Assembly: GCF_009708075.1 (NCBI RefSeq)
Contig: NZ_WMBT01000005.1
Span: 124,001 to 188,000, forward strand
Direction: 5' to 3'
Source: Paracoccus lichenicola
GTDB taxonomy: Bacteria; Pseudomonadota; Alphaproteobacteria; Rhodobacterales; Rhodobacteraceae
Length of the DNA: 64,000 nt
Of this stretch, positions 1 to 64,000 are shown piece after piece (the first letter of the stretch is position 1; the number at the start of each line of letters is the position of its first letter). The notes under the pieces are model-generated. The model was not told the origin of the DNA. It worked only from the letters and a program-made list of their open reading frames with translations, and made no database searches. The translations under genes were made by a program, and so were the position numbers.

Positions 1-361
1 GCGTCGCGCGGGCGGCGGCCAGACCCGCCGCATGACTTTCCATCACGTCGCGGAAATCCAGGTAATCGTCCTCGACCTCGGGCCGCTGGGCCAGCAGCGC
101 CAGCAGCGGATCGGTGATCGCCGCCCGCCCCAGGGCCGCCACGCGCAACCCCCGGCCCTTTTCGCCCACCAGCAGCCCGCGGTCCTGCAACAGCCTCAAG
201 CCGTCTCGCAGCGTGGGCCTTGAGACGTTCAGCCGCGCGGCAAGATCGCGTTCCGGCAGCAAGCCTTCGCCGGGGGCAAGCGAGCCTTCCAGGATCAGCG
301 TCTCGACATGGCGGGCCACGGCCTCGGCCGCGCGTTCGGGGCGGATGGAGAAATCGGTCAT
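1..361 (-). CDS. GntR-family (FadR/FCD subgroup) transcriptional regulator, C-terminus cut by window edge
   Basis: About 120 N-terminal codons are present, and the gene runs off the left edge. The N-terminus is a winged helix-turn-helix with the typical motif LPERDLAARLNVSRPTLRD. It is followed by a sequence resembling the start of an FCD ligand-binding domain (DYLDFRDVMESHAAGLAA). FCD-type GntR proteins sense small organic acids such as glycolate, lactate or pyruvate and bind palindromes in divergent promoters. This gene is divergent from glcDEF, and a perfect palindrome lies between them, so it is probably the local regulator of glycolate oxidation (a GlcC or LldR type). Which acid it senses cannot be read from the fragment. 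Confidence 0.85.
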   Translation of the reverse strand, partial: MTDFSIRPERAAEAVARHVETLILEGSLAPGEGLLPERDLAARLNVSRPTLRDGLRLLQDRGLLVGEKGRGLRVAALGRAAITDPLLALLAQRPEVEDDYLDFRDVMESHAAGLAAARAT

Positions 362-395
362 GGACGTGCCCTTGTTGTCGCGGCCATCTCATCGC

Positions 396-416
396 AATTG
401 ACAGGCTTGGTCAATT
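396..416. promoter_or_regulatory. Palindromic operator in the GntR-glcD divergent promoter
   Basis: Perfect 7-bp arms AATTGAC and GTCAATT are separated by 7 bases. The left arm contains TTGACA at 398-403, a good -35 hexamer for glcD, so a bound dimer would cover the promoter. The size and symmetry fit operators of the FCD subgroup of GntR regulators. The assignment to the adjacent regulator is inference from position. Confidence 0.65.
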
Positions 417-453
417 TAATTTACCACGGTTGGGGAACAGGGAGGCACGAGAC

Positions 454-1902
454 ATGTCCATCGCCATGCCGGCGCCCGATCCGCGCGTCCTTGCGCAGGC
501 TTCGCAGATCGTGGCGGCGCTGCGCGCGGTGCTGCCTCCGGATGCGGTGATCGACGATCCCCGGGAAACCTGCGCCTATGAATGCGACGCGCTGACCGCC
601 TATCGCTGCCCGCCGCTGGCCGTGGTCCTGCCGCGTTCCACTGAGGAGGTCGCGGCGGTGATGCGCGTCTGCGGCGACATGGGCGTGCCGGTGGTGCCGC
701 GCGGGGCGGGGACATCGCTGGCGGGCGGCGCGCTGCCCACCGCCGATTGCGTGATCCTGGGCACCATGCGCCTTTGCCAGGTGCTGGAGGTGGACACGGA
801 CAACCGTTTCATCCGCGTGCAGACGGGCGTCACCAACCTGTCGGTCAGCGCGGAACTGGAACCGCATGGCTTCTTCTACGCGCCCGACCCGTCCTCGCAA
901 CTGGCCTGCACCATCGCGGGCAATATCGCCATGAACTCGGGCGGGGCGCATTGCCTGAAATACGGCGTCACCACCAACAACCTGCTGGGCGCGACGGTGG
1001 TTCTGACCACGGGCGAGGTCGTCGAACTGGGCGGGCCGGAGATGGGACCGATGGGCCTGGACCTGCTGGGCATCCTGTGCGGGTCCGAGGGCCAGCTTGG
1101 CGTCGTGACCGAGGCCGTCTTGCGCATCCTGCCCCGCCCCGAAGGCGCGCGCCCCGTGCTGATCGGCTTCGATTCGGCGGAAACGGCGGGCGAATGCGTG
1201 GCCCGGATCATCCGCTCGGGCGTTCTGCCGGTCGCCATCGAATACATGGACGAACCCTGCCTGCGCGCGGTCGAGGCCTTCGCCAAGGCGGGCTATCCCG
1301 ACTGCCCCGCCGTCCTGATCGTCGAGGTCGAGGGATCGCGCGCCGAGATCGACGACCAGATCGCCCGAATCCGCGCCATCGCGGACGCGCTGCACCCCGT
1401 CGAGTTCCGCGAAAGCCGCAACGCCGACGAGGCGCTGGCGATCTGGAAGGGCCGCAAGTCGGCCTTCGGCGCGATGGGCCGGCTGGGCGATTACATCTGC
1501 CTGGACGGCACCGTGCCGGTGGGGCAACTGCCCCATACCCTGCGCCGCATCGGCGAGCTGTCGCGCCAGCACGGGTTGGAGGTCGCGAACGTCTTTCACG
1601 CGGGCGACGGCAACATGCACCCGCTGATCCTGTTCGACGCCAACAAGCCGGGCGATCTGGCACGGGCCGAGGCCTTCGGGGCCGACATCCTGCGCCTTTG
1701 CGTCGCCGTCGGCGGCTGCCTGACCGGGGAACATGGCGTGGGCGTCGAAAAGCGCGACCTGATGGGCGACCAGTATGCGCCGGGCGACCTGGCGATCCAG
1801 ATGCAGGTCAAGGACGTGTTCGATCCACAATGGCTGCTGAACCCGGCCAAGGTCTTTCCGCTGGAGGCCAGCGCGGCACACCGGGCGAGGGCCGCCGAAT
1901 GA
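454..1902 (+). CDS. glcD: Glycolate oxidase FAD-binding subunit GlcD
   Basis: 482 aa. FAD-linked subunit of the glycolate oxidase (glycolate dehydrogenase) complex, which oxidises glycolate to glyoxylate and passes electrons to GlcF and the membrane quinone pool. An FAD_binding_4 domain spans roughly residues 40-220, with the flavin-binding stretch PRGAGTSLAGGA and the ASGG-type segment AMNSGGAHCLKYG. The C-terminal FAD-oxidase domain carries VFHAGDGNMHPLILFD and GEHGVGVEKRDLM, as in GlcD and D-lactate dehydrogenases. The ATG at 454 is preferred over upstream starts because family members begin near here and the operator lies just upstream. Its stop overlaps the glcE start. A D-lactate dehydrogenase role is a less likely alternative given glcE and glcF. 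Confidence 0.92.
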   Translation: MSIAMPAPDPRVLAQASQIVAALRAVLPPDAVIDDPRETCAYECDALTAYRCPPLAVVLPRSTEEVAAVMRVCGDMGVPVVPRGAGTSLAGGALPTADCVILGTMRLCQVLEVDTDNRFIRVQTGVTNLSVSAELEPHGFFYAPDPSSQLACTIAGNIAMNSGGAHCLKYGVTTNNLLGATVVLTTGEVVELGGPEMGPMGLDLLGILCGSEGQLGVVTEAVLRILPRPEGARPVLIGFDSAETAGECVARIIRSGVLPVAIEYMDEPCLRAVEAFAKAGYPDCPAVLIVEVEGSRAEIDDQIARIRAIADALHPVEFRESRNADEALAIWKGRKSAFGAMGRLGDYICLDGTVPVGQLPHTLRRIGELSRQHGLEVANVFHAGDGNMHPLILFDANKPGDLARAEAFGADILRLCVAVGGCLTGEHGVGVEKRDLMGDQYAPGDLAIQMQVKDVFDPQWLLNPAKVFPLEASAAHRARAAE

Positions 1903-2993
1903 CCGTCGCTTTGGATCTTGCGCCCACGTCCGAGGCCGAGGTTTCGGAGATCCTGGCCGACTGCCACGCCCGCCGCACCCCCTTGCGCATCGCGGGCGGC
2001 GGCACGCGGATTGAAAATCCGTTTCTCGCGGAAACCCTGTCCCTGTCGCGCCTGTCCGGCGTCGTGACCTATTCCCCGGGCGAGATGACCCTGATCGCCC
2101 GCCCCGGCACCCCCTTGCCCGAAGTCCGACAAATGCTGGCCGCCGAGGGCCAGGCGCTGGCCTTCGAGCCGCCCGACCTGCGCGGCGTCCTGGGCGGCAA
2201 CGGCACGCCCACCCTGGGCGGCGTGGTCGCCGCCAATGCCAGCGGCCCGCGCCGGTTGCTGACGGGCGCCTGCCGCGACCACCTGCTGGGGGTGCGCTTT
2301 GTCGATGGGCGGGGGCGCGTGCTGAAGAACGGCGGGCGGGTGATGAAGAACGTGACCGGCCTTGACCTGTCCAAGCTGCTGGCCGGATCGCATGGCACCC
2401 TGGCCGTCCTGACCGAGGTGGTGCTGAAGACCCTGCCCCTGTCTCCCGCCCGAACCACGCTGGTTTTCCCCGGCGTGACCGAGACCACGGCCTTGCGCAT
2501 CTTCACGGCGGCGCTGTCCACCCCCTTCGAGGTCTCGGGCGCGGCCCATGTCGGCGGCACCGCCTATCTGCGGGTCGAGGGGTTGGAAGGCCAGCTTGCC
2601 TATCGCCGCGACCGGTTGCTGGCGCTGCTGGCCGACTGGCAGCCGCAGGTGATGGAGGGTGCCCCGTGGGACGCCATCCGCGACGTGGCGCATTTCGCGG
2701 GCGGCGGGCCGCTGTGGCGGATCCTGTGCAAGCCGACCGATGCCCCTAGCCTTTGCCAGGGTCTGCGGGCGATGGGCGGGGACTGCTCGCTGGATTGGGG
2801 CGGCGGGCTGATCTGGTATCGCGGCCCCGGCAACCCGCGCGGCCTTGCCCCCCATGCCACGCTGGTCCGCCGCGACGGCGCGACCGGCCCGGCCTTCCCG
2901 CCGCTGACTGGGGCCGTCGCGCGCCTGCACGACGGGCTGCGGCGGACGTTTGATCCGGCGGGCATCCTCAACCCCGGCCTGATGGACGCGTAA
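1899..2993 (+). CDS. glcE: Glycolate oxidase subunit GlcE
   Basis: 364 aa. Second FAD-binding subunit of glycolate oxidase; it is shorter than GlcD, as is normal. The N-terminal FAD_binding_4 fold includes RIAGGGTRIENP and TLGGVVAANASGPRRLLTGACRD. The C-terminus ends with the family-typical segment FDPAGILNPGLM. The ATG overlaps the glcD stop in an ATGA arrangement, which implies translational coupling, and glcF follows after one base. The three genes form a single operon. Confidence 0.9.
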   Translation: MTVALDLAPTSEAEVSEILADCHARRTPLRIAGGGTRIENPFLAETLSLSRLSGVVTYSPGEMTLIARPGTPLPEVRQMLAAEGQALAFEPPDLRGVLGGNGTPTLGGVVAANASGPRRLLTGACRDHLLGVRFVDGRGRVLKNGGRVMKNVTGLDLSKLLAGSHGTLAVLTEVVLKTLPLSPARTTLVFPGVTETTALRIFTAALSTPFEVSGAAHVGGTAYLRVEGLEGQLAYRRDRLLALLADWQPQVMEGAPWDAIRDVAHFAGGGPLWRILCKPTDAPSLCQGLRAMGGDCSLDWGGGLIWYRGPGNPRGLAPHATLVRRDGATGPAFPPLTGAVARLHDGLRRTFDPAGILNPGLMDA

Positions 2994-2994
2994 G

Positions 2995-4290
2995 ATGCAA
3001 ACCACCTTCACCGCCGAACAGCTTGCCGACCCGCTGACCGCCCGTTCCAACGAGATCCTGCGCACCTGCGTCCATTGCGGCTTCTGCACGGCCACCTGCC
3101 CGACCTACAAGGTTCTGGGCGACGAGTTGGACAGCCCGCGCGGGCGCATCTACCTCATCAAGGACATGCTGGAAAACGCCCGGGTGCCGGATCCCAAGAC
3201 CGTCCAGCATATCGACCGCTGCCTGTCGTGTTTGTCCTGCATGACTACCTGCCCTTCGGGCGTGCATTACATGCATCTGGTCGATCACGCGCGCGAATAC
3301 ATCGAAACCCATTATCGTCGGCCCCTGCCCGACCGCGTTCTGCGCTGGCTCCTGGCGAAGATCCTGCCCTATCCCGGCCGTTTCCGGCTGGCGCTGCGGG
3401 GGGCCAAGCTGGGCCGCCCCCTGCGCCGCCTGATGCCCGACCCGCGGCTGCGGGCCATGCTCGACATGGCCCCGCGCAGCGTCCCGCCCCCCAGCCTCAA
3501 CGACCGCCCGCAGGTCTTTCCGGCCCAGGGACCGCGCCGCAAGCGGGTGGCGCTGCTGACGGGCTGCGCGCAGCGGGCGCTGAACACCGACATCAACGAC
3601 GCCACGGTCCGCCTGCTGCGCCGCCACGGTTGCGACGTGGTGATCCCGCGCGGCATGGGCTGCTGCGGCGCGCTGACCCATCACATGGGCCGCACGGGCG
3701 AAAGCCACGCCTTCGCCGCGGCCAACATCCGCGCCGTGATGGCCGAGGTGAACGGCGACGGCCTGGACGCCCTGGTCATCAACACCTCGGGCTGCGGGAC
3801 GACCGTCAAGGACTACGGTCCCATGTTCGCGGGCGGCCCGCTGGAAGCCGACGCCGCCCGCGTGGCGCGCCTGGCCAAGGACATCACCGAGGTCATGGCC
3901 GACCTGGGCCTGACGGATGCGACCCACGCCCCGCCCTTGCGCGTCGGCTATCACGCCGCCTGTTCCTTGCAGCACGGCCAAGGGATCAAGGCCGCGCCCA
4001 AGGAGTTGCTGGCGGATGCGGGCTTCACCGTGCTGGAACCCAGGGACAGCCATATCTGCTGCGGATCGGCCGGCACCTATAACCTCATGCAGCCCGCCAT
4101 CAGCGCCGAACTGAAGGCCCGCAAGGTGGCGACGCTGGAGGCCACCAAGCCCCAGGTCATCAGCGCCGGGAACATTGGCTGCATGATGCAGATCGGATCG
4201 GGCACCGGCGTTCCCGTCGTCCACACGGCCGAACTGCTGGACTGGGCCACCGGCGGGCCAAGGCCCAAGGCGCTGCACGGCCTAGCGTAA
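2995..4290 (+). CDS. glcF: Glycolate oxidase iron-sulfur subunit GlcF
   Basis: 431 aa. Electron-transfer subunit of glycolate oxidase. Two 4Fe-4S ferredoxin motifs are near the N-terminus: CVHCGFCTATCPTYK (about residue 23) and CLSCLSCMTTCPSG (about residue 77). Two CCG domains follow, with GCCGALTHHMGR and HICCGSAGTYNLMQP, as in heterodisulfide reductase-type subunits. There are no obvious membrane helices, so association with the membrane is probably peripheral. Last gene of the glcDEF operon; no clear terminator follows. Confidence 0.92.
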   Translation: MQTTFTAEQLADPLTARSNEILRTCVHCGFCTATCPTYKVLGDELDSPRGRIYLIKDMLENARVPDPKTVQHIDRCLSCLSCMTTCPSGVHYMHLVDHAREYIETHYRRPLPDRVLRWLLAKILPYPGRFRLALRGAKLGRPLRRLMPDPRLRAMLDMAPRSVPPPSLNDRPQVFPAQGPRRKRVALLTGCAQRALNTDINDATVRLLRRHGCDVVIPRGMGCCGALTHHMGRTGESHAFAAANIRAVMAEVNGDGLDALVINTSGCGTTVKDYGPMFAGGPLEADAARVARLAKDITEVMADLGLTDATHAPPLRVGYHAACSLQHGQGIKAAPKELLADAGFTVLEPRDSHICCGSAGTYNLMQPAISAELKARKVATLEATKPQVISAGNIGCMMQIGSGTGVPVVHTAELLDWATGGPRPKALHGLA

Positions 4291-4388
4291 GGGCAGGCGT
4301 CTGGCGCTTGGCGGCACCGTGTGGCATGACGCGGCGCGCGGCATCCCGGCCGCCCGGCCCCGGCCATTCCCGCCCGAAGGAAACCCCG

Positions 4389-6089
4389 ATGCTGCGGCAG
4401 TTCTTTTCCCATTACCGCCCCTTCATGGGCCTGTTCTGGCTGGATTTCGGCTGCGCGGTCCTGTCGGGCCTGCTGGAGCTGGCCTTTCCCCTGGCCGTCA
4501 CCGCCTTCATCGACCACCTGCTGCCGCAGGGCGACTGGACCCTGACGGTCGCCGCCGCCATCGGGCTGCTGGTCCTGTATGCGATCAACGCGGGGCTGCT
4601 GACGGTGGTGATCTATTGGGGCCACAAGCTGGGCATCAACATCGAGACGGAAATGCGCGCCCGCGCCTTCGACCACCTGACGCGGCTGTCCTGGCGCTGG
4701 TACGACCGCGCCCGCACCGGCAAGCTGACAGCCCGCGTGACCCGCGATCTGGAGGAGATCGGAGAGGTCGCCCATCACGGCCCCGAGGACGCCTTCATCG
4801 CCATCATGACCTTTGTCGGCGCCTTCGCGCTGATGTTCTGGGTGAACCCCCAGCTTGCGGTGATCGTGGCGCTGATCGTGCCCGCGATGCTGGCCCTGGT
4901 GATCGTCTATGGCGGGCGGATGACCCAGACCTGGCGCGCGATCTATGCCCGCGTGGGCGATTTCAACGTCCGGCTGGAGGAAACGCTGGGCGGCGTCCGG
5001 GTGGTCCAGGCCTTCGGCAACGAGGCGCACGAGAACCACCTGTTCGCCGCCGACAACGCCCGTTACCGCCAGGCCAAACTGGACGCCTATCGCGTGATGG
5101 CCGCGTCCAGCGCCCTGCAATACATGGGCCTGCGGCTGGTGCAGGTGATCGTGATGGTGGTCGGCGCGGGCTATGTGCTGGGGGGCGAGCTGACCACCGG
5201 CGGCTTCGTGGGATTCCTGCTGCTGGTGGGCGTCTTTTATCGCCCGCTGGAAAAGATCGCCGCCGTGATCGAAACCTATCCGCGCGGCATCGCAGGCTTC
5301 CGCCGCTATCAGGAGTTGCTCGCGACCGAGCCGGAAATCGCCGACGCCCCGGATGCCGTCGAGGCCCCGGCCCTGCGCGGCGACATCCGGTTCGAGGACG
5401 TGGGATTCGCCTATGACGAGGGGCGCACCATCCTGGACGGGATCGACCTGGAGGTGCGCGCGGGCGAAACCGTGGCCTTTGTCGGCCCCTCGGGCGCGGG
5501 CAAGACCACGCTGCTGGCGCTGCTGCCGCGGTTTTACGAACCGACGCGGGGCCGGATCACCGTGGACGGGCTGGCGCTGCCCGCGATGCGGCTGAACAGC
5601 CTGCGCCGGCAGATCGGGCTTGTGTCGCAGGACGTGTTCCTGTTCGGCGGCACCCTGCGCGAGAACATCGCCTATGGCCGCCTGGGCGCGAGCGACGACG
5701 AGATCCGCCAGGCCGCCGCGCAGGCGCAGCTGACCCAGATGATCGAAAGCCTGCCCGACGGGCTGGACACCATCGTCGGCGAACGGGGCGTGATGCTGTC
5801 GGGCGGGCAGAAGCAGCGTGTGGCGATCGCGCGGGCCTTCCTGAAGAACCCCCCGATCCTGATCCTGGACGAGGCGACAAGCGCATTGGACAGCCAGACG
5901 GAACGCGAGATCCAGGCGGCGCTGGACGCGCTGGCCGTGGGGCGCACCACGCTGGTGATCGCGCACCGGCTGGGCACCATCCGCAACGCGGACCGGATCG
6001 TGGTCATGCAGGCGGGCCGGATTGCCGAGGTGGGCAGCCACGCCGACCTGATCGCCCGGGGCGGCATCTACGCCCGGCTGGCGGCCTAA
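4389..6089 (+). CDS. ABC transporter, exporter-type half-transporter (membrane domain fused to ATPase)
   Basis: 566 aa. An N-terminal six-helix exporter-type membrane domain (roughly residues 1-310) is fused to an ATPase domain. The Walker A is GPSGAGKTT, the Q-loop LVSQDVFLFGG, the signature LSGGQKQRV, Walker B ILILDEATSALD and the H-loop IAHRL, all intact. The ATG at 4389 is chosen for the AAGGA ribosome site six bases upstream; longer starts lack one. It probably works as a homodimer. Its 3' end overlaps that of the siderophore-interacting reductase by 4 bp, and it sits beside a siderophore-uptake locus. Some exporter-fold transporters (IrtAB, YbtPQ) import siderophores, so a siderophore role is possible, but the substrate is unknown. 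Confidence 0.88.
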   Translation: MLRQFFSHYRPFMGLFWLDFGCAVLSGLLELAFPLAVTAFIDHLLPQGDWTLTVAAAIGLLVLYAINAGLLTVVIYWGHKLGINIETEMRARAFDHLTRLSWRWYDRARTGKLTARVTRDLEEIGEVAHHGPEDAFIAIMTFVGAFALMFWVNPQLAVIVALIVPAMLALVIVYGGRMTQTWRAIYARVGDFNVRLEETLGGVRVVQAFGNEAHENHLFAADNARYRQAKLDAYRVMAASSALQYMGLRLVQVIVMVVGAGYVLGGELTTGGFVGFLLLVGVFYRPLEKIAAVIETYPRGIAGFRRYQELLATEPEIADAPDAVEAPALRGDIRFEDVGFAYDEGRTILDGIDLEVRAGETVAFVGPSGAGKTTLLALLPRFYEPTRGRITVDGLALPAMRLNSLRRQIGLVSQDVFLFGGTLRENIAYGRLGASDDEIRQAAAQAQLTQMIESLPDGLDTIVGERGVMLSGGQKQRVAIARAFLKNPPILILDEATSALDSQTEREIQAALDALAVGRTTLVIAHRLGTIRNADRIVVMQAGRIAEVGSHADLIARGGIYARLAA

Positions 6090-7057
6090 CCCCAATAGGC
6101 GGCGGCCATGAAATCCTTGCGGTCGATGCCGCGCGCGATCAGGTGCTGGCGCGCCTGACGGGCCTGCCCTGCCTCGGCCGCGAACCAGACGAAGCTTCCC
6201 TGGCCCAGGTCGGCCCCGGCCAGGGCCGCCAGCAGGTCGTCGCAGCGGGTCACGCGCGGATCGGCGGCCAGCGGTCCCAGGTCGGGAAAGCCCGCACGGA
6301 CATGGGCCGAAACCTCGCCCCTTGCCAGATCCAGCATCCGGGCGATGGCGGGCAGCGCGGTTTCGTCCCCGAACAGGTGCAGCCGGTCCGCCTCGGGGCA
6401 CCAGCCGCCGCCGGGACCGATGATGGCGACCTCGGCCCCTTCCGGCCCGGACAGCGCCCAATCGCAGGTCGGGCTGCCCGCATGGCGGAAGATGTCGAAG
6501 TCCAGCCAGTCGTCCCCCTGCGCCGCCACCGTATAGACCGGCCGGTGCAGCGCATCCGCCCCGCCCGGCCATTCCGTCCGCCCCGAGGCGCCGGTCCGGG
6601 GCCAGACCGCCGGTCGCCCCGCCGGGGGCAGCAGCAGGCGGAAATGCAGGCTGCCGGCTCCGAAGCGCGCCGCATCCGGCCCGGCCAGCCGCACCCGGAT
6701 GAAGCCCGGCGACCGCTGCGTCACCGACCGCACGCGCATCGGCGACAGGCCCGGCGCCAACGCGCCCGCATCGACGCGGTCCCAGGCGACCTCCAGCCCG
6801 GCCTCGGCGAACAGTTCGGTGGCGCTGTCCTGAAGATTGCCGATCAGCCGCGCCTCGGGGGCCGACAGTTCGATGCGCACCTCGTCGCCCCCCGGCACCA
6901 GGCGCAGTTCGCAGCCCCAGACGAACAGGCTCAGCGCCTCGGGCGATTCCACCAGCGGCACCTCCCACGCGGCGGCGCGGGCCTTGAGCGCCGCCGCAGC
7001 CGCGCCCGAGGCGCGCGGGATGGTGCCGAAATTGCGGTGGCTGCGCAGGTGCGACAT
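6086..7057 (-). CDS. Siderophore-interacting protein (flavin-dependent ferric-siderophore reductase)
   Basis: 323 aa. SIP/ViuB-like family. These cytosolic FAD proteins reduce Fe(III)-siderophores to release iron after import. The FAD_binding_9 domain occupies about residues 80-210 (SPGFIRVRLAGPD; PVYTVAAQGDDWLDFDIFRH, where family members have the RxYT flavin motif), followed by a SIP NAD(P)H domain (LFGDETALPAIARML). About 75 extra N-terminal residues resemble a DUF2218-like segment (SPEALSLFVWGCELRLVPGG; ELSAPEARLIGNLQDSATELF). The gene is divergent from the AraC regulator and its upstream region holds an inverted repeat, which suggests iron- or siderophore-responsive control. Confidence 0.87.
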   Translation of the reverse strand: MSHLRSHRNFGTIPRASGAAAAALKARAAAWEVPLVESPEALSLFVWGCELRLVPGGDEVRIELSAPEARLIGNLQDSATELFAEAGLEVAWDRVDAGALAPGLSPMRVRSVTQRSPGFIRVRLAGPDAARFGAGSLHFRLLLPPAGRPAVWPRTGASGRTEWPGGADALHRPVYTVAAQGDDWLDFDIFRHAGSPTCDWALSGPEGAEVAIIGPGGGWCPEADRLHLFGDETALPAIARMLDLARGEVSAHVRAGFPDLGPLAADPRVTRCDDLLAALAGADLGQGSFVWFAAEAGQARQARQHLIARGIDRKDFMAAAYWG

Positions 7058-7091
7058 GACACGGGCCTTTCCATGATCGGGGTTTTCTTAT

Positions 7092-7107
7092 ACTGAACAA
7101 ATTCAGT
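7092..7107. promoter_or_regulatory. Inverted repeat in the SIP-AraC divergent promoter
   Basis: ACTGAA, four bases, TTCAGT: perfect 6-bp arms in an AT-rich 76-bp intergenic region between the siderophore reductase and the AraC regulator. It is a plausible binding site for an iron regulator or the adjacent AraC protein; it matches no consensus I can name with certainty. Confidence 0.4.
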
Positions 7108-7133
7108 CAACAATACGGAAACCGTCCACGCCC

Positions 7134-8027
7134 ATGAGCTATCTGCACAGGATGACCTGCCGGACCGAGGGCATCCGGGCGACCGTGCCGGTCCGCTGGC
7201 GGGGCCTCGACGGCATGGTAGGCGTCTTCTGGCAGGCCGAGGGGCAGGCGGGCGCCCGGGGCTATTACCTGTCGCCCGATCCGCGCATCGTGTTCTTCCT
7301 GGACGACGTGTCGTCCCATATCCTGATGTCGAACCGCGACAACGCCATGGCGGGCCACGGCAGGCCGATGATGCGCGCGCTGTATGTCCCGGCGGGCGTG
7401 CCGCTATGGTCGCGCTTTACCGGGGCGCACCGGTTTTCGCATCTCGACCTGCATGTCCACCGCGACCGGCTGCTGCGATTGCTGTCTCCGTCGCTGGGCG
7501 CGTCCGACGCGCTGTCCGTGCTGCGCCGCCCCGTCGAGGTCCAGGATGTTCCCGCCCTGGCGGCCTTGGCCGGGCTGCTGGTGGACGAGGTGACGCGGCC
7601 CGCGCGCCATCCGGTCTTTGCCGAAAGCCTGGCGGGCAGCATCGCGACCGGGCTTCTGGACATCCCCGCCCAAGGCCGGGACCGCGCCTCGGGCGGGCTG
7701 ACGCCCGCGCAGATGCGCAGGCTGACGGCGGCGCTGACGGCCCGGCCCGACCGGCGCATGACCGTGGCCGAGATGGCCGCGACGGTCGGGTTGTCGGAAA
7801 GCTGGTTCGCGGCGGTCTTCAAGCAGACGACCGGCCACACGCCCCTGCAATGGCAACGGGGCCAGCGGATCGCCCAGGCCCAACGCCTGCTGGCGGAAAC
7901 CGGCCTGACCCTGGCCGAAGTCGCGGCCCGCCTGGGCTTTTCGGACCAGGCGCACCTGACGCGCGCCTTCCGGCAGGTCGCGGGCGAAACACCCGCCGCG
8001 TGGCGGCGGATGCGGATGGCGGGGTGA
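7134..8027 (+). CDS. AraC-family transcriptional regulator
   Basis: 297 aa. The C-terminal ~100 residues are a double helix-turn-helix AraC DNA-binding domain (MTVAEMAATVGLSESWFAAV; LAEVAARLGFSDQAHLTRAF). The N-terminal ~180 residues are a ligand/dimerisation domain of uncertain specificity. It stands between the siderophore reductase (divergent) and the TonB receptor (convergent, 9 bases between stops). AraC proteins in such places (PchR, YbtA, AlcR) activate siderophore uptake genes when the ferric siderophore is present, and that is the likely role here by context. Confidence 0.9.
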   Translation: MSYLHRMTCRTEGIRATVPVRWRGLDGMVGVFWQAEGQAGARGYYLSPDPRIVFFLDDVSSHILMSNRDNAMAGHGRPMMRALYVPAGVPLWSRFTGAHRFSHLDLHVHRDRLLRLLSPSLGASDALSVLRRPVEVQDVPALAALAGLLVDEVTRPARHPVFAESLAGSIATGLLDIPAQGRDRASGGLTPAQMRRLTAALTARPDRRMTVAEMAATVGLSESWFAAVFKQTTGHTPLQWQRGQRIAQAQRLLAETGLTLAEVAARLGFSDQAHLTRAFRQVAGETPAAWRRMRMAG

Positions 8028-8036
8028 CGCGCGCCT

Positions 8037-10157
8037 TCAGAAGGTGTGGCGCAGGGTCACAGCGACGCTGCGGCCCGGATTGTAGTAATCCGCCGTGCCG
8101 CTGCCGACGACATGCTGTTCGTCCAGCAGGTTGCCGACATTCACGGCCAGGTTCGTGTTGTCCTGCACCTGATAGTTGAACGCCGCGTCAAGGGTGACCG
8201 ACGAATCAGCCTTGCCCGTGTCGTTCGAGATCGCGAAGTAATACGACCCGACATGACGCGCGCCCAGGCCGAAGGTCATGTCGCCGCGCGCCTCGTTGCC
8301 CGGCAGGGTATAGGTCAGCCACAGCGAGGCCATGTGCCGGGGCACCTCGGAAAACTCGTTTCCTTCCACCTCGACGCCCCGGATGGGTCCGGACCGCACG
8401 ACCTCGGACTTCATCCAGGAATAGGACGCGATCACATCGACATTGCTGGCCAGTTCCGCCTTGGCTTCCAGGTCGATGCCGCGCACCCGCTGTTCGCCCA
8501 CCAGTTCGCGGGTGATGGTGCCGTCGGGCTGGACCACGGCCACGGTGACGTTGTTCTTGCGCAGGTCATAGACCGAGGCCGAGAGCAGCGCATCAGTTCC
8601 AAGCGGCTGATACTTCACGCCCAGTTCATACTGCTCGCCCCGTTCCGGCTCGACCCCCACGCCCGGAGGGGCGACGGATTCGACATAGCTGGCATAGGCC
8701 GAGACCTCGGTGTTGACCTTCCAGGTCAGCGCGCCGCGGATCGAGGTTTCCGAGAAATCGTCGCTGGAGCGCAGGCCGTTCAGCGTTTCCGTGATGTCCA
8801 GCCAGTCGTGGCGCAGGCCCACCGTCGCGATGAAACGGTCGTCGAAGGACAGGTTCTGCTGCACGAACAGCGATCGGGTGTTGTAGTCGTTGTCGCGCAG
8901 TTCATAGGGCGCCGCCAGGCTGCCGGGCGCGCCGGAATAGACCGGGTTCGCGATGTCGATCGGGGTATAGGTCCCGAAGAACGGCGCGCTGGTGGTTGTC
9001 GCGTCGCGGAACTCCAGCCCGGCCAGGGTGCTGGTGTCGAACCGCTCGAAGCTGCGGTCGTATTGCAGGATGACGTTGCCGATCAGTTCCTCGGCAGTGT
9101 TGTCGCCGCCGAAATAGAAGCGGTCCACGACCGTTCCGACCCGGTCGGCCGTGTCCGACAGATAGACATAGCCAAAGTCGCTTTGGAGGTCGCTGTAGCG
9201 CAGGTTCGCGCGCAGGTTCAGGCCGTTGTCGAAGTCGTGTTCCAGCAGGCCGGTGATGCTGGCGCGTTCGACGTTTTGATAATTGAAGTCCGGCTCGCCA
9301 AAGAACTCGTCCCGGTCGTATTCGCGATCCTTGGGATAGCCGCCGCTGTTGGGGGTGTTCTCGCGTTTCAGGTAATCGGCGACCACGCTCAGCTTGGTCG
9401 CCGTCGTGGGCTGCCAGGACAACCCGCCCATCAGGAAGCGGCTATCGTTGCGCGAATGGTCGTAATCCCGTTCACCGTCCTGAACCTTGCCCGTCAGGCG
9501 ATAGGCCAGCGTCCCGTCCGCGTTCAGCACGTCGCCCGCGTCGAAGCCGTATTCCGCGTTGCGCGGCGATCCCACGGATCCGTAAACCTCTCCGAACCGC
9601 TCGAAGCGCGGCTGCTTGGTCACGAAGTTGATCGTGCCGCCGGGATCGGACGTGCCGAACAGGGTCGAGTTGCCGCCCCGGATCACCTCGGTCCGCTCGA
9701 ACGCATAGGGTTCCTCGCGCGCGCTGCGCATGGAACCCAGCGTCAACCCGTCGCGATAGGTCGTGGCCTGGAAGCCGCGCACCAGGAAGTATTCGTTGCG
9801 GTCGTCGGTGCCGTAATAGTCGGTATGGATGCCCGCCGAATAGCTCAGCACCTCCTCCAGCGTGGTGGCGCGGCGGTCGCGGACTTCCTTTTCGGTGATC
9901 ACGGACACCGAGGCCGGGGTGTCCAGGATGCTGGTCGCCACCTTGCCCCCGGTCCACAATTCGGTCGCCACGATCGAATTCGCGTCGTCATCCGCCGGGG
10001 CGTCGGCATTGATCAGGATCGGGGACAGGCGATAGGGGGCATCCCCGGTTCCGCTGTCCTGGGCAAGGGCCGGGGATGCGATCAGCGCCGTGCAGCCCAG
10101 CAGCAGGGCGGTCAGGGTGCGGCAGGCGCCGGGATCGGCGATCTTGTCGATGGACAT
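8037..10157 (-). CDS. TonB-dependent siderophore receptor
   Basis: 706 aa. Outer-membrane ferric-siderophore receptor of the FhuA/FoxA/FpvA type. An N-terminal signal peptide ends near SPALAQD. The plug domain follows (TPASVSVITEKEVRDRRATT; EVIRGGNSTLFGTSDPGGTI), then a ~500-residue beta-barrel ending in the canonical terminal phenylalanine (VTLRHTF). Energy would come from TonB-ExbBD, which is not in this window. It is divergent from the periplasmic binding-protein operon across a 265-bp AT-rich region, so the two are probably co-regulated. The siderophore is unknown; no biosynthetic genes are nearby, so uptake of foreign siderophores is likely. Confidence 0.92.
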   Translation of the reverse strand: MSIDKIADPGACRTLTALLLGCTALIASPALAQDSGTGDAPYRLSPILINADAPADDDANSIVATELWTGGKVATSILDTPASVSVITEKEVRDRRATTLEEVLSYSAGIHTDYYGTDDRNEYFLVRGFQATTYRDGLTLGSMRSAREEPYAFERTEVIRGGNSTLFGTSDPGGTINFVTKQPRFERFGEVYGSVGSPRNAEYGFDAGDVLNADGTLAYRLTGKVQDGERDYDHSRNDSRFLMGGLSWQPTTATKLSVVADYLKRENTPNSGGYPKDREYDRDEFFGEPDFNYQNVERASITGLLEHDFDNGLNLRANLRYSDLQSDFGYVYLSDTADRVGTVVDRFYFGGDNTAEELIGNVILQYDRSFERFDTSTLAGLEFRDATTTSAPFFGTYTPIDIANPVYSGAPGSLAAPYELRDNDYNTRSLFVQQNLSFDDRFIATVGLRHDWLDITETLNGLRSSDDFSETSIRGALTWKVNTEVSAYASYVESVAPPGVGVEPERGEQYELGVKYQPLGTDALLSASVYDLRKNNVTVAVVQPDGTITRELVGEQRVRGIDLEAKAELASNVDVIASYSWMKSEVVRSGPIRGVEVEGNEFSEVPRHMASLWLTYTLPGNEARGDMTFGLGARHVGSYYFAISNDTGKADSSVTLDAAFNYQVQDNTNLAVNVGNLLDEQHVVGSGTADYYNPGRSVAVTLRHTF

Positions 10158-10315
10158 GGGACTGGTTCCACAAGGTTGAGATGTCGTCGGAACGCTGGCT
10201 GTCCGGGATGCGGATGGCTTGCGGAAACGGCCGCCGGGACTGGCCCGGCGGAGGTGCCGAGGCGCGTCTTATGCGGCGCGGCCAGGGCTGTATTGTATAT
10301 TCCAAGGTTTTTTGT

Positions 10316-10334
10316 CAGATTCCATGGAAATCTG
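10316..10334. promoter_or_regulatory. Near-palindrome between the TonB receptor and the binding-protein operon
   Basis: CAGATTCCATGGAAATCTG is an almost perfect inverted repeat (one arm lacks a single T) placed centrally in the 265-bp divergent region. A neighbouring AT-rich stretch, TATTGTATATTCC, is a probable promoter. It may be the operator for an iron-responsive or AraC-type regulator; the protein is unknown. Confidence 0.4.
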
Positions 10335-10422
10335 CCAGGCAACCCTCGCCCCCTTGCCCGACAGCCTTGACGGCGCGGCGGGGCGCCGGGCAATCCGCAG
10401 TCCTGCCGCGATCGGAGATCCC

Positions 10423-11403
10423 ATGCCGACCCCTTTTCGCCCATTTGCCGCCCTGCTGGCCTGGCTTCTTGGCGCGGGCATCGCCCTGGCCCAGGATTAT
10501 CCCCTGGTCATCCCCCACGCCTTCGGCACCACCACCATCGCGGACAAGCCGCAGCGCATCGCCACCGTCAATTCCGGCAACCACGAGGTTCCGCTGGCGC
10601 TTGGCGTCGTGCCGGTCGGGATGGCGGCGGCGAATTACGGCGATGACGACGGCGACGGCGTGCTGCCCTGGGTCGAGGAAAGGCTGGCCGAACTGGCCGC
10701 CGGCACCCCGGTGCTGTTCGACGAGGGCGACGGCATCGACTTCGAGGCGGTGGCCGCGACGGAACCCGACGTGATCCTGGCCGCCTATTCCGGCCTGACC
10801 CGGGCCGATTACGACACGCTGTCCCGGATCGCGCCGGTGGTGGCCTATCCCGATGGCGCCTGGACGACGGAATGGCGCCAGATGATCCGCATGAACGGCG
10901 CCGGCATGGGCATGGCCGCCGAAGGCGAAGCCCTGGTCGCCCGGATGGAAGCGCGGATCGCCGATGCCGTCGCCCGTCACCCGCAGTTGCGGGGCAAGAC
11001 GGCGATGTTCGTGACGCACCTGGACACCACCAACCTGTCGGTCGTGAATTTCTACAGCGCCCATGACACGCGGGTGAAGTTCTTCGCGGATCTGGGCCTG
11101 GCGATGCCCCGCAGCGTGACCGAGGCCACCCGGCCGGGGCAGTTCTTCGGCTCCGTCAGCGCCGAGCGGATCGACGCCTTCGACGACGTGGACATCGTCG
11201 TGACCTATGGCGGGCCGGACCTGCTGGCGGCGATGAAGGCCGATCCGCTGATGGCGCACATGCCCGCCGTGGCGCACGGCGCCGTCGTGATGCTGGGCAA
11301 CGATCCCCTGGGCAATGCCGCCAACCCCACGCCCTTGTCGCTGCCCTATGTGCTGGACGCCTATGTCGCGCTGCTGGCCGAGGCCGCGCGGAAATCCCCG
11401 TGA
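10423..11403 (+). CDS. Periplasmic siderophore/iron-complex binding protein (FecB/FepB type)
   Basis: 326 aa. Signal peptide residues 1-22 (LLAWLLGAGIALAQD), then a Peripla_BP_2 fold: KPQRIATVNSGNHEVPLALG, FEAVAATEPDVILAAYSGL, ending with VLDAYVALLAEA. It delivers ferric siderophore from the periplasm to the permease pair. The ATG at 10423 is chosen because it begins the signal peptide and follows GGAG; an upstream in-frame start would give an implausible N-terminus. Its stop overlaps the next GTG start. First gene of a four-gene operon. Confidence 0.9.
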   Translation: MPTPFRPFAALLAWLLGAGIALAQDYPLVIPHAFGTTTIADKPQRIATVNSGNHEVPLALGVVPVGMAAANYGDDDGDGVLPWVEERLAELAAGTPVLFDEGDGIDFEAVAATEPDVILAAYSGLTRADYDTLSRIAPVVAYPDGAWTTEWRQMIRMNGAGMGMAAEGEALVARMEARIADAVARHPQLRGKTAMFVTHLDTTNLSVVNFYSAHDTRVKFFADLGLAMPRSVTEATRPGQFFGSVSAERIDAFDDVDIVVTYGGPDLLAAMKADPLMAHMPAVAHGAVVMLGNDPLGNAANPTPLSLPYVLDAYVALLAEAARKSP

Positions 11404-12431
11404 CGGTGGCCGCGGCCAGCCCCGGTTCCGCGCGGCGTCCGGAGCGTGTCCGCTGGCTGTGGCTGGCCGTGATGCTGGCGGGGCTTTCGGCGCTGTGCGT
11501 CCTGTCGGTGGCCGTCGGCACGCGGGACGTGGGGTGGGATGACATCGCGGGCGCGCTGCGGGGGCAGGTGGACACGATCGGCCAGGCCACTGTCGCCGCG
11601 CGGATCCCCCGCACGGTGCTGGCGGCTCTGGCGGGCGCGGCGCTCGGAGTGGCGGGGACGATCATGCAGGGCGTCACGCGCAATCCCCTGGCCGATCCGG
11701 GGATCCTGGGGGTGAACCTGGGCGCATCCCTGGCGGTCGCCGTGGCGGTGGCCTGGTTCGGCATCGCCTCGATGCAGGCCTATGTCTGGGTGGCCATCGC
11801 GGGCGCCGGGGGAACGGCGGTCTTTGTCTATGCCGTCGGATCGCTGGGCCGCGGGGGACCGACGCCCTTGAAGCTGGCGCTGGCGGGCATGGCGACCTCG
11901 GTGGCCTTCGCGTCCCTGGTGCTGGCGGTGATGCTGTCGCGCGGCGACATCGCGGGCGGGCTGCACGCTTGGCAGATCGGCGGCGTCGGCGGGGCGACCT
12001 TCGGGCGCATGGCCCATGTCCTGCCCTTCCTGGCGGTGGGCTTCGCCATCGGCCTGGGCTGCGCGAGGACCCTGAACTCCCTCGCCCTGGGGGACGAGAT
12101 GGCGGCGGGCCTGGGCGAACGGGTGGCCGTGGCGCGGGGCATAGCGGCGGTCGGGGCGGTCCTGCTGTGCGGGGCGACCACGGCGATCTGCGGGCCGATC
12201 GGTTTCGTGGGCCTGATCGTGCCGCATCTGTGCCGGTTGCTGATGGGCGTCGATCACCGCTGGCTGCTGCCGTTCTCGGCCCTCGCGGGGGCCTGCCTGC
12301 TGGTCGGCTCCGACATCGCGGGCCGCATCATCGCCCGCCCGGGCGAGCTTGACGTGGGCATCGTCACCGCCTTCATCGGCGCGCCCTTCTTCATCTGGAT
12401 CGTGCGCCGCGCCCGGGTGCGGGACCTATGA
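11400..12431 (+). CDS. Iron-siderophore ABC transporter permease (FecCD family), first subunit
   Basis: 343 aa, about nine or ten hydrophobic helices. FecCD family motifs include GAALGVAGTIMQGVTRNPLA, the ATPase-contacting region GLGERVAVARG and the C-terminal GFVGLIVPHLCRLLMG, which is strongly characteristic. It forms the inner-membrane channel with the next gene product. The start is a GTG overlapping the binding-protein stop (GTGA), and its own stop overlaps the next ATG, so all four cistrons are translationally coupled. Confidence 0.92.
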   Translation: MTVAAASPGSARRPERVRWLWLAVMLAGLSALCVLSVAVGTRDVGWDDIAGALRGQVDTIGQATVAARIPRTVLAALAGAALGVAGTIMQGVTRNPLADPGILGVNLGASLAVAVAVAWFGIASMQAYVWVAIAGAGGTAVFVYAVGSLGRGGPTPLKLALAGMATSVAFASLVLAVMLSRGDIAGGLHAWQIGGVGGATFGRMAHVLPFLAVGFAIGLGCARTLNSLALGDEMAAGLGERVAVARGIAAVGAVLLCGATTAICGPIGFVGLIVPHLCRLLMGVDHRWLLPFSALAGACLLVGSDIAGRIIARPGELDVGIVTAFIGAPFFIWIVRRARVRDL

Positions 12432-13456
12432 GCGCCATCGGCCTTGTCGCCACGGGCCGCAGGCAGCGCGCCCGCCGCCGCAGCGCCGCCATCGCGGGCG
12501 CGCTGGCCCTGCTGCTGGCGGGCTTCGCGCTGACCCTGATGCTGGGCCGGTCCTTCGTGCCGCCGCACACCGTGCTGCGCGTGCTGGCGGGTCAGGAGAT
12601 ACCCGGCGCATCCTTTACCGTGGGCCAGTTGCGCCTGCCGCGCGCGGTGCTGTCGGTCCTGGCCGGGCTGTCCTTCGGCCTGGGCGGCGCGGCCTTCCAG
12701 ATCATGCTGCGCAACCCGCTGGCCAGCCCCGACATCATCGGCATCAGCCGGGGCGCCAGTGCCGCGGCGGTCTTCGGCATCGTGGTCTTGGGGATCGACG
12801 GGCCGATGCTGTCTGTCCTGGCCGTCGCCGCCGGACTGGCCGTGGCGCTGGCGATCCATGGCCTGTCCTCCAAGGGCGGCGTCGCGGGCACGCGGCTGAT
12901 CCTGGTGGGCATCGGCGTGTCGGCGATGCTGGACAGCTTCATCGCCTATACCCTGTCGCGCGCCCCGTCCTGGGACCTGGCCGAGGCGATGCGCTGGCTG
13001 ACCGGCAGCGTCAATGGCGCGCAACTGTCGCAGGCCCTGCCCCTGCTGGTGTCGCTGGCCGTCTTCGGCGGGCTGCTGGTCAGCCGCAGCCGCGACCTGG
13101 AGGCGCTGCGCTTGGGCGACGACACCGCCGCCGCGCTTGGCACCCATGTCGCCCTGACGCGGATGCTGGTGATCATCGCCGCCGTGGGGCTGATCGCGGT
13201 GGCCACCGCGATCACCGGGCCGGTGGCCTTCGTGGCGTTCCTGTCCGGTCCCATCGCCGGGCGCATCCTGGGACCGAACGGGTCGGTGCTGATCCCGGCG
13301 GGGCTGGTCGGCGCGCTTCTGGTGCTGGGGGGCGATTACGCGGGCCAGTTCCTGCTGCCCGCGCGGTTCCCGGTGGGTGTCGTCACCGGCGCCTTGGGTG
13401 CGCCCTATCTCCTTTACCTGATCGTGCGCGCGAACCGTGCCGGAGGATCGTTGTGA
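12428..13456 (+). CDS. Iron-siderophore ABC transporter permease (FecCD family), second subunit
   Basis: 342 aa with multiple hydrophobic helices. It has the family motifs GLSFGLGGAAFQIMLRNPLA and LGDDTAAALGTHVALTR, the contact with the ATPase. In place of the usual FVGLIVPH it has FVAFLSGPIAGRILG, the variant seen in FepG/FecD-type partner subunits. A basic N-terminus (GRRQRARRRS) precedes the first helix. The ATG overlaps the previous stop and its own stop overlaps the ATPase GTG. Confidence 0.92.
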   Translation: MSAIGLVATGRRQRARRRSAAIAGALALLLAGFALTLMLGRSFVPPHTVLRVLAGQEIPGASFTVGQLRLPRAVLSVLAGLSFGLGGAAFQIMLRNPLASPDIIGISRGASAAAVFGIVVLGIDGPMLSVLAVAAGLAVALAIHGLSSKGGVAGTRLILVGIGVSAMLDSFIAYTLSRAPSWDLAEAMRWLTGSVNGAQLSQALPLLVSLAVFGGLLVSRSRDLEALRLGDDTAAALGTHVALTRMLVIIAAVGLIAVATAITGPVAFVAFLSGPIAGRILGPNGSVLIPAGLVGALLVLGGDYAGQFLLPARFPVGVVTGALGAPYLLYLIVRANRAGGSL

Positions 13457-14256
13457 GCCATCATACCCTTTCCGTCCGGAACCTGACCGCGGGCTATGGC
13501 GACCGGACGATCCTGCAAGGCCTGGATCTGGAGGTGCTGCCGGGCCGCATCACGGCCATCGTCGGCGCCAATGCCTGCGGGAAATCGACGCTGCTGCGCG
13601 CCATGTCGCGGCTGCTGGCCCCGCGCGCGGGCCAGGTGCTGCTGGACGGCAAGGCGATCCACAGGATGGCCCCCCGGCGGGTCGCGCAGGTCATGGGCCT
13701 GCTGCCGCAATCGCCCACAGCCCCCGAAGGCATCACCGTGGCCGATCTGGTCAGCCGGGGCCGCCACCCGCATCACGGCCTCCTGTCCCGCTGGTCGCGC
13801 GGGGATGACGAGGCCGTCGCCGCCGCACTGGAGGTCACCCGGACCCTGGACCTGGCCGAGCGCGCCGTGGACGAACTGTCCGGCGGGCAGCGCCAGCGGG
13901 TCTGGATCGCCATGGCGCTGGCGCAGGAAACGGATCTGCTGCTGCTGGACGAGCCGACGACCTTCCTCGACATCAGCCACCAGGTCGAGGTTCTGGACCT
14001 GCTGACCGACCTCAACCACCGGCGGGGCACCACGGTGGTGATGGTGCTGCACGACCTGAACCTGGCCGCGCGCTATGCCGACCATCTGGTGGCGATGGCG
14101 AATGGCACCCTGCACGCCCAGGGCACGCCCGAGGACGTGCTGACCGAGGGGAACGTGCGGGCGGTGTTCGGGCTGGACAGCCGGATCATTCCCGACCCGA
14201 TCTCGGGGCGGCCGATGATGCTGCCCATCGGGCGGCACAGGATGGCGGCCGAATAG
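13453..14256 (+). CDS. Iron-siderophore ABC transporter ATP-binding protein
   Basis: 267 aa. FepC/FecE/FhuC-type ATPase: Walker A GANACGKST (residues about 36-44, with Ala where GPNGCGKST is usual), signature LSGGQRQRVWIAMALAQ, Walker B LLLLDEPTTFLD and H-loop VLHDLNLAARY. It powers the two upstream permeases. The start is a GTG overlapping the upstream stop, and no ATG lies at a sensible position. Last gene of the operon; a strongly palindromic intergenic repeat follows and may also stop transcription. Confidence 0.92.
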   Translation: MSHHTLSVRNLTAGYGDRTILQGLDLEVLPGRITAIVGANACGKSTLLRAMSRLLAPRAGQVLLDGKAIHRMAPRRVAQVMGLLPQSPTAPEGITVADLVSRGRHPHHGLLSRWSRGDDEAVAAALEVTRTLDLAERAVDELSGGQRQRVWIAMALAQETDLLLLDEPTTFLDISHQVEVLDLLTDLNHRRGTTVVMVLHDLNLAARYADHLVAMANGTLHAQGTPEDVLTEGNVRAVFGLDSRIIPDPISGRPMMLPIGRHRMAAE

Positions 14257-14268
14257 GGCAGGTTTGGC

Positions 14269-14407
14269 TGGCGAAGGCCATCGCCTTCGCCACGCGATGC
14301 CATTTCAACCCGAACCGCCGGGCCTTCAAGGCCCGGCCAGCGCCCGCCCCGCCCCGAGGCGGGCGCTGGCCTTCCGTGGTCGCGGGGCTGCACCGTCCTT
14401 GGTGGCA
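14269..14407. repeat. Palindromic intergenic repeat, copy 1
   Basis: Begins TGGCGAAGGCCATCGCCTTC and ends CACCGTCCTTGGTGGCA. It contains three nested-type hairpins: GGCGAAGGC/GCCTTCGCC with a 4-base loop; CCGGGCCTT/AAGGCCCGG with a 1-base loop; and a 14-bp stem GGCCAGCGCCCGCC (14335-14348) paired with 14358-14371. A related copy lies at 21446-21607. Both sit between genes, this one between the convergent fecE-like and katG genes. It resembles REP/BIME-type elements and may act as a terminator or mRNA stabiliser. Confidence 0.8.
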
Positions 14408-14418
14408 AGGTCGGGAAG

Positions 14419-14457
14419 CGGGCGGGGGAAACGCGATGCGTTTCCTGATCCCGCCCG
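14419..14457 (-). terminator. Probable katG terminator hairpin
   Basis: Seven bases after the katG stop. GAAACGC/GCGTTTC with a 3-base loop is extended by CGGGCGGG/CCCGCCCG with a small bulge. The following T-tract is poor, so termination efficiency is uncertain. Confidence 0.45.
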
Positions 14458-14463
14458 GTCCGG

Positions 14464-17125
<2,662 letters not shown>

Positions 17126-17128
17126 AGA

Positions 17129-19471
17129 ATGGCCAGCGTCACTTACACCGCGCTTTATCTCGGCAGGCTGCCCGATGCCGATCCCAACGAAACGAACACC
17201 GCGCCCGAAAACGCCGCGATCATGAACGGCAGGACCTTCGGGACATCGGCAAATCCGATCTTTGCACAAAGCACGCGGGTTACCCTGAACGACTACAACA
17301 ATGACGCCGCGGTCTCCCTGAACAATACGGCCACGACCGACGATGTCACCTATCGGATCGGCGACACGACTTATACGCAGCCGGCCGATTCGATCTTCTT
17401 CGTGACCAATGCCAGCATCGTGCAGACATTGAACGGCGGCGGCACCCGCACGCTGAACAACGTCACGTTGCGGATCTTCCAGGCGGCCAACGGCGACACG
17501 TTCCTGCTGCCCCCTGCTTCCACGAACCAGCAGCCGGGCGAGGCACAGCTGGTCGAATATCCGATCTCGAACATCACGATTCCCGCGAACGGAACATACA
17601 ACACGAGCTTCACCGGCATTTCGACCTCCCGCGTCGCCCTGCCCTTCGAGGATGGCTATGTCGATGGCAGCGACGGGAACGATCTGATCGGCGACAGCTA
17701 TATCGACGGCTCGGGCGACCGGATCGACGCCAATGACGCGATCCTGCCGGGGACGACCGGCAACCAGGACTTCATTCGCGCCGGACTGGGCAACGACACG
17801 GTCTATGCCGGCAACGGCGCCGACAGCGTGCGGGGCGGTGACGGGGACGACCTTCTTTACGGCTACGGCCAGGCGACCGGGGACGACGGGGCGAACGACT
17901 CGCTCGAAGGCGGGGCCGGAAACGATTCCGCCTATGGCGGCGGCGGCGACGACAGCATCCTGGGCGATGCAGGCGATGACTCGCTGGATGGCGGCACCGG
18001 CAATGACTCGCTGGATGGAGGGACCGGTGTGGACACGCTCTTGGGCGGCGCCGGGACCGATGTTCTTCTGGGCGGCGCCGATGCCGACATCCTGGTCGGC
18101 GGCGCGGGTGGCGACAGCATCAGCGGCGGCGACGGGACCGACCGGATCTTCGGCGACGACACGCTGGGCACGGACACCACGGGCGGCGCGGATACCATCG
18201 ACGCGGGCGCGGGCGATGATAGGGTGCTGGCGGGTGTCGGAAACGACACGGTCATTGGCGGCCTGGGCGCGGACTCCATTGCCGGGGACGCGGGCAGCGA
18301 CACGCTTTACGGCGATGACAGCCTGGGCACGAACACCGCAGGCGGCGCGGACACCATCGACGGCGGCGCCGATGCCGATGGGGTCTTCGGCGGCTTCGGG
18401 ACCGACAGCCTGGCCGGCGGGACGGGCAGCGACACGGTCAATGGCGGCGCCGGAAACGACGTGCTGGGCGGCGGCGCGCTGTCGGGCGGGACCTTTGCCG
18501 ATGACGACACCGCCGACACGCTGACGGGCGGCGATGGCTTCGACCGCTTCATCGTCGGGAACGGAGATCTGATCTCGGACTTCGGCACGACGGGCGGCAA
18601 TCCCGGCAGCGGCACCGACACCGCCGATCTGTCGGGCTATTACAACGTGGCGAACCTGGCGATCATCAACGCGGCGCGGACCGCGGCGGGCGAGCAGCCT
18701 TACAAGACGCCGCTGCGCTGGTTGCGGGCGGACCAGGCCGACGGCACGCTGAACGACATCAACACCGCCAACGGGTTCGGCAGCACCTTCACGCTGCGGA
18801 TCCAGAATGGCGGCGCGGCTGTCGCGGGCACCGCACTGACGCTGGAAACCGTCAACGTCGTCTGCTTTGCCGACGATGTCCTGATCGAGACGCAGGGCGG
18901 GCCGGTCCGCGCGGGCGATCTGTCCGTGGGCACCCTGGTGCAAACGCGCGATGCCGGGCTTCAGCCGATCCGCTGGATCGGGCGGCGCACCCTGGACGGC
19001 GCCGACCTGGCCGCCCGGCCCCAGTTGCGGCCCGTCCGCATCCGCAAGGGCGCGCTTGGCGCGGGCATCCCGCAGGCCGATCTGGTCGTGTCGCCCCAGC
19101 ACCGCATCCTGGTCCGGTCCAGGATCGCGCAGAAGATGTTCGGCGCCCCCGAGGTGCTGGTCGCGGCCAAGCAGTTGCTGACGCTGGACGGGATCGACAT
19201 CGCCGATGACCTGGACCGCGTCACCTATGTCCACTTCCTGTTCGACGACCACCAGATCGTCATCTCGAACGGGGCCGAGACCGAATCCCTGCACACCGGC
19301 GCGCAGGCGCTGGACTCGGTCGGGCCGGCCGCGCGCGAGGAGATCCTGGCGATCTTCCCCGAACTGCGCGAAGGCACGGAACGGCCCGGCGCCCGGATGC
19401 TGACCTCGGGACGGATGGGGCGCAAGCTGGCCATCAGGCACCACCGGAACCGCAAGCCCCTGGTCGCATGA
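17129..19471 (+). CDS. RTX calcium-binding repeat protein with C-terminal Hint domain
   Basis: 780 aa. The N-terminal ~170 residues have no clear family. Residues ~190-480 are glycine/aspartate-rich RTX nonapeptide repeats (GGDGDDLLYGYG, GGTGNDSLDGG), which bind calcium outside the cell and usually mark type I secretion. From Cys579 (VCFADDVLIETQGGPVRAGD) a Hint (Hedgehog/intein) domain of the Hint_2 group follows, with VVSPQHRILVR, often found on rhodobacteral RTX proteins; it may self-cleave. There is no Sec signal, as expected for type I export. No transporter genes are adjacent. The role is probably adhesin or surface/biofilm protein, by family only. Confidence 0.85.
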   Translation: MASVTYTALYLGRLPDADPNETNTAPENAAIMNGRTFGTSANPIFAQSTRVTLNDYNNDAAVSLNNTATTDDVTYRIGDTTYTQPADSIFFVTNASIVQTLNGGGTRTLNNVTLRIFQAANGDTFLLPPASTNQQPGEAQLVEYPISNITIPANGTYNTSFTGISTSRVALPFEDGYVDGSDGNDLIGDSYIDGSGDRIDANDAILPGTTGNQDFIRAGLGNDTVYAGNGADSVRGGDGDDLLYGYGQATGDDGANDSLEGGAGNDSAYGGGGDDSILGDAGDDSLDGGTGNDSLDGGTGVDTLLGGAGTDVLLGGADADILVGGAGGDSISGGDGTDRIFGDDTLGTDTTGGADTIDAGAGDDRVLAGVGNDTVIGGLGADSIAGDAGSDTLYGDDSLGTNTAGGADTIDGGADADGVFGGFGTDSLAGGTGSDTVNGGAGNDVLGGGALSGGTFADDDTADTLTGGDGFDRFIVGNGDLISDFGTTGGNPGSGTDTADLSGYYNVANLAIINAARTAAGEQPYKTPLRWLRADQADGTLNDINTANGFGSTFTLRIQNGGAAVAGTALTLETVNVVCFADDVLIETQGGPVRAGDLSVGTLVQTRDAGLQPIRWIGRRTLDGADLAARPQLRPVRIRKGALGAGIPQADLVVSPQHRILVRSRIAQKMFGAPEVLVAAKQLLTLDGIDIADDLDRVTYVHFLFDDHQIVISNGAETESLHTGAQALDSVGPAAREEILAIFPELREGTERPGARMLTSGRMGRKLAIRHHRNRKPLVA

Positions 19472-19478
19472 CGCCGGA

Positions 19479-19509
19479 CCGCCGCCCCTGGAAACGGGGG
19501 CGGCGTCTT
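19479..19509 (+). terminator. Rho-independent terminator after the RTX-Hint gene
   Basis: CGCCGCCCC (19479-19487) pairs with GGGGCGGCG (19496-19504) around an 8-base loop and is followed by TCTTT. It lies eight bases after the stop codon. Confidence 0.8.
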
Positions 19510-19633
19510 TCCCGGTCCCCGGCGCCCGGGAGAAAAATCTTGCCGTTCGCGCCCCTCCGCGGGGCAACCAATCCTTTCCCGGATCGGTTTTGCGGTGGCC
19601 CTTTTGCGCAAGGGGCGCAAGGAAGGGCTTTCC

Positions 19634-21409
19634 ATGACAACACAGCAGATGCTTGCCTTCGCCATCGTCGGCGTGATGATGGTCTTGTTCATCTGGGGCA
19701 GGCTTCGATACGACGTGGTGGCGATGCTGGCGCTGCTGGCCTCCCTGCTGGCGGGAACGGTTTCGCCCGACGACGCCTTTACCGGTTTTTCCGACGACAT
19801 CGTCATCATCGTGGGCAGCGCCTTGGTGGTCAGCGCCGCCGTGTCGCGGTCGGGCCTGATCGAGGCGGTGCTGCGCTGGCTGGTGCGCAAGTTCACCACC
19901 ATGGGGGTGCAGCTTCTGGTGCTGGTGGGCACGGTCACGCTGTTGTCGTCGCTGGTCAAGAACATCGGCGCCCTGGCGATGATGATGCCCGCCGCGCTGA
20001 AGATGGCGCGGAAATCCGGCCAGTCGCCGTCCTTGTACCTGATGCCCATGTCCTTCGGCTCGCTTCTGGGGGGTCTCATCACGCTGGTCGGCACGTCGCC
20101 CAACATCATCGTGTCGGGGGTGCGCGAGGAGATGACCGGCCAGCCCTTCCGCATGTTCGACTTCGCCCCGGTGGGCCTTGGCCTGTCGGCGGTGGGCGTC
20201 CTCTTCCTGATGTTCGCCTGGCGCCTGCTGCCGTCCGACAGGCGGGCCACCGCGTCCCTGGGCGAGGCGGTGAAGATCAGCGACTACAACACCGAGGCAA
20301 GGGTGCCGGAAGGATCGGCCACGGTGGGCGTGACGGTCGGCGCGCTGATCGGCATGGCCGATGCCGAGATCACCGTGACCGGCCTGATCCGGGGCGGAGA
20401 GCGGCGCAAGGTCGTGCTGTTCGACACCGCCATCGAATCGGGCGACATCCTGCTGTTGCGCGGAGAGCCGGACGGGCTGGAACGCGCCGTCACCCGGGGC
20501 GGGCTGGAACTGACCGGGCATGACACGGCGTCCAAGCTGGAACTGCCCGCCAGCAAGATCGGCGTGATCGAGGCGGTGACCACCGTCCAATCGTCCATGG
20601 TCGGCCAAAGCGTGGGCAGCATCCGGCTGTTCGACGAACAGGGCATCAGCCTGCTGGCCGTGTCGCGGTCGGGCCACCGGATGACGGAACGGCTGTCCAA
20701 GACCCGGCTGCAGGCGGGCGACGTGCTGCTGCTGCAAGGCCCGGTCGAGCTGTTGCCCGACCGCATCCGCACGCTGGGCCTGTTGCCCCTGGCGGAACGC
20801 AGCCTGCAGATCGGCAGCGTGCGCAAGGAACTGCTGCCCTTGATCATTCTGGGCGCGGCCATGGCATTGACCGCCGCGGGCCTCGTGCCGGTGGCCATCG
20901 CCTTTTTCGGCGCGGCGGTGCTGATGATCGTGACCGGCGCGATCAGCCCGGAACGCGCCTACGAGGCCGTCGAATGGCCGCTGCTGATCATGCTGGGCGC
21001 GCTGATCCCGGTCAGCGGGGCCTTGCAGACCACCGGCGGCACCGACCTGATCGGCGCCTGGCTGTCGGACGTGGCGACCGGCCTGCCGGTCTGGGGGGCG
21101 GTCGCGCTGATCATGGTGGCGGCCATGGCGGTGACGCCGTTCCTGAACAACGCGGCCACCGTTCTGGTCATGGCTCCGATCGCCGTGACCTTCGCGGGGA
21201 CGCTCGGCTATGCGCCCGAGGCCTTCCTGATGGCCGTCGCCGTGGGCGCGGGCTGCGATTTCCTGACACCCATCGGGCACCAGTGCAACACGCTGGTGAT
21301 GGGGCCGGGGGGATACCGCTTCAGCGACTATCCCCGGCTGGGCCTGCCCTTGTCGGTGCTGGTGGTGCTGACCGGGGTGCCGCTGATCCTGGCGGTCTGG
21401 CCGGTCTAG
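19634..21409 (+). CDS. SLC13/DASS-family transporter with two RCK_C domains
   Basis: 591 aa. Two blocks of membrane helices (residues ~1-205 and ~395-591) flank a soluble centre with two TrkA_C/RCK_C-like domains (PEGSATVGVTVGALIGMADA; LPASKIGVIEAVTTVQSSMV). The DASS carboxylate/sodium motif type LVGTSPNIIVSG is present, with its second-half counterpart AMAVTPFLNNAATVLVMAPI. This layout is typical of bacterial anion:sodium symporters of the SLC13 group, whose substrates include sulfate, dicarboxylates and organic sulfonates. The substrate here is undetermined. The ATG at 19634 follows GGAAGGG. Confidence 0.87.
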   Translation: MTTQQMLAFAIVGVMMVLFIWGRLRYDVVAMLALLASLLAGTVSPDDAFTGFSDDIVIIVGSALVVSAAVSRSGLIEAVLRWLVRKFTTMGVQLLVLVGTVTLLSSLVKNIGALAMMMPAALKMARKSGQSPSLYLMPMSFGSLLGGLITLVGTSPNIIVSGVREEMTGQPFRMFDFAPVGLGLSAVGVLFLMFAWRLLPSDRRATASLGEAVKISDYNTEARVPEGSATVGVTVGALIGMADAEITVTGLIRGGERRKVVLFDTAIESGDILLLRGEPDGLERAVTRGGLELTGHDTASKLELPASKIGVIEAVTTVQSSMVGQSVGSIRLFDEQGISLLAVSRSGHRMTERLSKTRLQAGDVLLLQGPVELLPDRIRTLGLLPLAERSLQIGSVRKELLPLIILGAAMALTAAGLVPVAIAFFGAAVLMIVTGAISPERAYEAVEWPLLIMLGALIPVSGALQTTGGTDLIGAWLSDVATGLPVWGAVALIMVAAMAVTPFLNNAATVLVMAPIAVTFAGTLGYAPEAFLMAVAVGAGCDFLTPIGHQCNTLVMGPGGYRFSDYPRLGLPLSVLVVLTGVPLILAVWPV

Positions 21410-21445
21410 ACGGATCGACATCCTTGTCGGCACCCCGACCCCGAT

Positions 21446-21607
21446 TGGCGAAGGCCATCGCCTTCGCCACCTCGCGACGTTGCCGCCTGAACCGCCGGGC
21501 TTCAAAAGCCCGGCCAGCGCCCGCCCCGCCCCAGGCGGGCGCTTCACGCCCACCAGGTCGGGCGCTGGCCTCTCGTGGTCGCGGGCTGCACCGTCTCTGG
21601 TGGCACC
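21446..21607. repeat. Palindromic intergenic repeat, copy 2
   Basis: Related to the element at 14269-14407: it shares TGGCGAAGGCCATCGCCTTC, the CCGGGCTT...AAGCCCGG hairpin, GGCCAGCGCCCGCC and the closing GTGGTCGCGGGCTGCACCGT. It differs by an extra ~28 bases (CTTCACGCCCACCAGGTCGG and part of a duplicated arm) in the central stem. It lies between the convergent DASS transporter and nhaA genes. Confidence 0.8.
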
Positions 21608-21655
21608 CGCCCGTGTCGATGATGTTCCTGTCCTGGAGTGACTGCCCTTCCGGCC

Positions 21656-22843
21656 CTAGCGCGCGGGCTGCATCCGGCGCGGCGCCTCGCGTTTCGCGAA
21701 GCGCAGCACCGCATAGCCTGCAAGCCCGGAAATCAGCGATCCCAGCAGGATGCCGATCTTGGCCTCGTCCTGCAACAGCGGGTCGGCAAAGGCCAGGAGC
21801 GAAATGAACAGGCTCATGGTGAAGCCGATGCCGCACAACAGCGCGGTGCCCAGCATCTGCAGCCAGCTTGCGCCTGCGGGCAGATCCGCCCAATCCAGCC
21901 GCACCAGGATCGCCACCGCGCCGAAGATGCCCACGACCTTGCCCAGGGCCAGGCCCGCGGCCACCCCCATCGTGACTGGCGCCAGCAGCGCGTCCGCCCC
22001 CACGCCCGCGAAGCTGACGCCCGCATTGGCAAAGCCGAAGACCGGGATGATGACGAATGACACCGGCACGATCAGCGCATGTTCCAGCTGGTGCAGCGGG
22101 CTTTCGGACCCGCGCGCCTCGGGCGTGGCGGGGGTGCGCTTCAGGGGCACGGTCAGGGCCAGAGCCACGCCCGCGATGGTCGCGTGGATCCCCGACCGCC
22201 AGACGAAGAACCACAGGACCGCGCCAAGGATCAGATAGGGCCACAGGCGGCAGACGCCCGCGCGGTTCAGGATCACCAGGACCGCGAAGATCGCCGCCGC
22301 CACGCCCAGATCGACCGGCGACAGCCCGGTGGTGTAGAACAGCCCGATCACCACCACCGCGCCCAGGTCGTCGATGATCGCCAGCGCCGCCAGGAAGACC
22401 TTGAGCGAGGTGGGCACCCGCGACCCCAGAAGCGAGATCACGCCAAGCGCGAAGGCGATGTCGGTGGCCGACGGGATCGCCCAACCCCGCGTGGCCTCGG
22501 TCCCCGCGGTGAAGAACAGATAGACCAGCGCCGGCACCGCCATGCCCGCCGCCGCCGCGACCCCGGGCAGGATGCGGCGCGGCCAGGACGACAGGTGGCC
22601 GTCCACCATCTCTCGCTTGATCTCCAGGCCCACCATCAGGAAGAACAGCGCCATCAGCGCGTCGTTGATCCAGTGCGCGACCGACAGCGGCCCGACATAA
22701 GCGTGCAGCGCGTGGAAATAGCCGCCCGCCAGCGGCGAGTTGGCGACGACCAGCGCCAGCACCGCCGCCGCGATCAGCAGCAGCCCCCCGGCGGTGCCGT
22801 TGTCCAGGAACTTGCGGATGGTGTTTTGAATGCGGCCTGCCAT
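21656..22843 (-). CDS. nhaA: Na+/H+ antiporter NhaA
   Basis: 395 aa, twelve hydrophobic segments. Electrogenic inner-membrane antiporter exporting Na+ (or Li+) in exchange for protons, important in salt and alkaline stress. It has the essential twin aspartates in [18 protein letters not shown]. Also characteristic are [36 protein letters not shown] and the C-terminal [15 protein letters not shown]. Length and start agree with the family. It is convergent with the DASS transporter. Confidence 0.95.
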
Positions 22844-22953
22844 GAAAGCCCCCTTGTCAGAAACGGTTGCGACCAGTCTCCGTATTCAGGGGTGGTCCCT
22901 GGGCGCACGCAGCACACGCCATGGCCGGGATCATATTCAGCCCGGCCCGCCGA

Positions 22954-24084
22954 TCAAGGGCCTTGCGGAGGGGTGCGGATTTCGCGCAGCCATTCGCGCC
23001 AGATGGCGACCAGCAGCGCCATCAGCACCGGACCCACGAACAGGCCCACGATGCCCATGGTCTTGACGCCCCCCACCAGCCCGAAGAACGTGGGCAGGAA
23101 GGGCATCTTGACCGGGCCGCCGACCAGCACGGGGCGGATGGTCTTGTCCACGACGAACAGCTCGACCGAACCCCAGACGAACAGCAACACGCCCGCCAGG
23201 GGCGATCCGCTGGCCGCCAGGTAGATCGACACCAGCGTGAAGCACAAGGGCGCGCCCCCCGGGATCAGCGCCATGACGCCGGTTATCACCCCCAGCGTCA
23301 CCGGCGAGGGCACGCCCGCGATCCAGTAGGCGATGCCCAGGACGACCCCCTCGCCGATGGCGATCAGGGCCATGCCGGTGACGGTGGCGCTGATGGTCAG
23401 CGGCACCACCCGCGACAGCCGTTCCCAGCGGCGGGGCAGGATGCGCGCGCCCACGATGTCGATCTGGCCCGCGATCTTGTGGCCGTCGCGATAGAACACG
23501 AACAGCGCGATCAGCATGAACAAAAGGTTCAGCGCCAGGTGGAAGGCCACGTTCCCCGCCGCCAGCACGCTGCGATAGATGGATGCGATGGTGTTCCCGC
23601 TGGTCAGCTGCACCAGTTCGGCGATGGCGCCGGGGCGGCCGATATGGCGGGACCATTGTTCGTCGATCCAGTCGCCGATCTGCGGCAGGTCCACCATCCA
23701 CGAGGGCGTGGGCGCGCCGTTGGCGTTCACGGCGAACACCCACCAGATCCATTGCTGCAATTCGCGGAACGCGTACAGCAGCGCCATCGCGACCGGCACG
23801 ACCAGGAACAGCACGATCACCAGGACGAACAGCGCCGCGGTCGTGGTGCGGTCGATGCCCAGGCCGCGCTGGACGCTGCGCGACAGGGGCCAGCTCGCAA
23901 AGGCGATGATCGTCGCCGCCAGCACCGGCACCAGGAAGCCGTGGAAGAAATAGGCCGCCGCGGCGATGATGAAGACCAGCAGCCATCGCGCGGCCGAAAT
24001 GTCGCTGATCAGCGGAAAGGGCGTCACCGGCTCGTCCGGCTCGGGCGCGTCACGCCTTGGGGTTGCGTGATGGGGTTCGATCAT
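22954..24084 (-). CDS. AI-2E (PerM/YhhT) family membrane protein
   Basis: 376 aa, about eight membrane helices. AI-2E_transport family: FLLVFIIAAA-type first helix, GDWIDEQ periplasmic part, LFVFYRDGHKI, and the conserved C-terminal GGVKTMGIVGLFVGPVLMAL. Members are putative exporters of small molecules or ion transporters; substrates are rarely known. The start MIEPHH at 24084 is preferred over longer in-frame versions, which would extend across the divergent promoter. The protein carries an acidic/proline N-terminal tail of ~30 residues before the first helix. Confidence 0.88.
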   Translation of the reverse strand: MIEPHHATPRRDAPEPDEPVTPFPLISDISAARWLLVFIIAAAAYFFHGFLVPVLAATIIAFASWPLSRSVQRGLGIDRTTTAALFVLVIVLFLVVPVAMALLYAFRELQQWIWWVFAVNANGAPTPSWMVDLPQIGDWIDEQWSRHIGRPGAIAELVQLTSGNTIASIYRSVLAAGNVAFHLALNLLFMLIALFVFYRDGHKIAGQIDIVGARILPRRWERLSRVVPLTISATVTGMALIAIGEGVVLGIAYWIAGVPSPVTLGVITGVMALIPGGAPLCFTLVSIYLAASGSPLAGVLLFVWGSVELFVVDKTIRPVLVGGPVKMPFLPTFFGLVGGVKTMGIVGLFVGPVLMALLVAIWREWLREIRTPPQGP

Positions 24085-24238
24085 GCCTTGGCGCCCGTTC
24101 CTTCGGTTAGCCGCTGTGTGCCTGACTGTTGCATTGTTGATCGCCGCGTCAACCCGTCTTGCGGGAAATCGACCGGCCGGCCCTTGCAGGCAGGGGTGCG
24201 ACGGGCTAGCCCACCGGGCTTTGACCGGGGACCGCCGC

Positions 24239-25480
24239 ATGTCCATCCTTGCCATCGACTTCGGAACCTCGAATTCCGCCGCCGCGATCCTGGAGGACGG
24301 CGCGGTGCGGCGCGTTCCGATCGAGGCCGGGGCGGACACGCTGCCCACCGCGGTCTTCTTTCCCGCACGCGGCGGGGCGATGCGCATCGGCGAAGCCGCG
24401 GCACAGGCCCTGACCGGGGCCGAGGAAGGCCGCTACATGCGCGCGCTGAAAAGCGTTCTGGGCACGCCCTTGCTGCACGAATCCCGCCTGATCGGCGGCA
24501 AACGGCGCAGCCTGGCGCAGGTGATCACCGCCTTTCTAGCCGAATTGCGCCAGCGGGCTGGAACCGCGACAGGCCGGACCTTCACCCATGCCCTGTCCGG
24601 CAGGCCGGTCCGTTTCCATCCCGACCCCGCCCGCGACGCCCGGGCCGAATCCGACCTGCGCGCCTGCTATCACGCCGCGGGCTTCGACCACGTGGCCTTC
24701 CTGCGCGAACCCGAGGCCGCCGCGCTGGCCTGCCACGGCGGGGGCGCCCTGGGTGAAACCGGGCTGATCGTGGACATCGGCGGCGGCACCTCGGATTTTT
24801 CCGTCTATCGGGCCGAGGGCGGGCGGGTGCGGATCCTCGCCAGCCACGGCATCCGGCTGGGCGGCACCGATTTCGACCAGGCCCTGTCCCTGACCCATGC
24901 CATGCCGCTTCTGGGACACGGATCGCAGCTGCGGCGCGAGATGGGACCGGGCCTGCTGCCGGTGCCCAACGCGATCTATGCCGAACTGGCGTCCTGGGCG
25001 CATATCCCCTTTGCCTATACGCCCGAAAACCGCAGGCAGGCCCAGCAGATGGCGCGGCTGGCCGAGGATCCGGCGGCCTTGGCCCGGCTGGTCGCGGTGC
25101 TGCGGGACGAGCTGGGCCATGACCTGGCATTCGCCGTGGAACGCGGCAAGATCGCGGCCAACGGCGGCACCGGCACGCGGATCGCCATGGGCTTCATCGA
25201 GCCGGGCCTGGCCGCGCCGATCAGCGGCACCTCCCTGAGCGACGCCTTGCAGGACCATGGCCGCGCCCTGGACCAGGCCCTGGCCCACACGCTGGCCCGC
25301 GCGGGCCTGTCGCCCGGCGACATCAACAGCGTGGTGCTGGTCGGCGGGTCCAGCCTGATGGGACTCGTGTCCGATCTGGCCGCCCGGCACCTGCCCGGCG
25401 CCCGGATCCGCCGGTCCGAGGCCTTCACCGCCGTGGTCGATGGTCTGGCATTGGGCACGGCGGCAGAACAGTGTTCCTGA
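24239..25480 (+). CDS. Hsp70-family chaperone-like protein (YegD type)
   Basis: 413 aa, shorter than DnaK (~640). The actin-like ATPase core is intact: phosphate-1 motif LAIDFGTSNSAAAI (residues 4-17), connect/phosphate-2 VDIGGGTSDFSVYR (about residue 178), and adenosine motif VVLVGGSSLMGLV (about residue 360). The substrate-binding half and EEVD-like tail are absent, as in YegD. This is a nucleotide-dependent chaperone-like protein of unknown client. The ATG at 24239 begins exactly at the conserved core. It is divergent from the AI-2E gene by 154 bp. Confidence 0.88.
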   Translation: MSILAIDFGTSNSAAAILEDGAVRRVPIEAGADTLPTAVFFPARGGAMRIGEAAAQALTGAEEGRYMRALKSVLGTPLLHESRLIGGKRRSLAQVITAFLAELRQRAGTATGRTFTHALSGRPVRFHPDPARDARAESDLRACYHAAGFDHVAFLREPEAAALACHGGGALGETGLIVDIGGGTSDFSVYRAEGGRVRILASHGIRLGGTDFDQALSLTHAMPLLGHGSQLRREMGPGLLPVPNAIYAELASWAHIPFAYTPENRRQAQQMARLAEDPAALARLVAVLRDELGHDLAFAVERGKIAANGGTGTRIAMGFIEPGLAAPISGTSLSDALQDHGRALDQALAHTLARAGLSPGDINSVVLVGGSSLMGLVSDLAARHLPGARIRRSEAFTAVVDGLALGTAAEQCS

Positions 25481-25485
25481 CGACG

Positions 25486-25512
25486 GCAAATCTGCAGGAA
25501 ATGCTGATTTGC
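25486..25512. promoter_or_regulatory. Inverted repeat upstream of cysD
   Basis: GCAAATC (25486-25492) and GATTTGC (25506-25512), perfect 7-bp arms spaced by 13 bases, lie about 100 bases before cysD. The spacing is that of LysR-type operators such as CysB sites. It may instead be a weak hairpin after the Hsp70-like gene. Confidence 0.4.
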
Positions 25513-25609
25513 AATACACTCTAAACTTGCATCTGGGGCGGGGCTGGCCGATAGCGTGGCCCGACCTGACTCGGGCAGCACGTGCCGCCATGCAAAGAGA
25601 GTTGATGCC

Positions 25610-26539
25610 ATGAACAGCCATTCCAGCACCGGCCTTGCCCCGGCGACCCTGACGCATTTGCAGCGTCTCGAAGCCGAAAGCATCCACATCATGCGCGAGG
25701 TGGTGGCGAATGCCGAAAACCCGGTGATGCTGTATTCGGTGGGCAAGGATTCCGCCTGCATGTTGCACCTGGCGCGCAAGGCCTTTTACCCCGCGCCGCC
25801 CCCCTTTCCGCTGCTGCACGTGGACACGACCTGGAAGTTCCGGGCGATGTACGAGTTGCGCGACCGCGCGGCCCGGGCGGCGGGCATGGACCTGATCGTC
25901 CACCACAACCCAGAGGCGATGGAACAGGGCATCAACCCCTTCGACCACGGCCCCATGCACACCGACATGTGGAAGACCGAGGGGCTGAAGCAGGCGCTGA
26001 CCCAATACAACTTCGACGTGGCCTTCGGCGGCGCGCGGCGCGACGAGGAAAAGTCCCGCGCCAAGGAACGAATCTTCTCGTTCCGGTCCGCGAACCACCG
26101 CTGGGATCCCAAGAACCAGCGGCCCGAGCTGTGGAAGCTTTACAACACCCGCAAGGCCAAGGACGAATCGATCCGGGTCTTTCCGCTGTCGAACTGGACG
26201 GAACTGGACATCTGGCAATACATCCACCTGGAAGGCATCGAGATCGTGCCGCTGTATTTCAGCGAACCCCGCCCGGTGGTGGAACGCGACGGGCTGCTGA
26301 TCATGGTCGATGACGACCGCTTCCCGCTGAAGGACGGCGAGACCCCGCAGATGCGGTCGGTCCGGTTCCGCACGCTGGGCTGCTATCCCTTGACCGGCGC
26401 GGTGGAATCCGAGGCCAGCACCCTGCCCGAGGTGATCCAGGAAATGCTGCTGACCACCACGTCCGAACGCCAGGGCCGCGCCATCGACAAGGACCAGGCC
26501 GCGTCCATGGAGAAGAAGAAGCAAGAGGGGTATTTCTGA
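25610..26539 (+). CDS. cysD: Sulfate adenylyltransferase subunit 2 (CysD)
   Basis: 309 aa. Small catalytic subunit of ATP sulfurylase, making adenosine 5'-phosphosulfate (APS) from ATP and sulfate. PAPS-reductase-like fold with the pyrophosphate loop [18 protein letters not shown] (about residue 43), [20 protein letters not shown] and [14 protein letters not shown]. The C-terminal EKKKQEGYF is a family signature. The ATG at 25610 follows AGAGAG. Its stop shares a base with the cysNC start (TGATG), so the two subunits are co-translated. Confidence 0.96.
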
Positions 26540-28452
26540 TGAACGCGCAGGATCCCGTTTACGTCACCGATGCCCTGATCGCCCAGGACATCGACGCCTA
26601 TCTGCTGAAGCACCAGCACAAGACCATGCTGCGCTTCATCACCTGCGGGTCGGTCGATGACGGCAAATCGACGCTGATCGGCCGGCTGCTTTACGACAGC
26701 AAGATGATCTTCGAGGACCAGCTGGCCTCGCTGGAAGCCGACAGCAAGGTGTCGGGCACGCAAGGCGGGGAAATCGACTTCGCCCTGCTGGTCGACGGCC
26801 TGGCCGCGGAACGCGAACAGGGCATCACCATCGACGTGGCCTATCGCTTCTTCGCCACCGACAAGCGCAAGTTCATCGTGGCCGACACGCCGGGCCATGA
26901 ACAATACACCCGCAACATGGTCACGGGCGCATCCACCGCCGACCTGGCGGTAATCCTGATCGACGCGCGCCAGGGCGTGCTGACCCAGACCCGGCGGCAT
27001 TCCTATCTGGTGAACCTGCTGGGCATCAAGAATGTCGTGCTGGCGGTCAACAAGATGGACCTGGTCGATTACTCGGCCGAGCGGTTCTACGAGATCGTCA
27101 CCGAATACAGCCATTTCGCCAAGCAGATCGGCATGGACAGCTTCCTGCCGATCCCGATTTCCGGGCTGAAGGGCGACAACATCGTCAGCAAAAGCCCGGA
27201 CATGCACTGGTACCAGGGACCGACGCTGCTGGGCCATCTGGAGGAAGCGCCGGTCAACGACACGGCGATGCAGGACCGCCCGTTCCGCATGGCCGTGCAA
27301 TGGGTGAACCGCCCGCACCTGGATTTCCGCGGCTTCGCGGGCCAGATCAGCGCGGGCGCCGTCCATCCCGGCGATCCGGTGCGCGTCCTGCCCTCGGGCA
27401 AGGTCACGACCGTCAAGTCCATCGCGACCTTCGACGGCGACCTGCCCCAGGCCGTCGCGGGCCAGTCCGTGACCCTGACCTTCACGGACGAGATCGACTG
27501 TTCGCGCGGCGACGTGATCGTGCAGGCCGACGCGCCTTGCGAGGTCGCCGACCAGTTCGAGGCCACCCTGGTCTGGATGGCGGAATCCGAAATGCTGCCG
27601 GGCCGTCCCTATCTGCTCAAGATCGGCACGCAGACCGTCAGCGCCACCATCACCGAGCCGAAATACGAGGTGAACGTCAACACGACCGAACATCTGGCCA
27701 GCAAGACGCTGGGCCTCAATGCCATCGGCGTGGTCAACATCTCGACCGACCGGCCCGTCCCGTTCGAGGCTTACGGCGACAACCCCGACCTGGGCGGCTT
27801 CATCCTGATCGACCGGATGACGAACGCCACCATCGCCGCCGGGATGCTGCATTTCGCGCTGCGCCGGTCGCAGAACATCCACTGGCAATCGACCGACGTG
27901 AACCGTGACGCCCACGCGGCGCAGAAGAACCAGCGCGCCAAGGTCGTCTGGTTCACCGGCCTGTCGGGTTCGGGCAAATCGACCATCGCCAATATCGTGG
28001 AACGCAAGCTGCACGCGATGGGCAAGCACACCTTCCTGCTGGACGGCGACAACGTGCGCCACGGGCTGAACCGCGACCTGGGCTTCACCGATGCCGACCG
28101 GGTGGAAAACGTTCGCCGCGTGGGCGAGGTCGCGAAGCTGATGACGGACGCGGGCCTGATCGTGCTGACGGCCTTCATCTCGCCCTTCCGGGCGGAACGG
28201 CGGATGGTCCGCGACATGATGGCCCCCGGCGAATTCCTGGAAGTCTATGTGGACACGCCCCTGGAGGTGGCCGAGCAGCGCGACGTGAAGGGCCTCTACA
28301 AGAAGGCGCGGTCCGGCCAGCTGAAGAACTTCACCGGCATCGACAGCCCCTACGAGGCGCCCGAACAGGCCGAGCTGGTGGTCAACACCGTGGCCCTCTC
28401 GGCCGAGGAAGCCGCCGACCGCGTGGTCGAGGCGATCCTGTCCCAAGGCTGA
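26539..28452 (+). CDS. cysNC: Bifunctional sulfate adenylyltransferase GTPase subunit / APS kinase (CysN-CysC fusion)
   Basis: 637 aa. Residues ~1-455 are the CysN GTPase, with [21 protein letters not shown] and NKMD, which drives APS synthesis by GTP hydrolysis. Residues ~465-637 are an APS kinase with its own P-loop GLSGSGKST (about residue 474), [16 protein letters not shown] and [11 protein letters not shown], which makes PAPS. NodQ-like fusions of this type are common in alphaproteobacteria. PAPS feeds either cysteine synthesis or sulfation; no reductase gene is nearby to decide. Confidence 0.96.
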
Positions 28453-28473
28453 GGCGCGGCTTTCCCGCAGGCA

Positions 28474-28510
28474 AAAGGGGCATCCGGCAGAACCCGCCGG
28501 GTGCCCCTTT
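28474..28510. terminator. Bidirectional terminator between cysNC and the DUF2218 gene
   Basis: AAAGGGGCA (28474-28482) pairs with TGCCCCTTT (28502-28510), continued inward by CCGGC/GCCGG, giving about 15 bp around a 7-base loop. It lies between two convergent genes. Confidence 0.75.
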
Positions 28511-28550
28511 GCCTTTCGGGAACCGGGCCGGCGGCAGCCGGACATGGCCT

Positions 28551-28850
28551 TCAGGCTGCAGGCTGCCAGTCCATCCGGGTGAACGCCTCGCGAAAGGCGA
28601 AGCGCGCCAGATGGCTGTCGATGATGCCTTGCAGGCGTTCCACGGCCGCCGCATCCGCGCCCGCGACGGTGCATTGCAGATCCCCGTCCCGAGCGACCAG
28701 CCGCGCCTGGCCGATCTCGAAGGTGATGAGGCCCTCGTTCCCCTGAACCGTGGCGGGGATCTTGTGGGCGAAATGCTTGCAAAGCTGCGTCATGTAGCCT
28801 TGGGCGTTGCGGGTCGCGAAGTGGCCGGTGCTGCCGGGTTCGATGCTCAT
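28551..28850 (-). CDS. DUF2218 domain protein
   Basis: 99 aa. Matches the DUF2218 pattern: GHFATRNAQGYMTQLCKHFA, then FEIGQARLVARDGDLQCTVA and a C-terminal helix FAFREAFTRMDWQPA. Family members are small cytosolic proteins, often beside or fused to siderophore-interacting reductases; the biochemical role is unknown. The similar segment at the N-terminus of the SIP protein at 6086-7057 in this window supports that link. Start MSIEPG is preferred; an in-frame ATG nine codons upstream is possible. Confidence 0.8.
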   Translation of the reverse strand: MSIEPGSTGHFATRNAQGYMTQLCKHFAHKIPATVQGNEGLITFEIGQARLVARDGDLQCTVAGADAAAVERLQGIIDSHLARFAFREAFTRMDWQPAA

Positions 28851-28968
28851 CGGGCTTGTCCTGATCTGTCGTGGCATGTGCCCGCAACAGGCCCCGGCGG
28901 CCTGCGCTTGTCAATTCGCGGGACGGTTGCCAGGGGGTTGACGTTTTCGTCAGCCCGCCGGATCCGCC

Positions 28969-28993
28969 GGAACCCGGCAAGTCGTCACACGTT
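28969..28993 (+). promoter_or_regulatory. Consensus EcfG (general stress) promoter with no protein gene downstream
   Basis: GGAAC (28969-28973), 16 bases, CGTT (28990-28993): an exact match to the alphaproteobacterial EcfG promoter. It points rightward into a gap where both flanking genes are on the other strand. A terminator-like hairpin follows about 45 bases after the -10 element. Confidence 0.65.
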
Positions 28994-28999
28994 GGCTGC

Positions 29000-29066
29000 G
29001 CGAAGTGAAATCGCTTCCGTGCAACGGCTTAACGAGTCTGCCCGCCATCGTCATGGCGGGCATTTC
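29000..29066 (+). ncRNA. Predicted EcfG-dependent small RNA (~67 nt)
   Basis: Predicted from an exact EcfG promoter immediately upstream and a terminator-like hairpin at its end. Within it GAAGTG/CGCTTC with an AAAT loop forms a 5' stem (one G-U pair), a single-stranded middle (CGTGCAACGGCTTAACGAGT) follows, and the terminal hairpin TGCCCGCCAT/ATGGCGGGCA ends in TTT. No ribosome site or closed small frame is evident: a GTG frame inside it runs through the terminator. The start of transcription is estimated at 6-8 bases after the -10 element. Stress sRNAs of this kind (for example GsrN in Caulobacter) exist, but I see no sequence similarity that I can claim. Confidence 0.5.
29039..29065 (+). 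terminator. Terminator-like hairpin ending the predicted sRNA
   Basis: TGCCCGCCAT (29039-29048) and ATGGCGGGCA (29053-29062), a perfect 10-bp stem with loop CGTC, followed by TTT. The T-run is on the plus-strand side, favouring rightward termination, though it may also serve the CAP-RTX gene ending at 29087. Confidence 0.6.
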
Positions 29067-29086
29067 GCCCATGCAGCGGGGCGATG

Positions 29087-30346
29087 TCAGAACCCGAAGA
29101 TGTCGTTGGCCACTCCCTCCACCGTCAGGGTCTGGCCCGCGACAAGGATCCGGTCGCCGCCGCCAAGGTCGATAACGATGCCTGCCGCGGTCCGGGCCAT
29201 GTGATCGCGCATGAAGACGGCCGGATCGGCGTCCAGCCGGTCGGCGTCGATGATCAGCCGGTCGATGCCGTGCTGATAGCCCTGGACCGTGTCGGCCCCG
29301 CTGCCGATGGAAAAGACGAAGCTGTCCGCCCCTGCCCCGCCGTTCAGCAGGTCACGGCCCGCGCCGCCCCGCAGCATGTCGTTGCCCTCGCCGCCCGACA
29401 GGGTGTCGTGGCCCGCATCGCCGCTCAGCCAGTCATTGCCGGTCCCGCCGGCCAGGACATCGTTGCCCAAGCCCCCCAGCAGGCGGTCGCTGCCATCCGC
29501 CGCCCACAGGCTGTCATTGCCCGCATCCCCCCACAGCATGTCGTTTCCGGTCCCGCCGGAAAGACGATCAAGCCCGTCGCCGCCCTGCAGGGTGTCGTTC
29601 CCCGGGCCGCCGTCCAGGACATCGGACCCCCCGGCGCCGATCAGCCGGTCATGCCCTGCCGCACCTCGCAGGATGTCGTTGCCCGCCCGGCCCGCCACCC
29701 AGTCGTTGCCATCCCCGGCGGCAACCGAATCGTTCCCTGCGCCCAGCCGGTAATCGTCATTGCGCGCCGTACCCGGGGCGTCGGCCGCAAAGGCCCGGCC
29801 GTCGAAGCCCTGTTCCCAGGCCGCCCGCGTCTGCATGGCCGTGTTCGGCTGCGGCTCGGCCACCCGCAGGAAGCTGCCGTTGTCCAGGCGCAGCTGCCCG
29901 TCGGTGTCGGCAAAGTTCTGCGTCGCCATCAGCACCTTGTAGTCGCGGCCTCCGACGGTCATGAAGCCGACCTCCAGCCCGATGCCGACAAAGGCCGCGT
30001 CGCCCATGATGTTGGCGCGATGGCCCGGGCTGTTCATCAGGTTCTGGTGCAGCTGGCGGATTTCGTCGCGCAGGTCGCCCTCGCCCCGGATGCTGACATA
30101 GGCGATGTTCTCGGCCGTCATCCACGACCCGGCCAGATCGAAGCGCGCAGCCTCGATCCGTTCGCGCGCCGAGGATCCGCCCTGCCCCGTGTGGGAAAAG
30201 ACATCCGCGTTCAGCATCCAGCGGCTATGCGCCCCCGAGGAATCGTTGAGGCGCTTTTCCAGGGTCAGCGGCGCCAGCCCCTCGGCCCGGCGGGCCTGGT
30301 TGACCAGGGTGGCGAAGTAACGCTCGTCGGCGCTGGCATGGGACAT
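29087..30346 (-). CDS. CAP-domain protein with RTX calcium-binding repeats
   Basis: 419 aa. An N-terminal CAP (SCP/PR1-like) domain, residues ~5-140, shows FATLVNQARRAEGLAPLTLE, DVFSHTGQGG, AENIAY and LMNSPGHRANIMGDAAFVGI. Residues ~165-345 are RTX repeats (GGAGRDLLNGGAGADSFVFS type), followed by a C-terminal capping region. There is no Sec signal, so type I secretion is expected. The function is extracellular and unknown. Upstream lies a near-consensus EcfG promoter with a 15-base spacer. Confidence 0.87.
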   Translation of the reverse strand: MSHASADERYFATLVNQARRAEGLAPLTLEKRLNDSSGAHSRWMLNADVFSHTGQGGSSARERIEAARFDLAGSWMTAENIAYVSIRGEGDLRDEIRQLHQNLMNSPGHRANIMGDAAFVGIGLEVGFMTVGGRDYKVLMATQNFADTDGQLRLDNGSFLRVAEPQPNTAMQTRAAWEQGFDGRAFAADAPGTARNDDYRLGAGNDSVAAGDGNDWVAGRAGNDILRGAAGHDRLIGAGGSDVLDGGPGNDTLQGGDGLDRLSGGTGNDMLWGDAGNDSLWAADGSDRLLGGLGNDVLAGGTGNDWLSGDAGHDTLSGGEGNDMLRGGAGRDLLNGGAGADSFVFSIGSGADTVQGYQHGIDRLIIDADRLDADPAVFMRDHMARTAAGIVIDLGGGDRILVAGQTLTVEGVANDIFGF

Positions 30347-30391
30347 GGCGGACCTCGGCAGGTGGCGAAAAAGGGCAGGTCATGCAATCCT

Positions 30392-30415
30392 AACGCGAAA
30401 AAGGTGAAAAGTTCC
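30392..30415 (-). promoter_or_regulatory. Near-consensus EcfG promoter of the CAP-RTX gene
   Basis: On the minus strand GGAAC (30415-30411), 15 bases, CGTT (30395-30392), some 45 bases before the CAP-RTX start. The spacer is one base shorter than the usual 16-17, so this is a weaker call than the other EcfG sites. Confidence 0.35.
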
Positions 30416-30436
30416 TTTCGCGATTGCCCGCCCCCG

Positions 30437-33400
30437 TCAGTAATCCCGCTCGAAATAGATCCCCAGGGTGCTGTCGCCTTCGGTCCCCACCGATCCGCGC
30501 GCCGTCAGCGAATTCGTCACGTCGAGGTTCAGGTTCAACGAGCTTTTGCCGTCCGCGCCGACCTGGACATCCGTGTAAAGGTTCTCGGACAGGTATTTGC
30601 CCGCGCGGACCTGCACGTTGCCTTCGTCGTCGGTGGCCAGATCCAGGTCGTCCAGGCCCACTTGGTTGCGCAGGTTGCCGATGATCCCCGCGCCCCCGCG
30701 CCCGGCCAGGACGGCGATGGCATTGGCAAGCTGGGCGGCCTGCAACGGGCTGATGTTGTCGAGACCCTGACCGAACAGCAGTTGGGACAGCACCTCCTCC
30801 TCGGGCAGTTCGGGGGATGATTCGAAGGTGATCTCGGGGTCGCGGACCTCTCCGTCGATGATGACGCGGGTGGTGATGCCGCCCTGTTCGGTTTCGGCCA
30901 CCAGCCGGATGACGGGGATCAGGCTGCCCTGCAGTTCCACCAGCCCCTCGGTCAGGTCGAACCGCTTGCCCAGCAGGTCCACGCGGCCCCGGATCAGTTC
31001 CAGGTGCCCGATGGGAATGGCGTTGCGCGTGGTGCCCTGCACCTGCAGCGATCCGCCCAGTTCCGCGTCCACCCCGCGCCCGCGCACGAAGACCCGGTTC
31101 GGCGCGTTGATGACCAGATCCAGCCGCGGCGGGGCGGCGGGCGGCGTCGAGGGCGGCCCGGCCAGTCCCGCCTCGCGCGAGGCGGTGCTGGGATAAGGCT
31201 CCAGCCCCGCCTTGGCGCGGGTGGACCGCACGGGCCGCGTGTCGCCGACATGATTGATGTCGGGGATCGCCTTGGCCCCGCCAAGCCCGGTCGAGGGGAT
31301 GCGGATCTCGGTCTCGCCCAGGTCGATGGTGCCGGAAATCAGCGGGCCGTCGGCATTGCGGCCCGACATGCGCAACCGGCCGTTGATCTCGGTCTGATAC
31401 AGGTTCGGGTCCCGCGCGACGACGCGGTCCAGCACGATGGCCAGATCCAGCGTGCCGCCCGCCAGATCGACCGGCCCGCTGACCTGCACGCGGCCACCGC
31501 TTGCGACATCGGCCCCGGCATCCACCGTGATGCGCCCGCCTGCCAGATCGGCGGTGGCATTCACGCCTTCCAGCCGGATGCCGACGCCGGGATCCGCGAT
31601 CCGCCCGTTCGTCAGCCGGACCCGCCCGCTGACCGCCTGCAGGGACGGCGCGCCGTCGATGGCCAGGTCGAAGGACAACGGCCCCTCGATGCTGCGGGTG
31701 CGGATGAAGCTATTGGCGATCGAGGCGTCGCTGCTGCCGTTGATCCGCAGGCCCAGGGTGGAAAAATCGCGCGCGGCGCGACCCGAGACCTGCAACCGCG
31801 TGCTGCCCGGTGCCGTGGCGGTCAGGTTCACGGCGAAATTCGCGCCGTCTTCCCGGATGGTTCCGCTGGCCTGCACGGGACCGGGGAATTCGGGCTGCAA
31901 CAGGCCCAGGTCGGCCAGCCGCGCCGTGACGTTCATGCCGCTGGCGGTGTCGCCATCCGCCTGGATCGACAGTTGCGGGTTCTGGACATTCAGCCGCTGA
32001 AACGAGATCCCGGCCTGCCCCTGCGTGGCCGCGACATCGAAGCCGGTCTGGCCCCGCAGCAGCGGATCGACGCGCGGCTGGCCCAGGGACAGCCCGTTGG
32101 CCGTTCCGGTGGCGGTGATGCGCCGGGTGCCTGCCTGCTGGACCAGCCGCGTGTTCGCGTTCAGCGCGCCGCTGATGCCGTTACCCAGGAACCGCAGGTC
32201 CTGCGCGTTCACCTGCGCCGTCACGTCCGTCCGGTCGCCGCCGACCGTTCCCGTCGCCGTGGCGTTCAGGCGGGGGTTGTCGATGCGGGCCTGTCCGATG
32301 GTGAAGACGCCGCCCCTCTCGGTGCCCGTCACCGCCAGCCGGGTTTCGCCCGCAAGCGCGCCATCCACCTGCGCCTGCCCGAAGGCCAGGTCGCGCCCGG
32401 TGCCCGACACGTCCAGCCGCCGGACGCCGTCGCCCGCCTCGCGGAAGCTGCCGGTCAGGTTCAGCGCGCCCCGCCAGCCGGGACCGAAGGGGGCCAGCGA
32501 GGCCACGCGGACATCGCCCGAGATGTCCGTCACGCCGGGACCGTAAACCCCCCGCGCCCGGGCGTTCATCTGGTCGTTGACCAGTTCCACGTCGCGCAGG
32601 GTGACGGTGCCGTCCCTTTCCTCGGCCTGGACGCGCAGGCGGGTGGTGCCGGTCAGGGCGGCATCCGCGTTCTGGACGCCCAGGGACAGGTTCTGCCCCG
32701 ATCCGGTCATGTCGATGAAGCGGGTGCCGTCCTGTTCGGACAGCCGCGCCATGGCATCGAACCCGCCGGTCCAGCCCTGCCGGATCGCCGACAGGTCGGG
32801 CACCGACAGATCGACGGATGCATCCAGCGCGCCTGCCGCGAAGCTGCCCCGGCCTTCGGCGCGGACTTGCGGGTTGGCGATGCGGAACACCTCGACCGCG
32901 AACCCCTCGGGCTTCTCGGCGGCCAGGACCGTCAGGGTGGTCTGGCCTTCCAGGGCGTTGTCCAGGGTCTCGATGCCGATGCGCAGGTCGGCGGCTTCTC
33001 CGCTGACGGTCAGCTGGCGGGCGTCGGACGGTCCCGACAGTTTCGCCTGGGCTTCAAGCGCCCCCGAGAAGGCCGGATCGGCGTCCTGCAGCGACGGCAT
33101 CGAGATCGTCGCGGTCACGTCGCTGGACAGGCTGTTCACGAAGCCCTGGGCCTGCGCGGTCAGGCGCTGCGCGTTGACGGACAGTTCGGTCAGCCTGATC
33201 CCGGTCCGGTCGCGCCGTGCCCGCAGGTTTATGGTGGACCGGCCTGCCAGAAGACGGTCGAGCTGGGGTTGATCGGCCGTGATGTCGGTCCCCGCAACGG
33301 TCGAGGTGATGGCGAAGTCACCCCCCAGAAAGTTGAAATAGCCCATGGCGCTGGCATCGGCCCGCCCGGACAGGTCGCGGCCCGCGAGGGTCGACATCCG

Positions 33401-34924
33401 GCTCAGGTCGTCATAGCGCGCCTGCATGTTGCCCGACAGGACAAAGCCGGTGCTCAGGCCCGACAGCTGCAACATGCCCTGCAACCCGTAATCGGGACCG
33501 CTGAGCGACAGGTCGGAAAATTCCACCGCGTTGCCGGGGGTGAAGTCGAAACTGGTGCTGCCGGTGATTTCCGGGCCGATGGCCTGGGCCAGCCCCGCAT
33601 CGGTGAACACCATCTGCCGCGAGCCGAAGCGGATGCCGCCGTTCACGGATCGCAGGCTGCCGCCGTCCAGCACCACCGCGCCCGATCCGTCCAGTTGCAC
33701 TGCGCCCAGCGACACCTGGCCCAGATCCAGCGCGCCCACGCGGCCGCTCAGCGTCCAGCCCTGGCCCCGGGCCGCGTCGTATTGCAGTTCCAGACGGCCC
33801 GATTCGACCGTCGTATCCTCGCCCGCGAAGGGCAGGGGGACCGGCACCTGGGCCGCGCCCGCGTCCGATCCCAGCGTGATCAGCAGGTTCGCGTTCTGCG
33901 GCGCGCCCTGGGCGTTGACGGCCAGATCGCCGTCCAGGGTCAGCGCCTCGGTCGCGAGGTTCAGGGTGGGGATCGCCAGACGCCCATCCTCGCCCCGCCA
34001 GCCCTCGGCCAGCAGTTGCACGTCGGGACCGAAGAAGGTGCGGTTTTCCGGCGCCAGAAGCGAGGCCACGTCGCCGCCCAGTTGCAGGCGGAAATTCGTG
34101 CCCGGATTGCCTGCGGCATCGGGTGCGCCCGATGCGCTGACGCGCCCCGTCACGCGGGGCAGGCCGTCGGTCGCCAGCTTGATGTCGACGCCGAAATCCT
34201 TGATCTGGCCTTCGCCGCTGATCTCGGCCACGATCGAGGGCTTGTCGTAAAGGTCGATCAGGTTGACCAGCAGCCCGTCGGCGGCCTCGTCGAGCGTCAG
34301 GTTCACCCGCAGGATCTGCGAGGCGTTGGAAAAACCCGTGTCCAGGTTGAAGGTGCCGCGCGGCCCGTCCAGCCGCTGGATCGCCAGCTTGGCCTGCCCC
34401 TCGCCCCCCGCAAGGCTCATGCCGCCCTGCATGGAAATCGCGGCGGCAAGGCCGATCACGGGTTCGCCCAGTTCCACCCGGTCGGCGCGGATCTGGGTGA
34501 TGTTGATGCCCACGGGCAGTTCGGGCAAGGCAAAGCCGGTGAATTCCCGCGCCTCGGCGGTCGGGACCTGCTCTTCGCCCTGGGGCAGGCGGGGCAGCAG
34601 GATCTCGCGGGCCGACAGTTCCGCGATCTCGATCCGGCCGCGCAGCAGGGCCGAGCGGTTCCACTGGATCGCGCCGTCGTTCAGCGTCAGCCAGACGCCC
34701 TGCCCGTCGGCGATGGTGATCCGGCGGAAGGTCGCGCGGGACGACAGCGCGCCATTGAACCCGTCGATCACGACCTCGCGCCCCGCGCCGGACAGGTTGC
34801 GTTCCAGAAGTCGGGTCAGGAAGCCCCGGTCGTCGCTTTCCTGCGCGGAAATCTCGGCGGCGGTCTGCGCCATCACCGACAGCGGGAACAGGATCGCGAA
34901 GACGATCAGCCAGAGTGTGCGCAT
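30437..34924 (-). CDS. tamB: Translocation and assembly module protein TamB
   Basis: 1495 aa, the expected size for TamB. An N-terminal signal-anchor (MRTLWLIVFAILFPLSVMAQ) is followed by a very long beta-helical periplasmic region. The C-terminal TamB (DUF490) domain contains GRVDLLGKRFDLTEGLVELQ, PEITFESSPELPEEEVLSQL and GLDNISPLQAAQLANAIAVL. With TamA it links inner and outer membranes and is implicated in autotransporter assembly and phospholipid transfer. The ATG at 34924 is chosen for the signal sequence; it overlaps the tamA stop by one base. The residue count is set by eye from the reading frame. Confidence 0.95.
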   Translation of the reverse strand: MRTLWLIVFAILFPLSVMAQTAAEISAQESDDRGFLTRLLERNLSGAGREVVIDGFNGALSSRATFRRITIADGQGVWLTLNDGAIQWNRSALLRGRIEIAELSAREILLPRLPQGEEQVPTAEAREFTGFALPELPVGINITQIRADRVELGEPVIGLAAAISMQGGMSLAGGEGQAKLAIQRLDGPRGTFNLDTGFSNASQILRVNLTLDEAADGLLVNLIDLYDKPSIVAEISGEGQIKDFGVDIKLATDGLPRVTGRVSASGAPDAAGNPGTNFRLQLGGDVASLLAPENRTFFGPDVQLLAEGWRGEDGRLAIPTLNLATEALTLDGDLAVNAQGAPQNANLLITLGSDAGAAQVPVPLPFAGEDTTVESGRLELQYDAARGQGWTLSGRVGALDLGQVSLGAVQLDGSGAVVLDGGSLRSVNGGIRFGSRQMVFTDAGLAQAIGPEITGSTSFDFTPGNAVEFSDLSLSGPDYGLQGMLQLSGLSTGFVLSGNMQARYDDLSRMSTLAGRDLSGRADASAMGYFNFLGGDFAITSTVAGTDITADQPQLDRLLAGRSTINLRARRDRTGIRLTELSVNAQRLTAQAQGFVNSLSSDVTATISMPSLQDADPAFSGALEAQAKLSGPSDARQLTVSGEAADLRIGIETLDNALEGQTTLTVLAAEKPEGFAVEVFRIANPQVRAEGRGSFAAGALDASVDLSVPDLSAIRQGWTGGFDAMARLSEQDGTRFIDMTGSGQNLSLGVQNADAALTGTTRLRVQAEERDGTVTLRDVELVNDQMNARARGVYGPGVTDISGDVRVASLAPFGPGWRGALNLTGSFREAGDGVRRLDVSGTGRDLAFGQAQVDGALAGETRLAVTGTERGGVFTIGQARIDNPRLNATATGTVGGDRTDVTAQVNAQDLRFLGNGISGALNANTRLVQQAGTRRITATGTANGLSLGQPRVDPLLRGQTGFDVAATQGQAGISFQRLNVQNPQLSIQADGDTASGMNVTARLADLGLLQPEFPGPVQASGTIREDGANFAVNLTATAPGSTRLQVSGRAARDFSTLGLRINGSSDASIANSFIRTRSIEGPLSFDLAIDGAPSLQAVSGRVRLTNGRIADPGVGIRLEGVNATADLAGGRITVDAGADVASGGRVQVSGPVDLAGGTLDLAIVLDRVVARDPNLYQTEINGRLRMSGRNADGPLISGTIDLGETEIRIPSTGLGGAKAIPDINHVGDTRPVRSTRAKAGLEPYPSTASREAGLAGPPSTPPAAPPRLDLVINAPNRVFVRGRGVDAELGGSLQVQGTTRNAIPIGHLELIRGRVDLLGKRFDLTEGLVELQGSLIPVIRLVAETEQGGITTRVIIDGEVRDPEITFESSPELPEEEVLSQLLFGQGLDNISPLQAAQLANAIAVLAGRGGAGIIGNLRNQVGLDDLDLATDDEGNVQVRAGKYLSENLYTDVQVGADGKSSLNLNLDVTNSLTARGSVGTEGDSTLGIYFERDY

Positions 34925-36783
34925 CAGAAAGCCTGCCCCAGTCCAAGATAAAGCTGCACGCCCTCGCCGGTGTCGCCGCCGGTGGGTCCCGCCACGTCGA
35001 AGCGCAGCGGCCCGATGGGCGTATCGTAGCGAACGCCGATCCCCGCGCCCGAGTGTCCTTCGCTGGTGCCGGACCACGCGTCCTCGGCCCAGACCTCGCC
35101 GTAATCGGCAAAGGCCACGAGGCCGATCCTTTCGCGGACCTGGAAGCGGACCTCGGCCGACAGGCTCGCCACGCTCATGCCGCCGGTCTTGATGGGACCG
35201 TTCGGACCCTGGATTTCCTCGACGCCCAGGGATTCGTAGGGCTGGCCGCGCACGGTGCCGCCGCCGCCCGAAAAGAACAGGTAGTTGCGCGGCGTGTCCT
35301 CGATGTCGCTGCCCAGGACGCTGCCGATGCGGGCGCGGCCTGCCAGGGTGAAGCGGTCCCCGGCGCCAAGGGAATGGAAGGCGCGGCCCTCGCCCAGGAC
35401 GCGGAGGCCGGAATCAGTGCCGTCGAAGCCCTTGAAAGGCGTGGCATCGCCCTGCAGGTAATAGCCGCGCCGGGCGTTGTTCTCGTTGTCGCGGGCGTCC
35501 CACATCACGCTGGTCGGAAAGGCCAGGACCTTGAAGTCGGTTTCCTCGCCGCCTTCGTCATAGACGCGCGAGAACTGGTATTGCACCGCCGTGTCGAAGG
35601 TGAAGCGGTCGCTGAAGATGTGGTTGAAGCCCAGGCCGATGGCGCCGGTATCCTCGTCGTAATCCTCCTCGCGCATCCGGGCGAGGCTTGTCAGGACGTA
35701 AGCCGTGGTGTCGGGCGTGACGGTCGCGGGGCGGTCGATGCGCACCGTCACCTCCTCGTCCCGGCCGCTGGTGTCGGACCCCATGTCCTTGACCCGCGCA
35801 TCCACCCGCAGCCGTTCGCCGCCGCCCAGCAGGTTGCGGTGCATCCAATAGGCCGACAGCATCGCCCCGTCGCTGGTCGAGATCTCGAACCCCGCGCCGA
35901 TCCGGCGGGGCTTCTGTTCGACCACGGTCAGGTTGATGTCCATGCTGCCGTCGGGGTTGAGCGTCTCGGCCTCTTCCAGCGTGATGGCGGAAAAGACACC
36001 CGACCGGCGCAGGCGCTTGCGCACATCCTCGACCTCGTCGGGATCGAAGCGTTCGCCTTCGGGCAGGCCGGCGATCTTGGCCAGGCGGCGGGGCTTCATG
36101 CGGTCGTAGCCGCGCATGTTCAGCCGCCCAAAGGTGACGCCTGGACCGGGGGCCAGGTCGATGCGGCTGTCCACCGCGTTGGCGACGTGGTCGGCGGTGA
36201 TCTCTTGCCCCGCGACCTCGGCCTTGGCATGGCCCACCTGGCGCCACCCCTGGACGCCTGCGGTGGCGGCGGCGCGGATCGTGCCGGTGCCCGCGACCTG
36301 GCCCTGCCGGTATTCGCCGGGCAGATCGGTCCGGGGCGCAAGGGGGGCGATGGCCGCGCGGGAAAAGCGGAACCGGGGACCGGTCTGGACGGCGACCACG
36401 ACCTGGCCCACGGTCGCGGGCGCGTCCAGGGGCGCGATTTCCGCCGCCTCGACCCCGTCGAGCGTGATGTTGATGATCGCGGAATAATAGCCCTGGTCGT
36501 ACAGGTTGCCCAGGATCCGCGCGTAATCGGCCCGCGCCGCGGCCAGCACGTCCTGGCCGGTGGTGCGTCCTTCCGACAGCGCCCCCGAAATCAGCGAGGT
36601 GTTGCGCAGCGTCCGGTCAAGACCCTCGTCCCCCTGGACCTGGAAGCGCAGGGACACGGGGCCTTCGGTTTCGTCCCGGCCGCCGAACAGCCCCGAGAAG
36701 GGGTTCGAGGACTGCGCCCAGACCGCGCCTCCGAAGCCTGCGACCGTGGATGCCACCAGCGCCGCCCGCAGATATGCCCGCAT
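34924..36783 (-). CDS. tamA: Outer-membrane protein TamA (Omp85 family)
   Basis: 619 aa. Signal peptide (AALVASTVAGFGGAVWAQ), three POTRA domains to about residue 290 (for example AAIAPLAPRTDLPGEYRQGQ; VEDVRKRLRRSGVFSAITLE), then an Omp85 16-strand barrel. It has the characteristic FFSGGGGTVRGQPYESLG loop-6 motif (the VRGF/Y equivalent is VRGQPY) and ends GLGQAF. It forms the outer-membrane half of the TAM complex with the downstream tamB, to which it is translationally coupled. Confidence 0.94.
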   Translation of the reverse strand: MRAYLRAALVASTVAGFGGAVWAQSSNPFSGLFGGRDETEGPVSLRFQVQGDEGLDRTLRNTSLISGALSEGRTTGQDVLAAARADYARILGNLYDQGYYSAIINITLDGVEAAEIAPLDAPATVGQVVVAVQTGPRFRFSRAAIAPLAPRTDLPGEYRQGQVAGTGTIRAAATAGVQGWRQVGHAKAEVAGQEITADHVANAVDSRIDLAPGPGVTFGRLNMRGYDRMKPRRLAKIAGLPEGERFDPDEVEDVRKRLRRSGVFSAITLEEAETLNPDGSMDINLTVVEQKPRRIGAGFEISTSDGAMLSAYWMHRNLLGGGERLRVDARVKDMGSDTSGRDEEVTVRIDRPATVTPDTTAYVLTSLARMREEDYDEDTGAIGLGFNHIFSDRFTFDTAVQYQFSRVYDEGGEETDFKVLAFPTSVMWDARDNENNARRGYYLQGDATPFKGFDGTDSGLRVLGEGRAFHSLGAGDRFTLAGRARIGSVLGSDIEDTPRNYLFFSGGGGTVRGQPYESLGVEEIQGPNGPIKTGGMSVASLSAEVRFQVRERIGLVAFADYGEVWAEDAWSGTSEGHSGAGIGVRYDTPIGPLRFDVAGPTGGDTGEGVQLYLGLGQAF

Positions 36784-36898
36784 CGTTCCTGCCCTGTGTA
36801 TTCTTGCTTTGGGGCATTTGAACAGGATCGCCCCTGCAAATCCAGCGAATCATGGGCAAAAAAGCGGCAGCGGATCAGCTTTCCGTGACCTGTTGCCG

Positions 36899-37825
36899 TC
36901 AGGACAGCGCGGCCAGGCAGCCCTGCAAGGCCGCCATGTCGTCGCGGATCAGGAAGATCGGCGTGTTTTCAGGGATGTGGCGCATGAAGGGTTCTGCCAG
37001 GAAGGCGGCCTCGAAGCGGTCCATCCGGTCGGCGATGCTGCGGCCCACGCTGCCCGCCAGGAACAGCCCTTCCAGCGGCATGAAGCGCAGCGCCAGTTCG
37101 CGGCACAAAAGCCCCACCAGTTCGGTGAACAGGTCATAGGTCGCGTTGGCCGCCGGGTCGCCCGCGTCCGCCGCGCGGTCGATCTGTTCACCAGGGACGG
37201 GGACCGTGTTCGTCAGCGCCGCGTGCAGGCGCGACAGCCCGCGCCCGGCAAAGGCTTCCTCGGTCGAGGTGAAGCCCCCGGCGGCATCGGGACCGACGAT
37301 GTCCAGCAGCCGCCGATAGATGTTGGCGGGCAGGTGGGTATGGCCTTCCTCGGCCTCCATCGCGGCGATGGCGCCGCCGGGCAGCTTGCGCACGGCGCAG
37401 ACGTTGAAGCCGGTGCCCAGGTTCACGACCAGCGCCTGCCCGTTGCGCGCCCGGTCCGCAGGCGCCGGACGCAAGGCCGCCACCCCCGTATTCCCCAGCG
37501 AAGGGGTGGCATAGCCAAGCGCGGTCAGGTCGTTGATCAGCCGGACATGGTCGGCGTCCGTCAGCCGCGCCAGCCGGTCCCCGTCGAAATCCCAGTCCCG
37601 GTTGGTCAGGCGCGCCCGCCCGCCGCTGACCGGGCCTGCCACGGCCACGCAGACCGCATGGATGCGCGGCTGGTCCTGTTCCTGCAAAAACTGGCGGACC
37701 ACGTCGTCGAAGCTGGCGTAATCGTCGCCGCGAAACCGCGTCACCGTCTGCGGGTCGATGCTGCCGCCCCGCGCGATGGCCAGGCGGGCGTTCGTGCCCC
37801 CCACATCGCCCAGAAGTATCGCCAT
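36899..37825 (-). CDS. glk: Glucokinase
   Basis: 308 aa. Glk-type (ROK-unrelated) glucokinase, phosphorylating glucose with ATP to glucose 6-phosphate. The phosphate-1 motif is LLGDVGGTNARLAIA (residues 4-18). Others are VAGPVSGGRARLTNRDW (sugar binding), LVVNLGTGFNVC, EEGHTHLP and the C-terminal LFLAGSVGRSIADRM. Slightly shorter than E. coli Glk (321 aa). It stands alone on the minus strand, divergent from the small secreted protein gene; sugar uptake genes are not in the window. Confidence 0.93.
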   Translation of the reverse strand: MAILLGDVGGTNARLAIARGGSIDPQTVTRFRGDDYASFDDVVRQFLQEQDQPRIHAVCVAVAGPVSGGRARLTNRDWDFDGDRLARLTDADHVRLINDLTALGYATPSLGNTGVAALRPAPADRARNGQALVVNLGTGFNVCAVRKLPGGAIAAMEAEEGHTHLPANIYRRLLDIVGPDAAGGFTSTEEAFAGRGLSRLHAALTNTVPVPGEQIDRAADAGDPAANATYDLFTELVGLLCRELALRFMPLEGLFLAGSVGRSIADRMDRFEAAFLAEPFMRHIPENTPIFLIRDDMAALQGCLAALS

Positions 37826-37920
37826 TGTCAGACCGTCCTTCCTGTCGTCTTAGTCCTTCATTCCCCGACAGAAATGCCCGGTTTCCGGGGGCGGCGCAAC
37901 GCCGCGTCACGGGCAAGGGG

Positions 37921-37946
37921 GGAACCTTGCGCTGTGATCACACGTT
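37921..37946 (+). promoter_or_regulatory. Consensus EcfG promoter of the small secreted protein gene
   Basis: GGAAC (37921-37925), 17 bases, CGTT (37943-37946), 36 bases before the ATG. Exact match to the EcfG consensus. The spacer contains TGTGATCACA, a 10-bp palindrome (37933-37942) that a second regulator could use. Confidence 0.75.
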
Positions 37947-37981
37947 TTCCCCCAGCAAATACTGGATGAGAGGCCTTGATC

Positions 37982-38413
37982 ATGACCCGCATCGCCAACC
38001 GCATCGCCTGCCTGACCATGGCCGGCAGCGTCGTGGCCGCGATGGCCATGCCCGCCGCTGCGGCGACCCGCCCCGACCAGCCGGTCCAGGCCTGGTCCGC
38101 CATGGCCGGCGTCGATACCGCCACGCTGCTGGAACAGGCGCAGGATCTGCCCACCTCGGACATGGCGGTCGGCGACCAGCCTTATTGCGCCGACGATGCC
38201 GAAATCCGCCAGACCCTGCGACACGATTTCAACGAAGCCCCCGTCCCGGGCGACGGCCATGCGGCGACCGAGCTGTGGGCCTCGGACCAGATGGGCACCT
38301 GGACGCTGGTCGCGCCGCGCAAGGACGACACGAGCTGCATCATCGCCTCGGGCATCGGCTATGACACCGCCCGCGACGTGGACGTGTATTACCGGACGGC
38401 GGGCCTGCGCTAG
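37982..38413 (+). CDS. Small exported protein of unknown function, probable general-stress gene
   Basis: 143 aa. Clear Sec signal peptide (ACLTMAGSVVAAMAMPAAAA), mature part ~115 residues, hydrophilic, with two cysteines (in DQPYCADDAE and DDTSCIIASG) that could form a disulfide. I recognise no family. The ATG at 37982 follows GAGAGG eight bases upstream; a TTG two codons earlier is in frame but less likely. It has a consensus EcfG promoter, so its main clue is induction in general stress. Its stop overlaps that of the convergent ABC ATPase gene. Confidence 0.75.
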   Translation: MTRIANRIACLTMAGSVVAAMAMPAAAATRPDQPVQAWSAMAGVDTATLLEQAQDLPTSDMAVGDQPYCADDAEIRQTLRHDFNEAPVPGDGHAATELWASDQMGTWTLVAPRKDDTSCIIASGIGYDTARDVDVYYRTAGLR

Positions 38414-39150
38414 CCCACGCGGCGCAGGAAGGCGCGGGTGCGGTCGTCCCGGGGATCGCCGAAGATCTGCGCGGGCGGTCCCTGTTCCACGATCCGCCCG
38501 CCTTCCATGAAGACGATGCGGTCGGCGATCTCTCGCGCGAACTGCATCTCGTGCGTGACGATCAGCATGGTCTGGCGGCCGTCGGCGATGGCGCGGATCA
38601 GATCCAGGACCTCGCCCACCCATTCGGGATCCAGCGCGCTGGTCGGTTCGTCGAACAGCAGCAGATCCGCGTCCAGCGCCATGGCGCGCCCGATGCCCAC
38701 CCGCTGCTGCTGGCCGCCCGACAGCGCGGCAGGATAGCTGTCGCCCCGGTCCGCCAGCCCGATCCGGGCCAGGATTTCATCGGCGCGGGCATTGGCCCTG
38801 GCCCTGGACCAGCCCCGCACGGTGGTCAGCCCCTCGGTGATGTTCTGCCGCGCGGTCTTGTTGGCGAACAGCGCATAGTTCTGGAACACGAACCCCGTCC
38901 GCCGCCGCAGCCCCAGGATCTGCGCGCGCGTGGCGCGCGCCGCATCGACCGACAGGTCGCCCAGGGTGATGCGCCCCCCCTCGGGCCGGTCCAGCCAGTT
39001 GAGGCAGCGCAGCAGCGTCGATTTGCCGGTCCCCGAAGGGCCGATGATCGCCACCCGCTCGCCCGGCTTCAGGCACAGGTCGATGCCGTCCAGGACGGTG
39101 TTCGCGCCGAACCGCTTGACCAGGCCCTTGATGTCGATCTCGCATTTCAT
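38410..39150 (-). CDS. Polar amino-acid ABC transporter ATP-binding protein
   Basis: 246 aa. Walker A GPSGTGKST, Q-loop FVFQNYALF, signature LSGGQQQRVGIGRAMAL, Walker B LLLFDEPTSALD, switch His in IVTHEMQFAREIADR. The sequence type (GlnQ/HisP/TcyN group) and the neighbours mark it as the motor of a polar amino-acid importer, perhaps cystine-like by resemblance. The ATG at 39150 overlaps the permease stop by four bases. Confidence 0.92.
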   Translation of the reverse strand: MKCEIDIKGLVKRFGANTVLDGIDLCLKPGERVAIIGPSGTGKSTLLRCLNWLDRPEGGRITLGDLSVDAARATRAQILGLRRRTGFVFQNYALFANKTARQNITEGLTTVRGWSRARANARADEILARIGLADRGDSYPAALSGGQQQRVGIGRAMALDADLLLFDEPTSALDPEWVGEVLDLIRAIADGRQTMLIVTHEMQFAREIADRIVFMEGGRIVEQGPPAQIFGDPRDDRTRAFLRRVG

Positions 39151-39821
39151 CGCGCCACTGCCCGTCCCAGACGGCGTTCCATCCAGCGTTGCCCGACGGA
39201 CAGCGCCTCGACCATGATCCAGTAGATCAGCGCGACGACCAGGAAGGCTTCCAGATACAGGAAGCTGCCCGCCGCTTCCTTTTGCGCCGCGCCCATCATC
39301 TCGGTCACGCCCAGGGTGAAGGCCAGCGAGGTGCTTTTGATCAGGTCGATGAAATAGTTCATCAGGGTCGGCGCCGCCACGCGCGACGCCTGCGGCAGCA
39401 CGATCCGGCGCAAAAGCTGGCCCTGCGTCATGCCGATCGACTGCGCGGCTTCCCACTGGCTGCGGTCCACGCCCAGGATCGCGCCCCGGATGCTTTCGGC
39501 CATGTAGGCCGAGAAATGCAGCGTCAGGCCGATCACCGCCGCCGTGACCCCGTCGATGCTGGTCAGCGCCGGAACCAGCTGCGGCAGGCCGTAATAGAAC
39601 AGGAACAGCTGGACCAGCAGCGGCGTGCCGCGAAAGAAGCTGATGAACACCGCCACCCCCTGGTCCAGCCCCGGCACGCGCAGCACGCGCACGATGGCAA
39701 GCGCCGCCGCCAGCACCAGCGCCGCCGCCATCGCGACCAGCGCCATGCCCAGCGTCAGGGGAACATAGCCGAGGATGACCGGCACCAGGTCCCCCATGTA
39801 GGCGGTATCAAGCCCCCTCAT
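39147..39821 (-). CDS. Polar amino-acid ABC transporter permease
   Basis: 224 aa, five or six hydrophobic helices. HisM/GlnP-type permease: FISFFRGTPLLVQLFLFYYG (the N-terminal conserved stretch) and the EAA loop EAAQSIGMTQGQLLRRIVLP. A single permease gene implies a homodimer. Its start overlaps the stop of the binding-protein gene, so the three cistrons are coupled. Confidence 0.93.
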   Translation of the reverse strand: MRGLDTAYMGDLVPVILGYVPLTLGMALVAMAAALVLAAALAIVRVLRVPGLDQGVAVFISFFRGTPLLVQLFLFYYGLPQLVPALTSIDGVTAAVIGLTLHFSAYMAESIRGAILGVDRSQWEAAQSIGMTQGQLLRRIVLPQASRVAAPTLMNYFIDLIKSTSLAFTLGVTEMMGAAQKEAAGSFLYLEAFLVVALIYWIMVEALSVGQRWMERRLGRAVAR

Positions 39822-40579
39822 TCAGCGGCGGCCAGGGGCTTCGTCACGTCCGCATCCAGCCACTTTCGCGAGATTTCGGAAAGCGTGCCGTTGTCCTTCA
39901 GCGTGGTGATCGCCGCATCGACCTTGTCGCGCAGGGCCAGCCCGGCCTCGTCCTTGCGGAAGGGCAGGGCATTGCGGATCTCGCTGAAGGGCTGGCCCGC
40001 CAGCGCCAGGGGCAGGGGGCTTTCCTTGATCACCTGGGCCGAGGACACGCGGTCCATGACAAAGGCGTCCACCCGGCCAAGCGCGGTGTCCTGTTCGATG
40101 TTGGATTCATAGGTGCGGATGTCGATTTCCGACGCATAGGGCAGGGCGCGCAGCAGTTCCTCGAAATTCGAGCCGAGGTTCACGGCGACCGACTTGCCGC
40201 GCAGGCTTTCGGGACCGGTGATCGCGCCCTCGTTGCCCGCCTTCACCACCACCTGCGCGCCGTCATAGACGTAGGGCTGCGTGAACGCGAACTTCGCCTC
40301 GCGTTCCGGGGTGATGGTGATCTGGTTCGCGACCGTGTCGATGCGGCCCGATTCCAGCGCGCCGATCGGGCCGGAGAATGACATGGTGACGAACTCGATC
40401 TGATCCCCGGTGATGGCGCCCACGGCGTTCATCAGGTCCACCTCGAAGCCCTGCAATTCGTCGGCGCGCGTGAAGGTGAAGGGGAAGTATCCGCCCGACA
40501 TGCCCACGCGGATCGTGTCGGCCGCGGCGGGCAGGGCGGTCGTCACGGCAAGGACGGCGGACAGGATGGTGGCGCGCAT
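39818..40579 (-). CDS. Polar amino-acid ABC transporter substrate-binding protein
   Basis: 253 aa. Signal peptide MRATILSAVLAVTTALPAAA, then an SBP_bac_3 fold: DTIRVGMSGGYFPFTF, LQGFEVDLMNAVGAITG, the ITITPEREAKFAFTQPYVY stretch typical of the family, and a C-terminal TLKDNGTLSEISRKWLDAD. First gene of the three-gene importer operon. The ATG at 40579 is chosen because AAGGAG lies nine bases upstream; the in-frame ATG at 40603 has no ribosome site. An exact EcfG promoter pattern lies upstream on this strand. Confidence 0.93.
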   Translation of the reverse strand: MRATILSAVLAVTTALPAAADTIRVGMSGGYFPFTFTRADELQGFEVDLMNAVGAITGDQIEFVTMSFSGPIGALESGRIDTVANQITITPEREAKFAFTQPYVYDGAQVVVKAGNEGAITGPESLRGKSVAVNLGSNFEELLRALPYASEIDIRTYESNIEQDTALGRVDAFVMDRVSSAQVIKESPLPLALAGQPFSEIRNALPFRKDEAGLALRDKVDAAITTLKDNGTLSEISRKWLDADVTKPLAAAE

Positions 40580-40648
40580 GGGCAAGAACTCCTTGATCTT
40601 CATGGCGTGGATGCGCCGGCACCCGGTCCGGGACGGCAGATGCCGGGA

Positions 40649-40673
40649 AACGGCCAGGGCGGAACAATGTTCC
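40649..40673 (-). promoter_or_regulatory. Consensus EcfG promoter of the amino-acid importer operon
   Basis: Minus strand: GGAAC (40673-40669), 16 bases, CGTT (40652-40649), 70 bases before the binding-protein start. Exact consensus. Its -35 element is one arm of a perfect palindrome, so it could be occluded by a repressor. Confidence 0.6.
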
Positions 40674-40675
40674 GC
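40659..40675. promoter_or_regulatory. Perfect 17-bp palindrome upstream of the amino-acid importer
   Basis: GCGGAACAATGTTCCGC: 8-bp arms around a central A, in the divergent region between the importer operon and the DUF2125 gene. A likely operator; the binding protein is unknown. It overlaps the EcfG-type -35 element on the minus strand. Confidence 0.6.
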
Positions 40676-40772
40676 GCCCGGGCCAAGCCGATCACGCGAT
40701 TGCTCCCTTGGCGTTCGGGGGCGGCTGTGCCACAAATCCCGCAAGCAACGGTTTTTCCGAAAGGTCCCTGGC

Positions 40773-42440
40773 ATGTTCCGCACGCTCGCAACCTCGGTCC
40801 TGGCGCTCGGCATCGCCGCGCCCGCCCTGGCCGATGTCACCCCGGCCCAGGTCTGGGAAAACCTGCAGAAAACCTATGCCGATCTTGGCTACGAGGTGAC
40901 CGGCAAGACCGAGGACGCGGGCGGCACGCTGACCGTCCGGGACGCCGTCTTCTCGATGCGGAACGAGGGCGGCGCGACCACCATCACCGTTCCGCAACTG
41001 ACCTTCCAGGAAACCGGCGATGCCAAGGTGCGCATGGCGATCGGGGGCGACGTGGCGCTGGACAGCACCTTCAGCGTCCCGGCCGAGGACGAGGCGGCCG
41101 AGGCCCCTGCCGATGGCACCGGGGCCGAGACCGCCCCTGCCGCGCCCGAAATGGTCGAGATGACCGCCACCGGCACCATCAAGGTTCCCGGCAACGAGAC
41201 GGTCGTGTCCGGCACGCCCGGGGACATGCTGTACGAGTTCAGCTATCCGTCCGTGGCCTTCGACCTGACGATGCCGGTTGACCCGGAAACCGGCGCGACG
41301 ATGCCCGTGACCGGCACCCTGACCGGTGTCACCGGCAGCCAGCGCCATGCCGCGGCGGGCGAGGGGGCCGAGACCAGCTTCGACATCAAGGCATCCGAGG
41401 CGGCGATGCGGATCGCCGGCGATGCCCCTGCGCAAGCGGACGGCACCGGCGGGGGCAAGGTCAACGTGCAGGCCAGGCTGACGGGCCTGTCCAGCACCGG
41501 CACCGCCAGGACGCCCGCGGAACGCTTTGATCTGGGCACGCAGATGGCGCAGGCCCTGGCGGCTGGCCTGGATTTCCAGGGCAACTTCGGGTTCGAGGCG
41601 GCCGAGGCCAATTTCGACTTCGCGGGCAAGGATGAGGAAGGCCAGGACCAGACCGGCCAGGGCAAGGCCAGCCTGGGGGCAGGCAATGCCGCGCTGCAGA
41701 TGTCGCGGCAGGGCCTTGGCTACAAGGGCGCCGTCGCCGGGACCCAGGTCGAGATGACCGTCAGCAGCCTGCCCTTTCCCCTCAGCTACGGGACCGAGCG
41801 CACCAGCTTCGACCTGCTGATCCCGGTCAGCAAGGCGGACGCGGCGCAGCCCTTCCGGTTCGCCTATGCGCTGGAAGGGCTGACCTTCGCCGACGGCATC
41901 TGGAACCTGTTCGACCCCGACAGCCAGCTGCCGCGCGACCCGGCCAGCCTGACCGTGGATCTGTCGGGCGATGCGGTGGTGGCGCAGGATCTGTTCGACC
42001 CGGCCACCGCTCAACCCGATGCCGCCACGCCGCCGGATGCCCCCTTCACCCCGCGGACGCTGACCGTCAACAAGGTCGCGCTGGATGCGGTGGGCGCCAG
42101 GGCCGACATCACCGGCGCGCTGGAATTCGGCGACAACCCCAACGAGCCCGTGGGCAAGCTGAACGGCAGTTTTGAAGGGGTGAATGGTCTGCTGGAAAAA
42201 CTTGAGGCAATGGAGGTCGTTGTCCCTGAAGGCACCGATGAAGTTGAAACCAAGTGCGAAACTACTGGCAGCACTACAGTGTGTCGCTCTAAGCGGGTTT
42301 CAGGTGAAGTCATGATGAATATTCGCATGATGCTGGCACTGTTCGCCAAGCCCGCCGAAGGCAACGCCGACCGTTTGAGTTCGGAAGTTGAGTTCCGCGA
42401 GGGCGGTTCGATCTTTGTGAACGGCCAGCAGGTCAAGTAG
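40773..42440 (+). CDS. DUF2125 protein, probably periplasmic
   Basis: 555 aa. Signal peptide residues 1-21 (ATSVLALGIAAPALAD), then the DUF2125 pattern of short beta-rich segments (VWENLQKTYADLGYEVTGKT; LPFPLSYGTERTSFDLLIPV; FRFAYALEGLTFADGIWNLF). The family is widespread in Rhodobacteraceae and of unknown function. Residues ~75-110 are a low-complexity Ala/Glu/Pro linker. The last ~90 residues are odd: codon use changes sharply at 42168 and there is a small Cys-containing segment (ETKCETTGSTTVCRSKR). The ATG at 40773 follows AAAGG. Confidence 0.8.
   Translation: MFRTLATSVLALGIAAPALADVTPAQVWENLQKTYADLGYEVTGKTEDAGGTLTVRDAVFSMRNEGGATTITVPQLTFQETGDAKVRMAIGGDVALDSTFSVPAEDEAAEAPADGTGAETAPAAPEMVEMTATGTIKVPGNETVVSGTPGDMLYEFSYPSVAFDLTMPVDPETGATMPVTGTLTGVTGSQRHAAAGEGAETSFDIKASEAAMRIAGDAPAQADGTGGGKVNVQARLTGLSSTGTARTPAERFDLGTQMAQALAAGLDFQGNFGFEAAEANFDFAGKDEEGQDQTGQGKASLGAGNAALQMSRQGLGYKGAVAGTQVEMTVSSLPFPLSYGTERTSFDLLIPVSKADAAQPFRFAYALEGLTFADGIWNLFDPDSQLPRDPASLTVDLSGDAVVAQDLFDPATAQPDAATPPDAPFTPRTLTVNKVALDAVGARADITGALEFGDNPNEPVGKLNGSFEGVNGLLEKLEAMEVVVPEGTDEVETKCETTGSTTVCRSKRVSGEVMMNIRMMLALFAKPAEGNADRLSSEVEFREGGSIFVNGQQVK
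42168..42341 (+). other. Patch of atypical codon usage inside the DUF2125 gene
   Basis: By my count 30 of 58 codons end in A or T (for example GAA, ACT, GTT, TCA, AAT), while the rest of the gene and its neighbours end almost always in G or C. The frame is open throughout and normal usage resumes before the stop. This suggests replacement by foreign DNA or a second constraint on the sequence. Confidence 0.65.
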
Positions 42441-42462
42441 GGCCTTCGCCCCACACGGCTTG

Positions 42463-42489
42463 GGCCGGGGCGCATGTCCCGGCCTTTTT
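42463..42489 (+). terminator. Rho-independent terminator after the DUF2125 gene
   Basis: GGCCGGG (42463-42469) pairs with CCCGGCC (42478-42484), loop of 8, then five T residues. A textbook terminator 23 bases after the stop codon. Confidence 0.88.
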
Positions 42490-42546
42490 CGTTTGCGGCC
42501 CGCCCTGATGCGCCGCACAACAGACGGACGAGTTGAAGGAGAAGCG

Positions 42547-43896
42547 ATGTCACCCGTGGATTTGCAACCATTGGCCGAATCGCTGGTCGATGCGGCCCGG
42601 CGGGCCGGGGCGGACGGGGCCGACGCCCTGGCCATGAGCGGCCAGTCCACCAGCATCGACATGCGCGGCGGCGTCCTGGAACATGCCGACCGGGCCGAGG
42701 GAATCGAGATCGGGCTGCGCGTGCTGGTCGGCGGGCGGCAGGCCAGCGTCTCGGCATCCGACTACAGCCCGGCCACGATCATCGAAATGGCCGAACGCGC
42801 CGTCGCCATGGCGCGCGAGGCGCCGGTCGATGACACCCTGGGCCTGGCCGATCCCGACCAGCTGGCGCGGCAACGCGATGCGCAAGGATTGCAGATCGCC
42901 GATGACCGGCCCGACCCCTCGCCCGACCACCTGCAGGACCTGGCGCTGCGGGCCGAGGCTGCGGCGCGCGACATGCCGGGCATTTCCCAGGTCGAATCGG
43001 CGAACGCCGCCTTCAGCCGCCGGTATCTGTGGCTTGCGGCCTCGAACGGGTTTTCGGGGGGTTACGGGCGCACGACGCACGCGATCTCGACCGTCGCCAT
43101 CACCGGCGAGGGGTTGGGGATGGAACGCGACTATGCCGGGGAATCGCGGGTCTGGGCCGAGGACCTGCCCGCCCCCGAGGAGATCGGGCGCCTTGCCGCC
43201 GAACGGACGCTGGCCCGCGCGGGGTCCAGGAAGCCGCCGACCGGGGCCTTTCCGATCCTGTATGACCGGCGCGTGGCGTCCTCGCTGATCGGGCACCTGC
43301 TGTCGGCAGTGAACGGCGCGGCGGTCGCGCGCGGCGCAAGCTGGCTGCGCAAGGATCTGGGCCAGCCGGTGCTGCCCGAGGGCTTCGACCTCATCGAGGA
43401 TCCGCTGCGCCCGCGCTATCCCTCGTCCCGCCCCTTCGATGCCGAGGGGCTGGCGACCCGTCCCCGAAAGATCGTCGAAGGCGGCGTCTTGCAAGGCTGG
43501 ACGCTGGATCTGGCCACCGCGCGCAAGCTGGGGATGGACAGCACCGCATCCGCCGCGCGGGGCATGTCGTCCGCGCCTTCGCCCACGAACAGCAACGTGA
43601 TCCTGACGCCGGGGTCCGCCACCCCCGACGACATGATCGCGCGGATGGGGACGGGGCTGATCGTGACGTCGATGCTGGGGGCCTCGATCAACGGGACCAC
43701 GGGGGATTATTCGCGGGGCGCGGCGGGGTTCTGGGTGGAAGGGGGCCGCATTGCCTATCCGGTCAACGAATGCACCATCGCGGGAAACCTGCGCGAGATG
43801 CTGATGACGCTGGTGGCCGCTAACGACGCCCTGCCCTGGCGCGCGGCCGAGGTGCCCAGCCTTCTGGTCGGGGGGATGACCGTTGCCGGGGCCTGA
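42547..43896 (+). CDS. pmbA: TldD/PmbA-family metalloprotease subunit (PmbA/TldE type)
   Basis: 449 aa. PmbA/TldE partner of the TldD/E heterodimeric protease, which trims unfolded peptides and processes some peptide natural products and toxins. Recognisable segments are SIDMRGGVLEHADRAEGIEI, KIVEGGVLQGWTLDLATARK, TNSNVILTPG and the C-terminal GDYSRGAAGFWVEGGRIAYP. The HExxxH metal site belongs to the TldD partner and is not seen here, as expected; tldD is not in the window. The ATG at 42547 is set by GAAGGAG. It overlaps the next gene. Confidence 0.9.
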   Translation: MSPVDLQPLAESLVDAARRAGADGADALAMSGQSTSIDMRGGVLEHADRAEGIEIGLRVLVGGRQASVSASDYSPATIIEMAERAVAMAREAPVDDTLGLADPDQLARQRDAQGLQIADDRPDPSPDHLQDLALRAEAAARDMPGISQVESANAAFSRRYLWLAASNGFSGGYGRTTHAISTVAITGEGLGMERDYAGESRVWAEDLPAPEEIGRLAAERTLARAGSRKPPTGAFPILYDRRVASSLIGHLLSAVNGAAVARGASWLRKDLGQPVLPEGFDLIEDPLRPRYPSSRPFDAEGLATRPRKIVEGGVLQGWTLDLATARKLGMDSTASAARGMSSAPSPTNSNVILTPGSATPDDMIARMGTGLIVTSMLGASINGTTGDYSRGAAGFWVEGGRIAYPVNECTIAGNLREMLMTLVAANDALPWRAAEVPSLLVGGMTVAGA

Positions 43897-44662
43897 GGCG
43901 GATCTGGCGCTGCTGGTCCGGGCGGCGCAGGCCGCCGGACCCATCGCGCTGTCCTTCTGGCGCGCGCAGCCCAAGGCCTGGGACAAGCCCGACGACGCGG
44001 GTCCCGTGACCGAGGCGGATCTGGCCGTCAACGACGCGCTGCGAACGCTGCTGACGGGCGCGCGCCCCGAATACGGCTGGCTGTCCGAGGAAAGCGAGGC
44101 CGATGCCTCGCGCCTGGACGCCCGGTGCTGCTTCATCATCGACCCCATCGACGGCACCCGCGCCTTCATCGCCGGGCAGGAGGGTTTCGCCCATTCGCTG
44201 GCCGTGGCCCAGGGCGACCGGATCACCGCCGCGGTCGTGCATCTGCCCGCGATGAACCTGACCTTCACCGCCCATGCGGACGGCCCGGCACTGCTGAACG
44301 GCAAGCCGATCCGCCCCACCGCTCAGGGCATGGCGGGCGCGCGCGTGCTGACCTACAAGTCCGCGACGGAACCCGAGCACTGGAAGAACGGCCGGACGCC
44401 GCCCTTCCGCCGCGAGTTCCGCCCCTCGCTCGCCTGGCGGCTGTGCCTGGTGGCCGAGGGGCGGTTCGACGCCGCCCTGTCGGTGCGCCATGTCTGGGAA
44501 TGGGACATCGCCGCGGGCAGCCTGATCGCCGAACGCGCGGGGGCAGTCGCCACCGACCGGCACGGCCACCCGATGCGCTTCAACAGCCCGCGCGCGATGG
44601 TGGACGGGATGATTGTCGCGGGGCCGCGGCTGCATGGGGAGATTGAGGCGGCAATGGTGTAG
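43883..44662 (+). CDS. Inositol monophosphatase family protein (CysQ/SuhB-like)
   Basis: 259 aa. Mg-dependent phosphatase with the IMPase metal motifs WLSEESEAD, DPIDGTRAFI and WEWDIAAGSLIAERAG. It could act on 3'-phosphoadenosine 5'-phosphate (CysQ), inositol phosphates or related substrates; the sequence does not decide. The start is TTG at 43883: a stop codon (43877-43879) lies just upstream in frame and GGGGGA precedes it. It overlaps the pmbA end by 14 bases. Its stop codon is inside the left arm of a long palindrome. Confidence 0.87.
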   Translation: MPGPEADLALLVRAAQAAGPIALSFWRAQPKAWDKPDDAGPVTEADLAVNDALRTLLTGARPEYGWLSEESEADASRLDARCCFIIDPIDGTRAFIAGQEGFAHSLAVAQGDRITAAVVHLPAMNLTFTAHADGPALLNGKPIRPTAQGMAGARVLTYKSATEPEHWKNGRTPPFRREFRPSLAWRLCLVAEGRFDAALSVRHVWEWDIAAGSLIAERAGAVATDRHGHPMRFNSPRAMVDGMIVAGPRLHGEIEAAMV

Positions 44663-44718
44663 GGTGCGTGCTTGCACGCACCAGAGGCGCGGGCGGTGCG
44701 TGCGAGCACGCACCCTAC
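44659..44718. repeat. Long palindromic repeat (24-bp arms) between two genes
   Basis: The left arm at 44659-44682 starts GTAGGGTGCGTGCTTGCACG; the right arm at 44695-44718 is its reverse complement with one mismatch; the loop is 12 bases. The left arm itself contains GTGCGTGC/GCACGCAC symmetry. The GTAGGGTGCGTGC type is known as a dispersed repeat in many bacteria. It carries the stop codon of the IMPase gene and may terminate transcription. Confidence 0.75.
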
Positions 44719-44769
44719 GGCATGATTTCATGGTATGCTCAGACCATTCTTCGGCGAACGGGCATCCCG

Positions 44770-45840
44770 ATGGCGCAAAAAGACATCAGCATCGCCAATT
44801 TCAACCTTCTGAACCTCAACCTGCCCGGCCAGCCGATCCATGACGGCGACGGCTGGACCCGGGATCAATACGACGCGAAGATCGCATTCACCGAACGCGT
44901 CCTGGACGACATCGACGCCGACATCATCGGCTTTCAGGAATGCTGGGACGCGCAGGCCCTGGCCGAGATCTTCGACCGTCCCGCCCTGAAGAACCGCTAT
45001 GACCTGGTCGCCCGCACGACCGATCCGCCGGGCATCCAGGTCGCCCTGGCGGTGCGCAGGGGAATGCTGCAAGGCCCACCGGAATGGATCGAGGACCTGC
45101 CCGCCGACGCCCGCTTTGTCGATCTGCGCGAAGCGCGCGACGCCGCCGAATCGGTCAGCGTCACGATCCGCCGCTTTTCGCGCCCGCTGCTGCGCGTCCT
45201 GGTGAACAAGGCCCCCGGCACGCCCGACATCACCGTTCTTGTGGCGCACCTGAAATCCAAGGGACCGACGACGCTGCGGGGCGATGACGACAACCCCGTG
45301 ATGCGCCGGCACCGGTTCATCGCGCAGACCGTGGTTTCGCACGTCCGCCGCATGGTCGAGGCCGGGGCCTTGCGCGCCATCCTGGACGACGCCATGCGCG
45401 GGAACGACGATCCGGTGGTGGTGCTGGGCGACCTGAACGACGGCACGACATCGGTTTCGACCGAACTGCTGACGGGAAACCCGGGCTATCGCTTCTTTGC
45501 CAAAAGCACGGCGGGCCGGAAATCCGACCGGGGCCTTTACACGGTCGAAAAGCTGCAACAGCTGCGGTCGTTCCGGCACGTCTATTACACCTATGTCTTC
45601 CGCAACCAGATGGAGTCGCTCGACCACATCCTGGTGTCGGATGCCTTTTACGACCATTCGGCGATCCGCCGGTGGTCCTTCCGGGAAATGCGCGTCCTGA
45701 ACGACCACCTGACCGCGACCGAGGCCGAACGGACGCGTCTTGGCTTCAACGACCACGGGATCATCGTGGCGCGCTTCGACTGGAATCCGATGGTCGAGGA
45801 GGCCGAAAGGATCCTGGCCGAGGAAGGCCCGGGGACCTAG
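44770..45840 (+). CDS. Endonuclease/exonuclease/phosphatase family protein
   Basis: 356 aa. EEP (DNase I-like) fold: ISIANFNLLNLN, the metal-binding Glu in DADIIGFQECWDAQA, LVAHLKSKGP, VVLGDLNDGTTS, SLDHILVSD, and a terminal LGFNDHGIIVARF where SDH is usual. There is no signal peptide, so it is likely cytosolic. Substrate (nucleic acid, phospholipid or phosphoester) is unknown. The ATG at 44770 lacks a good ribosome site; upstream in-frame starts would run into the palindrome. Its stop overlaps the stop of the convergent regulator. Confidence 0.85.
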   Translation: MAQKDISIANFNLLNLNLPGQPIHDGDGWTRDQYDAKIAFTERVLDDIDADIIGFQECWDAQALAEIFDRPALKNRYDLVARTTDPPGIQVALAVRRGMLQGPPEWIEDLPADARFVDLREARDAAESVSVTIRRFSRPLLRVLVNKAPGTPDITVLVAHLKSKGPTTLRGDDDNPVMRRHRFIAQTVVSHVRRMVEAGALRAILDDAMRGNDDPVVVLGDLNDGTTSVSTELLTGNPGYRFFAKSTAGRKSDRGLYTVEKLQQLRSFRHVYYTYVFRNQMESLDHILVSDAFYDHSAIRRWSFREMRVLNDHLTATEAERTRLGFNDHGIIVARFDWNPMVEEAERILAEEGPGT

Positions 45841-47378
45841 ATCAGCCCCGACCGGGTGATGCCCAGCAACCCGCCCTGGCGCAGGGTGGCGACCGGATAG
45901 GTGTCGCTGGCCATCAGATCCAGCGAAAACCCCGGCTCGACCTTGCGCAGGGCCTGCAGGGCCGCCAAGGCGCCCGCCTCGTCATGGCGGTGATAGCGCA
46001 GGGCGGCCAGGAAGCGCAGCGAGGGGCGGTTTTCCGGGGCGAACTGCTGGACGGCGTCGAACCGCTGCTCGGCCTCGTCGAAGCGGCCCAGGCGGGTCAG
46101 GGCAATGCCCATGCGCATCTGCCAGGTGGCGGGGTTCAGGACCGACAGCGCCTCGGCCAGGCCCGCCTGCGCTTCGCCATGCGCTTCCTTGTGGCGCCCA
46201 AGGTCGGTCAGCGCCCGCGAATAGGCATAGCGGGCCAGAGGGTTGCGCCCGTCCATCTGCACGGCCTGCTGTGCCAGCCAGAAGCTGACCTGGCCGTGCT
46301 TCATATACCCCTCGACGACCGAACCGACACCCAGGGCGGTGGCACTGTAGGGATCGGCCTCGCGCGCCTTCACCGCGAGTTCCTGCGCCTGCTGGATGCT
46401 GCCCTGAGGATCGGGGACCAGGCGTTCAAAGACCTGGGTGGTCAGCACCCAGGCTCGCAGCGCCATGGTCAGGGACGCGCTGACACCGTCGTTCATCCCC
46501 GCCAGCGCCTGCTCGGCGCGGTGCAACCGCGCCTGGCTGAAGCTGAACACATCCGCGAAGGACACGCCAAGCGCCGCATCGAGGGTTCGCACGGCCTCCA
46601 GCACGCGCATCACGCCCACGCAGATCTGCGCCATGCAATCGTTCATCGAGGCAGAAAGGTTGTCCGCGTCCAGCACGAACTTGTGCGACCAGAACAGCCG
46701 GCCGCTGGGCCGGTGGCTCAGCTTGACCAGCAGGTGAATGTCCCGGCCTAGGCGATTGGCCACGGAGGACAGCACGATGGCGGCCTGTCCCGGATCGGCG
46801 CGGTCGGGCATGGCGACCATGGGCACCAGGTCACACACCCGGCCCGCAGCCTCGCCCATCACCATGGCCGCGATCACGCCGGCTTCCAGATCGCTTGACA
46901 CCGGCTCGGCGGTCAGCAGGACCGGCAGCAGCGACGGCTCGGGGGCGGAAGGCGTCACGGCCTGTTCGGCGTGCATCCGCGCGTCGCGCAGCCAGTCCTC
47001 GAATTCGGGGTCGGGAATGTCCAGGTCGGCGGCGAATTCCGGCATCTGCCCGTCGGGACCGGGCCGGGCTGTCATGTCCAGCCGCACCATGCGCGCGTCC
47101 AGCCCCACCCATCCCGGCCCGCTGACCAATGCCTCGCGCGCGTCGCCCAGGCCGATGCGGATTTCGCGCAGGACCTGTCGCAGGCTGGCATTGGCATGGT
47201 CCGGTTCGCGCGTGCTGAACAGCAGATCCTGCAGCCGCGCGCGCAACACCCGCATGGCCACAGCACTGCCCATGACCGCCAGCGCCCCGCGTGCGCGCAT
47301 CCCGCGCGGCGTCAGGCGCACGTTTCCCGGCCCGACCAGTTCGACCGGCCCCATGAGGCGAAGCGTCAGCGACTGCAT
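45837..47378 (-). CDS. SARP-like winged-helix regulator with TPR domain
   Basis: 513 aa. The N-terminal ~100 residues fit a SARP/OmpR-type winged helix (LTLRLMGPVELVGPGNVRLT; NASLRQVLREIRIGLGDARE; the usual ASLRQAL pattern). A middle part (IHLLVKLSHRPSGRLFWSHK) resembles the domain before TPRs in CadC/adenylate-cyclase-like regulators. Residues ~320-490 are TPR helices (NPLARYAYSRALTDLGRHKE; GRFDEAEQRFDAVQQFAPEN). It is a DNA-binding regulator that probably senses protein or ligand through its TPR part. Divergent by 98 bp from the haloperoxidase-like/S8 protease genes, so probably their controller. Confidence 0.82.
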   Translation of the reverse strand: MQSLTLRLMGPVELVGPGNVRLTPRGMRARGALAVMGSAVAMRVLRARLQDLLFSTREPDHANASLRQVLREIRIGLGDAREALVSGPGWVGLDARMVRLDMTARPGPDGQMPEFAADLDIPDPEFEDWLRDARMHAEQAVTPSAPEPSLLPVLLTAEPVSSDLEAGVIAAMVMGEAAGRVCDLVPMVAMPDRADPGQAAIVLSSVANRLGRDIHLLVKLSHRPSGRLFWSHKFVLDADNLSASMNDCMAQICVGVMRVLEAVRTLDAALGVSFADVFSFSQARLHRAEQALAGMNDGVSASLTMALRAWVLTTQVFERLVPDPQGSIQQAQELAVKAREADPYSATALGVGSVVEGYMKHGQVSFWLAQQAVQMDGRNPLARYAYSRALTDLGRHKEAHGEAQAGLAEALSVLNPATWQMRMGIALTRLGRFDEAEQRFDAVQQFAPENRPSLRFLAALRYHRHDEAGALAALQALRKVEPGFSLDLMASDTYPVATLRQGGLLGITRSGLI

Positions 47379-47476
47379 CAAAACAAAGCTGTAGGTAAAT
47401 TCCGAACTCGTTGTTACGCTTTCCCTTGCGGCAAAGATACACTGTTTTCGATTCCTTTGGTCAACGAGGTCGAGCC

Positions 47477-48568
47477 ATGTCCCTGCTACACGGCGAGCAC
47501 GGTGAACACGGCGAGCATGGCGAGCACGGCGAGGGTGCATCGGGCCGATCCGCCAATGACGGGTTGATGGCCGCCGCCCTGATGCGAAGCCGCGATGCCA
47601 TCGTCGGCACCGAAACCATCGCCCCCCAGGCCGGACAGGAGGCGACGCTGGAACCTGCCGAGCGGCTGCGGCGGATGGACCCCGAATTCCGCCGCGCCGT
47701 CCTGCTGTCCGAACTGCTGGAGGACATCGCCTTCCAGGTCGAGGATTACAGCCCCAAGCGCGCCACCGCACGCGCGGTCACGGTGCTGCGGCGCAAGGCC
47801 GGGGGCGGCGCGATCAAGCACCTGCCCCTGGCCCGGATCGCCCGCCCCGAGGTCGCCGATCTCGGCCATGCCGCGCCCCTGGTCGCGGCCTATGCCGAAT
47901 TGCGCGCCGACCGCCTGGCCGAGATCCTGGTGCAGCGCGCCTTTCTGATCCCCTTTGTCGCCAGCATCCTGCCCCTCACCCCGGCCCGTGCCCCCGCGGT
48001 GATCGAGATGCTGGAAACGGGTCTCGACATCGTGACGCCGGTGGTGATGCGGGTGAAGATCGCGCTTGGCTGCCCCCGGCCCTCGCAGTTCAGCCCCCTC
48101 ATCCAGCCGATGATCGCCGAGCCGGGCCACCCCGCCCTGCCCAGCGGCCATGCCACGCAGTTGTTCACGGTGGCGACCATGCTGGCGCAGCTGATGGATC
48201 CGGGCGCCGCCGTGATCAGCGACAGCCAGCTTTACCGGCTGGCCTGCCGCATCGCCATCAACCGGACGGTGGCGGGCGTGCATTTCCCCGCCGACAGCGC
48301 CGCGGGCGCGGTGCTGGGCATCCAGCTGGGGCGCTATCTGATGGCGCGGGGGCAGGGCGGCACGGTCGGCTCGGCCGGCTTCGACGGCACGGCGTTCCGC
48401 GACGCGGACCAGCCGCGCGACTTTCATTACGGCATCCTGGACCAGATGGTGAAGGGCGGCGATCCTGCGGCGGAATTTCCCGCCGACGGCTCGGCGGTGC
48501 GCCCGGCGCCCTTGTGGCAATCGCTGTGCCGGCGCGCCGAGCAGGAATGGCAGACACGATGGAGCTGA
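47477..48568 (+). CDS. Vanadium-haloperoxidase-like protein (PAP2 superfamily)
   Basis: 363 aa. The vanadate/phosphate pocket is complete: Lys194 and Arg201 in KIALGCPRPSQF, Ser223-Gly-His225 in PSGHATQ, and Arg263/His269 in NRTVAGVHFPAD, with the spacings of fungal vanadium chloroperoxidase. It lacks the multiple helices of membrane PAP2 phosphatases and has no signal peptide. It could be a haloperoxidase or a soluble acid phosphatase. Residues 5-19 are five exact HGE units, a histidine/acid-rich tail that might bind metal. First gene of the S8 protease unit; its stop overlaps the next start. Confidence 0.85.
   Translation: MSLLHGEHGEHGEHGEHGEGASGRSANDGLMAAALMRSRDAIVGTETIAPQAGQEATLEPAERLRRMDPEFRRAVLLSELLEDIAFQVEDYSPKRATARAVTVLRRKAGGGAIKHLPLARIARPEVADLGHAAPLVAAYAELRADRLAEILVQRAFLIPFVASILPLTPARAPAVIEMLETGLDIVTPVVMRVKIALGCPRPSQFSPLIQPMIAEPGHPALPSGHATQLFTVATMLAQLMDPGAAVISDSQLYRLACRIAINRTVAGVHFPADSAAGAVLGIQLGRYLMARGQGGTVGSAGFDGTAFRDADQPRDFHYGILDQMVKGGDPAAEFPADGSAVRPAPLWQSLCRRAEQEWQTRWS
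47489..47533 (+). repeat. Five tandem 9-bp units encoding (His-Gly-Glu)5
   Basis: Units of the type CACGGCGAG repeat five times in frame at the start of the haloperoxidase-like gene, with synonymous differences (CACGGTGAA, CATGGCGAG). Changes in copy number would keep the frame. Confidence 0.9.
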
Positions 48569-48780
48569 CACCCCAAGACCCCCCGCGCTGGTCCGAGCCA
48601 CGGGCGGCCCATGACGAATACCGCCCCGGCCTTTCACCCTATCTGCACTATCTCTATGACCTGCGCGCCAGCCGGAAACAGGTTCCCGCGCGCGACCCCC
48701 ATGGCCCGGACGACGGCGCCGACCTGCCCCGGCAGCTTGAACGGGCGCTGCGCGACCTGATCGAGCAGAGCTTCCGATGA
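48547..48780 (+). CDS. Small protein of unknown function between the haloperoxidase-like and S8 protease genes
   Basis: 77 aa from ATG at 48547, or 73 aa from ATG at 48559; the GAGCAGGA ribosome site fits the second somewhat better. Charged, no cysteines, no membrane segment. Its C-terminal helix LPRQLERALRDLIEQSFR and a tyrosine-rich stretch YRPGLSPYLHYLYDLRASRK are the visible features. It overlaps the previous gene by about 10-22 bases and the next by four. Such a position suggests a partner or inhibitor of one of its neighbours; I recognise no family. Confidence 0.7.
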   Translation: MADTMELTPQDPPRWSEPRAAHDEYRPGLSPYLHYLYDLRASRKQVPARDPHGPDDGADLPRQLERALRDLIEQSFR

Positions 48781-50531
48781 TGGCGCTTGCGAACGGCATC
48801 GTCACCGCGTTCGAGGATTTCCTGAACGATCCGGCAGGCGTCCTGTCCGGGGATGCGGCCAATACCGACCGCCGGATGGCAAGCGACGACGACCTGGCCG
48901 ACCCGGCGCTGGCCTATCTTTCGGACAGCGCCCTGCCCGATCCCGGCAAGGGCTGCATCATCGGGGTCATCGACGACGGGATCCCCTTCGTCCACCAGTG
49001 CTTCACCCTGCCGGGCCATGTCAGCCGGATGGCCTCTGTCTGGATGCAGGACGCGCGGTTCCGGCCGGGCGTGGGGGACGACCTGCCATCCGGCGCGGAA
49101 TGGCGGGGGGCGGAACTGTCGGCGCTGCTGGCCGGGGCCGCCAGCGGAGAGACCAGGAACGAGGATGCGATCTATCGCCTGACCGGCGCCGTGGACCTGA
49201 CCCGCCCCGGCCCGCCGTCCGGCGCCTTCGAGACGGGCCATGGCGCGGCCGTGGCGCCCCTGGCCGCGGGCTTCGATCCGGCCGATCCGCAGGCCCGCAA
49301 CCATCCGGTGATCGCGGTCTGCCTGCCGCCGCGCATCATCGCCGATTCCATGGGCGTGCTGGCGCCGGTCCCGATCCTGACGGGGATGCTGTTCATCATC
49401 CACCGCGCCCGCCGGCTGTGCCGCTTCATCGAGGCGCGGCGCGGCCTTTCGACCGGCGATGTCCGCCTGCCGGTGGTCATCAATCTCAGCCTGGGGCTGA
49501 CGGCGGGGCCGCGCGACGGCTCGACCCTGCTGGAGCGGTTCATGGACGCGGTGTCCGCCACCCAGGCCGCCGATCTGGGACCGGTGCAGTTCGTGCTGCC
49601 CATGGGCAACCACCGCCAGAGCCGCCTGCGCGCCAGGCTGCGGCGGGGCCAACAGGTCGGCTGGCGCCTGCCCCCCGACGACACCACCATCAACGCCATC
49701 GAGATCTGGGGTCCGCCCCATGACCATCCCCCAAAGGGCGCGTTGCAGGTGACGCTGACCCTGCCGGGCCATGCGCCCGCGACCACCGCCTTCACGCTGC
49801 CCTGGCAGTTCTCGGTCCTGTCCGACGGGAAGGGAATGCCCCTGGCGCGCGCCTATTACACGCCGCATCTGCTGCCCGACGGGCGCTGGCGCGACGGCAT
49901 CGCGGTGATCGCGACGCCCACCTGCCCCGAAAGGCTGGGCGAACCCTTTGCCCCGCCCGGCGAATGGCGGGTCGAGATCGCGGGCAGCCACGGGGACGCG
50001 ATCTATGACGTGACGGCGCAGCGCGACGAGGTGATCCGCGGCTTTCGCCGGGGCGCGCGGCAAAGCTGGTTCCGCGATCCCGCCTATCGCAGCCATACCG
50101 AGGCAGGCTTTCCGATCCTGACGGACGCGCAAAACGGCGGCGATCCCCTGGTGATCCGCAAGGGCACGGTCAACAGCTATGCGACCGGCAGCCGGACGCT
50201 GCGCGCCGGGGCGATCTATCGGCACACGGAACAGGACACCGCCTATGGGGCGCTGCTGAACGACGGGCAGCCGGGCGACTGCCTGGCCCCGGTGGACCGC
50301 AGCGTCAACAGCGACTCGATGATCGTGCGCGGGCGAGGCAGCGGCAGCTTTGCACTGGCATCGGGCACCTCGCTGGCGGCGCCGCAGCTGGCGCGCTGGC
50401 TGGCCGTGCAGCTGTCCGGCGGAGCGGCGCTTGAGGGTCGCCAGGCGATTCGCAACCAGGCCCAGCAGCAGTTCGGGACGCAAGGCCAGCCGCCCATCCT
50501 GCCCCTTGCCGCGCATTTTCGCGATTTCTAG
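48777..50531 (+). CDS. Subtilisin-family (S8) serine protease, no signal peptide
   Basis: 584 aa. The catalytic triad is visible: Asp66 in GVIDDGIPFVH, His155 in FETGHGAAVAPLAAG, Ser532 in SGTSLAAPQLAR, with oxyanion Asn278 in LPMGNHRQSR and the VVINLSLGL strand. About 250 residues separate the Asn from the Ser, much longer than in subtilisin, so a domain of unknown type (roughly residues 290-510) is inserted. There is no signal or propeptide, which suggests a cytosolic protease or non-classical export. The ATG overlaps the stop of the small upstream gene. Confidence 0.87.
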   Translation: MMALANGIVTAFEDFLNDPAGVLSGDAANTDRRMASDDDLADPALAYLSDSALPDPGKGCIIGVIDDGIPFVHQCFTLPGHVSRMASVWMQDARFRPGVGDDLPSGAEWRGAELSALLAGAASGETRNEDAIYRLTGAVDLTRPGPPSGAFETGHGAAVAPLAAGFDPADPQARNHPVIAVCLPPRIIADSMGVLAPVPILTGMLFIIHRARRLCRFIEARRGLSTGDVRLPVVINLSLGLTAGPRDGSTLLERFMDAVSATQAADLGPVQFVLPMGNHRQSRLRARLRRGQQVGWRLPPDDTTINAIEIWGPPHDHPPKGALQVTLTLPGHAPATTAFTLPWQFSVLSDGKGMPLARAYYTPHLLPDGRWRDGIAVIATPTCPERLGEPFAPPGEWRVEIAGSHGDAIYDVTAQRDEVIRGFRRGARQSWFRDPAYRSHTEAGFPILTDAQNGGDPLVIRKGTVNSYATGSRTLRAGAIYRHTEQDTAYGALLNDGQPGDCLAPVDRSVNSDSMIVRGRGSGSFALASGTSLAAPQLARWLAVQLSGGAALEGRQAIRNQAQQQFGTQGQPPILPLAAHFRDF

Positions 50532-50674
50532 CCCCCTCGGGACATCTTTTTCACGGAAACCGCGCCTGCGGATTCACGCCCGTTTCACGGCCTTGCCCGA
50601 TAGTGAGTCCATTGCAAGCGATCATCGGTCGCACGGGATGACGGCTTACAAAGGCAGCAACGGGGAAGACGGAC

Positions 50675-51142
50675 ATGCCGGGTGACACAATTCCGAATTT
50701 CAACGACGTGATTGCCGCGCTTCAGCTTTTGGGCGGTGGACCGGGGGGTGTGCAGAATGTACCGGACCACGACATGCAGCAGGACCTGAGAACGGCAATA
50801 ACCGGGCGGTCAGGGGGCGGTGCTCCTCTCGCTGACCCCGACCGCCCAAGCTGGGCCGCGTTCCGGCGGCTCGAGCAGGAAAACCGGCTTCTCGTCGATC
50901 ATGTCGAGATGCTGGCCTGCGCCCTGGGTGCCTGCCCCAATTGCTGGGGCAGCATCGAGGATTGCGAAGATTGCGGAGGCATCGGCAAGCCCGGTGCCTT
51001 CGCCCCGGATCGCCGCTGTTTCGACCACTATGTCCTGCCGGTCATTGTCCGCGTGATGGGACGTGCCGACCCCTGCGACGATCCCGTTTCCCGTCCCGGC
51101 GATTACCGGGACCGGGCCGACCCGTCGGGTTCCCTGGCGTAA
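50675..51142 (+). CDS. Hypothetical protein with DnaJ-like CxxC zinc-finger motif
   Basis: 155 aa. A central CPNCWGSIEDCEDCGGIGKPG pattern (quoted here as CPNC, then ECDC-type CEDCGGIG) gives two CxxC pairs spaced like half of a DnaJ zinc centre. A helix EQENRLLVDHVEMLACALGA precedes it. The N-terminal third is glycine-rich and looks disordered. No signal peptide. It lies 143 bases after the S8 protease on the same strand, so it may belong to the same unit or have its own promoter. ATG at 50675 follows GGGGAAGA. Function unknown. Confidence 0.72.
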   Translation: MPGDTIPNFNDVIAALQLLGGGPGGVQNVPDHDMQQDLRTAITGRSGGGAPLADPDRPSWAAFRRLEQENRLLVDHVEMLACALGACPNCWGSIEDCEDCGGIGKPGAFAPDRRCFDHYVLPVIVRVMGRADPCDDPVSRPGDYRDRADPSGSLA

Positions 51143-51167
51143 CCAGTGCTTCTTTTGCCTGCGGGTG

Positions 51168-51199
51168 TTTGGCGGACGGGTTTCAGCCCGTCCGCCAAA
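51168..51199. terminator. Bidirectional terminator between the zinc-finger gene and pqiC
   Basis: TTTGGCGGACGGG (51168-51180) and CCCGTCCGCCAAA (51187-51199) form a perfect 13-bp stem with a 6-base loop, between convergent genes. Confidence 0.82.
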
Positions 51200-51209
51200 T
51201 CCGTTGCGC

Positions 51210-51839
51210 TCAGAACAGCGGATCCAGCGCAAAGGGATCGGCGGGCGCCGTGGTGGCGATGGTGCGGCCCGGTCCCGACAGGGTGGCGATCTGGCGCGCC
51301 AGAAGGGCGATGGCCCGGGACGCCGCCGCGGCCGAGGCCGCCGCCCCGGTTCCCCCCAGGGGCACGGCGATGTCGAAGCTGCGGGCGTGGTTGGCACCCC
51401 CGCTGCCCTCGTCGGACACGAAATAGCGCCCCGACAGGCGATAGGTGCCGTTGGCCTGGGCCAGGGCCTTTTCCACCCGCACCTCCAGCCGGCGCTGCGG
51501 GGGTTCGGCCAGGGGCCAGGGTTCCCCGATCACGGTCGCGCCCGAGGCGTCGGAAATCGCGCGCGCCAAGGCCTGCGTGAAGGCGCGCTGCGGGTTGTCG
51601 GCCCAGACGTTGCGGGGGTTCGACCGGACCGCGCCGTCTTCCGTCTGGAAGGCGACCTCTTGCCCCGACGCGTATTCGGGCAGGGACACGTCCTTCAGTT
51701 CCGCGCTGCCCAGGCGGTTGGGCACCTGTTCGCCCGCTGGCGGGTCGATCAGGTAACGCGCGGTCCTTTCCGGGTTGGAACAGGCGGACAGTCCCAGAAG
51801 GCCAAGGCAGGCAAGGGCAAGAGGCAGGCTGCGGGTCAT
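51210..51839 (-). CDS. pqiC: PqiC-like outer-membrane lipoprotein (ABC-type transport auxiliary lipoprotein)
   Basis: 209 aa. Lipoprotein signal with lipobox LSAC (MTRSLPLALACLGLLGLSAC), so the mature N-terminus is a lipidated cysteine. Body of the ABC-type auxiliary/PqiC family: ARYLIDPPAGE, NPRNVWADNPQRAFTQALA and a C-terminal helix. With PqiA and PqiB it builds a lipid transport bridge across the periplasm. ATG at 51839 begins the signal; it is separated from the pqiB stop by one base. Last gene of the operon. Confidence 0.87.
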   Translation of the reverse strand: MTRSLPLALACLGLLGLSACSNPERTARYLIDPPAGEQVPNRLGSAELKDVSLPEYASGQEVAFQTEDGAVRSNPRNVWADNPQRAFTQALARAISDASGATVIGEPWPLAEPPQRRLEVRVEKALAQANGTYRLSGRYFVSDEGSGGANHARSFDIAVPLGGTGAAASAAAASRAIALLARQIATLSGPGRTIATTAPADPFALDPLF

Positions 51840-51840
51840 G

Positions 51841-53883
51841 TCATCGTCCCAGAATGAAGGCACGGGGGTTGCGTTCGATCAGGCGTGCCAGCGACCCGAA
51901 GGCCTCGGTCGCGCGGCGCAGTTCGCGCAGCATGTTCACGGCCTCGGTGTTGAAGGCGGATCGGTCGCCATAGGAGGCCAGCACGGAATCGGCCCGCGCC
52001 GCCGTGGCTTCCAGCCGCCCGATCAGCTGCGGCAGCCGCTGGACGGATGCGGCGACCTGGTCGGCGGCGGTGCTGGCGCTGTCCAGCGCGCCGTTCAGGC
52101 TGCCCGCCGCATCGCCGTCGCGCAGGTCGTTGAGCAGGCCCGAAGCCGCCTCCAGCGTGTCGGACAGGTTGCGCGGCAATTGCTCGGCATCCTCGCTGCC
52201 CAGCATGGCGCGCAGGTCGGCCAGGATCCCCTCGGCCTGGGCGCTGATTTCGGCAAAGCCGAATTCCTCGACCGCATTGGCGGCGGCGTCGATCTGCTCG
52301 ACCATGGCGGGCGCGTCGGCGGCGGCCAGCTTGACCGCCTCGGCGGCGGCGGCGGCCTCGTCGATCAGCCGGGCCAGGTTTTCGGCCGTGCCGCCTTCGC
52401 GCAACTCGCGGGCCATGCCGCCGATGTCGGTCGCGGCGCCCCGGGCCTGGTCCAGCGTTTCGCGCAGGCTTTCGGGAATGGCGCGGGTGTCATCGGAACT
52501 GGCGATGGCGGTGATGCTGTTCATCATGTCGGTCGCGGACCGCAGCACTTCCTCCAGCGGCAGGTTGCCGATGCGCGACAGGACGCCCTGGGCGCTGGCG
52601 GTGAAATCCTCCAGATCCCCCGGGACCGAGGGGATGATCGGGTTCGGTTCGGCGCTGGTGTCGATGACGGCGGGCGGGGCATCCGGGATGTCCACCAGTT
52701 CGACCATCAGCGAGGTCCCGAGAAAGCCCTGGCTGGCGACCCGCGCGCGCAAGCCGCCGGCCACCGCCTCCTGCAGGAAGGCCAGGGCGTCGGCGGGCGT
52801 GGCGTCCGCGGCCAGGCCCAGCCGGAAGGGCGAGATCGCCATGGTCACGACCTGGCGGATCTTGTCCGTTCCATTGTCCAGGGTGACCGCGAGATCCGTG
52901 ACCTGGCCCACGCGCAGGCCTTGGAACTGCACGTCCGCGCCCTTTTCCAATCCGCGCAGGGAATCGTCGATCAGCATGGCGATGCGCAGCGGTTCGGCAT
53001 TGTCGCTGGCCAGGATGTCGTTGCGGGCGGTGTCCTCGTCGGATTGCAGGGCGAAGACGTGGCCCGGCTCGACCGGCTGGCCGCCGCTGACCAGGGTGTC
53101 GAAGGCCACGCCCCCCTGAAGGACAGACGACAGCGAGTTCACGTTCAGCGACACGCCCGAGGCGCCCAGCGACAGCGAAAAGCCCGAGGTGTCCCAGAAG
53201 ACCGTCGCGGTGGTCAGCCGCCTGTCATGGGGCGCCTCGATGAAGGCGTCGGCGATGACCTGATCCTCGGTCTCGGCCAGGCGCAGGTTTTCCATGCGGC
53301 CCACCTGCACGCCGCGATACAGCACCGGCGCGCCCTCGCTGATGCCGTCGGCATTGTCCATGGCCAGCGTGACCCAGGTGCCGGGCGTGTCGCTGCGCAC
53401 CAGGGGCGGGCGTTCCTGGCCCACGAAACGGTCCTGCGGGGCGGACACCGCCGCGTCCCAGTAACCCTCGATGAAGGAGCCGGTCAGCACCGTATCCAGC
53501 CGCGTCACCCCCTGGGCCGAGACCTGGGGGCGGACGATCCAGAAGGCCGCGTCGCTGTCGATATAGGGGGCCACGTCCTTGTCCACGCGGATCTCGACCA
53601 CCACGCGGGCCAGATCGGGGGTAAAGGTGACGGATTCCACCTGGCCCACGGTGATCTCGCGGAAGCGCAGGGCGGTTTCGCCCGGCGTCACGCCGGTCGC
53701 ATCGGCGAATTCGACCTTGATGGTCGTGCCCCGGCCCGCATAGGCGTTCCAGGCGATCCCCAGCGTCACGATCAGGGCGATGATCGGCACCAGCCAGATC
53801 ACGTTGATCCCGGCCTGGGCTGCACGCACGGCTGTCTTTCGCGCGGGACTTGCCGGTCTCGGCGGCGGCGGCTGATCGGTCAT
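51841..53883 (-). CDS. pqiB: MCE-domain protein PqiB
   Basis: 680 aa. N-terminal membrane anchor (AGINVIWLVPIIALIVTLGI, about residues 24-43) and three MCE/MlaD repeats: TTIKVEFADATGVTPGETAL, GTWVTLAMDNADGISEGAPV and LRIAMLIDDSLRGLEKGADV. A long helical C-terminus (residues ~430-680, Ala/Glu-rich) forms the needle-like tube in PqiB. It spans the periplasm to shuttle lipids between membranes. About 130 residues longer than E. coli PqiB (546 aa), mostly in the C-terminal helical region. Confidence 0.93.
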   Translation of the reverse strand: MTDQPPPPRPASPARKTAVRAAQAGINVIWLVPIIALIVTLGIAWNAYAGRGTTIKVEFADATGVTPGETALRFREITVGQVESVTFTPDLARVVVEIRVDKDVAPYIDSDAAFWIVRPQVSAQGVTRLDTVLTGSFIEGYWDAAVSAPQDRFVGQERPPLVRSDTPGTWVTLAMDNADGISEGAPVLYRGVQVGRMENLRLAETEDQVIADAFIEAPHDRRLTTATVFWDTSGFSLSLGASGVSLNVNSLSSVLQGGVAFDTLVSGGQPVEPGHVFALQSDEDTARNDILASDNAEPLRIAMLIDDSLRGLEKGADVQFQGLRVGQVTDLAVTLDNGTDKIRQVVTMAISPFRLGLAADATPADALAFLQEAVAGGLRARVASQGFLGTSLMVELVDIPDAPPAVIDTSAEPNPIIPSVPGDLEDFTASAQGVLSRIGNLPLEEVLRSATDMMNSITAIASSDDTRAIPESLRETLDQARGAATDIGGMARELREGGTAENLARLIDEAAAAAEAVKLAAADAPAMVEQIDAAANAVEEFGFAEISAQAEGILADLRAMLGSEDAEQLPRNLSDTLEAASGLLNDLRDGDAAGSLNGALDSASTAADQVAASVQRLPQLIGRLEATAARADSVLASYGDRSAFNTEAVNMLRELRRATEAFGSLARLIERNPRAFILGR

Positions 53884-53890
53884 CGTCTGG

Positions 53891-54565
53891 TTAGTCCTGC
53901 CCCTTGTCGTCCGTGTCCGTCCGGCTGCGCAGCGGCAAGCCGCGCCAGATCAGTCTTGGATCAAAGCTTTGCGCGGAAAGCATGGTGAAGGCAACAGACA
54001 GCGCGAAGGACACGGCGGCAGGTCCGGGATGGATGGATGCGACAAAGCCCAGCTGCACCAGGGCCGACAGGATCGCCACCACGAACACGTCGATCATCGA
54101 CCAGCGGCCGATGAATTCCACCACCTCGTAGATCTTCAGGCGCGTATGGGCCTGCTCGACCGTCGCGGGTTGGCCGGCGACCCGCGCCAGCCAGGCGATC
54201 GACAGGAACTTGGCGATCGGCACGATGATCGAAGCGACAAAGACGATGGCGGCGATGTCGTAGTTGCCGTAATGGATCAGCTCGACCACACCTTCCAGGA
54301 TCGTCGCCTCGGTGCTGCCCTGAAGCCCGGCAAAGGTCTGGGTCCGCATCATCGGGAACAGGTTCGCCGGAACATACATGATCAGGCCCGCCAGCCACCA
54401 GGCCCAGACCTTTTGCAGCCCGCGGCGGTCGGGCGGCACCAGATCCGCGCCGCAGCGGTTGCAGGTTTCCTGATCCTCGGGCCAGACGCGGCCGCAGGAC
54501 CGGCAACCGACCAGGCCTGCGCGATGCGCGGTCATCACGGGGGCGGTCGGCGCGGCATCCGTCAC
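53891..54565 (-). CDS. pqiA: PqiA-family membrane protein, second copy
   Basis: 224 aa. Zinc ribbon near the N-terminus (GCRSCGRVWPEDQETCNRCG), then four membrane helices in the PqiA arrangement (LIMYVPANLFPMMRTQTFAG; VEFIGRWSMIDVFVVAILSA). It corresponds to the C-terminal half of E. coli PqiA. The start is a GTG at 54565 overlapping the previous stop (GTGA). With the preceding gene it reconstitutes what is one fused protein in enterobacteria. Confidence 0.9.
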   Translation of the reverse strand: MTDAAPTAPVMTAHRAGLVGCRSCGRVWPEDQETCNRCGADLVPPDRRGLQKVWAWWLAGLIMYVPANLFPMMRTQTFAGLQGSTEATILEGVVELIHYGNYDIAAIVFVASIIVPIAKFLSIAWLARVAGQPATVEQAHTRLKIYEVVEFIGRWSMIDVFVVAILSALVQLGFVASIHPGPAAVSFALSVAFTMLSAQSFDPRLIWRGLPLRSRTDTDDKGQD

Positions 54566-55242
54566 GGGGCGCGGCCCTTGGCCATTTCGCGCCCGTCGGT
54601 CTTCAGGCCCGCATCCTCGATGGCGTCCCAGATGGTCGTCTGGCACATGAACCCGCGCGAGGCGAGGTTAACCAGGATCAGCGCGCAAAAGGCCCAGAAG
54701 GCGGGACCCAGATGAACGGTCGCAAGCCCCGCCACCTTGACCAGGGCCACCGCCGTGCCGATCACGAAGATCTCGGCCATGGACCAGGGGCGCAGTTCCT
54801 CGGACCAGCGGAAGGCGCGGGCGGCGTGGCGATAAGGCGCGCGGCCCTGGGCCAGGGGGGCCAGCGTATAGACCAGCAGAAAGGACCGCAGTACCGGCAG
54901 GCCCACGATCATCGTCAGCACCGCCAGCACCAGCGGCAGCAGCACCCCGTCGGCAAAGGCCATGGCGACGCCGAACAGCGAGGTGGCGTTGCCGAACCCC
55001 ATGCGCGAGATTTCCAGGAACGGAAAGAACACCGCCCCCATCATCAGCACCATCGCGGTGAAGGCCAGCGCGATCAGCTGGCCGAAGGCCCCGCCCCGGG
55101 GCCTGGCCAGCACGCCGCCGCAGCGGATGCAGCGCGCGGTTTCTCCGGGTTGCAGTTCTTCCTCGACATGCAGGGCATCGCAGCGCGGGCAGGCCATCAG
55201 CCCCCGGCCGGTCGTCAGATCGAAGCTGCCCTGCGCATCCAT
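54562..55242 (-). CDS. pqiA: PqiA-family membrane protein, first copy
   Basis: 226 aa from the ATG at 55242. Zinc ribbon CPRCDAL ... CIRCGGVL, then about four membrane helices and the PqiA motif FRWSEELRPWSMAEIFVIGT. It corresponds to the N-terminal half of E. coli PqiA. The start is uncertain: an upstream ATG (55284) and a downstream ATG at MACPRC are also in frame, and none has an ideal ribosome site. First gene of pqiA-pqiA-pqiB-pqiC. Confidence 0.88.
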   Translation of the reverse strand: MDAQGSFDLTTGRGLMACPRCDALHVEEELQPGETARCIRCGGVLARPRGGAFGQLIALAFTAMVLMMGAVFFPFLEISRMGFGNATSLFGVAMAFADGVLLPLVLAVLTMIVGLPVLRSFLLVYTLAPLAQGRAPYRHAARAFRWSEELRPWSMAEIFVIGTAVALVKVAGLATVHLGPAFWAFCALILVNLASRGFMCQTTIWDAIEDAGLKTDGREMAKGRAP

Positions 55243-55306
55243 GTCCTGCAAGATAATGACCCCGCCGCTCCGTGCAAGCGGCATCGTGGCGGCGCAGGCT
55301 ATCCCC

Positions 55307-57091
55307 CTAATGGCGCGCCCCCGGCCGGGCCGCCGATGTCAGGACCACGTTGCGCCCCTCGGCCAGGGTGCTGGCGCGCTCGATGGCGAAGTGCAGGCGC
55401 AGGACGAAGCTGTTCCCCTCGACCCCCGCGCTGGCTTCGCCTTCAAGCTGGGTGGTGAAGGCCTCGATCAGCTGGCTGCCCAGGCCGGTCCCCTCGGAGC
55501 GGGAGGAATCCTGGCCGATCGAATTGGCGACCTCGAGAACCGCCTTGCCCGGCGCGACGGCGGCCAGATCCACCCTGACCCATGGCGCGTCCTCGCCCGG
55601 CGCGGTGCCTGCGTATTTCAGCGCGTTGGTGAAGGCCTCGGTCGCCAGCAGCGACAAGGGCACCGCCTGGTCGGGCAGCAGGATCAGGGTTTCGATACGG
55701 GTGTCGATCCGCAGGGGGCTGCCGGGTTCGACCGAGGCATTGACCATCTGGCCGATGATGTCGCAGATCAGGCGCCCGGCCTCGACCGCGTCCAGATGCT
55801 CGGCCTGGTAAAGGTTGCGATAGATGGTCGCCAGGGCGGCCACGCGGTCCTGGACGGACCGCAGCACCCGTTTCGCGTCGGGATCGTCGATCACCCGGCT
55901 TTGCATGTTGATGATGGACGCGATCAGCTGGAGGTTGTTCTTGACCCGGTGATGGACCTCCTTCAGCAGGACGGTCTTTTCGGCGACCGCTTCCTCCATC
56001 GCTTCCTCGTCGCGGATCAGGATGCGGGCCATGTTGTGGAAGGTCTGGCTGACATCGCAGATCTCGGTGGGCGCATCGGTCAGGACGGGGGGCGGTTCCG
56101 TGCGGTTGCCGATGGCAAAGCGGCGCATCTGGCTGCGCAGCACGGTGATGTGGCGCAAGACCATGCGGAACACCGCGAAATAGGCCACGGCCAGCGATAC
56201 CAGCCACAAGGCCATGGGGATCGTCACCGCCCCGAAGCGCGACAACTGGAACAGCCCGACGCCTGCGGTCTTGGGCGACCAGCTGCCAAGCGCGTAAACC
56301 AGCCCCGGGATGGCGGGCACCACGGTGAACATGCGCATCTGGCCGTTGCCGGCGCGCGCCCGGAAGGTCGTCTCGGTCCGCGACAGCAGGCTGACCAGTT
56401 CCACGTTCTGGGGCAGGATGTCCTGGACGCTGGTCTGGGCGTCGGTGTCCGATGTCAGGATCTCGCCCTGCTGGTTGAAGGTGACGATCCGGGCGCCGTC
56501 GCTGCCGAAGCTGATGTTGTGGGTGGAGCGCAGCAATTCGTTGGTCAGCGACAGGCCGATATAGCCCAGCATCCGGCTGTCGCGATACAAGGGCTGCATC
56601 ACCAGCACCACCGGGCGGCGGCTGACCGTGCCCCGGTCGATGGCGGTGATGCGGACGCCCGGCTGGGACATGAAGGTCCTGAAGCCCTCGGACCCGCGCA
56701 GATCCAGCGGTTCCGCCAGCCCTGCCGAATTGCAGGTGCTGATCCCGTCCAGGGGCACGAAGCCCGCGAAGACATAGGTGGCGCTGCGTTCGATGAAGTT
56801 GCGCATCAGGTCCGAGCAGACCTCGGGGCGGTCCAGCGCCTCGAGCACGGCGGGACCAAGCGCGTCCGCCGATCCGAGCGCGCTTTGCAACAGCGCCCGT
56901 TCCCCCGCCGCGGTCGAGGCGGTGCGGCCCAGAAGCGCGATCTCGACCCCGCGCTCGGCCTCGGCCACCAGGTTGAAGTTCTGGATCAGCGAGATCAGGC
57001 CCAGGGGCAGGATGGCCACCGACAGCAGGGCGCCCAGCCGGAATCCCAGCTTGCGCGTGAAGTCCAGACGGTCGCTGATCCGCCGGAACAC
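55307..57091 (-). CDS. HisKA_2-type sensor histidine kinase of the general stress response
   Basis: 594 aa. Membrane helices at about residues 20-40 and 286-308 enclose a ~245-residue periplasmic sensor. The cytoplasmic part has a HAMP-like linker, then LLKEVHHRVKNNLQLIASII with the phospho-acceptor His near residue 380, and a short ATPase domain with LLATEAFTNALKYAG and SEGTGLGSQLIEAF. Kinases of this group (PhyK/PakF) phosphorylate PhyR. It follows ecfG by nine bases on the same strand, so the signal input is encoded in the same operon. The stimulus is unknown. Confidence 0.92.
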   Translation of the reverse strand: MFRRISDRLDFTRKLGFRLGALLSVAILPLGLISLIQNFNLVAEAERGVEIALLGRTASTAAGERALLQSALGSADALGPAVLEALDRPEVCSDLMRNFIERSATYVFAGFVPLDGISTCNSAGLAEPLDLRGSEGFRTFMSQPGVRITAIDRGTVSRRPVVLVMQPLYRDSRMLGYIGLSLTNELLRSTHNISFGSDGARIVTFNQQGEILTSDTDAQTSVQDILPQNVELVSLLSRTETTFRARAGNGQMRMFTVVPAIPGLVYALGSWSPKTAGVGLFQLSRFGAVTIPMALWLVSLAVAYFAVFRMVLRHITVLRSQMRRFAIGNRTEPPPVLTDAPTEICDVSQTFHNMARILIRDEEAMEEAVAEKTVLLKEVHHRVKNNLQLIASIINMQSRVIDDPDAKRVLRSVQDRVAALATIYRNLYQAEHLDAVEAGRLICDIIGQMVNASVEPGSPLRIDTRIETLILLPDQAVPLSLLATEAFTNALKYAGTAPGEDAPWVRVDLAAVAPGKAVLEVANSIGQDSSRSEGTGLGSQLIEAFTTQLEGEASAGVEGNSFVLRLHFAIERASTLAEGRNVVLTSAARPGARH

Positions 57092-57100
57092 CGGCAGGCC

Positions 57101-57667
57101 CTAGCGGGCGATGGTGTGGCTGGACGCCATCACGGCCAGGGTCGCCTGATCGGTCATGTCCAGTTCCTCACCGTTTTCCAGATGCAGAAGTTCCGCAAGC
57201 TTGCGGCGCCCGCGATTGGCCCGCGACTTGACGGTGCCGATGGCGACCCCGGTCATGTCGGCCGCTTCCTCGTAGGAAAAGCCGGACGCGCCCACCAGGA
57301 TCAGCGCCTCGCGCTGTTCGTCGGGCAGCTGTGCGAAGGCCACCCGGAAATCCTTGAGAGCAAGACGCCCGTCATGTTCGGGGCGCGTGGCCTGGCGGGC
57401 GGCATGGATGCCGTCGCTGTCGCTGACCTCGCGCTTGGTCTTGCGGCGGGCCGAATAGAAGGTGTTGCGCAGGATCGTGAACAGCCAGGCGCGCAGGTTG
57501 GTGCCGGCCTGGAACTTGTCCATGTTGGTCCAGGCCTTGACGATGGTGTCCTGGACGAGATCGTCGGCGGCCGCCCCTTCGCGCGTCAAGGACAAGGCAA
57601 AGGCGCGCAGCGCCGGCAGGTGGTCCACCAGCTGGTCGCGCGGATCCGTCATCGCGGATTTCTTCAT
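57101..57667 (-). CDS. ecfG: General stress ECF sigma factor EcfG
   Basis: 188 aa. ECF sigma factor of the EcfG (ECF15) group: region 2 DPRDQLVDHLPALRAFALSL and LVQDTIVKAWTNMDKF; region 4 LPDEQREALILVGASGFSYE and IGTVKSRANRGRRKLAELL. It directs RNA polymerase to GGAAC-N16/17-CGTT promoters when NepR is titrated by phosphorylated PhyR. Starts at 57682 (GTG), 57667 (ATG) and 57652 (ATG, MTDPRDQ) are all possible; 57667 is used. It lies 42 bases after nepR in the same operon. Confidence 0.93.
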   Translation of the reverse strand: MKKSAMTDPRDQLVDHLPALRAFALSLTREGAAADDLVQDTIVKAWTNMDKFQAGTNLRAWLFTILRNTFYSARRKTKREVSDSDGIHAARQATRPEHDGRLALKDFRVAFAQLPDEQREALILVGASGFSYEEAADMTGVAIGTVKSRANRGRRKLAELLHLENGEELDMTDQATLAVMASSHTIAR

Positions 57668-57709
57668 ACTGTCACCGTCCACCGTCGCGCCGTCGGGTTT
57701 GCAAGGAAG

Positions 57710-57856
57710 TCACTTCTGCTCGCGCAGTTGGTCAAGAAGGGCAAGAAAACGGTCGGGAATCTGCTCGGTCACGTCCTGTTCATAGACGCGGCGCAGATTC
57801 TCGTCGATCTGCTTCTCGACTGCCGCCTTGCGGCGATCATCTCGCTTCGATGTCAT
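57710..57856 (-). CDS. nepR: Anti-sigma factor NepR
   Basis: 48 aa, at the short end for NepR. It has the two conserved helices: VEKQIDENLRRVYEQDVTEQ and IPDRFLALLDQLRE. It binds EcfG and blocks it; phosphorylated PhyR captures NepR and frees the sigma factor. The ATG at 57856 is preferred, because the longer frame would run into the promoter shared with phyR. First gene of nepR-ecfG-kinase. Confidence 0.92.
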   Translation of the reverse strand: MTSKRDDRRKAAVEKQIDENLRRVYEQDVTEQIPDRFLALLDQLREQK

Positions 57857-57895
57857 TACTTTGTTAGTCCCGGAAATCTTGTGCGCACGTTGTCC

Positions 57896-57921
57896 AACCT
57901 GTAGGGGTTGGGATAGGTTCC
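57896..57921 (-). promoter_or_regulatory. EcfG-type promoter of the nepR-ecfG operon (autoregulation)
   Basis: Minus strand: GGAAC (57921-57917), 17 bases, GGTT (one mismatch to CGTT; GTT at 57898-57896), 40 bases before the nepR start. This agrees with the known positive autoregulation of ecfG operons in alphaproteobacteria. Confidence 0.75.
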
Positions 57922-57953
57922 GCGCAATATGCGAAATGCGAAGGATGAGAGAT

Positions 57954-58760
57954 ATGTCGTCAGCCGACCTGGCCCAATCCATCGGGCGCGAGCTGCCCTA
58001 TCTGCGCCGCTATGCGCGTGCGCTGACCGGCAGCCAGCGCGCCGGTGACAATTATGCCGCAGCCACCCTGGAAGCCATCCTGTCTGACCGGTCGATCCTG
58101 CAAGAAGAAGACGATACCCGCATCGGGCTGTTCCGCACCTTCCACGCGATCTGGCAAAGCTCGGGCCAGCCGGTGGACGACGGCGACCGCAGCGCCCGCG
58201 AGATGCGCGCCCAGGACCACTTGCGCGGCCTGACCGCCAATTCGCGCGAGGCCCTGCTGCTGCGCACGATCGAGGAACTGCGCTATGACCAGATCGGGCG
58301 CGTGATGCAGATCGACGCGGCCGAGGCCGAGGAGCTGGTCGGGATCGCGATGTCCGAGATGAGCGCGTCCTTGCGCGGCAAGGTCATGGTGATCGAGGAC
58401 GAGATGATCATCGCCATGGACCTGAAGGGCATCGTGCAGGCCATGGGCCACGAGGTCACGGGCGTGGCCCGCACCCATTCCGCCGCGATCGAACTGGCAA
58501 GCCAGTCCCGCCCCGACCTGATCCTGGCCGATATCCAGCTGGCCGACGGATCGTCGGGCATCGACGCCGTGAACGAGCTGCTGCGCGAGTTGGGCGACAT
58601 CCCGGTGATCTTCATCACAGCCTTCCCCGAACGGCTGCTGACCGGCGAACGGCCCGAACCGGCCTTCCTGATCTCGAAACCCTACAACGAGGAACAGGTG
58701 CGGTCCGCCGTCAGCCAGGCGATGTTCTTCGCCTCGACCGAGGGGCTGGACGCGGCGTAA
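57954..58760 (+). CDS. phyR: General stress response regulator PhyR (sigma-like anti-anti-sigma factor)
   Basis: 268 aa, the typical PhyR length. The N-terminal ~125 residues mimic an ECF sigma factor (LAQSIGRELPYLRRYARALT; LTANSREALLLRTIEELRYD). The C-terminal receiver domain (about 142-265) has acidic residues Glu148/Asp149, phospho-acceptor Asp193 in DLILADIQLADG, and FITAFP/ISKPYN. Phosphorylation exposes the sigma-like part to bind NepR. ATG at 57954 follows AAGGA eight bases upstream. Divergent from nepR-ecfG over 97 bp. Confidence 0.96.
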   Translation: MSSADLAQSIGRELPYLRRYARALTGSQRAGDNYAAATLEAILSDRSILQEEDDTRIGLFRTFHAIWQSSGQPVDDGDRSAREMRAQDHLRGLTANSREALLLRTIEELRYDQIGRVMQIDAAEAEELVGIAMSEMSASLRGKVMVIEDEMIIAMDLKGIVQAMGHEVTGVARTHSAAIELASQSRPDLILADIQLADGSSGIDAVNELLRELGDIPVIFITAFPERLLTGERPEPAFLISKPYNEEQVRSAVSQAMFFASTEGLDAA

Positions 58761-58781
58761 GGCGGCGTTCCTGCGGATGGG

Positions 58782-58808
58782 GGCGGCGGGTCATTCCGCC
58801 GCCTTTTT
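58782..58808 (+). terminator. Rho-independent terminator of phyR
   Basis: GGCGGCGG (58782-58789), 6-base loop, CCGCCGCC (58796-58803), then five T residues. The downstream arm lies within the 3' end of the convergent yihY-like gene. Confidence 0.88.
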
Positions 58809-59681
58809 CACATCCGTCATCAAGGACGCCCGGGCCTCGCGCGCGGCGCGGACGCGGCGGCGGCGGGCCAGTTCCACGTTGATCAAGGCGCCCAGCAGGA
58901 CCGAGAACCCGGCCAGATAGAACCACATCAGCAGCGCCACCACCGTGCCGATGGATCCGTAGATGCGGTTGTAGCTGTTGAAGCTGCTGAGATAGGCGGA
59001 AAAGGCGACCGAGGCCGCGGCCCACAGGAAGGCCGCGAAAAAGGCGCCCCAGGTAAAGACCGGGGTGCGCGGCGTCTTCACGTTGGGACCGTATCGGTAC
59101 AGGATGCCGATCCCCAGGATCACGATCAGGAACATCGCCCCCCAGGGCAGGCCGGCCACCAGCCAGCCGCGCACCTGTTCGAAGACCCGGAAATTCAGCA
59201 GGATCGGCACAAGGACGATGGTCGCCAGCCCTGCCAGCGAGATGCCCACGATGGCCAGGGTCAGCGCATAGGCCAGCACGAAGCTGAAGATGGTGGAATG
59301 GCCGCGCACGCCATAGGCGGCGTTCAGCCCGCCCACCACCGCCTCGACCCCCGCGCGCGCGGCGATGGTCGCCACCATGAAGGACACGAAGGATGCCCAG
59401 CCGACCGAGGTCCGCCCCGCCGCCGTCAGCGACAGCACCTGCGCGTCGATCAGGTCGGCCGCGCCCTCGGGCAGGAATTCATGCGCCACGTCCAGATAGG
59501 TCATGATCACGGCGGGATCGAACCACAGGCTCCACAGCGCGACAATGGCGGCCAGGGCGGGAAAGACCGCGAACATGGCGTAAAAGGCCACGCCCGCGGC
59601 GATCAGGCCCATGTGGATCTTGTCCATGCGTTCCAGAACCGCCGCCACGAAGGCCCAGATCTCGCGCAGGAGGGTCAGCAT
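58791..59681 (-). CDS. YihY/BrkB-family membrane protein
   Basis: 296 aa, six membrane helices. YihY (formerly called ribonuclease BN) family: GLIAAGVAFYAMFAVFPALA, ARAGVEAVVGGLNAAYGV, and FNSYNRIYGSIGTVVALLMW near the C-terminus. The family is an inner-membrane protein of uncertain function, possibly a transporter. The ATG at 59681 follows AGGAG-like bases. Convergent with phyR; its end overlaps the phyR terminator. Confidence 0.9.
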   Translation of the reverse strand: MLTLLREIWAFVAAVLERMDKIHMGLIAAGVAFYAMFAVFPALAAIVALWSLWFDPAVIMTYLDVAHEFLPEGAADLIDAQVLSLTAAGRTSVGWASFVSFMVATIAARAGVEAVVGGLNAAYGVRGHSTIFSFVLAYALTLAIVGISLAGLATIVLVPILLNFRVFEQVRGWLVAGLPWGAMFLIVILGIGILYRYGPNVKTPRTPVFTWGAFFAAFLWAAASVAFSAYLSSFNSYNRIYGSIGTVVALLMWFYLAGFSVLLGALINVELARRRRVRAAREARASLMTDVKKAAE

Positions 59682-59753
59682 CGCACCTTCGCCCTTGTGA
59701 TGGCGCCCTTGTGGCCGGACTGGCCCTTATGGCGTCACCGGCGGGCGGAACTG

Positions 59754-60455
59754 TCAACCTGTATAGCGCGCCCAGACCGCCGTTTCGCCAAGCCGTGCGA
59801 CAAATTCGGCATGGGCCTCGGCCTCGGCGGGGGTCAGGCGCGGGGCCAGGGGGGCGGGACGCGGGGCGCGGGGACCGCTGCCTGCGCCTTGCGGGCCGGC
59901 GGTCGCGCCGCGTCCGGGCTGGTCCAGCACCAGGTCCGGCTGGCGGCCGCCGATCAGCTCCAGATACACCTCGGCCAGCAGTTCGCTGTCCAGAAGCGCG
60001 CCGTGCCGCTGGCGGTTCGAGTTGTCCACGCCGAAGCGGCGGCACAGCGCGTCCAGCGTGGCCGGAGAGCCTGGGAATTTCTCGCGAGCGAGCGCCAGGG
60101 TATCCAGGGCGCGCGACCACGGCAGGGGGGGGCGGCCCATGCGGCGCAGTTCGGCGTTCAGGAACTTCATGTCGAAGCTGGCATTGTGGATCACCAGCCG
60201 GGCATCGTCGCCGATGAAATCGACGAAGCCTTGGGCGATGTCTGCAAATTTCGGCTTGTCGCGCAGGAAGTCGTCGCCCAGGCCATGCACCTCGAACGCC
60301 TCCTTGGGCATGGGGCGTTCGGGGTTGATATAGACGTGAAAGGTCCGCCCCGTGGGCAGGTGGTTCACAAGCTCGATCCCGCCGATCTCGACGATGCGGT
60401 CGTCCTTGTCGGCATCGAAGCCGGTGGTCTCGGTATCCATCACGATCTCACGCAC
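59754..60455 (-). CDS. dnaQ: DNA polymerase III epsilon subunit (3'-5' proofreading exonuclease)
   Basis: 233 aa. DEDDh exonuclease: [14 protein letters not shown] (Asp/Glu pair at the start), [14 protein letters not shown], and [20 protein letters not shown] (His/Asp). It proofreads during replication. The C-terminal ~60 residues contain a proline/alanine-rich linker and a helix ([16 protein letters not shown]) that binds the polymerase alpha subunit. The GTG at 60455 is preferred over a TTG three codons upstream because the family starts MREIV and AAGGAG lies ten bases before. It overlaps the coaE stop by eight bases. Confidence 0.95.
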
Positions 60456-61035
60456 GATGGGCAATCTCCTTCACGATGCGGTCCACGGCCTGGCGGGCGG
60501 CGTCCAGGCTGTCGGTCGGGATGATCCAGTCGGCCAGCGCCCGCTTGTCGGCATCCGGCATCTGCCGCGACAGGATCAGGGCCAGCAGGTCCTCCGTCAT
60601 GCCCGGCCGCGCCAGGACCCGCCGCCGCTGCGTGTCCGCATCGGCGGACACGACCGCCACGCCATCCATCTGCGCCTGATAGCCGTTTTCGTAAAGCAGC
60701 GGAATATCCAGAACGACCAGGGGCGCATCGGCATGGCGGGCCACGAAGGCCTCGCGGTCGGCCGCGACGATGGGATGCACGATGGCCGACAGGCGGTCCA
60801 GCGCGGCCGGATCCCCGGCAATCGCGGCCTTCAGCGCATCCCGGTCGATGCCGCCGTCCCGCAGCGCCGTTGGGAAGGCCGTGGCCACCGGCCCTACCGC
60901 CGCGCCGCCGGGCGCATAGAGGCGGTGGACCGCCCCGTCCGCGTCCCAGACCGGATGGCCAAGGGTGCGGAACATCTGCGCGGTGGTCGATTTGCCCATG
61001 CCGATGCTGCCGGTCAGGCCCAGGCGGAAGGTCAT
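60448..61035 (-). CDS. coaE: Dephospho-CoA kinase
   Basis: 195 aa. Last step of coenzyme A synthesis. P-loop [17 protein letters not shown] (residues 6-22), then [32 protein letters not shown] and [19 protein letters not shown], all family-typical. The ATG overlaps the aroE stop by four bases, and its own stop overlaps the dnaQ start; aroE-coaE-dnaQ are one operon reading away from the probable origin. Confidence 0.95.
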
Positions 61036-61883
61036 TCCAGCACGGCCCGGCGCAGGTCGTCGTCCACCTCGGGGCGGCGTCCGAACCAGCGCTCGAACCC
61101 CGGCGCGGCCTGGTGCAGCAACATGCCCAGGCCATCGACCACCCGGCAGCCGCGCGCCTGCGCGTCCAGCAGGAAGGGCGTCATCAGGGGCGTATAGACG
61201 AGATCCGTGACAAGGGCGTCGGGCGACAGCGCGTCCAGCGGCAGGCGCAGGGGCTGCTTGCCCTCCATCCCCAGCGAGGTCGCGTTGACCACGGTGGCCG
61301 CCCCTTCCAGCATGTTGCCCGCCTGCGCCCAGTCATAGACGACCAGCCGCGCGCCGAATTCCGCCTTGATCTGTTCGGACCGGATGCGGGTGCGGTTGGT
61401 GATGCGCAGTTCCTTGACGCCGCTGTCCAGAAGCGAGGCCACCACGGCCCGCGCCGCACCCCCCGCGCCGATCACGGCGGCAGGACCGGCATCGGCCTGC
61501 CAGTCGGGCGCGTTCTGGCGCAGGTTGGCGATGAAGCCGTAGCCGTCGGTGTTGTCGGCATGGATCTTGCCGTCGGGGCGGAAGATCAGCGTGTTGGCCG
61601 CCCCGATCAGCGCCGCGCGGTCGGTCACGGCATCGGCGAGCGTCAGCACGGCCTCCTTATGCGGGATGGTCACGTTGACGCCCACGAAGCCCAGACGGGG
61701 AAGGGCGCGCAGCACCTCGGCCAGATGTTCGGGCATGACGGGCATGGGGATGTAATAACCGGCGATGCCATGGCGCCGCAGCCAGTGCCCGTGCAGGCGC
61801 GGCGAGCGGGAATGCGCGATCGGCATCCCGATAACCCCGGCAAGCGGAACATGGGCGGGGCGGCTTGGCTGTTCGTCGGTCAT
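61032..61883 (-). CDS. aroE: Shikimate dehydrogenase (AroE)
   Basis: 283 aa. NADPH-dependent reduction of 3-dehydroshikimate in aromatic amino-acid synthesis. Substrate motif AHSRSPRLHGHWL, catalytic Lys in VNVTIPHKEAV, DNTDGYGFI, the nucleotide motif VIGAGGAARAVVASL and NRTRIRSEQ. ATG at 61883 is fixed by AAGGACGCATC just upstream; the frame continues further without a plausible start. First gene left of the probable origin. Confidence 0.95.
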   Translation of the reverse strand: MTDEQPSRPAHVPLAGVIGMPIAHSRSPRLHGHWLRRHGIAGYYIPMPVMPEHLAEVLRALPRLGFVGVNVTIPHKEAVLTLADAVTDRAALIGAANTLIFRPDGKIHADNTDGYGFIANLRQNAPDWQADAGPAAVIGAGGAARAVVASLLDSGVKELRITNRTRIRSEQIKAEFGARLVVYDWAQAGNMLEGAATVVNATSLGMEGKQPLRLPLDALSPDALVTDLVYTPLMTPFLLDAQARGCRVVDGLGMLLHQAAPGFERWFGRRPEVDDDLRRAVLE

Positions 61884-61929
61884 GATGCGTCCTTGTCCTT
61901 GGAGGCAGACTAGGGCGGCAGGGCGGCGG

Positions 61930-62330
61930 AAAAAAGCAGTCTTTTGCGACAATTAAGCAGGTCTGGCGGGCCTGTGGACAAGATCCGGGGGGAATCGGGT
62001 CGAATCATGGGGGCAGCAGGCCACGCCGCAAGGCGCCAGGAAAACCGGCCCGGAACTCCCCCCGGACGCGGACGTTCGGCCCACACGTGGATAACCCGAA
62101 GGCTGCAAACGGCAGATCTGTGGAGAAGTCACCAGCAGGCTGACGATCCCCATATTTATCCACATATCATGCTGTTGATTTCATGTAATTTTCGTATTAT
62201 TCGGGGCCTTAATCCCGATCTTATCCACAAGGCCGGTCATCGTGGGCGGATCGGGGGATTTCTTCTTTATCCTTTTGTCCACAGGCCCTACATCAACATC
62301 ATCCTTTATTCTTCTCTTTATTATTAAGAA
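61930..62330. other. oriC: Probable chromosomal replication origin (oriC)
   Basis: About 450 bases without a gene between the diverging aroE and hemJ. Two perfect DnaA boxes TTATCCACA lie at 62156-62164 and 62221-62229. Near matches are TTGTCCACA at 62275-62283 and, on the minus strand, 61973-61981 (TTGTCCACA), 62086-62094 (TTATCCACG) and 62119-62127 (TTCTCCACA). The right half is AT-rich (62150-62220 and 62255-62330) in a GC-rich genome, giving a candidate unwinding element. Its place beside aroE-coaE-dnaQ and hemJ-rho fits origins known in related Rhodobacterales, and genes diverge on both sides. No dnaA is nearby, as is common in this group. Confidence 0.82.
62052..62076 (+). promoter_or_regulatory. 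EcfG-consensus sequence inside the probable origin
   Basis: GGAAC (62052-62056), 16 bases, CGTT (62073-62076). Exact consensus. It points through the DnaA boxes toward hemJ, whose start is 263 bases away. Could drive hemJ with a long leader, or an origin transcript; could also be chance. Confidence 0.4.
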
Positions 62331-62338
62331 GGGTGCCG

Positions 62339-62782
62339 ATGACGGACTGGCTTGCGCCGCTCTATCCCTATGCCAAGGCGTTCCATGTCATGGCGGTGAT
62401 TTCCTGGATGGCCGGGCTGTTCTATCTGCCCCGGCTGTTCGTCTATCACGCCGAACGGGGACAGGCGCCCGAGCCATCGGGCAGCTTCGTCATCATGGAA
62501 GACAAGCTTCTGCGTCTGATCATGAACCCGGCCATGATCGCGACCTGGATCAGCGGGCTGACCCTGGTGCTGACGCCCGGCATCGTGGACTGGTCGATGG
62601 TCTGGCCCTGGACCAAGGCTGCCTGCGTGCTGGGGATGACCTGGTTCCACATGTGGTGCGCGGGCCAGCGGCGCGTCCTGCTGGCCGGGGGGGGCCATCC
62701 CGGGCGGCGCTATCGCATGATGAACGAGGTGCCGACGCTGCTGATGGCGGGCATCGTGCTGTCGGTGATCGTCAAGTTCTGA
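62339..62782 (+). CDS. hemJ: Protoporphyrinogen oxidase HemJ
   Basis: 147 aa, four membrane helices. HemJ (UPF0093) family: YAKAFHVMAVISWMAGLFYL with the conserved His, LPRLFVYHAERG, MEDKLLRLIMNPAM and MNEVPTLLMAGIVLSVIVKF. It oxidises protoporphyrinogen IX to protoporphyrin IX in haem synthesis at the inner membrane. ATG at 62339 is preferred over a GTG two codons upstream because AAGAAGG is at the right distance. In many relatives hemE lies here too; it is absent. Confidence 0.92.
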   Translation: MTDWLAPLYPYAKAFHVMAVISWMAGLFYLPRLFVYHAERGQAPEPSGSFVIMEDKLLRLIMNPAMIATWISGLTLVLTPGIVDWSMVWPWTKAACVLGMTWFHMWCAGQRRVLLAGGGHPGRRYRMMNEVPTLLMAGIVLSVIVKF

Positions 62783-62792
62783 CGGGCCGTCG

Positions 62793-62821
62793 TTGACTCG
62801 GCGGTCGCCGCCGCTTATGTG
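62793..62821 (+). promoter_or_regulatory. Probable sigma-70 promoter of rho
   Basis: TTGACT (62793-62798), 17 bases, TATGTG (62816-62821), about 90 bases before the rho ATG. The leader between them has a GCCGGCC-rich palindromic stretch that could take part in rho autoregulation. Confidence 0.6.
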
Positions 62822-62911
62822 GGCAGCAAGCCCGGCCGTCCGGCACGGGGATTCCCGATTCCCATTCCATCCAGCCGCGCGGCCAGCCCGTGCGGGATCC
62901 GCGGTGACACC

Positions 62912-64000
62912 ATGACCGAAGAACGCCTGAACCTGTCCGAACTCAAGGCCAAAAGCCCGGCCGAACTCTTGTCCTTGGCCGAGGAATGGGAGATCGAGAA
63001 CGCCTCGACCATGCGCAAGGGCGAGATGATGTTCTCGATCCTGAAAGAACATGCCGAGGAAGGCTTCGACATCGGCGGCGACGGCGTGCTGGAGGTCGTG
63101 CAGGACGGCTTCGGCTTCCTGCGGTCCACGGCTGCCAACTATCTGCCCGGTCCCGACGACATCTATGTCAGCCCCGACATGATCCGCCAGCACGCCCTGC
63201 GCACCGGCGACACGGTCGAAGGCGTGATCCGCGCCCCCGGCGAGAACGAGCGTTACTTCGCCCTGACCAAGGTCGAGAAGATCAACTTCGAGGATCCCGA
63301 AAAGGCCCGCCACAAGGTGGCCTTCGACAACCTGACGCCCCTCTATCCCGACGAGCGGCTGAAGATGGAGATCGAGGATCCCACGCTGAAGGACCGCTCC
63401 GCCCGGATCATCGACCTGGTGTCGCCCATCGGCAAGGGCCAGCGGTCGCTGATCGTGGCCCCGCCGCGCACGGGCAAGACGGTGCTGCTGCAGAACATCG
63501 CCCATTCGATCGCGCGCAACCACCCGGAATGCTATCTGATCGTGCTGCTGATCGACGAACGCCCCGAGGAAGTCACCGACATGCAGCGGTCGGTCAAGGG
63601 CGAGGTGGTGTCGTCCACCTTCGACGAACCCGCCAGCCGCCATGTCGCCGTGTCCGAGATGGTGATCGAAAAGGCCAAGCGTCTTGTGGAACACAAACGA
63701 GATGTTGTGATCTTGCTGGATTCGATCACAAGACTTGGTAGGGCCTTCAACACGGTCGTGCCCAGCTCCGGCAAGGTGCTGACGGGCGGCGTCGATGCGA
63801 ATGCCTTGCAGCGGCCCAAGCGGTTCTTCGGCGCGGCGCGCAACATCGAGGAAGGCGGATCGCTGACCATCATTGCCACCGCGCTGATCGACACCGGATC
63901 GCGCATGGACGAGGTGATCTTCGAGGAATTCAAGGGCACCGGCAACAGCGAGATCGTCTTGGACCGCAAGGTCGCCGACAAGCGCGTCTTCCCGGCGATG
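62912..64000 (+). CDS. rho: Transcription termination factor Rho, C-terminus cut by window edge
   Basis: 363 codons present of about 420; the frame is open at the right edge. Hexameric RNA helicase that ends transcription. N-terminal Rho-N helices ([20 protein letters not shown]), an RNA-binding cold-shock-like domain with GFGFLRS and DDIYVSP, then the RecA-like ATPase with Walker [35 protein letters not shown] and the bicyclomycin region. The ATG at 62912 follows GGTGA. Essential housekeeping gene next to the origin. Confidence 0.97.

Follow-up and report, generated by a model that had tools for sequence, protein, structure and literature searches.

In the 64,000-nucleotide stretch of Paracoccus lichenicola DNA analysed here (the window), the intergenic region between a DUF2218 gene and a gene for a protein with a CAP domain and RTX repeats very probably contains a small RNA (sRNA) gene driven by the sigma factor EcfG. 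Comparative sequence evidence gives good support for a new, stand-alone gene of the EcfG type, whose product would be a non-coding RNA of about 66-70 nt. An EcfG-dependent sRNA had been inferred in the first-pass annotation, and this reading is now supported by conserved units in 13 of 125 genomes of the genus, by covariation within the predicted terminator, and by the presence of ecfG, nepR, and phyR in the window. The features are collected in Table 1.

Table 1. Features of the putative sRNA locus, its neighbours, and the stress regulators in the window
Feature	Positions	Strand	Basis or remark
cysN/C, further upstream	26539-28452	+	same strand as sRNA
DUF2218 gene, divergent neighbour	28551..28877	-	PF09981, E 4.3e-26; beside sRNA in 5/13
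Imperfect palindrome TTGACG-TTTT-CGTCAG	28938..28953	.	core ends 16 nt before GGAAC
-35 box GGAAC of EcfG-type promoter	28969..28973	+	sequence; identical in 13/13 strong homologues
-10 box CGTT, spacer 16	28990..28993	+	sequence; NGTT at spacer 16 or 17 in 13/13
Predicted sRNA, about 66-70 nt	28999..29067	+	covariance models R1 and R2; copies in 13/125 genus genomes; fold z -3.77
5' domain, consensus CGUAGU-NAAAUUGC-N6-GCAA, predicted small hairpin	29000..29024	+	alignment
Segment CUUAACGAGU (core UUANCGAGU), candidate base-pairing seed	29028..29037	+	alignment
Intrinsic-terminator-like hairpin, 10 bp, 4-nt loop, then TTT	29039..29065	+	sequence; pair changes
CAP-domain and RTX-repeat protein gene, convergent neighbour	29087..30346	-	PF00188, PF00353
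ecfG, presumed regulator	57101..57667	-	sigma-70 regions 2 and 4; NF009198 'RNA polymerase sigma factor'
nepR, anti-sigma factor	57710..57856	-	PF18557
EcfG-type promoter of nepR-ecfG, GGAAC-N17-GGTT	57896..57921	-	15 loci inspected
phyR, anti-anti-sigma response regulator	57954..58760	+	NF006623, PF22029, PF22233

Conservation of the element in Paracoccus

When the 125 genomes of the genus were searched with the DUF2218 protein and 30 loci were fetched, five founding loci with promoter, core, and hairpin emerged; these five sequences served to build a covariance model (R1) that covers the transcript but leaves out its promoter. R1 found 13 full-length matches in the 125 genomes, all with an E-value of 8.8e-11 or better; the next match (E 5.8e-5) covered the terminator only. 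Directly upstream of every one of the 13 full-length copies lies GGAAC-N16/17-NGTT, and this holds for all eight copies that were absent from the model. Only these eight constitute an independent test of the promoter, since the five founders were reached via the neighbouring gene and partly via the promoter motif itself. Seventeen weaker R1 matches, examined from a longer list, were set aside as bare terminators on the grounds of their length and the missing promoter, which was present upstream of a single one, in genome G078. A second model built from all 13 copies (R2) retrieved the same 13 again, and among its 13 weaker matches with an E-value of 0.01 or better, the promoter was found in G071 besides G078. 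The conservation of promoter and hairpin in close relatives, proposed as a check in the first-pass annotation, is thus borne out: in 13 of the 125 genomes, promoter, core, and terminator are all present and in register with one another.

Simpler searches were less informative. A gapped promoter-plus-terminator pattern gave 17 matches in the 125 genomes (12 of the 13 copies and five unrelated sites) versus 22 in the reversed control; consequently, the count says nothing, and what carries weight is solely that 12 of the 17 are homologous. A plain DNA search with the 209-base intergenic region, run over 61 genomes that did not include the carrier G114, recovered, apart from the region used as query, only a single match of 46 bases in G023. 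This search was insensitive, since it missed the carriers G003, G010, G012, and G022, all among the 61.

The count of 13 leaves out two diverged candidates. The one in G071 (locus L146, positions 6516-6588, plus strand) consists of GGAAC-N16-AGTT, UAACGAGU, and a terminator, and it folds well (z -3.83); by eye, the genes on either side of it look transporter-like, and a CAP/RTX gene lies about 2.3 kb away. The one in G078 (locus L147, positions 3810-3880, minus strand) combines the promoter with UAACGAGU, a terminator, and a 5' hairpin of another kind, and it folds no better than its shuffles (z -0.96, with 29 of 200 as good). By eye, the ORFs around it appear phage-like.

At a greater distance, a family search of 394 genomes from 393 genera gave weak matches in 11 genomes (12 places) beyond the window's own, none of them with GGAAC-N16/17-NGTT, although one (L091) has a single mismatch in each promoter box. 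In searches of more than 40 genomes, strict filters applied and no more than the few best candidates of each genome were scored; absences, including the one at the level of the family, are for this reason not firm. When 84,980 species were scanned with the exact core pattern, there were 10 matches, eight of which are in Paracoccus (P. benzoatiresistens, P. subflavus, P. shandongensis, P. sediminis, P. haematequi, P. aerius, P. fontiphilus, and P. caeni); all eight have the promoter, and their core is identical to that of eight of the 13 copies. The other two matches are metagenome-assembled genomes and lack the promoter. Given that NepR is found in 123 of the 125 genus genomes and the sRNA in only 13-15, the sRNA is no general component of the stress response.

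Promoter and upstream sequence

The GGAAC-N16-CGTT claimed earlier for the plus strand is present at 28969-28993. Within the window, GGAAC-N15..18-CGTT occurs six times versus an expected 1.62, but over the whole genome, GGAAC-N16/17-CGTT occurs 78 times versus 85 for the reversed control, which is chance level. The case for the sRNA consequently rests on conservation, since genome-wide the motif by itself is no more frequent than chance. Among the 13 copies, mean pairwise identity is 1.00 in the -35 box and 0.88 in the -10 box versus 0.29 in the spacer; downstream, it is 0.91 in GCAAT and 0.30 in the hairpin loop. Boxes and GCAAT that are kept, with a spacer and a loop that are free, are what a promoter with an RNA behind it should show.

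In the Sphingopyxis EcfG regulon, the -10 boxes named in the portion of PMC7083833 available here are CGTT, TGTT, CATT, and GGTT, with CGTT the commonest of 14. AGTT, the -10 box in G077 and in the G071 candidate, is not among the boxes named there. The gene called ecfG here received its name because it stands beside nepR and phyR, and the three genes lie 28 kb from the sRNA in the same window. Upstream of nepR-ecfG, GGAAC-N17-GGTT is found at 14 of the 15 loci inspected and GGAAC-N17-TGTT at the remaining one. A strict CGTT pattern misses this promoter.

The palindrome preceding the sRNA promoter is present in full as TTGACGTTTTCGTCAA in G114 and G022, at the same 16-nt distance before GGAAC, and a related sequence can be seen by eye in G112. 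Measured against shuffled sequences, it is weak (59, 12, and 22 of 200 were equally good in G000, G114, and G022, respectively). Because G022 and G112 do not have the DUF2218 neighbour, this candidate operator may belong to the sRNA promoter.

The predicted transcript

Transcription would start near 28999-29003. The perfect 10-bp hairpin ending in TTT that the first-pass annotation described is indeed there: its arms TGCCCGCCAT and ATGGCGGGCA occupy 29039-29048 and 29053-29062, with TTT at 29063-29065. A consensus terminator scan, which requires at least five T in eight bases, did not report this hairpin (the window copy has only three T); in several relatives, the stem is followed by 4-5 T. 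The window copy of the RNA folds at -30.2 kcal/mol, and none of 200 shuffles was as good; furthermore, all 13 copies fold better than the mean of their own shuffles (z -2.30 to -5.22).

The terminator hairpin is conserved with compensatory changes. In the alignment of 13 sequences, two-sided changes occur at four of the 10 pairs of its stem. Over the whole structure, there are eight cells with two-sided changes versus 2.8 in shuffles, none of 500 shuffles reached as many, and all eight are in the terminator stem. In addition, 92.9% of the alignment cells are paired versus 33-51% when the alignment is slid. The number of pair types in the same alignment is not above that of the shuffles.

The 5' domain is less uniform. 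The 6-bp stem-loop described from the window does appear in the fold of the window's own copy, but eight of the 13 minimum-energy folds give another small hairpin, TTGC/GCAA. All four pairs of the latter can form in 11 of the 13 copies; one pair is broken in the window copy, which has TCGC at the TTGC site and consequently a C-A mismatch, and one in G062. For the window copy, a neighbouring hairpin is predicted instead. The alignment of 13 shows no covariation in TTGC/GCAA, and given that its four pairs hardly vary, covariation gives no proof of this hairpin. An extended pairing of CGUAGU with ACUUANCG was discarded, having no support from covariation. Between the 5' domain and the terminator, UUANCGAGU is present in 11 of the 13 aligned copies and has diverged in G147 and G003.

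The element had been described as apparently unreported. Within the window, Rfam gave no match at the gathering threshold, and the four sub-threshold matches at 28900-29120 were led by DsrA with 20.5 bits versus the 60 needed. No account of this sRNA was seen in full-text searches of the main articles of open-licence papers.

Neighbouring genes and alternative explanations

Both flanking genes lie on the minus strand, as the first-pass annotation stated. A full CAP/RTX gene directly adjoins the sRNA in convergent orientation in 10 of the 13 carriers; in G127, it is represented only by a 41-residue C-terminal match, and it is displaced by about 0.75 kb in G003 and by about 3.6 kb in G147. On the other side, the flanks fetched for 11 of the 13 carriers contain cysN/C, upstream on the strand of the sRNA. 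The site also falls within a plus-strand ORF of 231 amino acids (28509-29204), most of which runs antisense to the two minus-strand genes; this ORF has no Pfam match and is taken as spurious.

The position of the hairpin raises the question of whether it is anything other than the terminator of the convergent CAP/RTX gene, with the promoter match due to chance. The hairpin starts 24 bases past the CAP/RTX stop codon, it is symmetrical, and the promoter motif by itself occurs at chance level genome-wide; given its symmetry and position, it may also end the CAP/RTX transcript. However, promoter and core are conserved together with the hairpin in all 13 copies, and G003 and G147 retain the whole unit although CAP/RTX is displaced. 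CAP-domain relatives are found in 56 of the 125 genomes at 61 places, of which 30 were examined, 12 from the 13 carriers and 18 from elsewhere (one of these being G078). At none of the 18 does a convergent GGAAC-N16/17-NGTT lie directly behind the gene; two of them have an unrelated match to this motif about 590-603 bases away. The element is consequently seen as a unit of its own, since it is kept where CAP/RTX is displaced and no such promoter stands behind the 18 other genes, and its being solely a CAP/RTX terminator is highly improbable. The same layout could instead produce a cis-antisense RNA, if EcfG-dependent transcription were to read through a weak terminator into the 3' end of CAP/RTX and lower its expression under stress. 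The convergent arrangement with a full gene in 10 of 13, as well as the mere TTT after the stem in the window, would suit such an RNA, but several relatives have the longer T run noted above, the arrangement is lost in G003 and G147, and antisense action needs no conserved core upstream of the terminator. This explanation is regarded as very unlikely.

Two further alternatives concern the sigma factor and the product. Use of the promoter by another ECF or heat-shock sigma factor would agree with the nearly invariant AAC of the -35 box, a trait reported for ECF factors (PMC7083833). It is nevertheless very unlikely, because the spacing and most of the -10 boxes (CGTT, TGTT) fit EcfG promoters, the same paper names CGTT, TGTT, CATT, and GGTT for EcfG-dependent promoters, and the nepR-ecfG operon has a promoter of the same type. 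That the transcript encodes a tiny protein is barely conceivable: there are start codons inside it, but no start, frame, and stop are common to the 13 copies. The frames contained in it are 1-11 amino acids long, each occurring in few of the sequences, and the others overrun the terminator at varied lengths.

A proposed model for the sRNA in the stress response

For the EcfG-driven sRNA gene favoured here, the following model is proposed. Under stress, PhyR would bind NepR and EcfG would be freed, whereupon RNA polymerase with EcfG would initiate behind GGAAC-N16-CGTT and the transcript would terminate at the hairpin. The predicted RNA consists of a 5' hairpin, an exposed and conserved UUANCGAGU, and the terminator. 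It is rather likely that the sRNA acts in trans by pairing; UUANCGAGU would be the part that pairs with mRNAs, probably with Hfq, and the sRNA would in this way add a post-transcriptional arm to the stress response. A search for complements of the seed covered 11 of the 13 carriers, all except G147 and G003, whose segment differs. It gave one match in each of nine genomes, always the sRNA itself, and none in the other two; the reversed control gave five matches. Predicted pairing of the sRNA with the nepR leader is weak, with energies of -4.7 to -10.4 kcal/mol, obtained without a shuffle control, at inconsistent positions.

A wider evolutionary reading is offered tentatively. The sRNA may be clade-specific, not descended from the Caulobacter sRNA GsrN, and separately recruited to the EcfG regulon of some Paracoccus species, with a fixed UUANCGAGU behind a replaceable 5' hairpin and, in some species, a second input via the upstream palindrome. 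The different 5' hairpin folded in G078 bears on the idea that this hairpin is replaceable. If separate recruitment is correct, the alphaproteobacterial stress response has gained sRNA arms more than once.

Comparison with known systems

GsrN is an EcfG-controlled sRNA with demonstrated function: an intergenic Caulobacter RNA of about 100-106 nt, with an exposed C-rich 5' loop and an intrinsic terminator, which the EcfG-type general stress sigma factor controls through a GGAAC/CGTT promoter (PMC5869019). It is processed to a stable 5' fragment, katG is a target, and its homologues are typically near the GSR locus (PMC5869019). The putative Paracoccus sRNA shares with GsrN the GGAAC/CGTT promoter, the intergenic position, and a predicted intrinsic terminator. 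Like the GsrN homologues, it tends to be near the stress regulators: in 11 of the 13 genomes, it shares a contig with nepR at a distance of about 26-33 kb, and G022 and G077 have the sRNA and nepR on separate contigs. However, at about 66-70 nt it is shorter than GsrN, the C-rich 5' loop is absent in 12 of the 13 copies (G010 has CCCACC), and a conserved segment of its own, UUANCGAGU, sets it apart from GsrN as described in that publication.

GsrN-like candidates in the Rhizobiaceae were chosen because they are transcribed from intergenic regions, have the promoter, and lie close to the GSR locus, and they have an exposed C-rich loop (PMC5869019). The Paracoccus sRNA resembles them in its EcfG-type promoter and intergenic position, but it lacks such a loop in 12 of 13 copies and is known here from sequence alone. 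Within the genus, 167 putative sRNAs, some of them intergenic, have been listed for Paracoccus denitrificans under denitrifying and aerobic growth (PMC5107571), a set with which the present sRNA was compared by description only. EcfG is not mentioned in the main text of that paper, and P. denitrificans is not among the species named as having the core in the scan of 84,980 species. For the order as a whole, a report on PhyR of R. sphaeroides states that the role of PhyR in stress had previously been unanalysed in any member of the Rhodobacterales (PMC5830050). Set beside GsrN, a defined Paracoccus sRNA would make it possible to test directly if sRNA arms are general in the EcfG response or have been acquired repeatedly.
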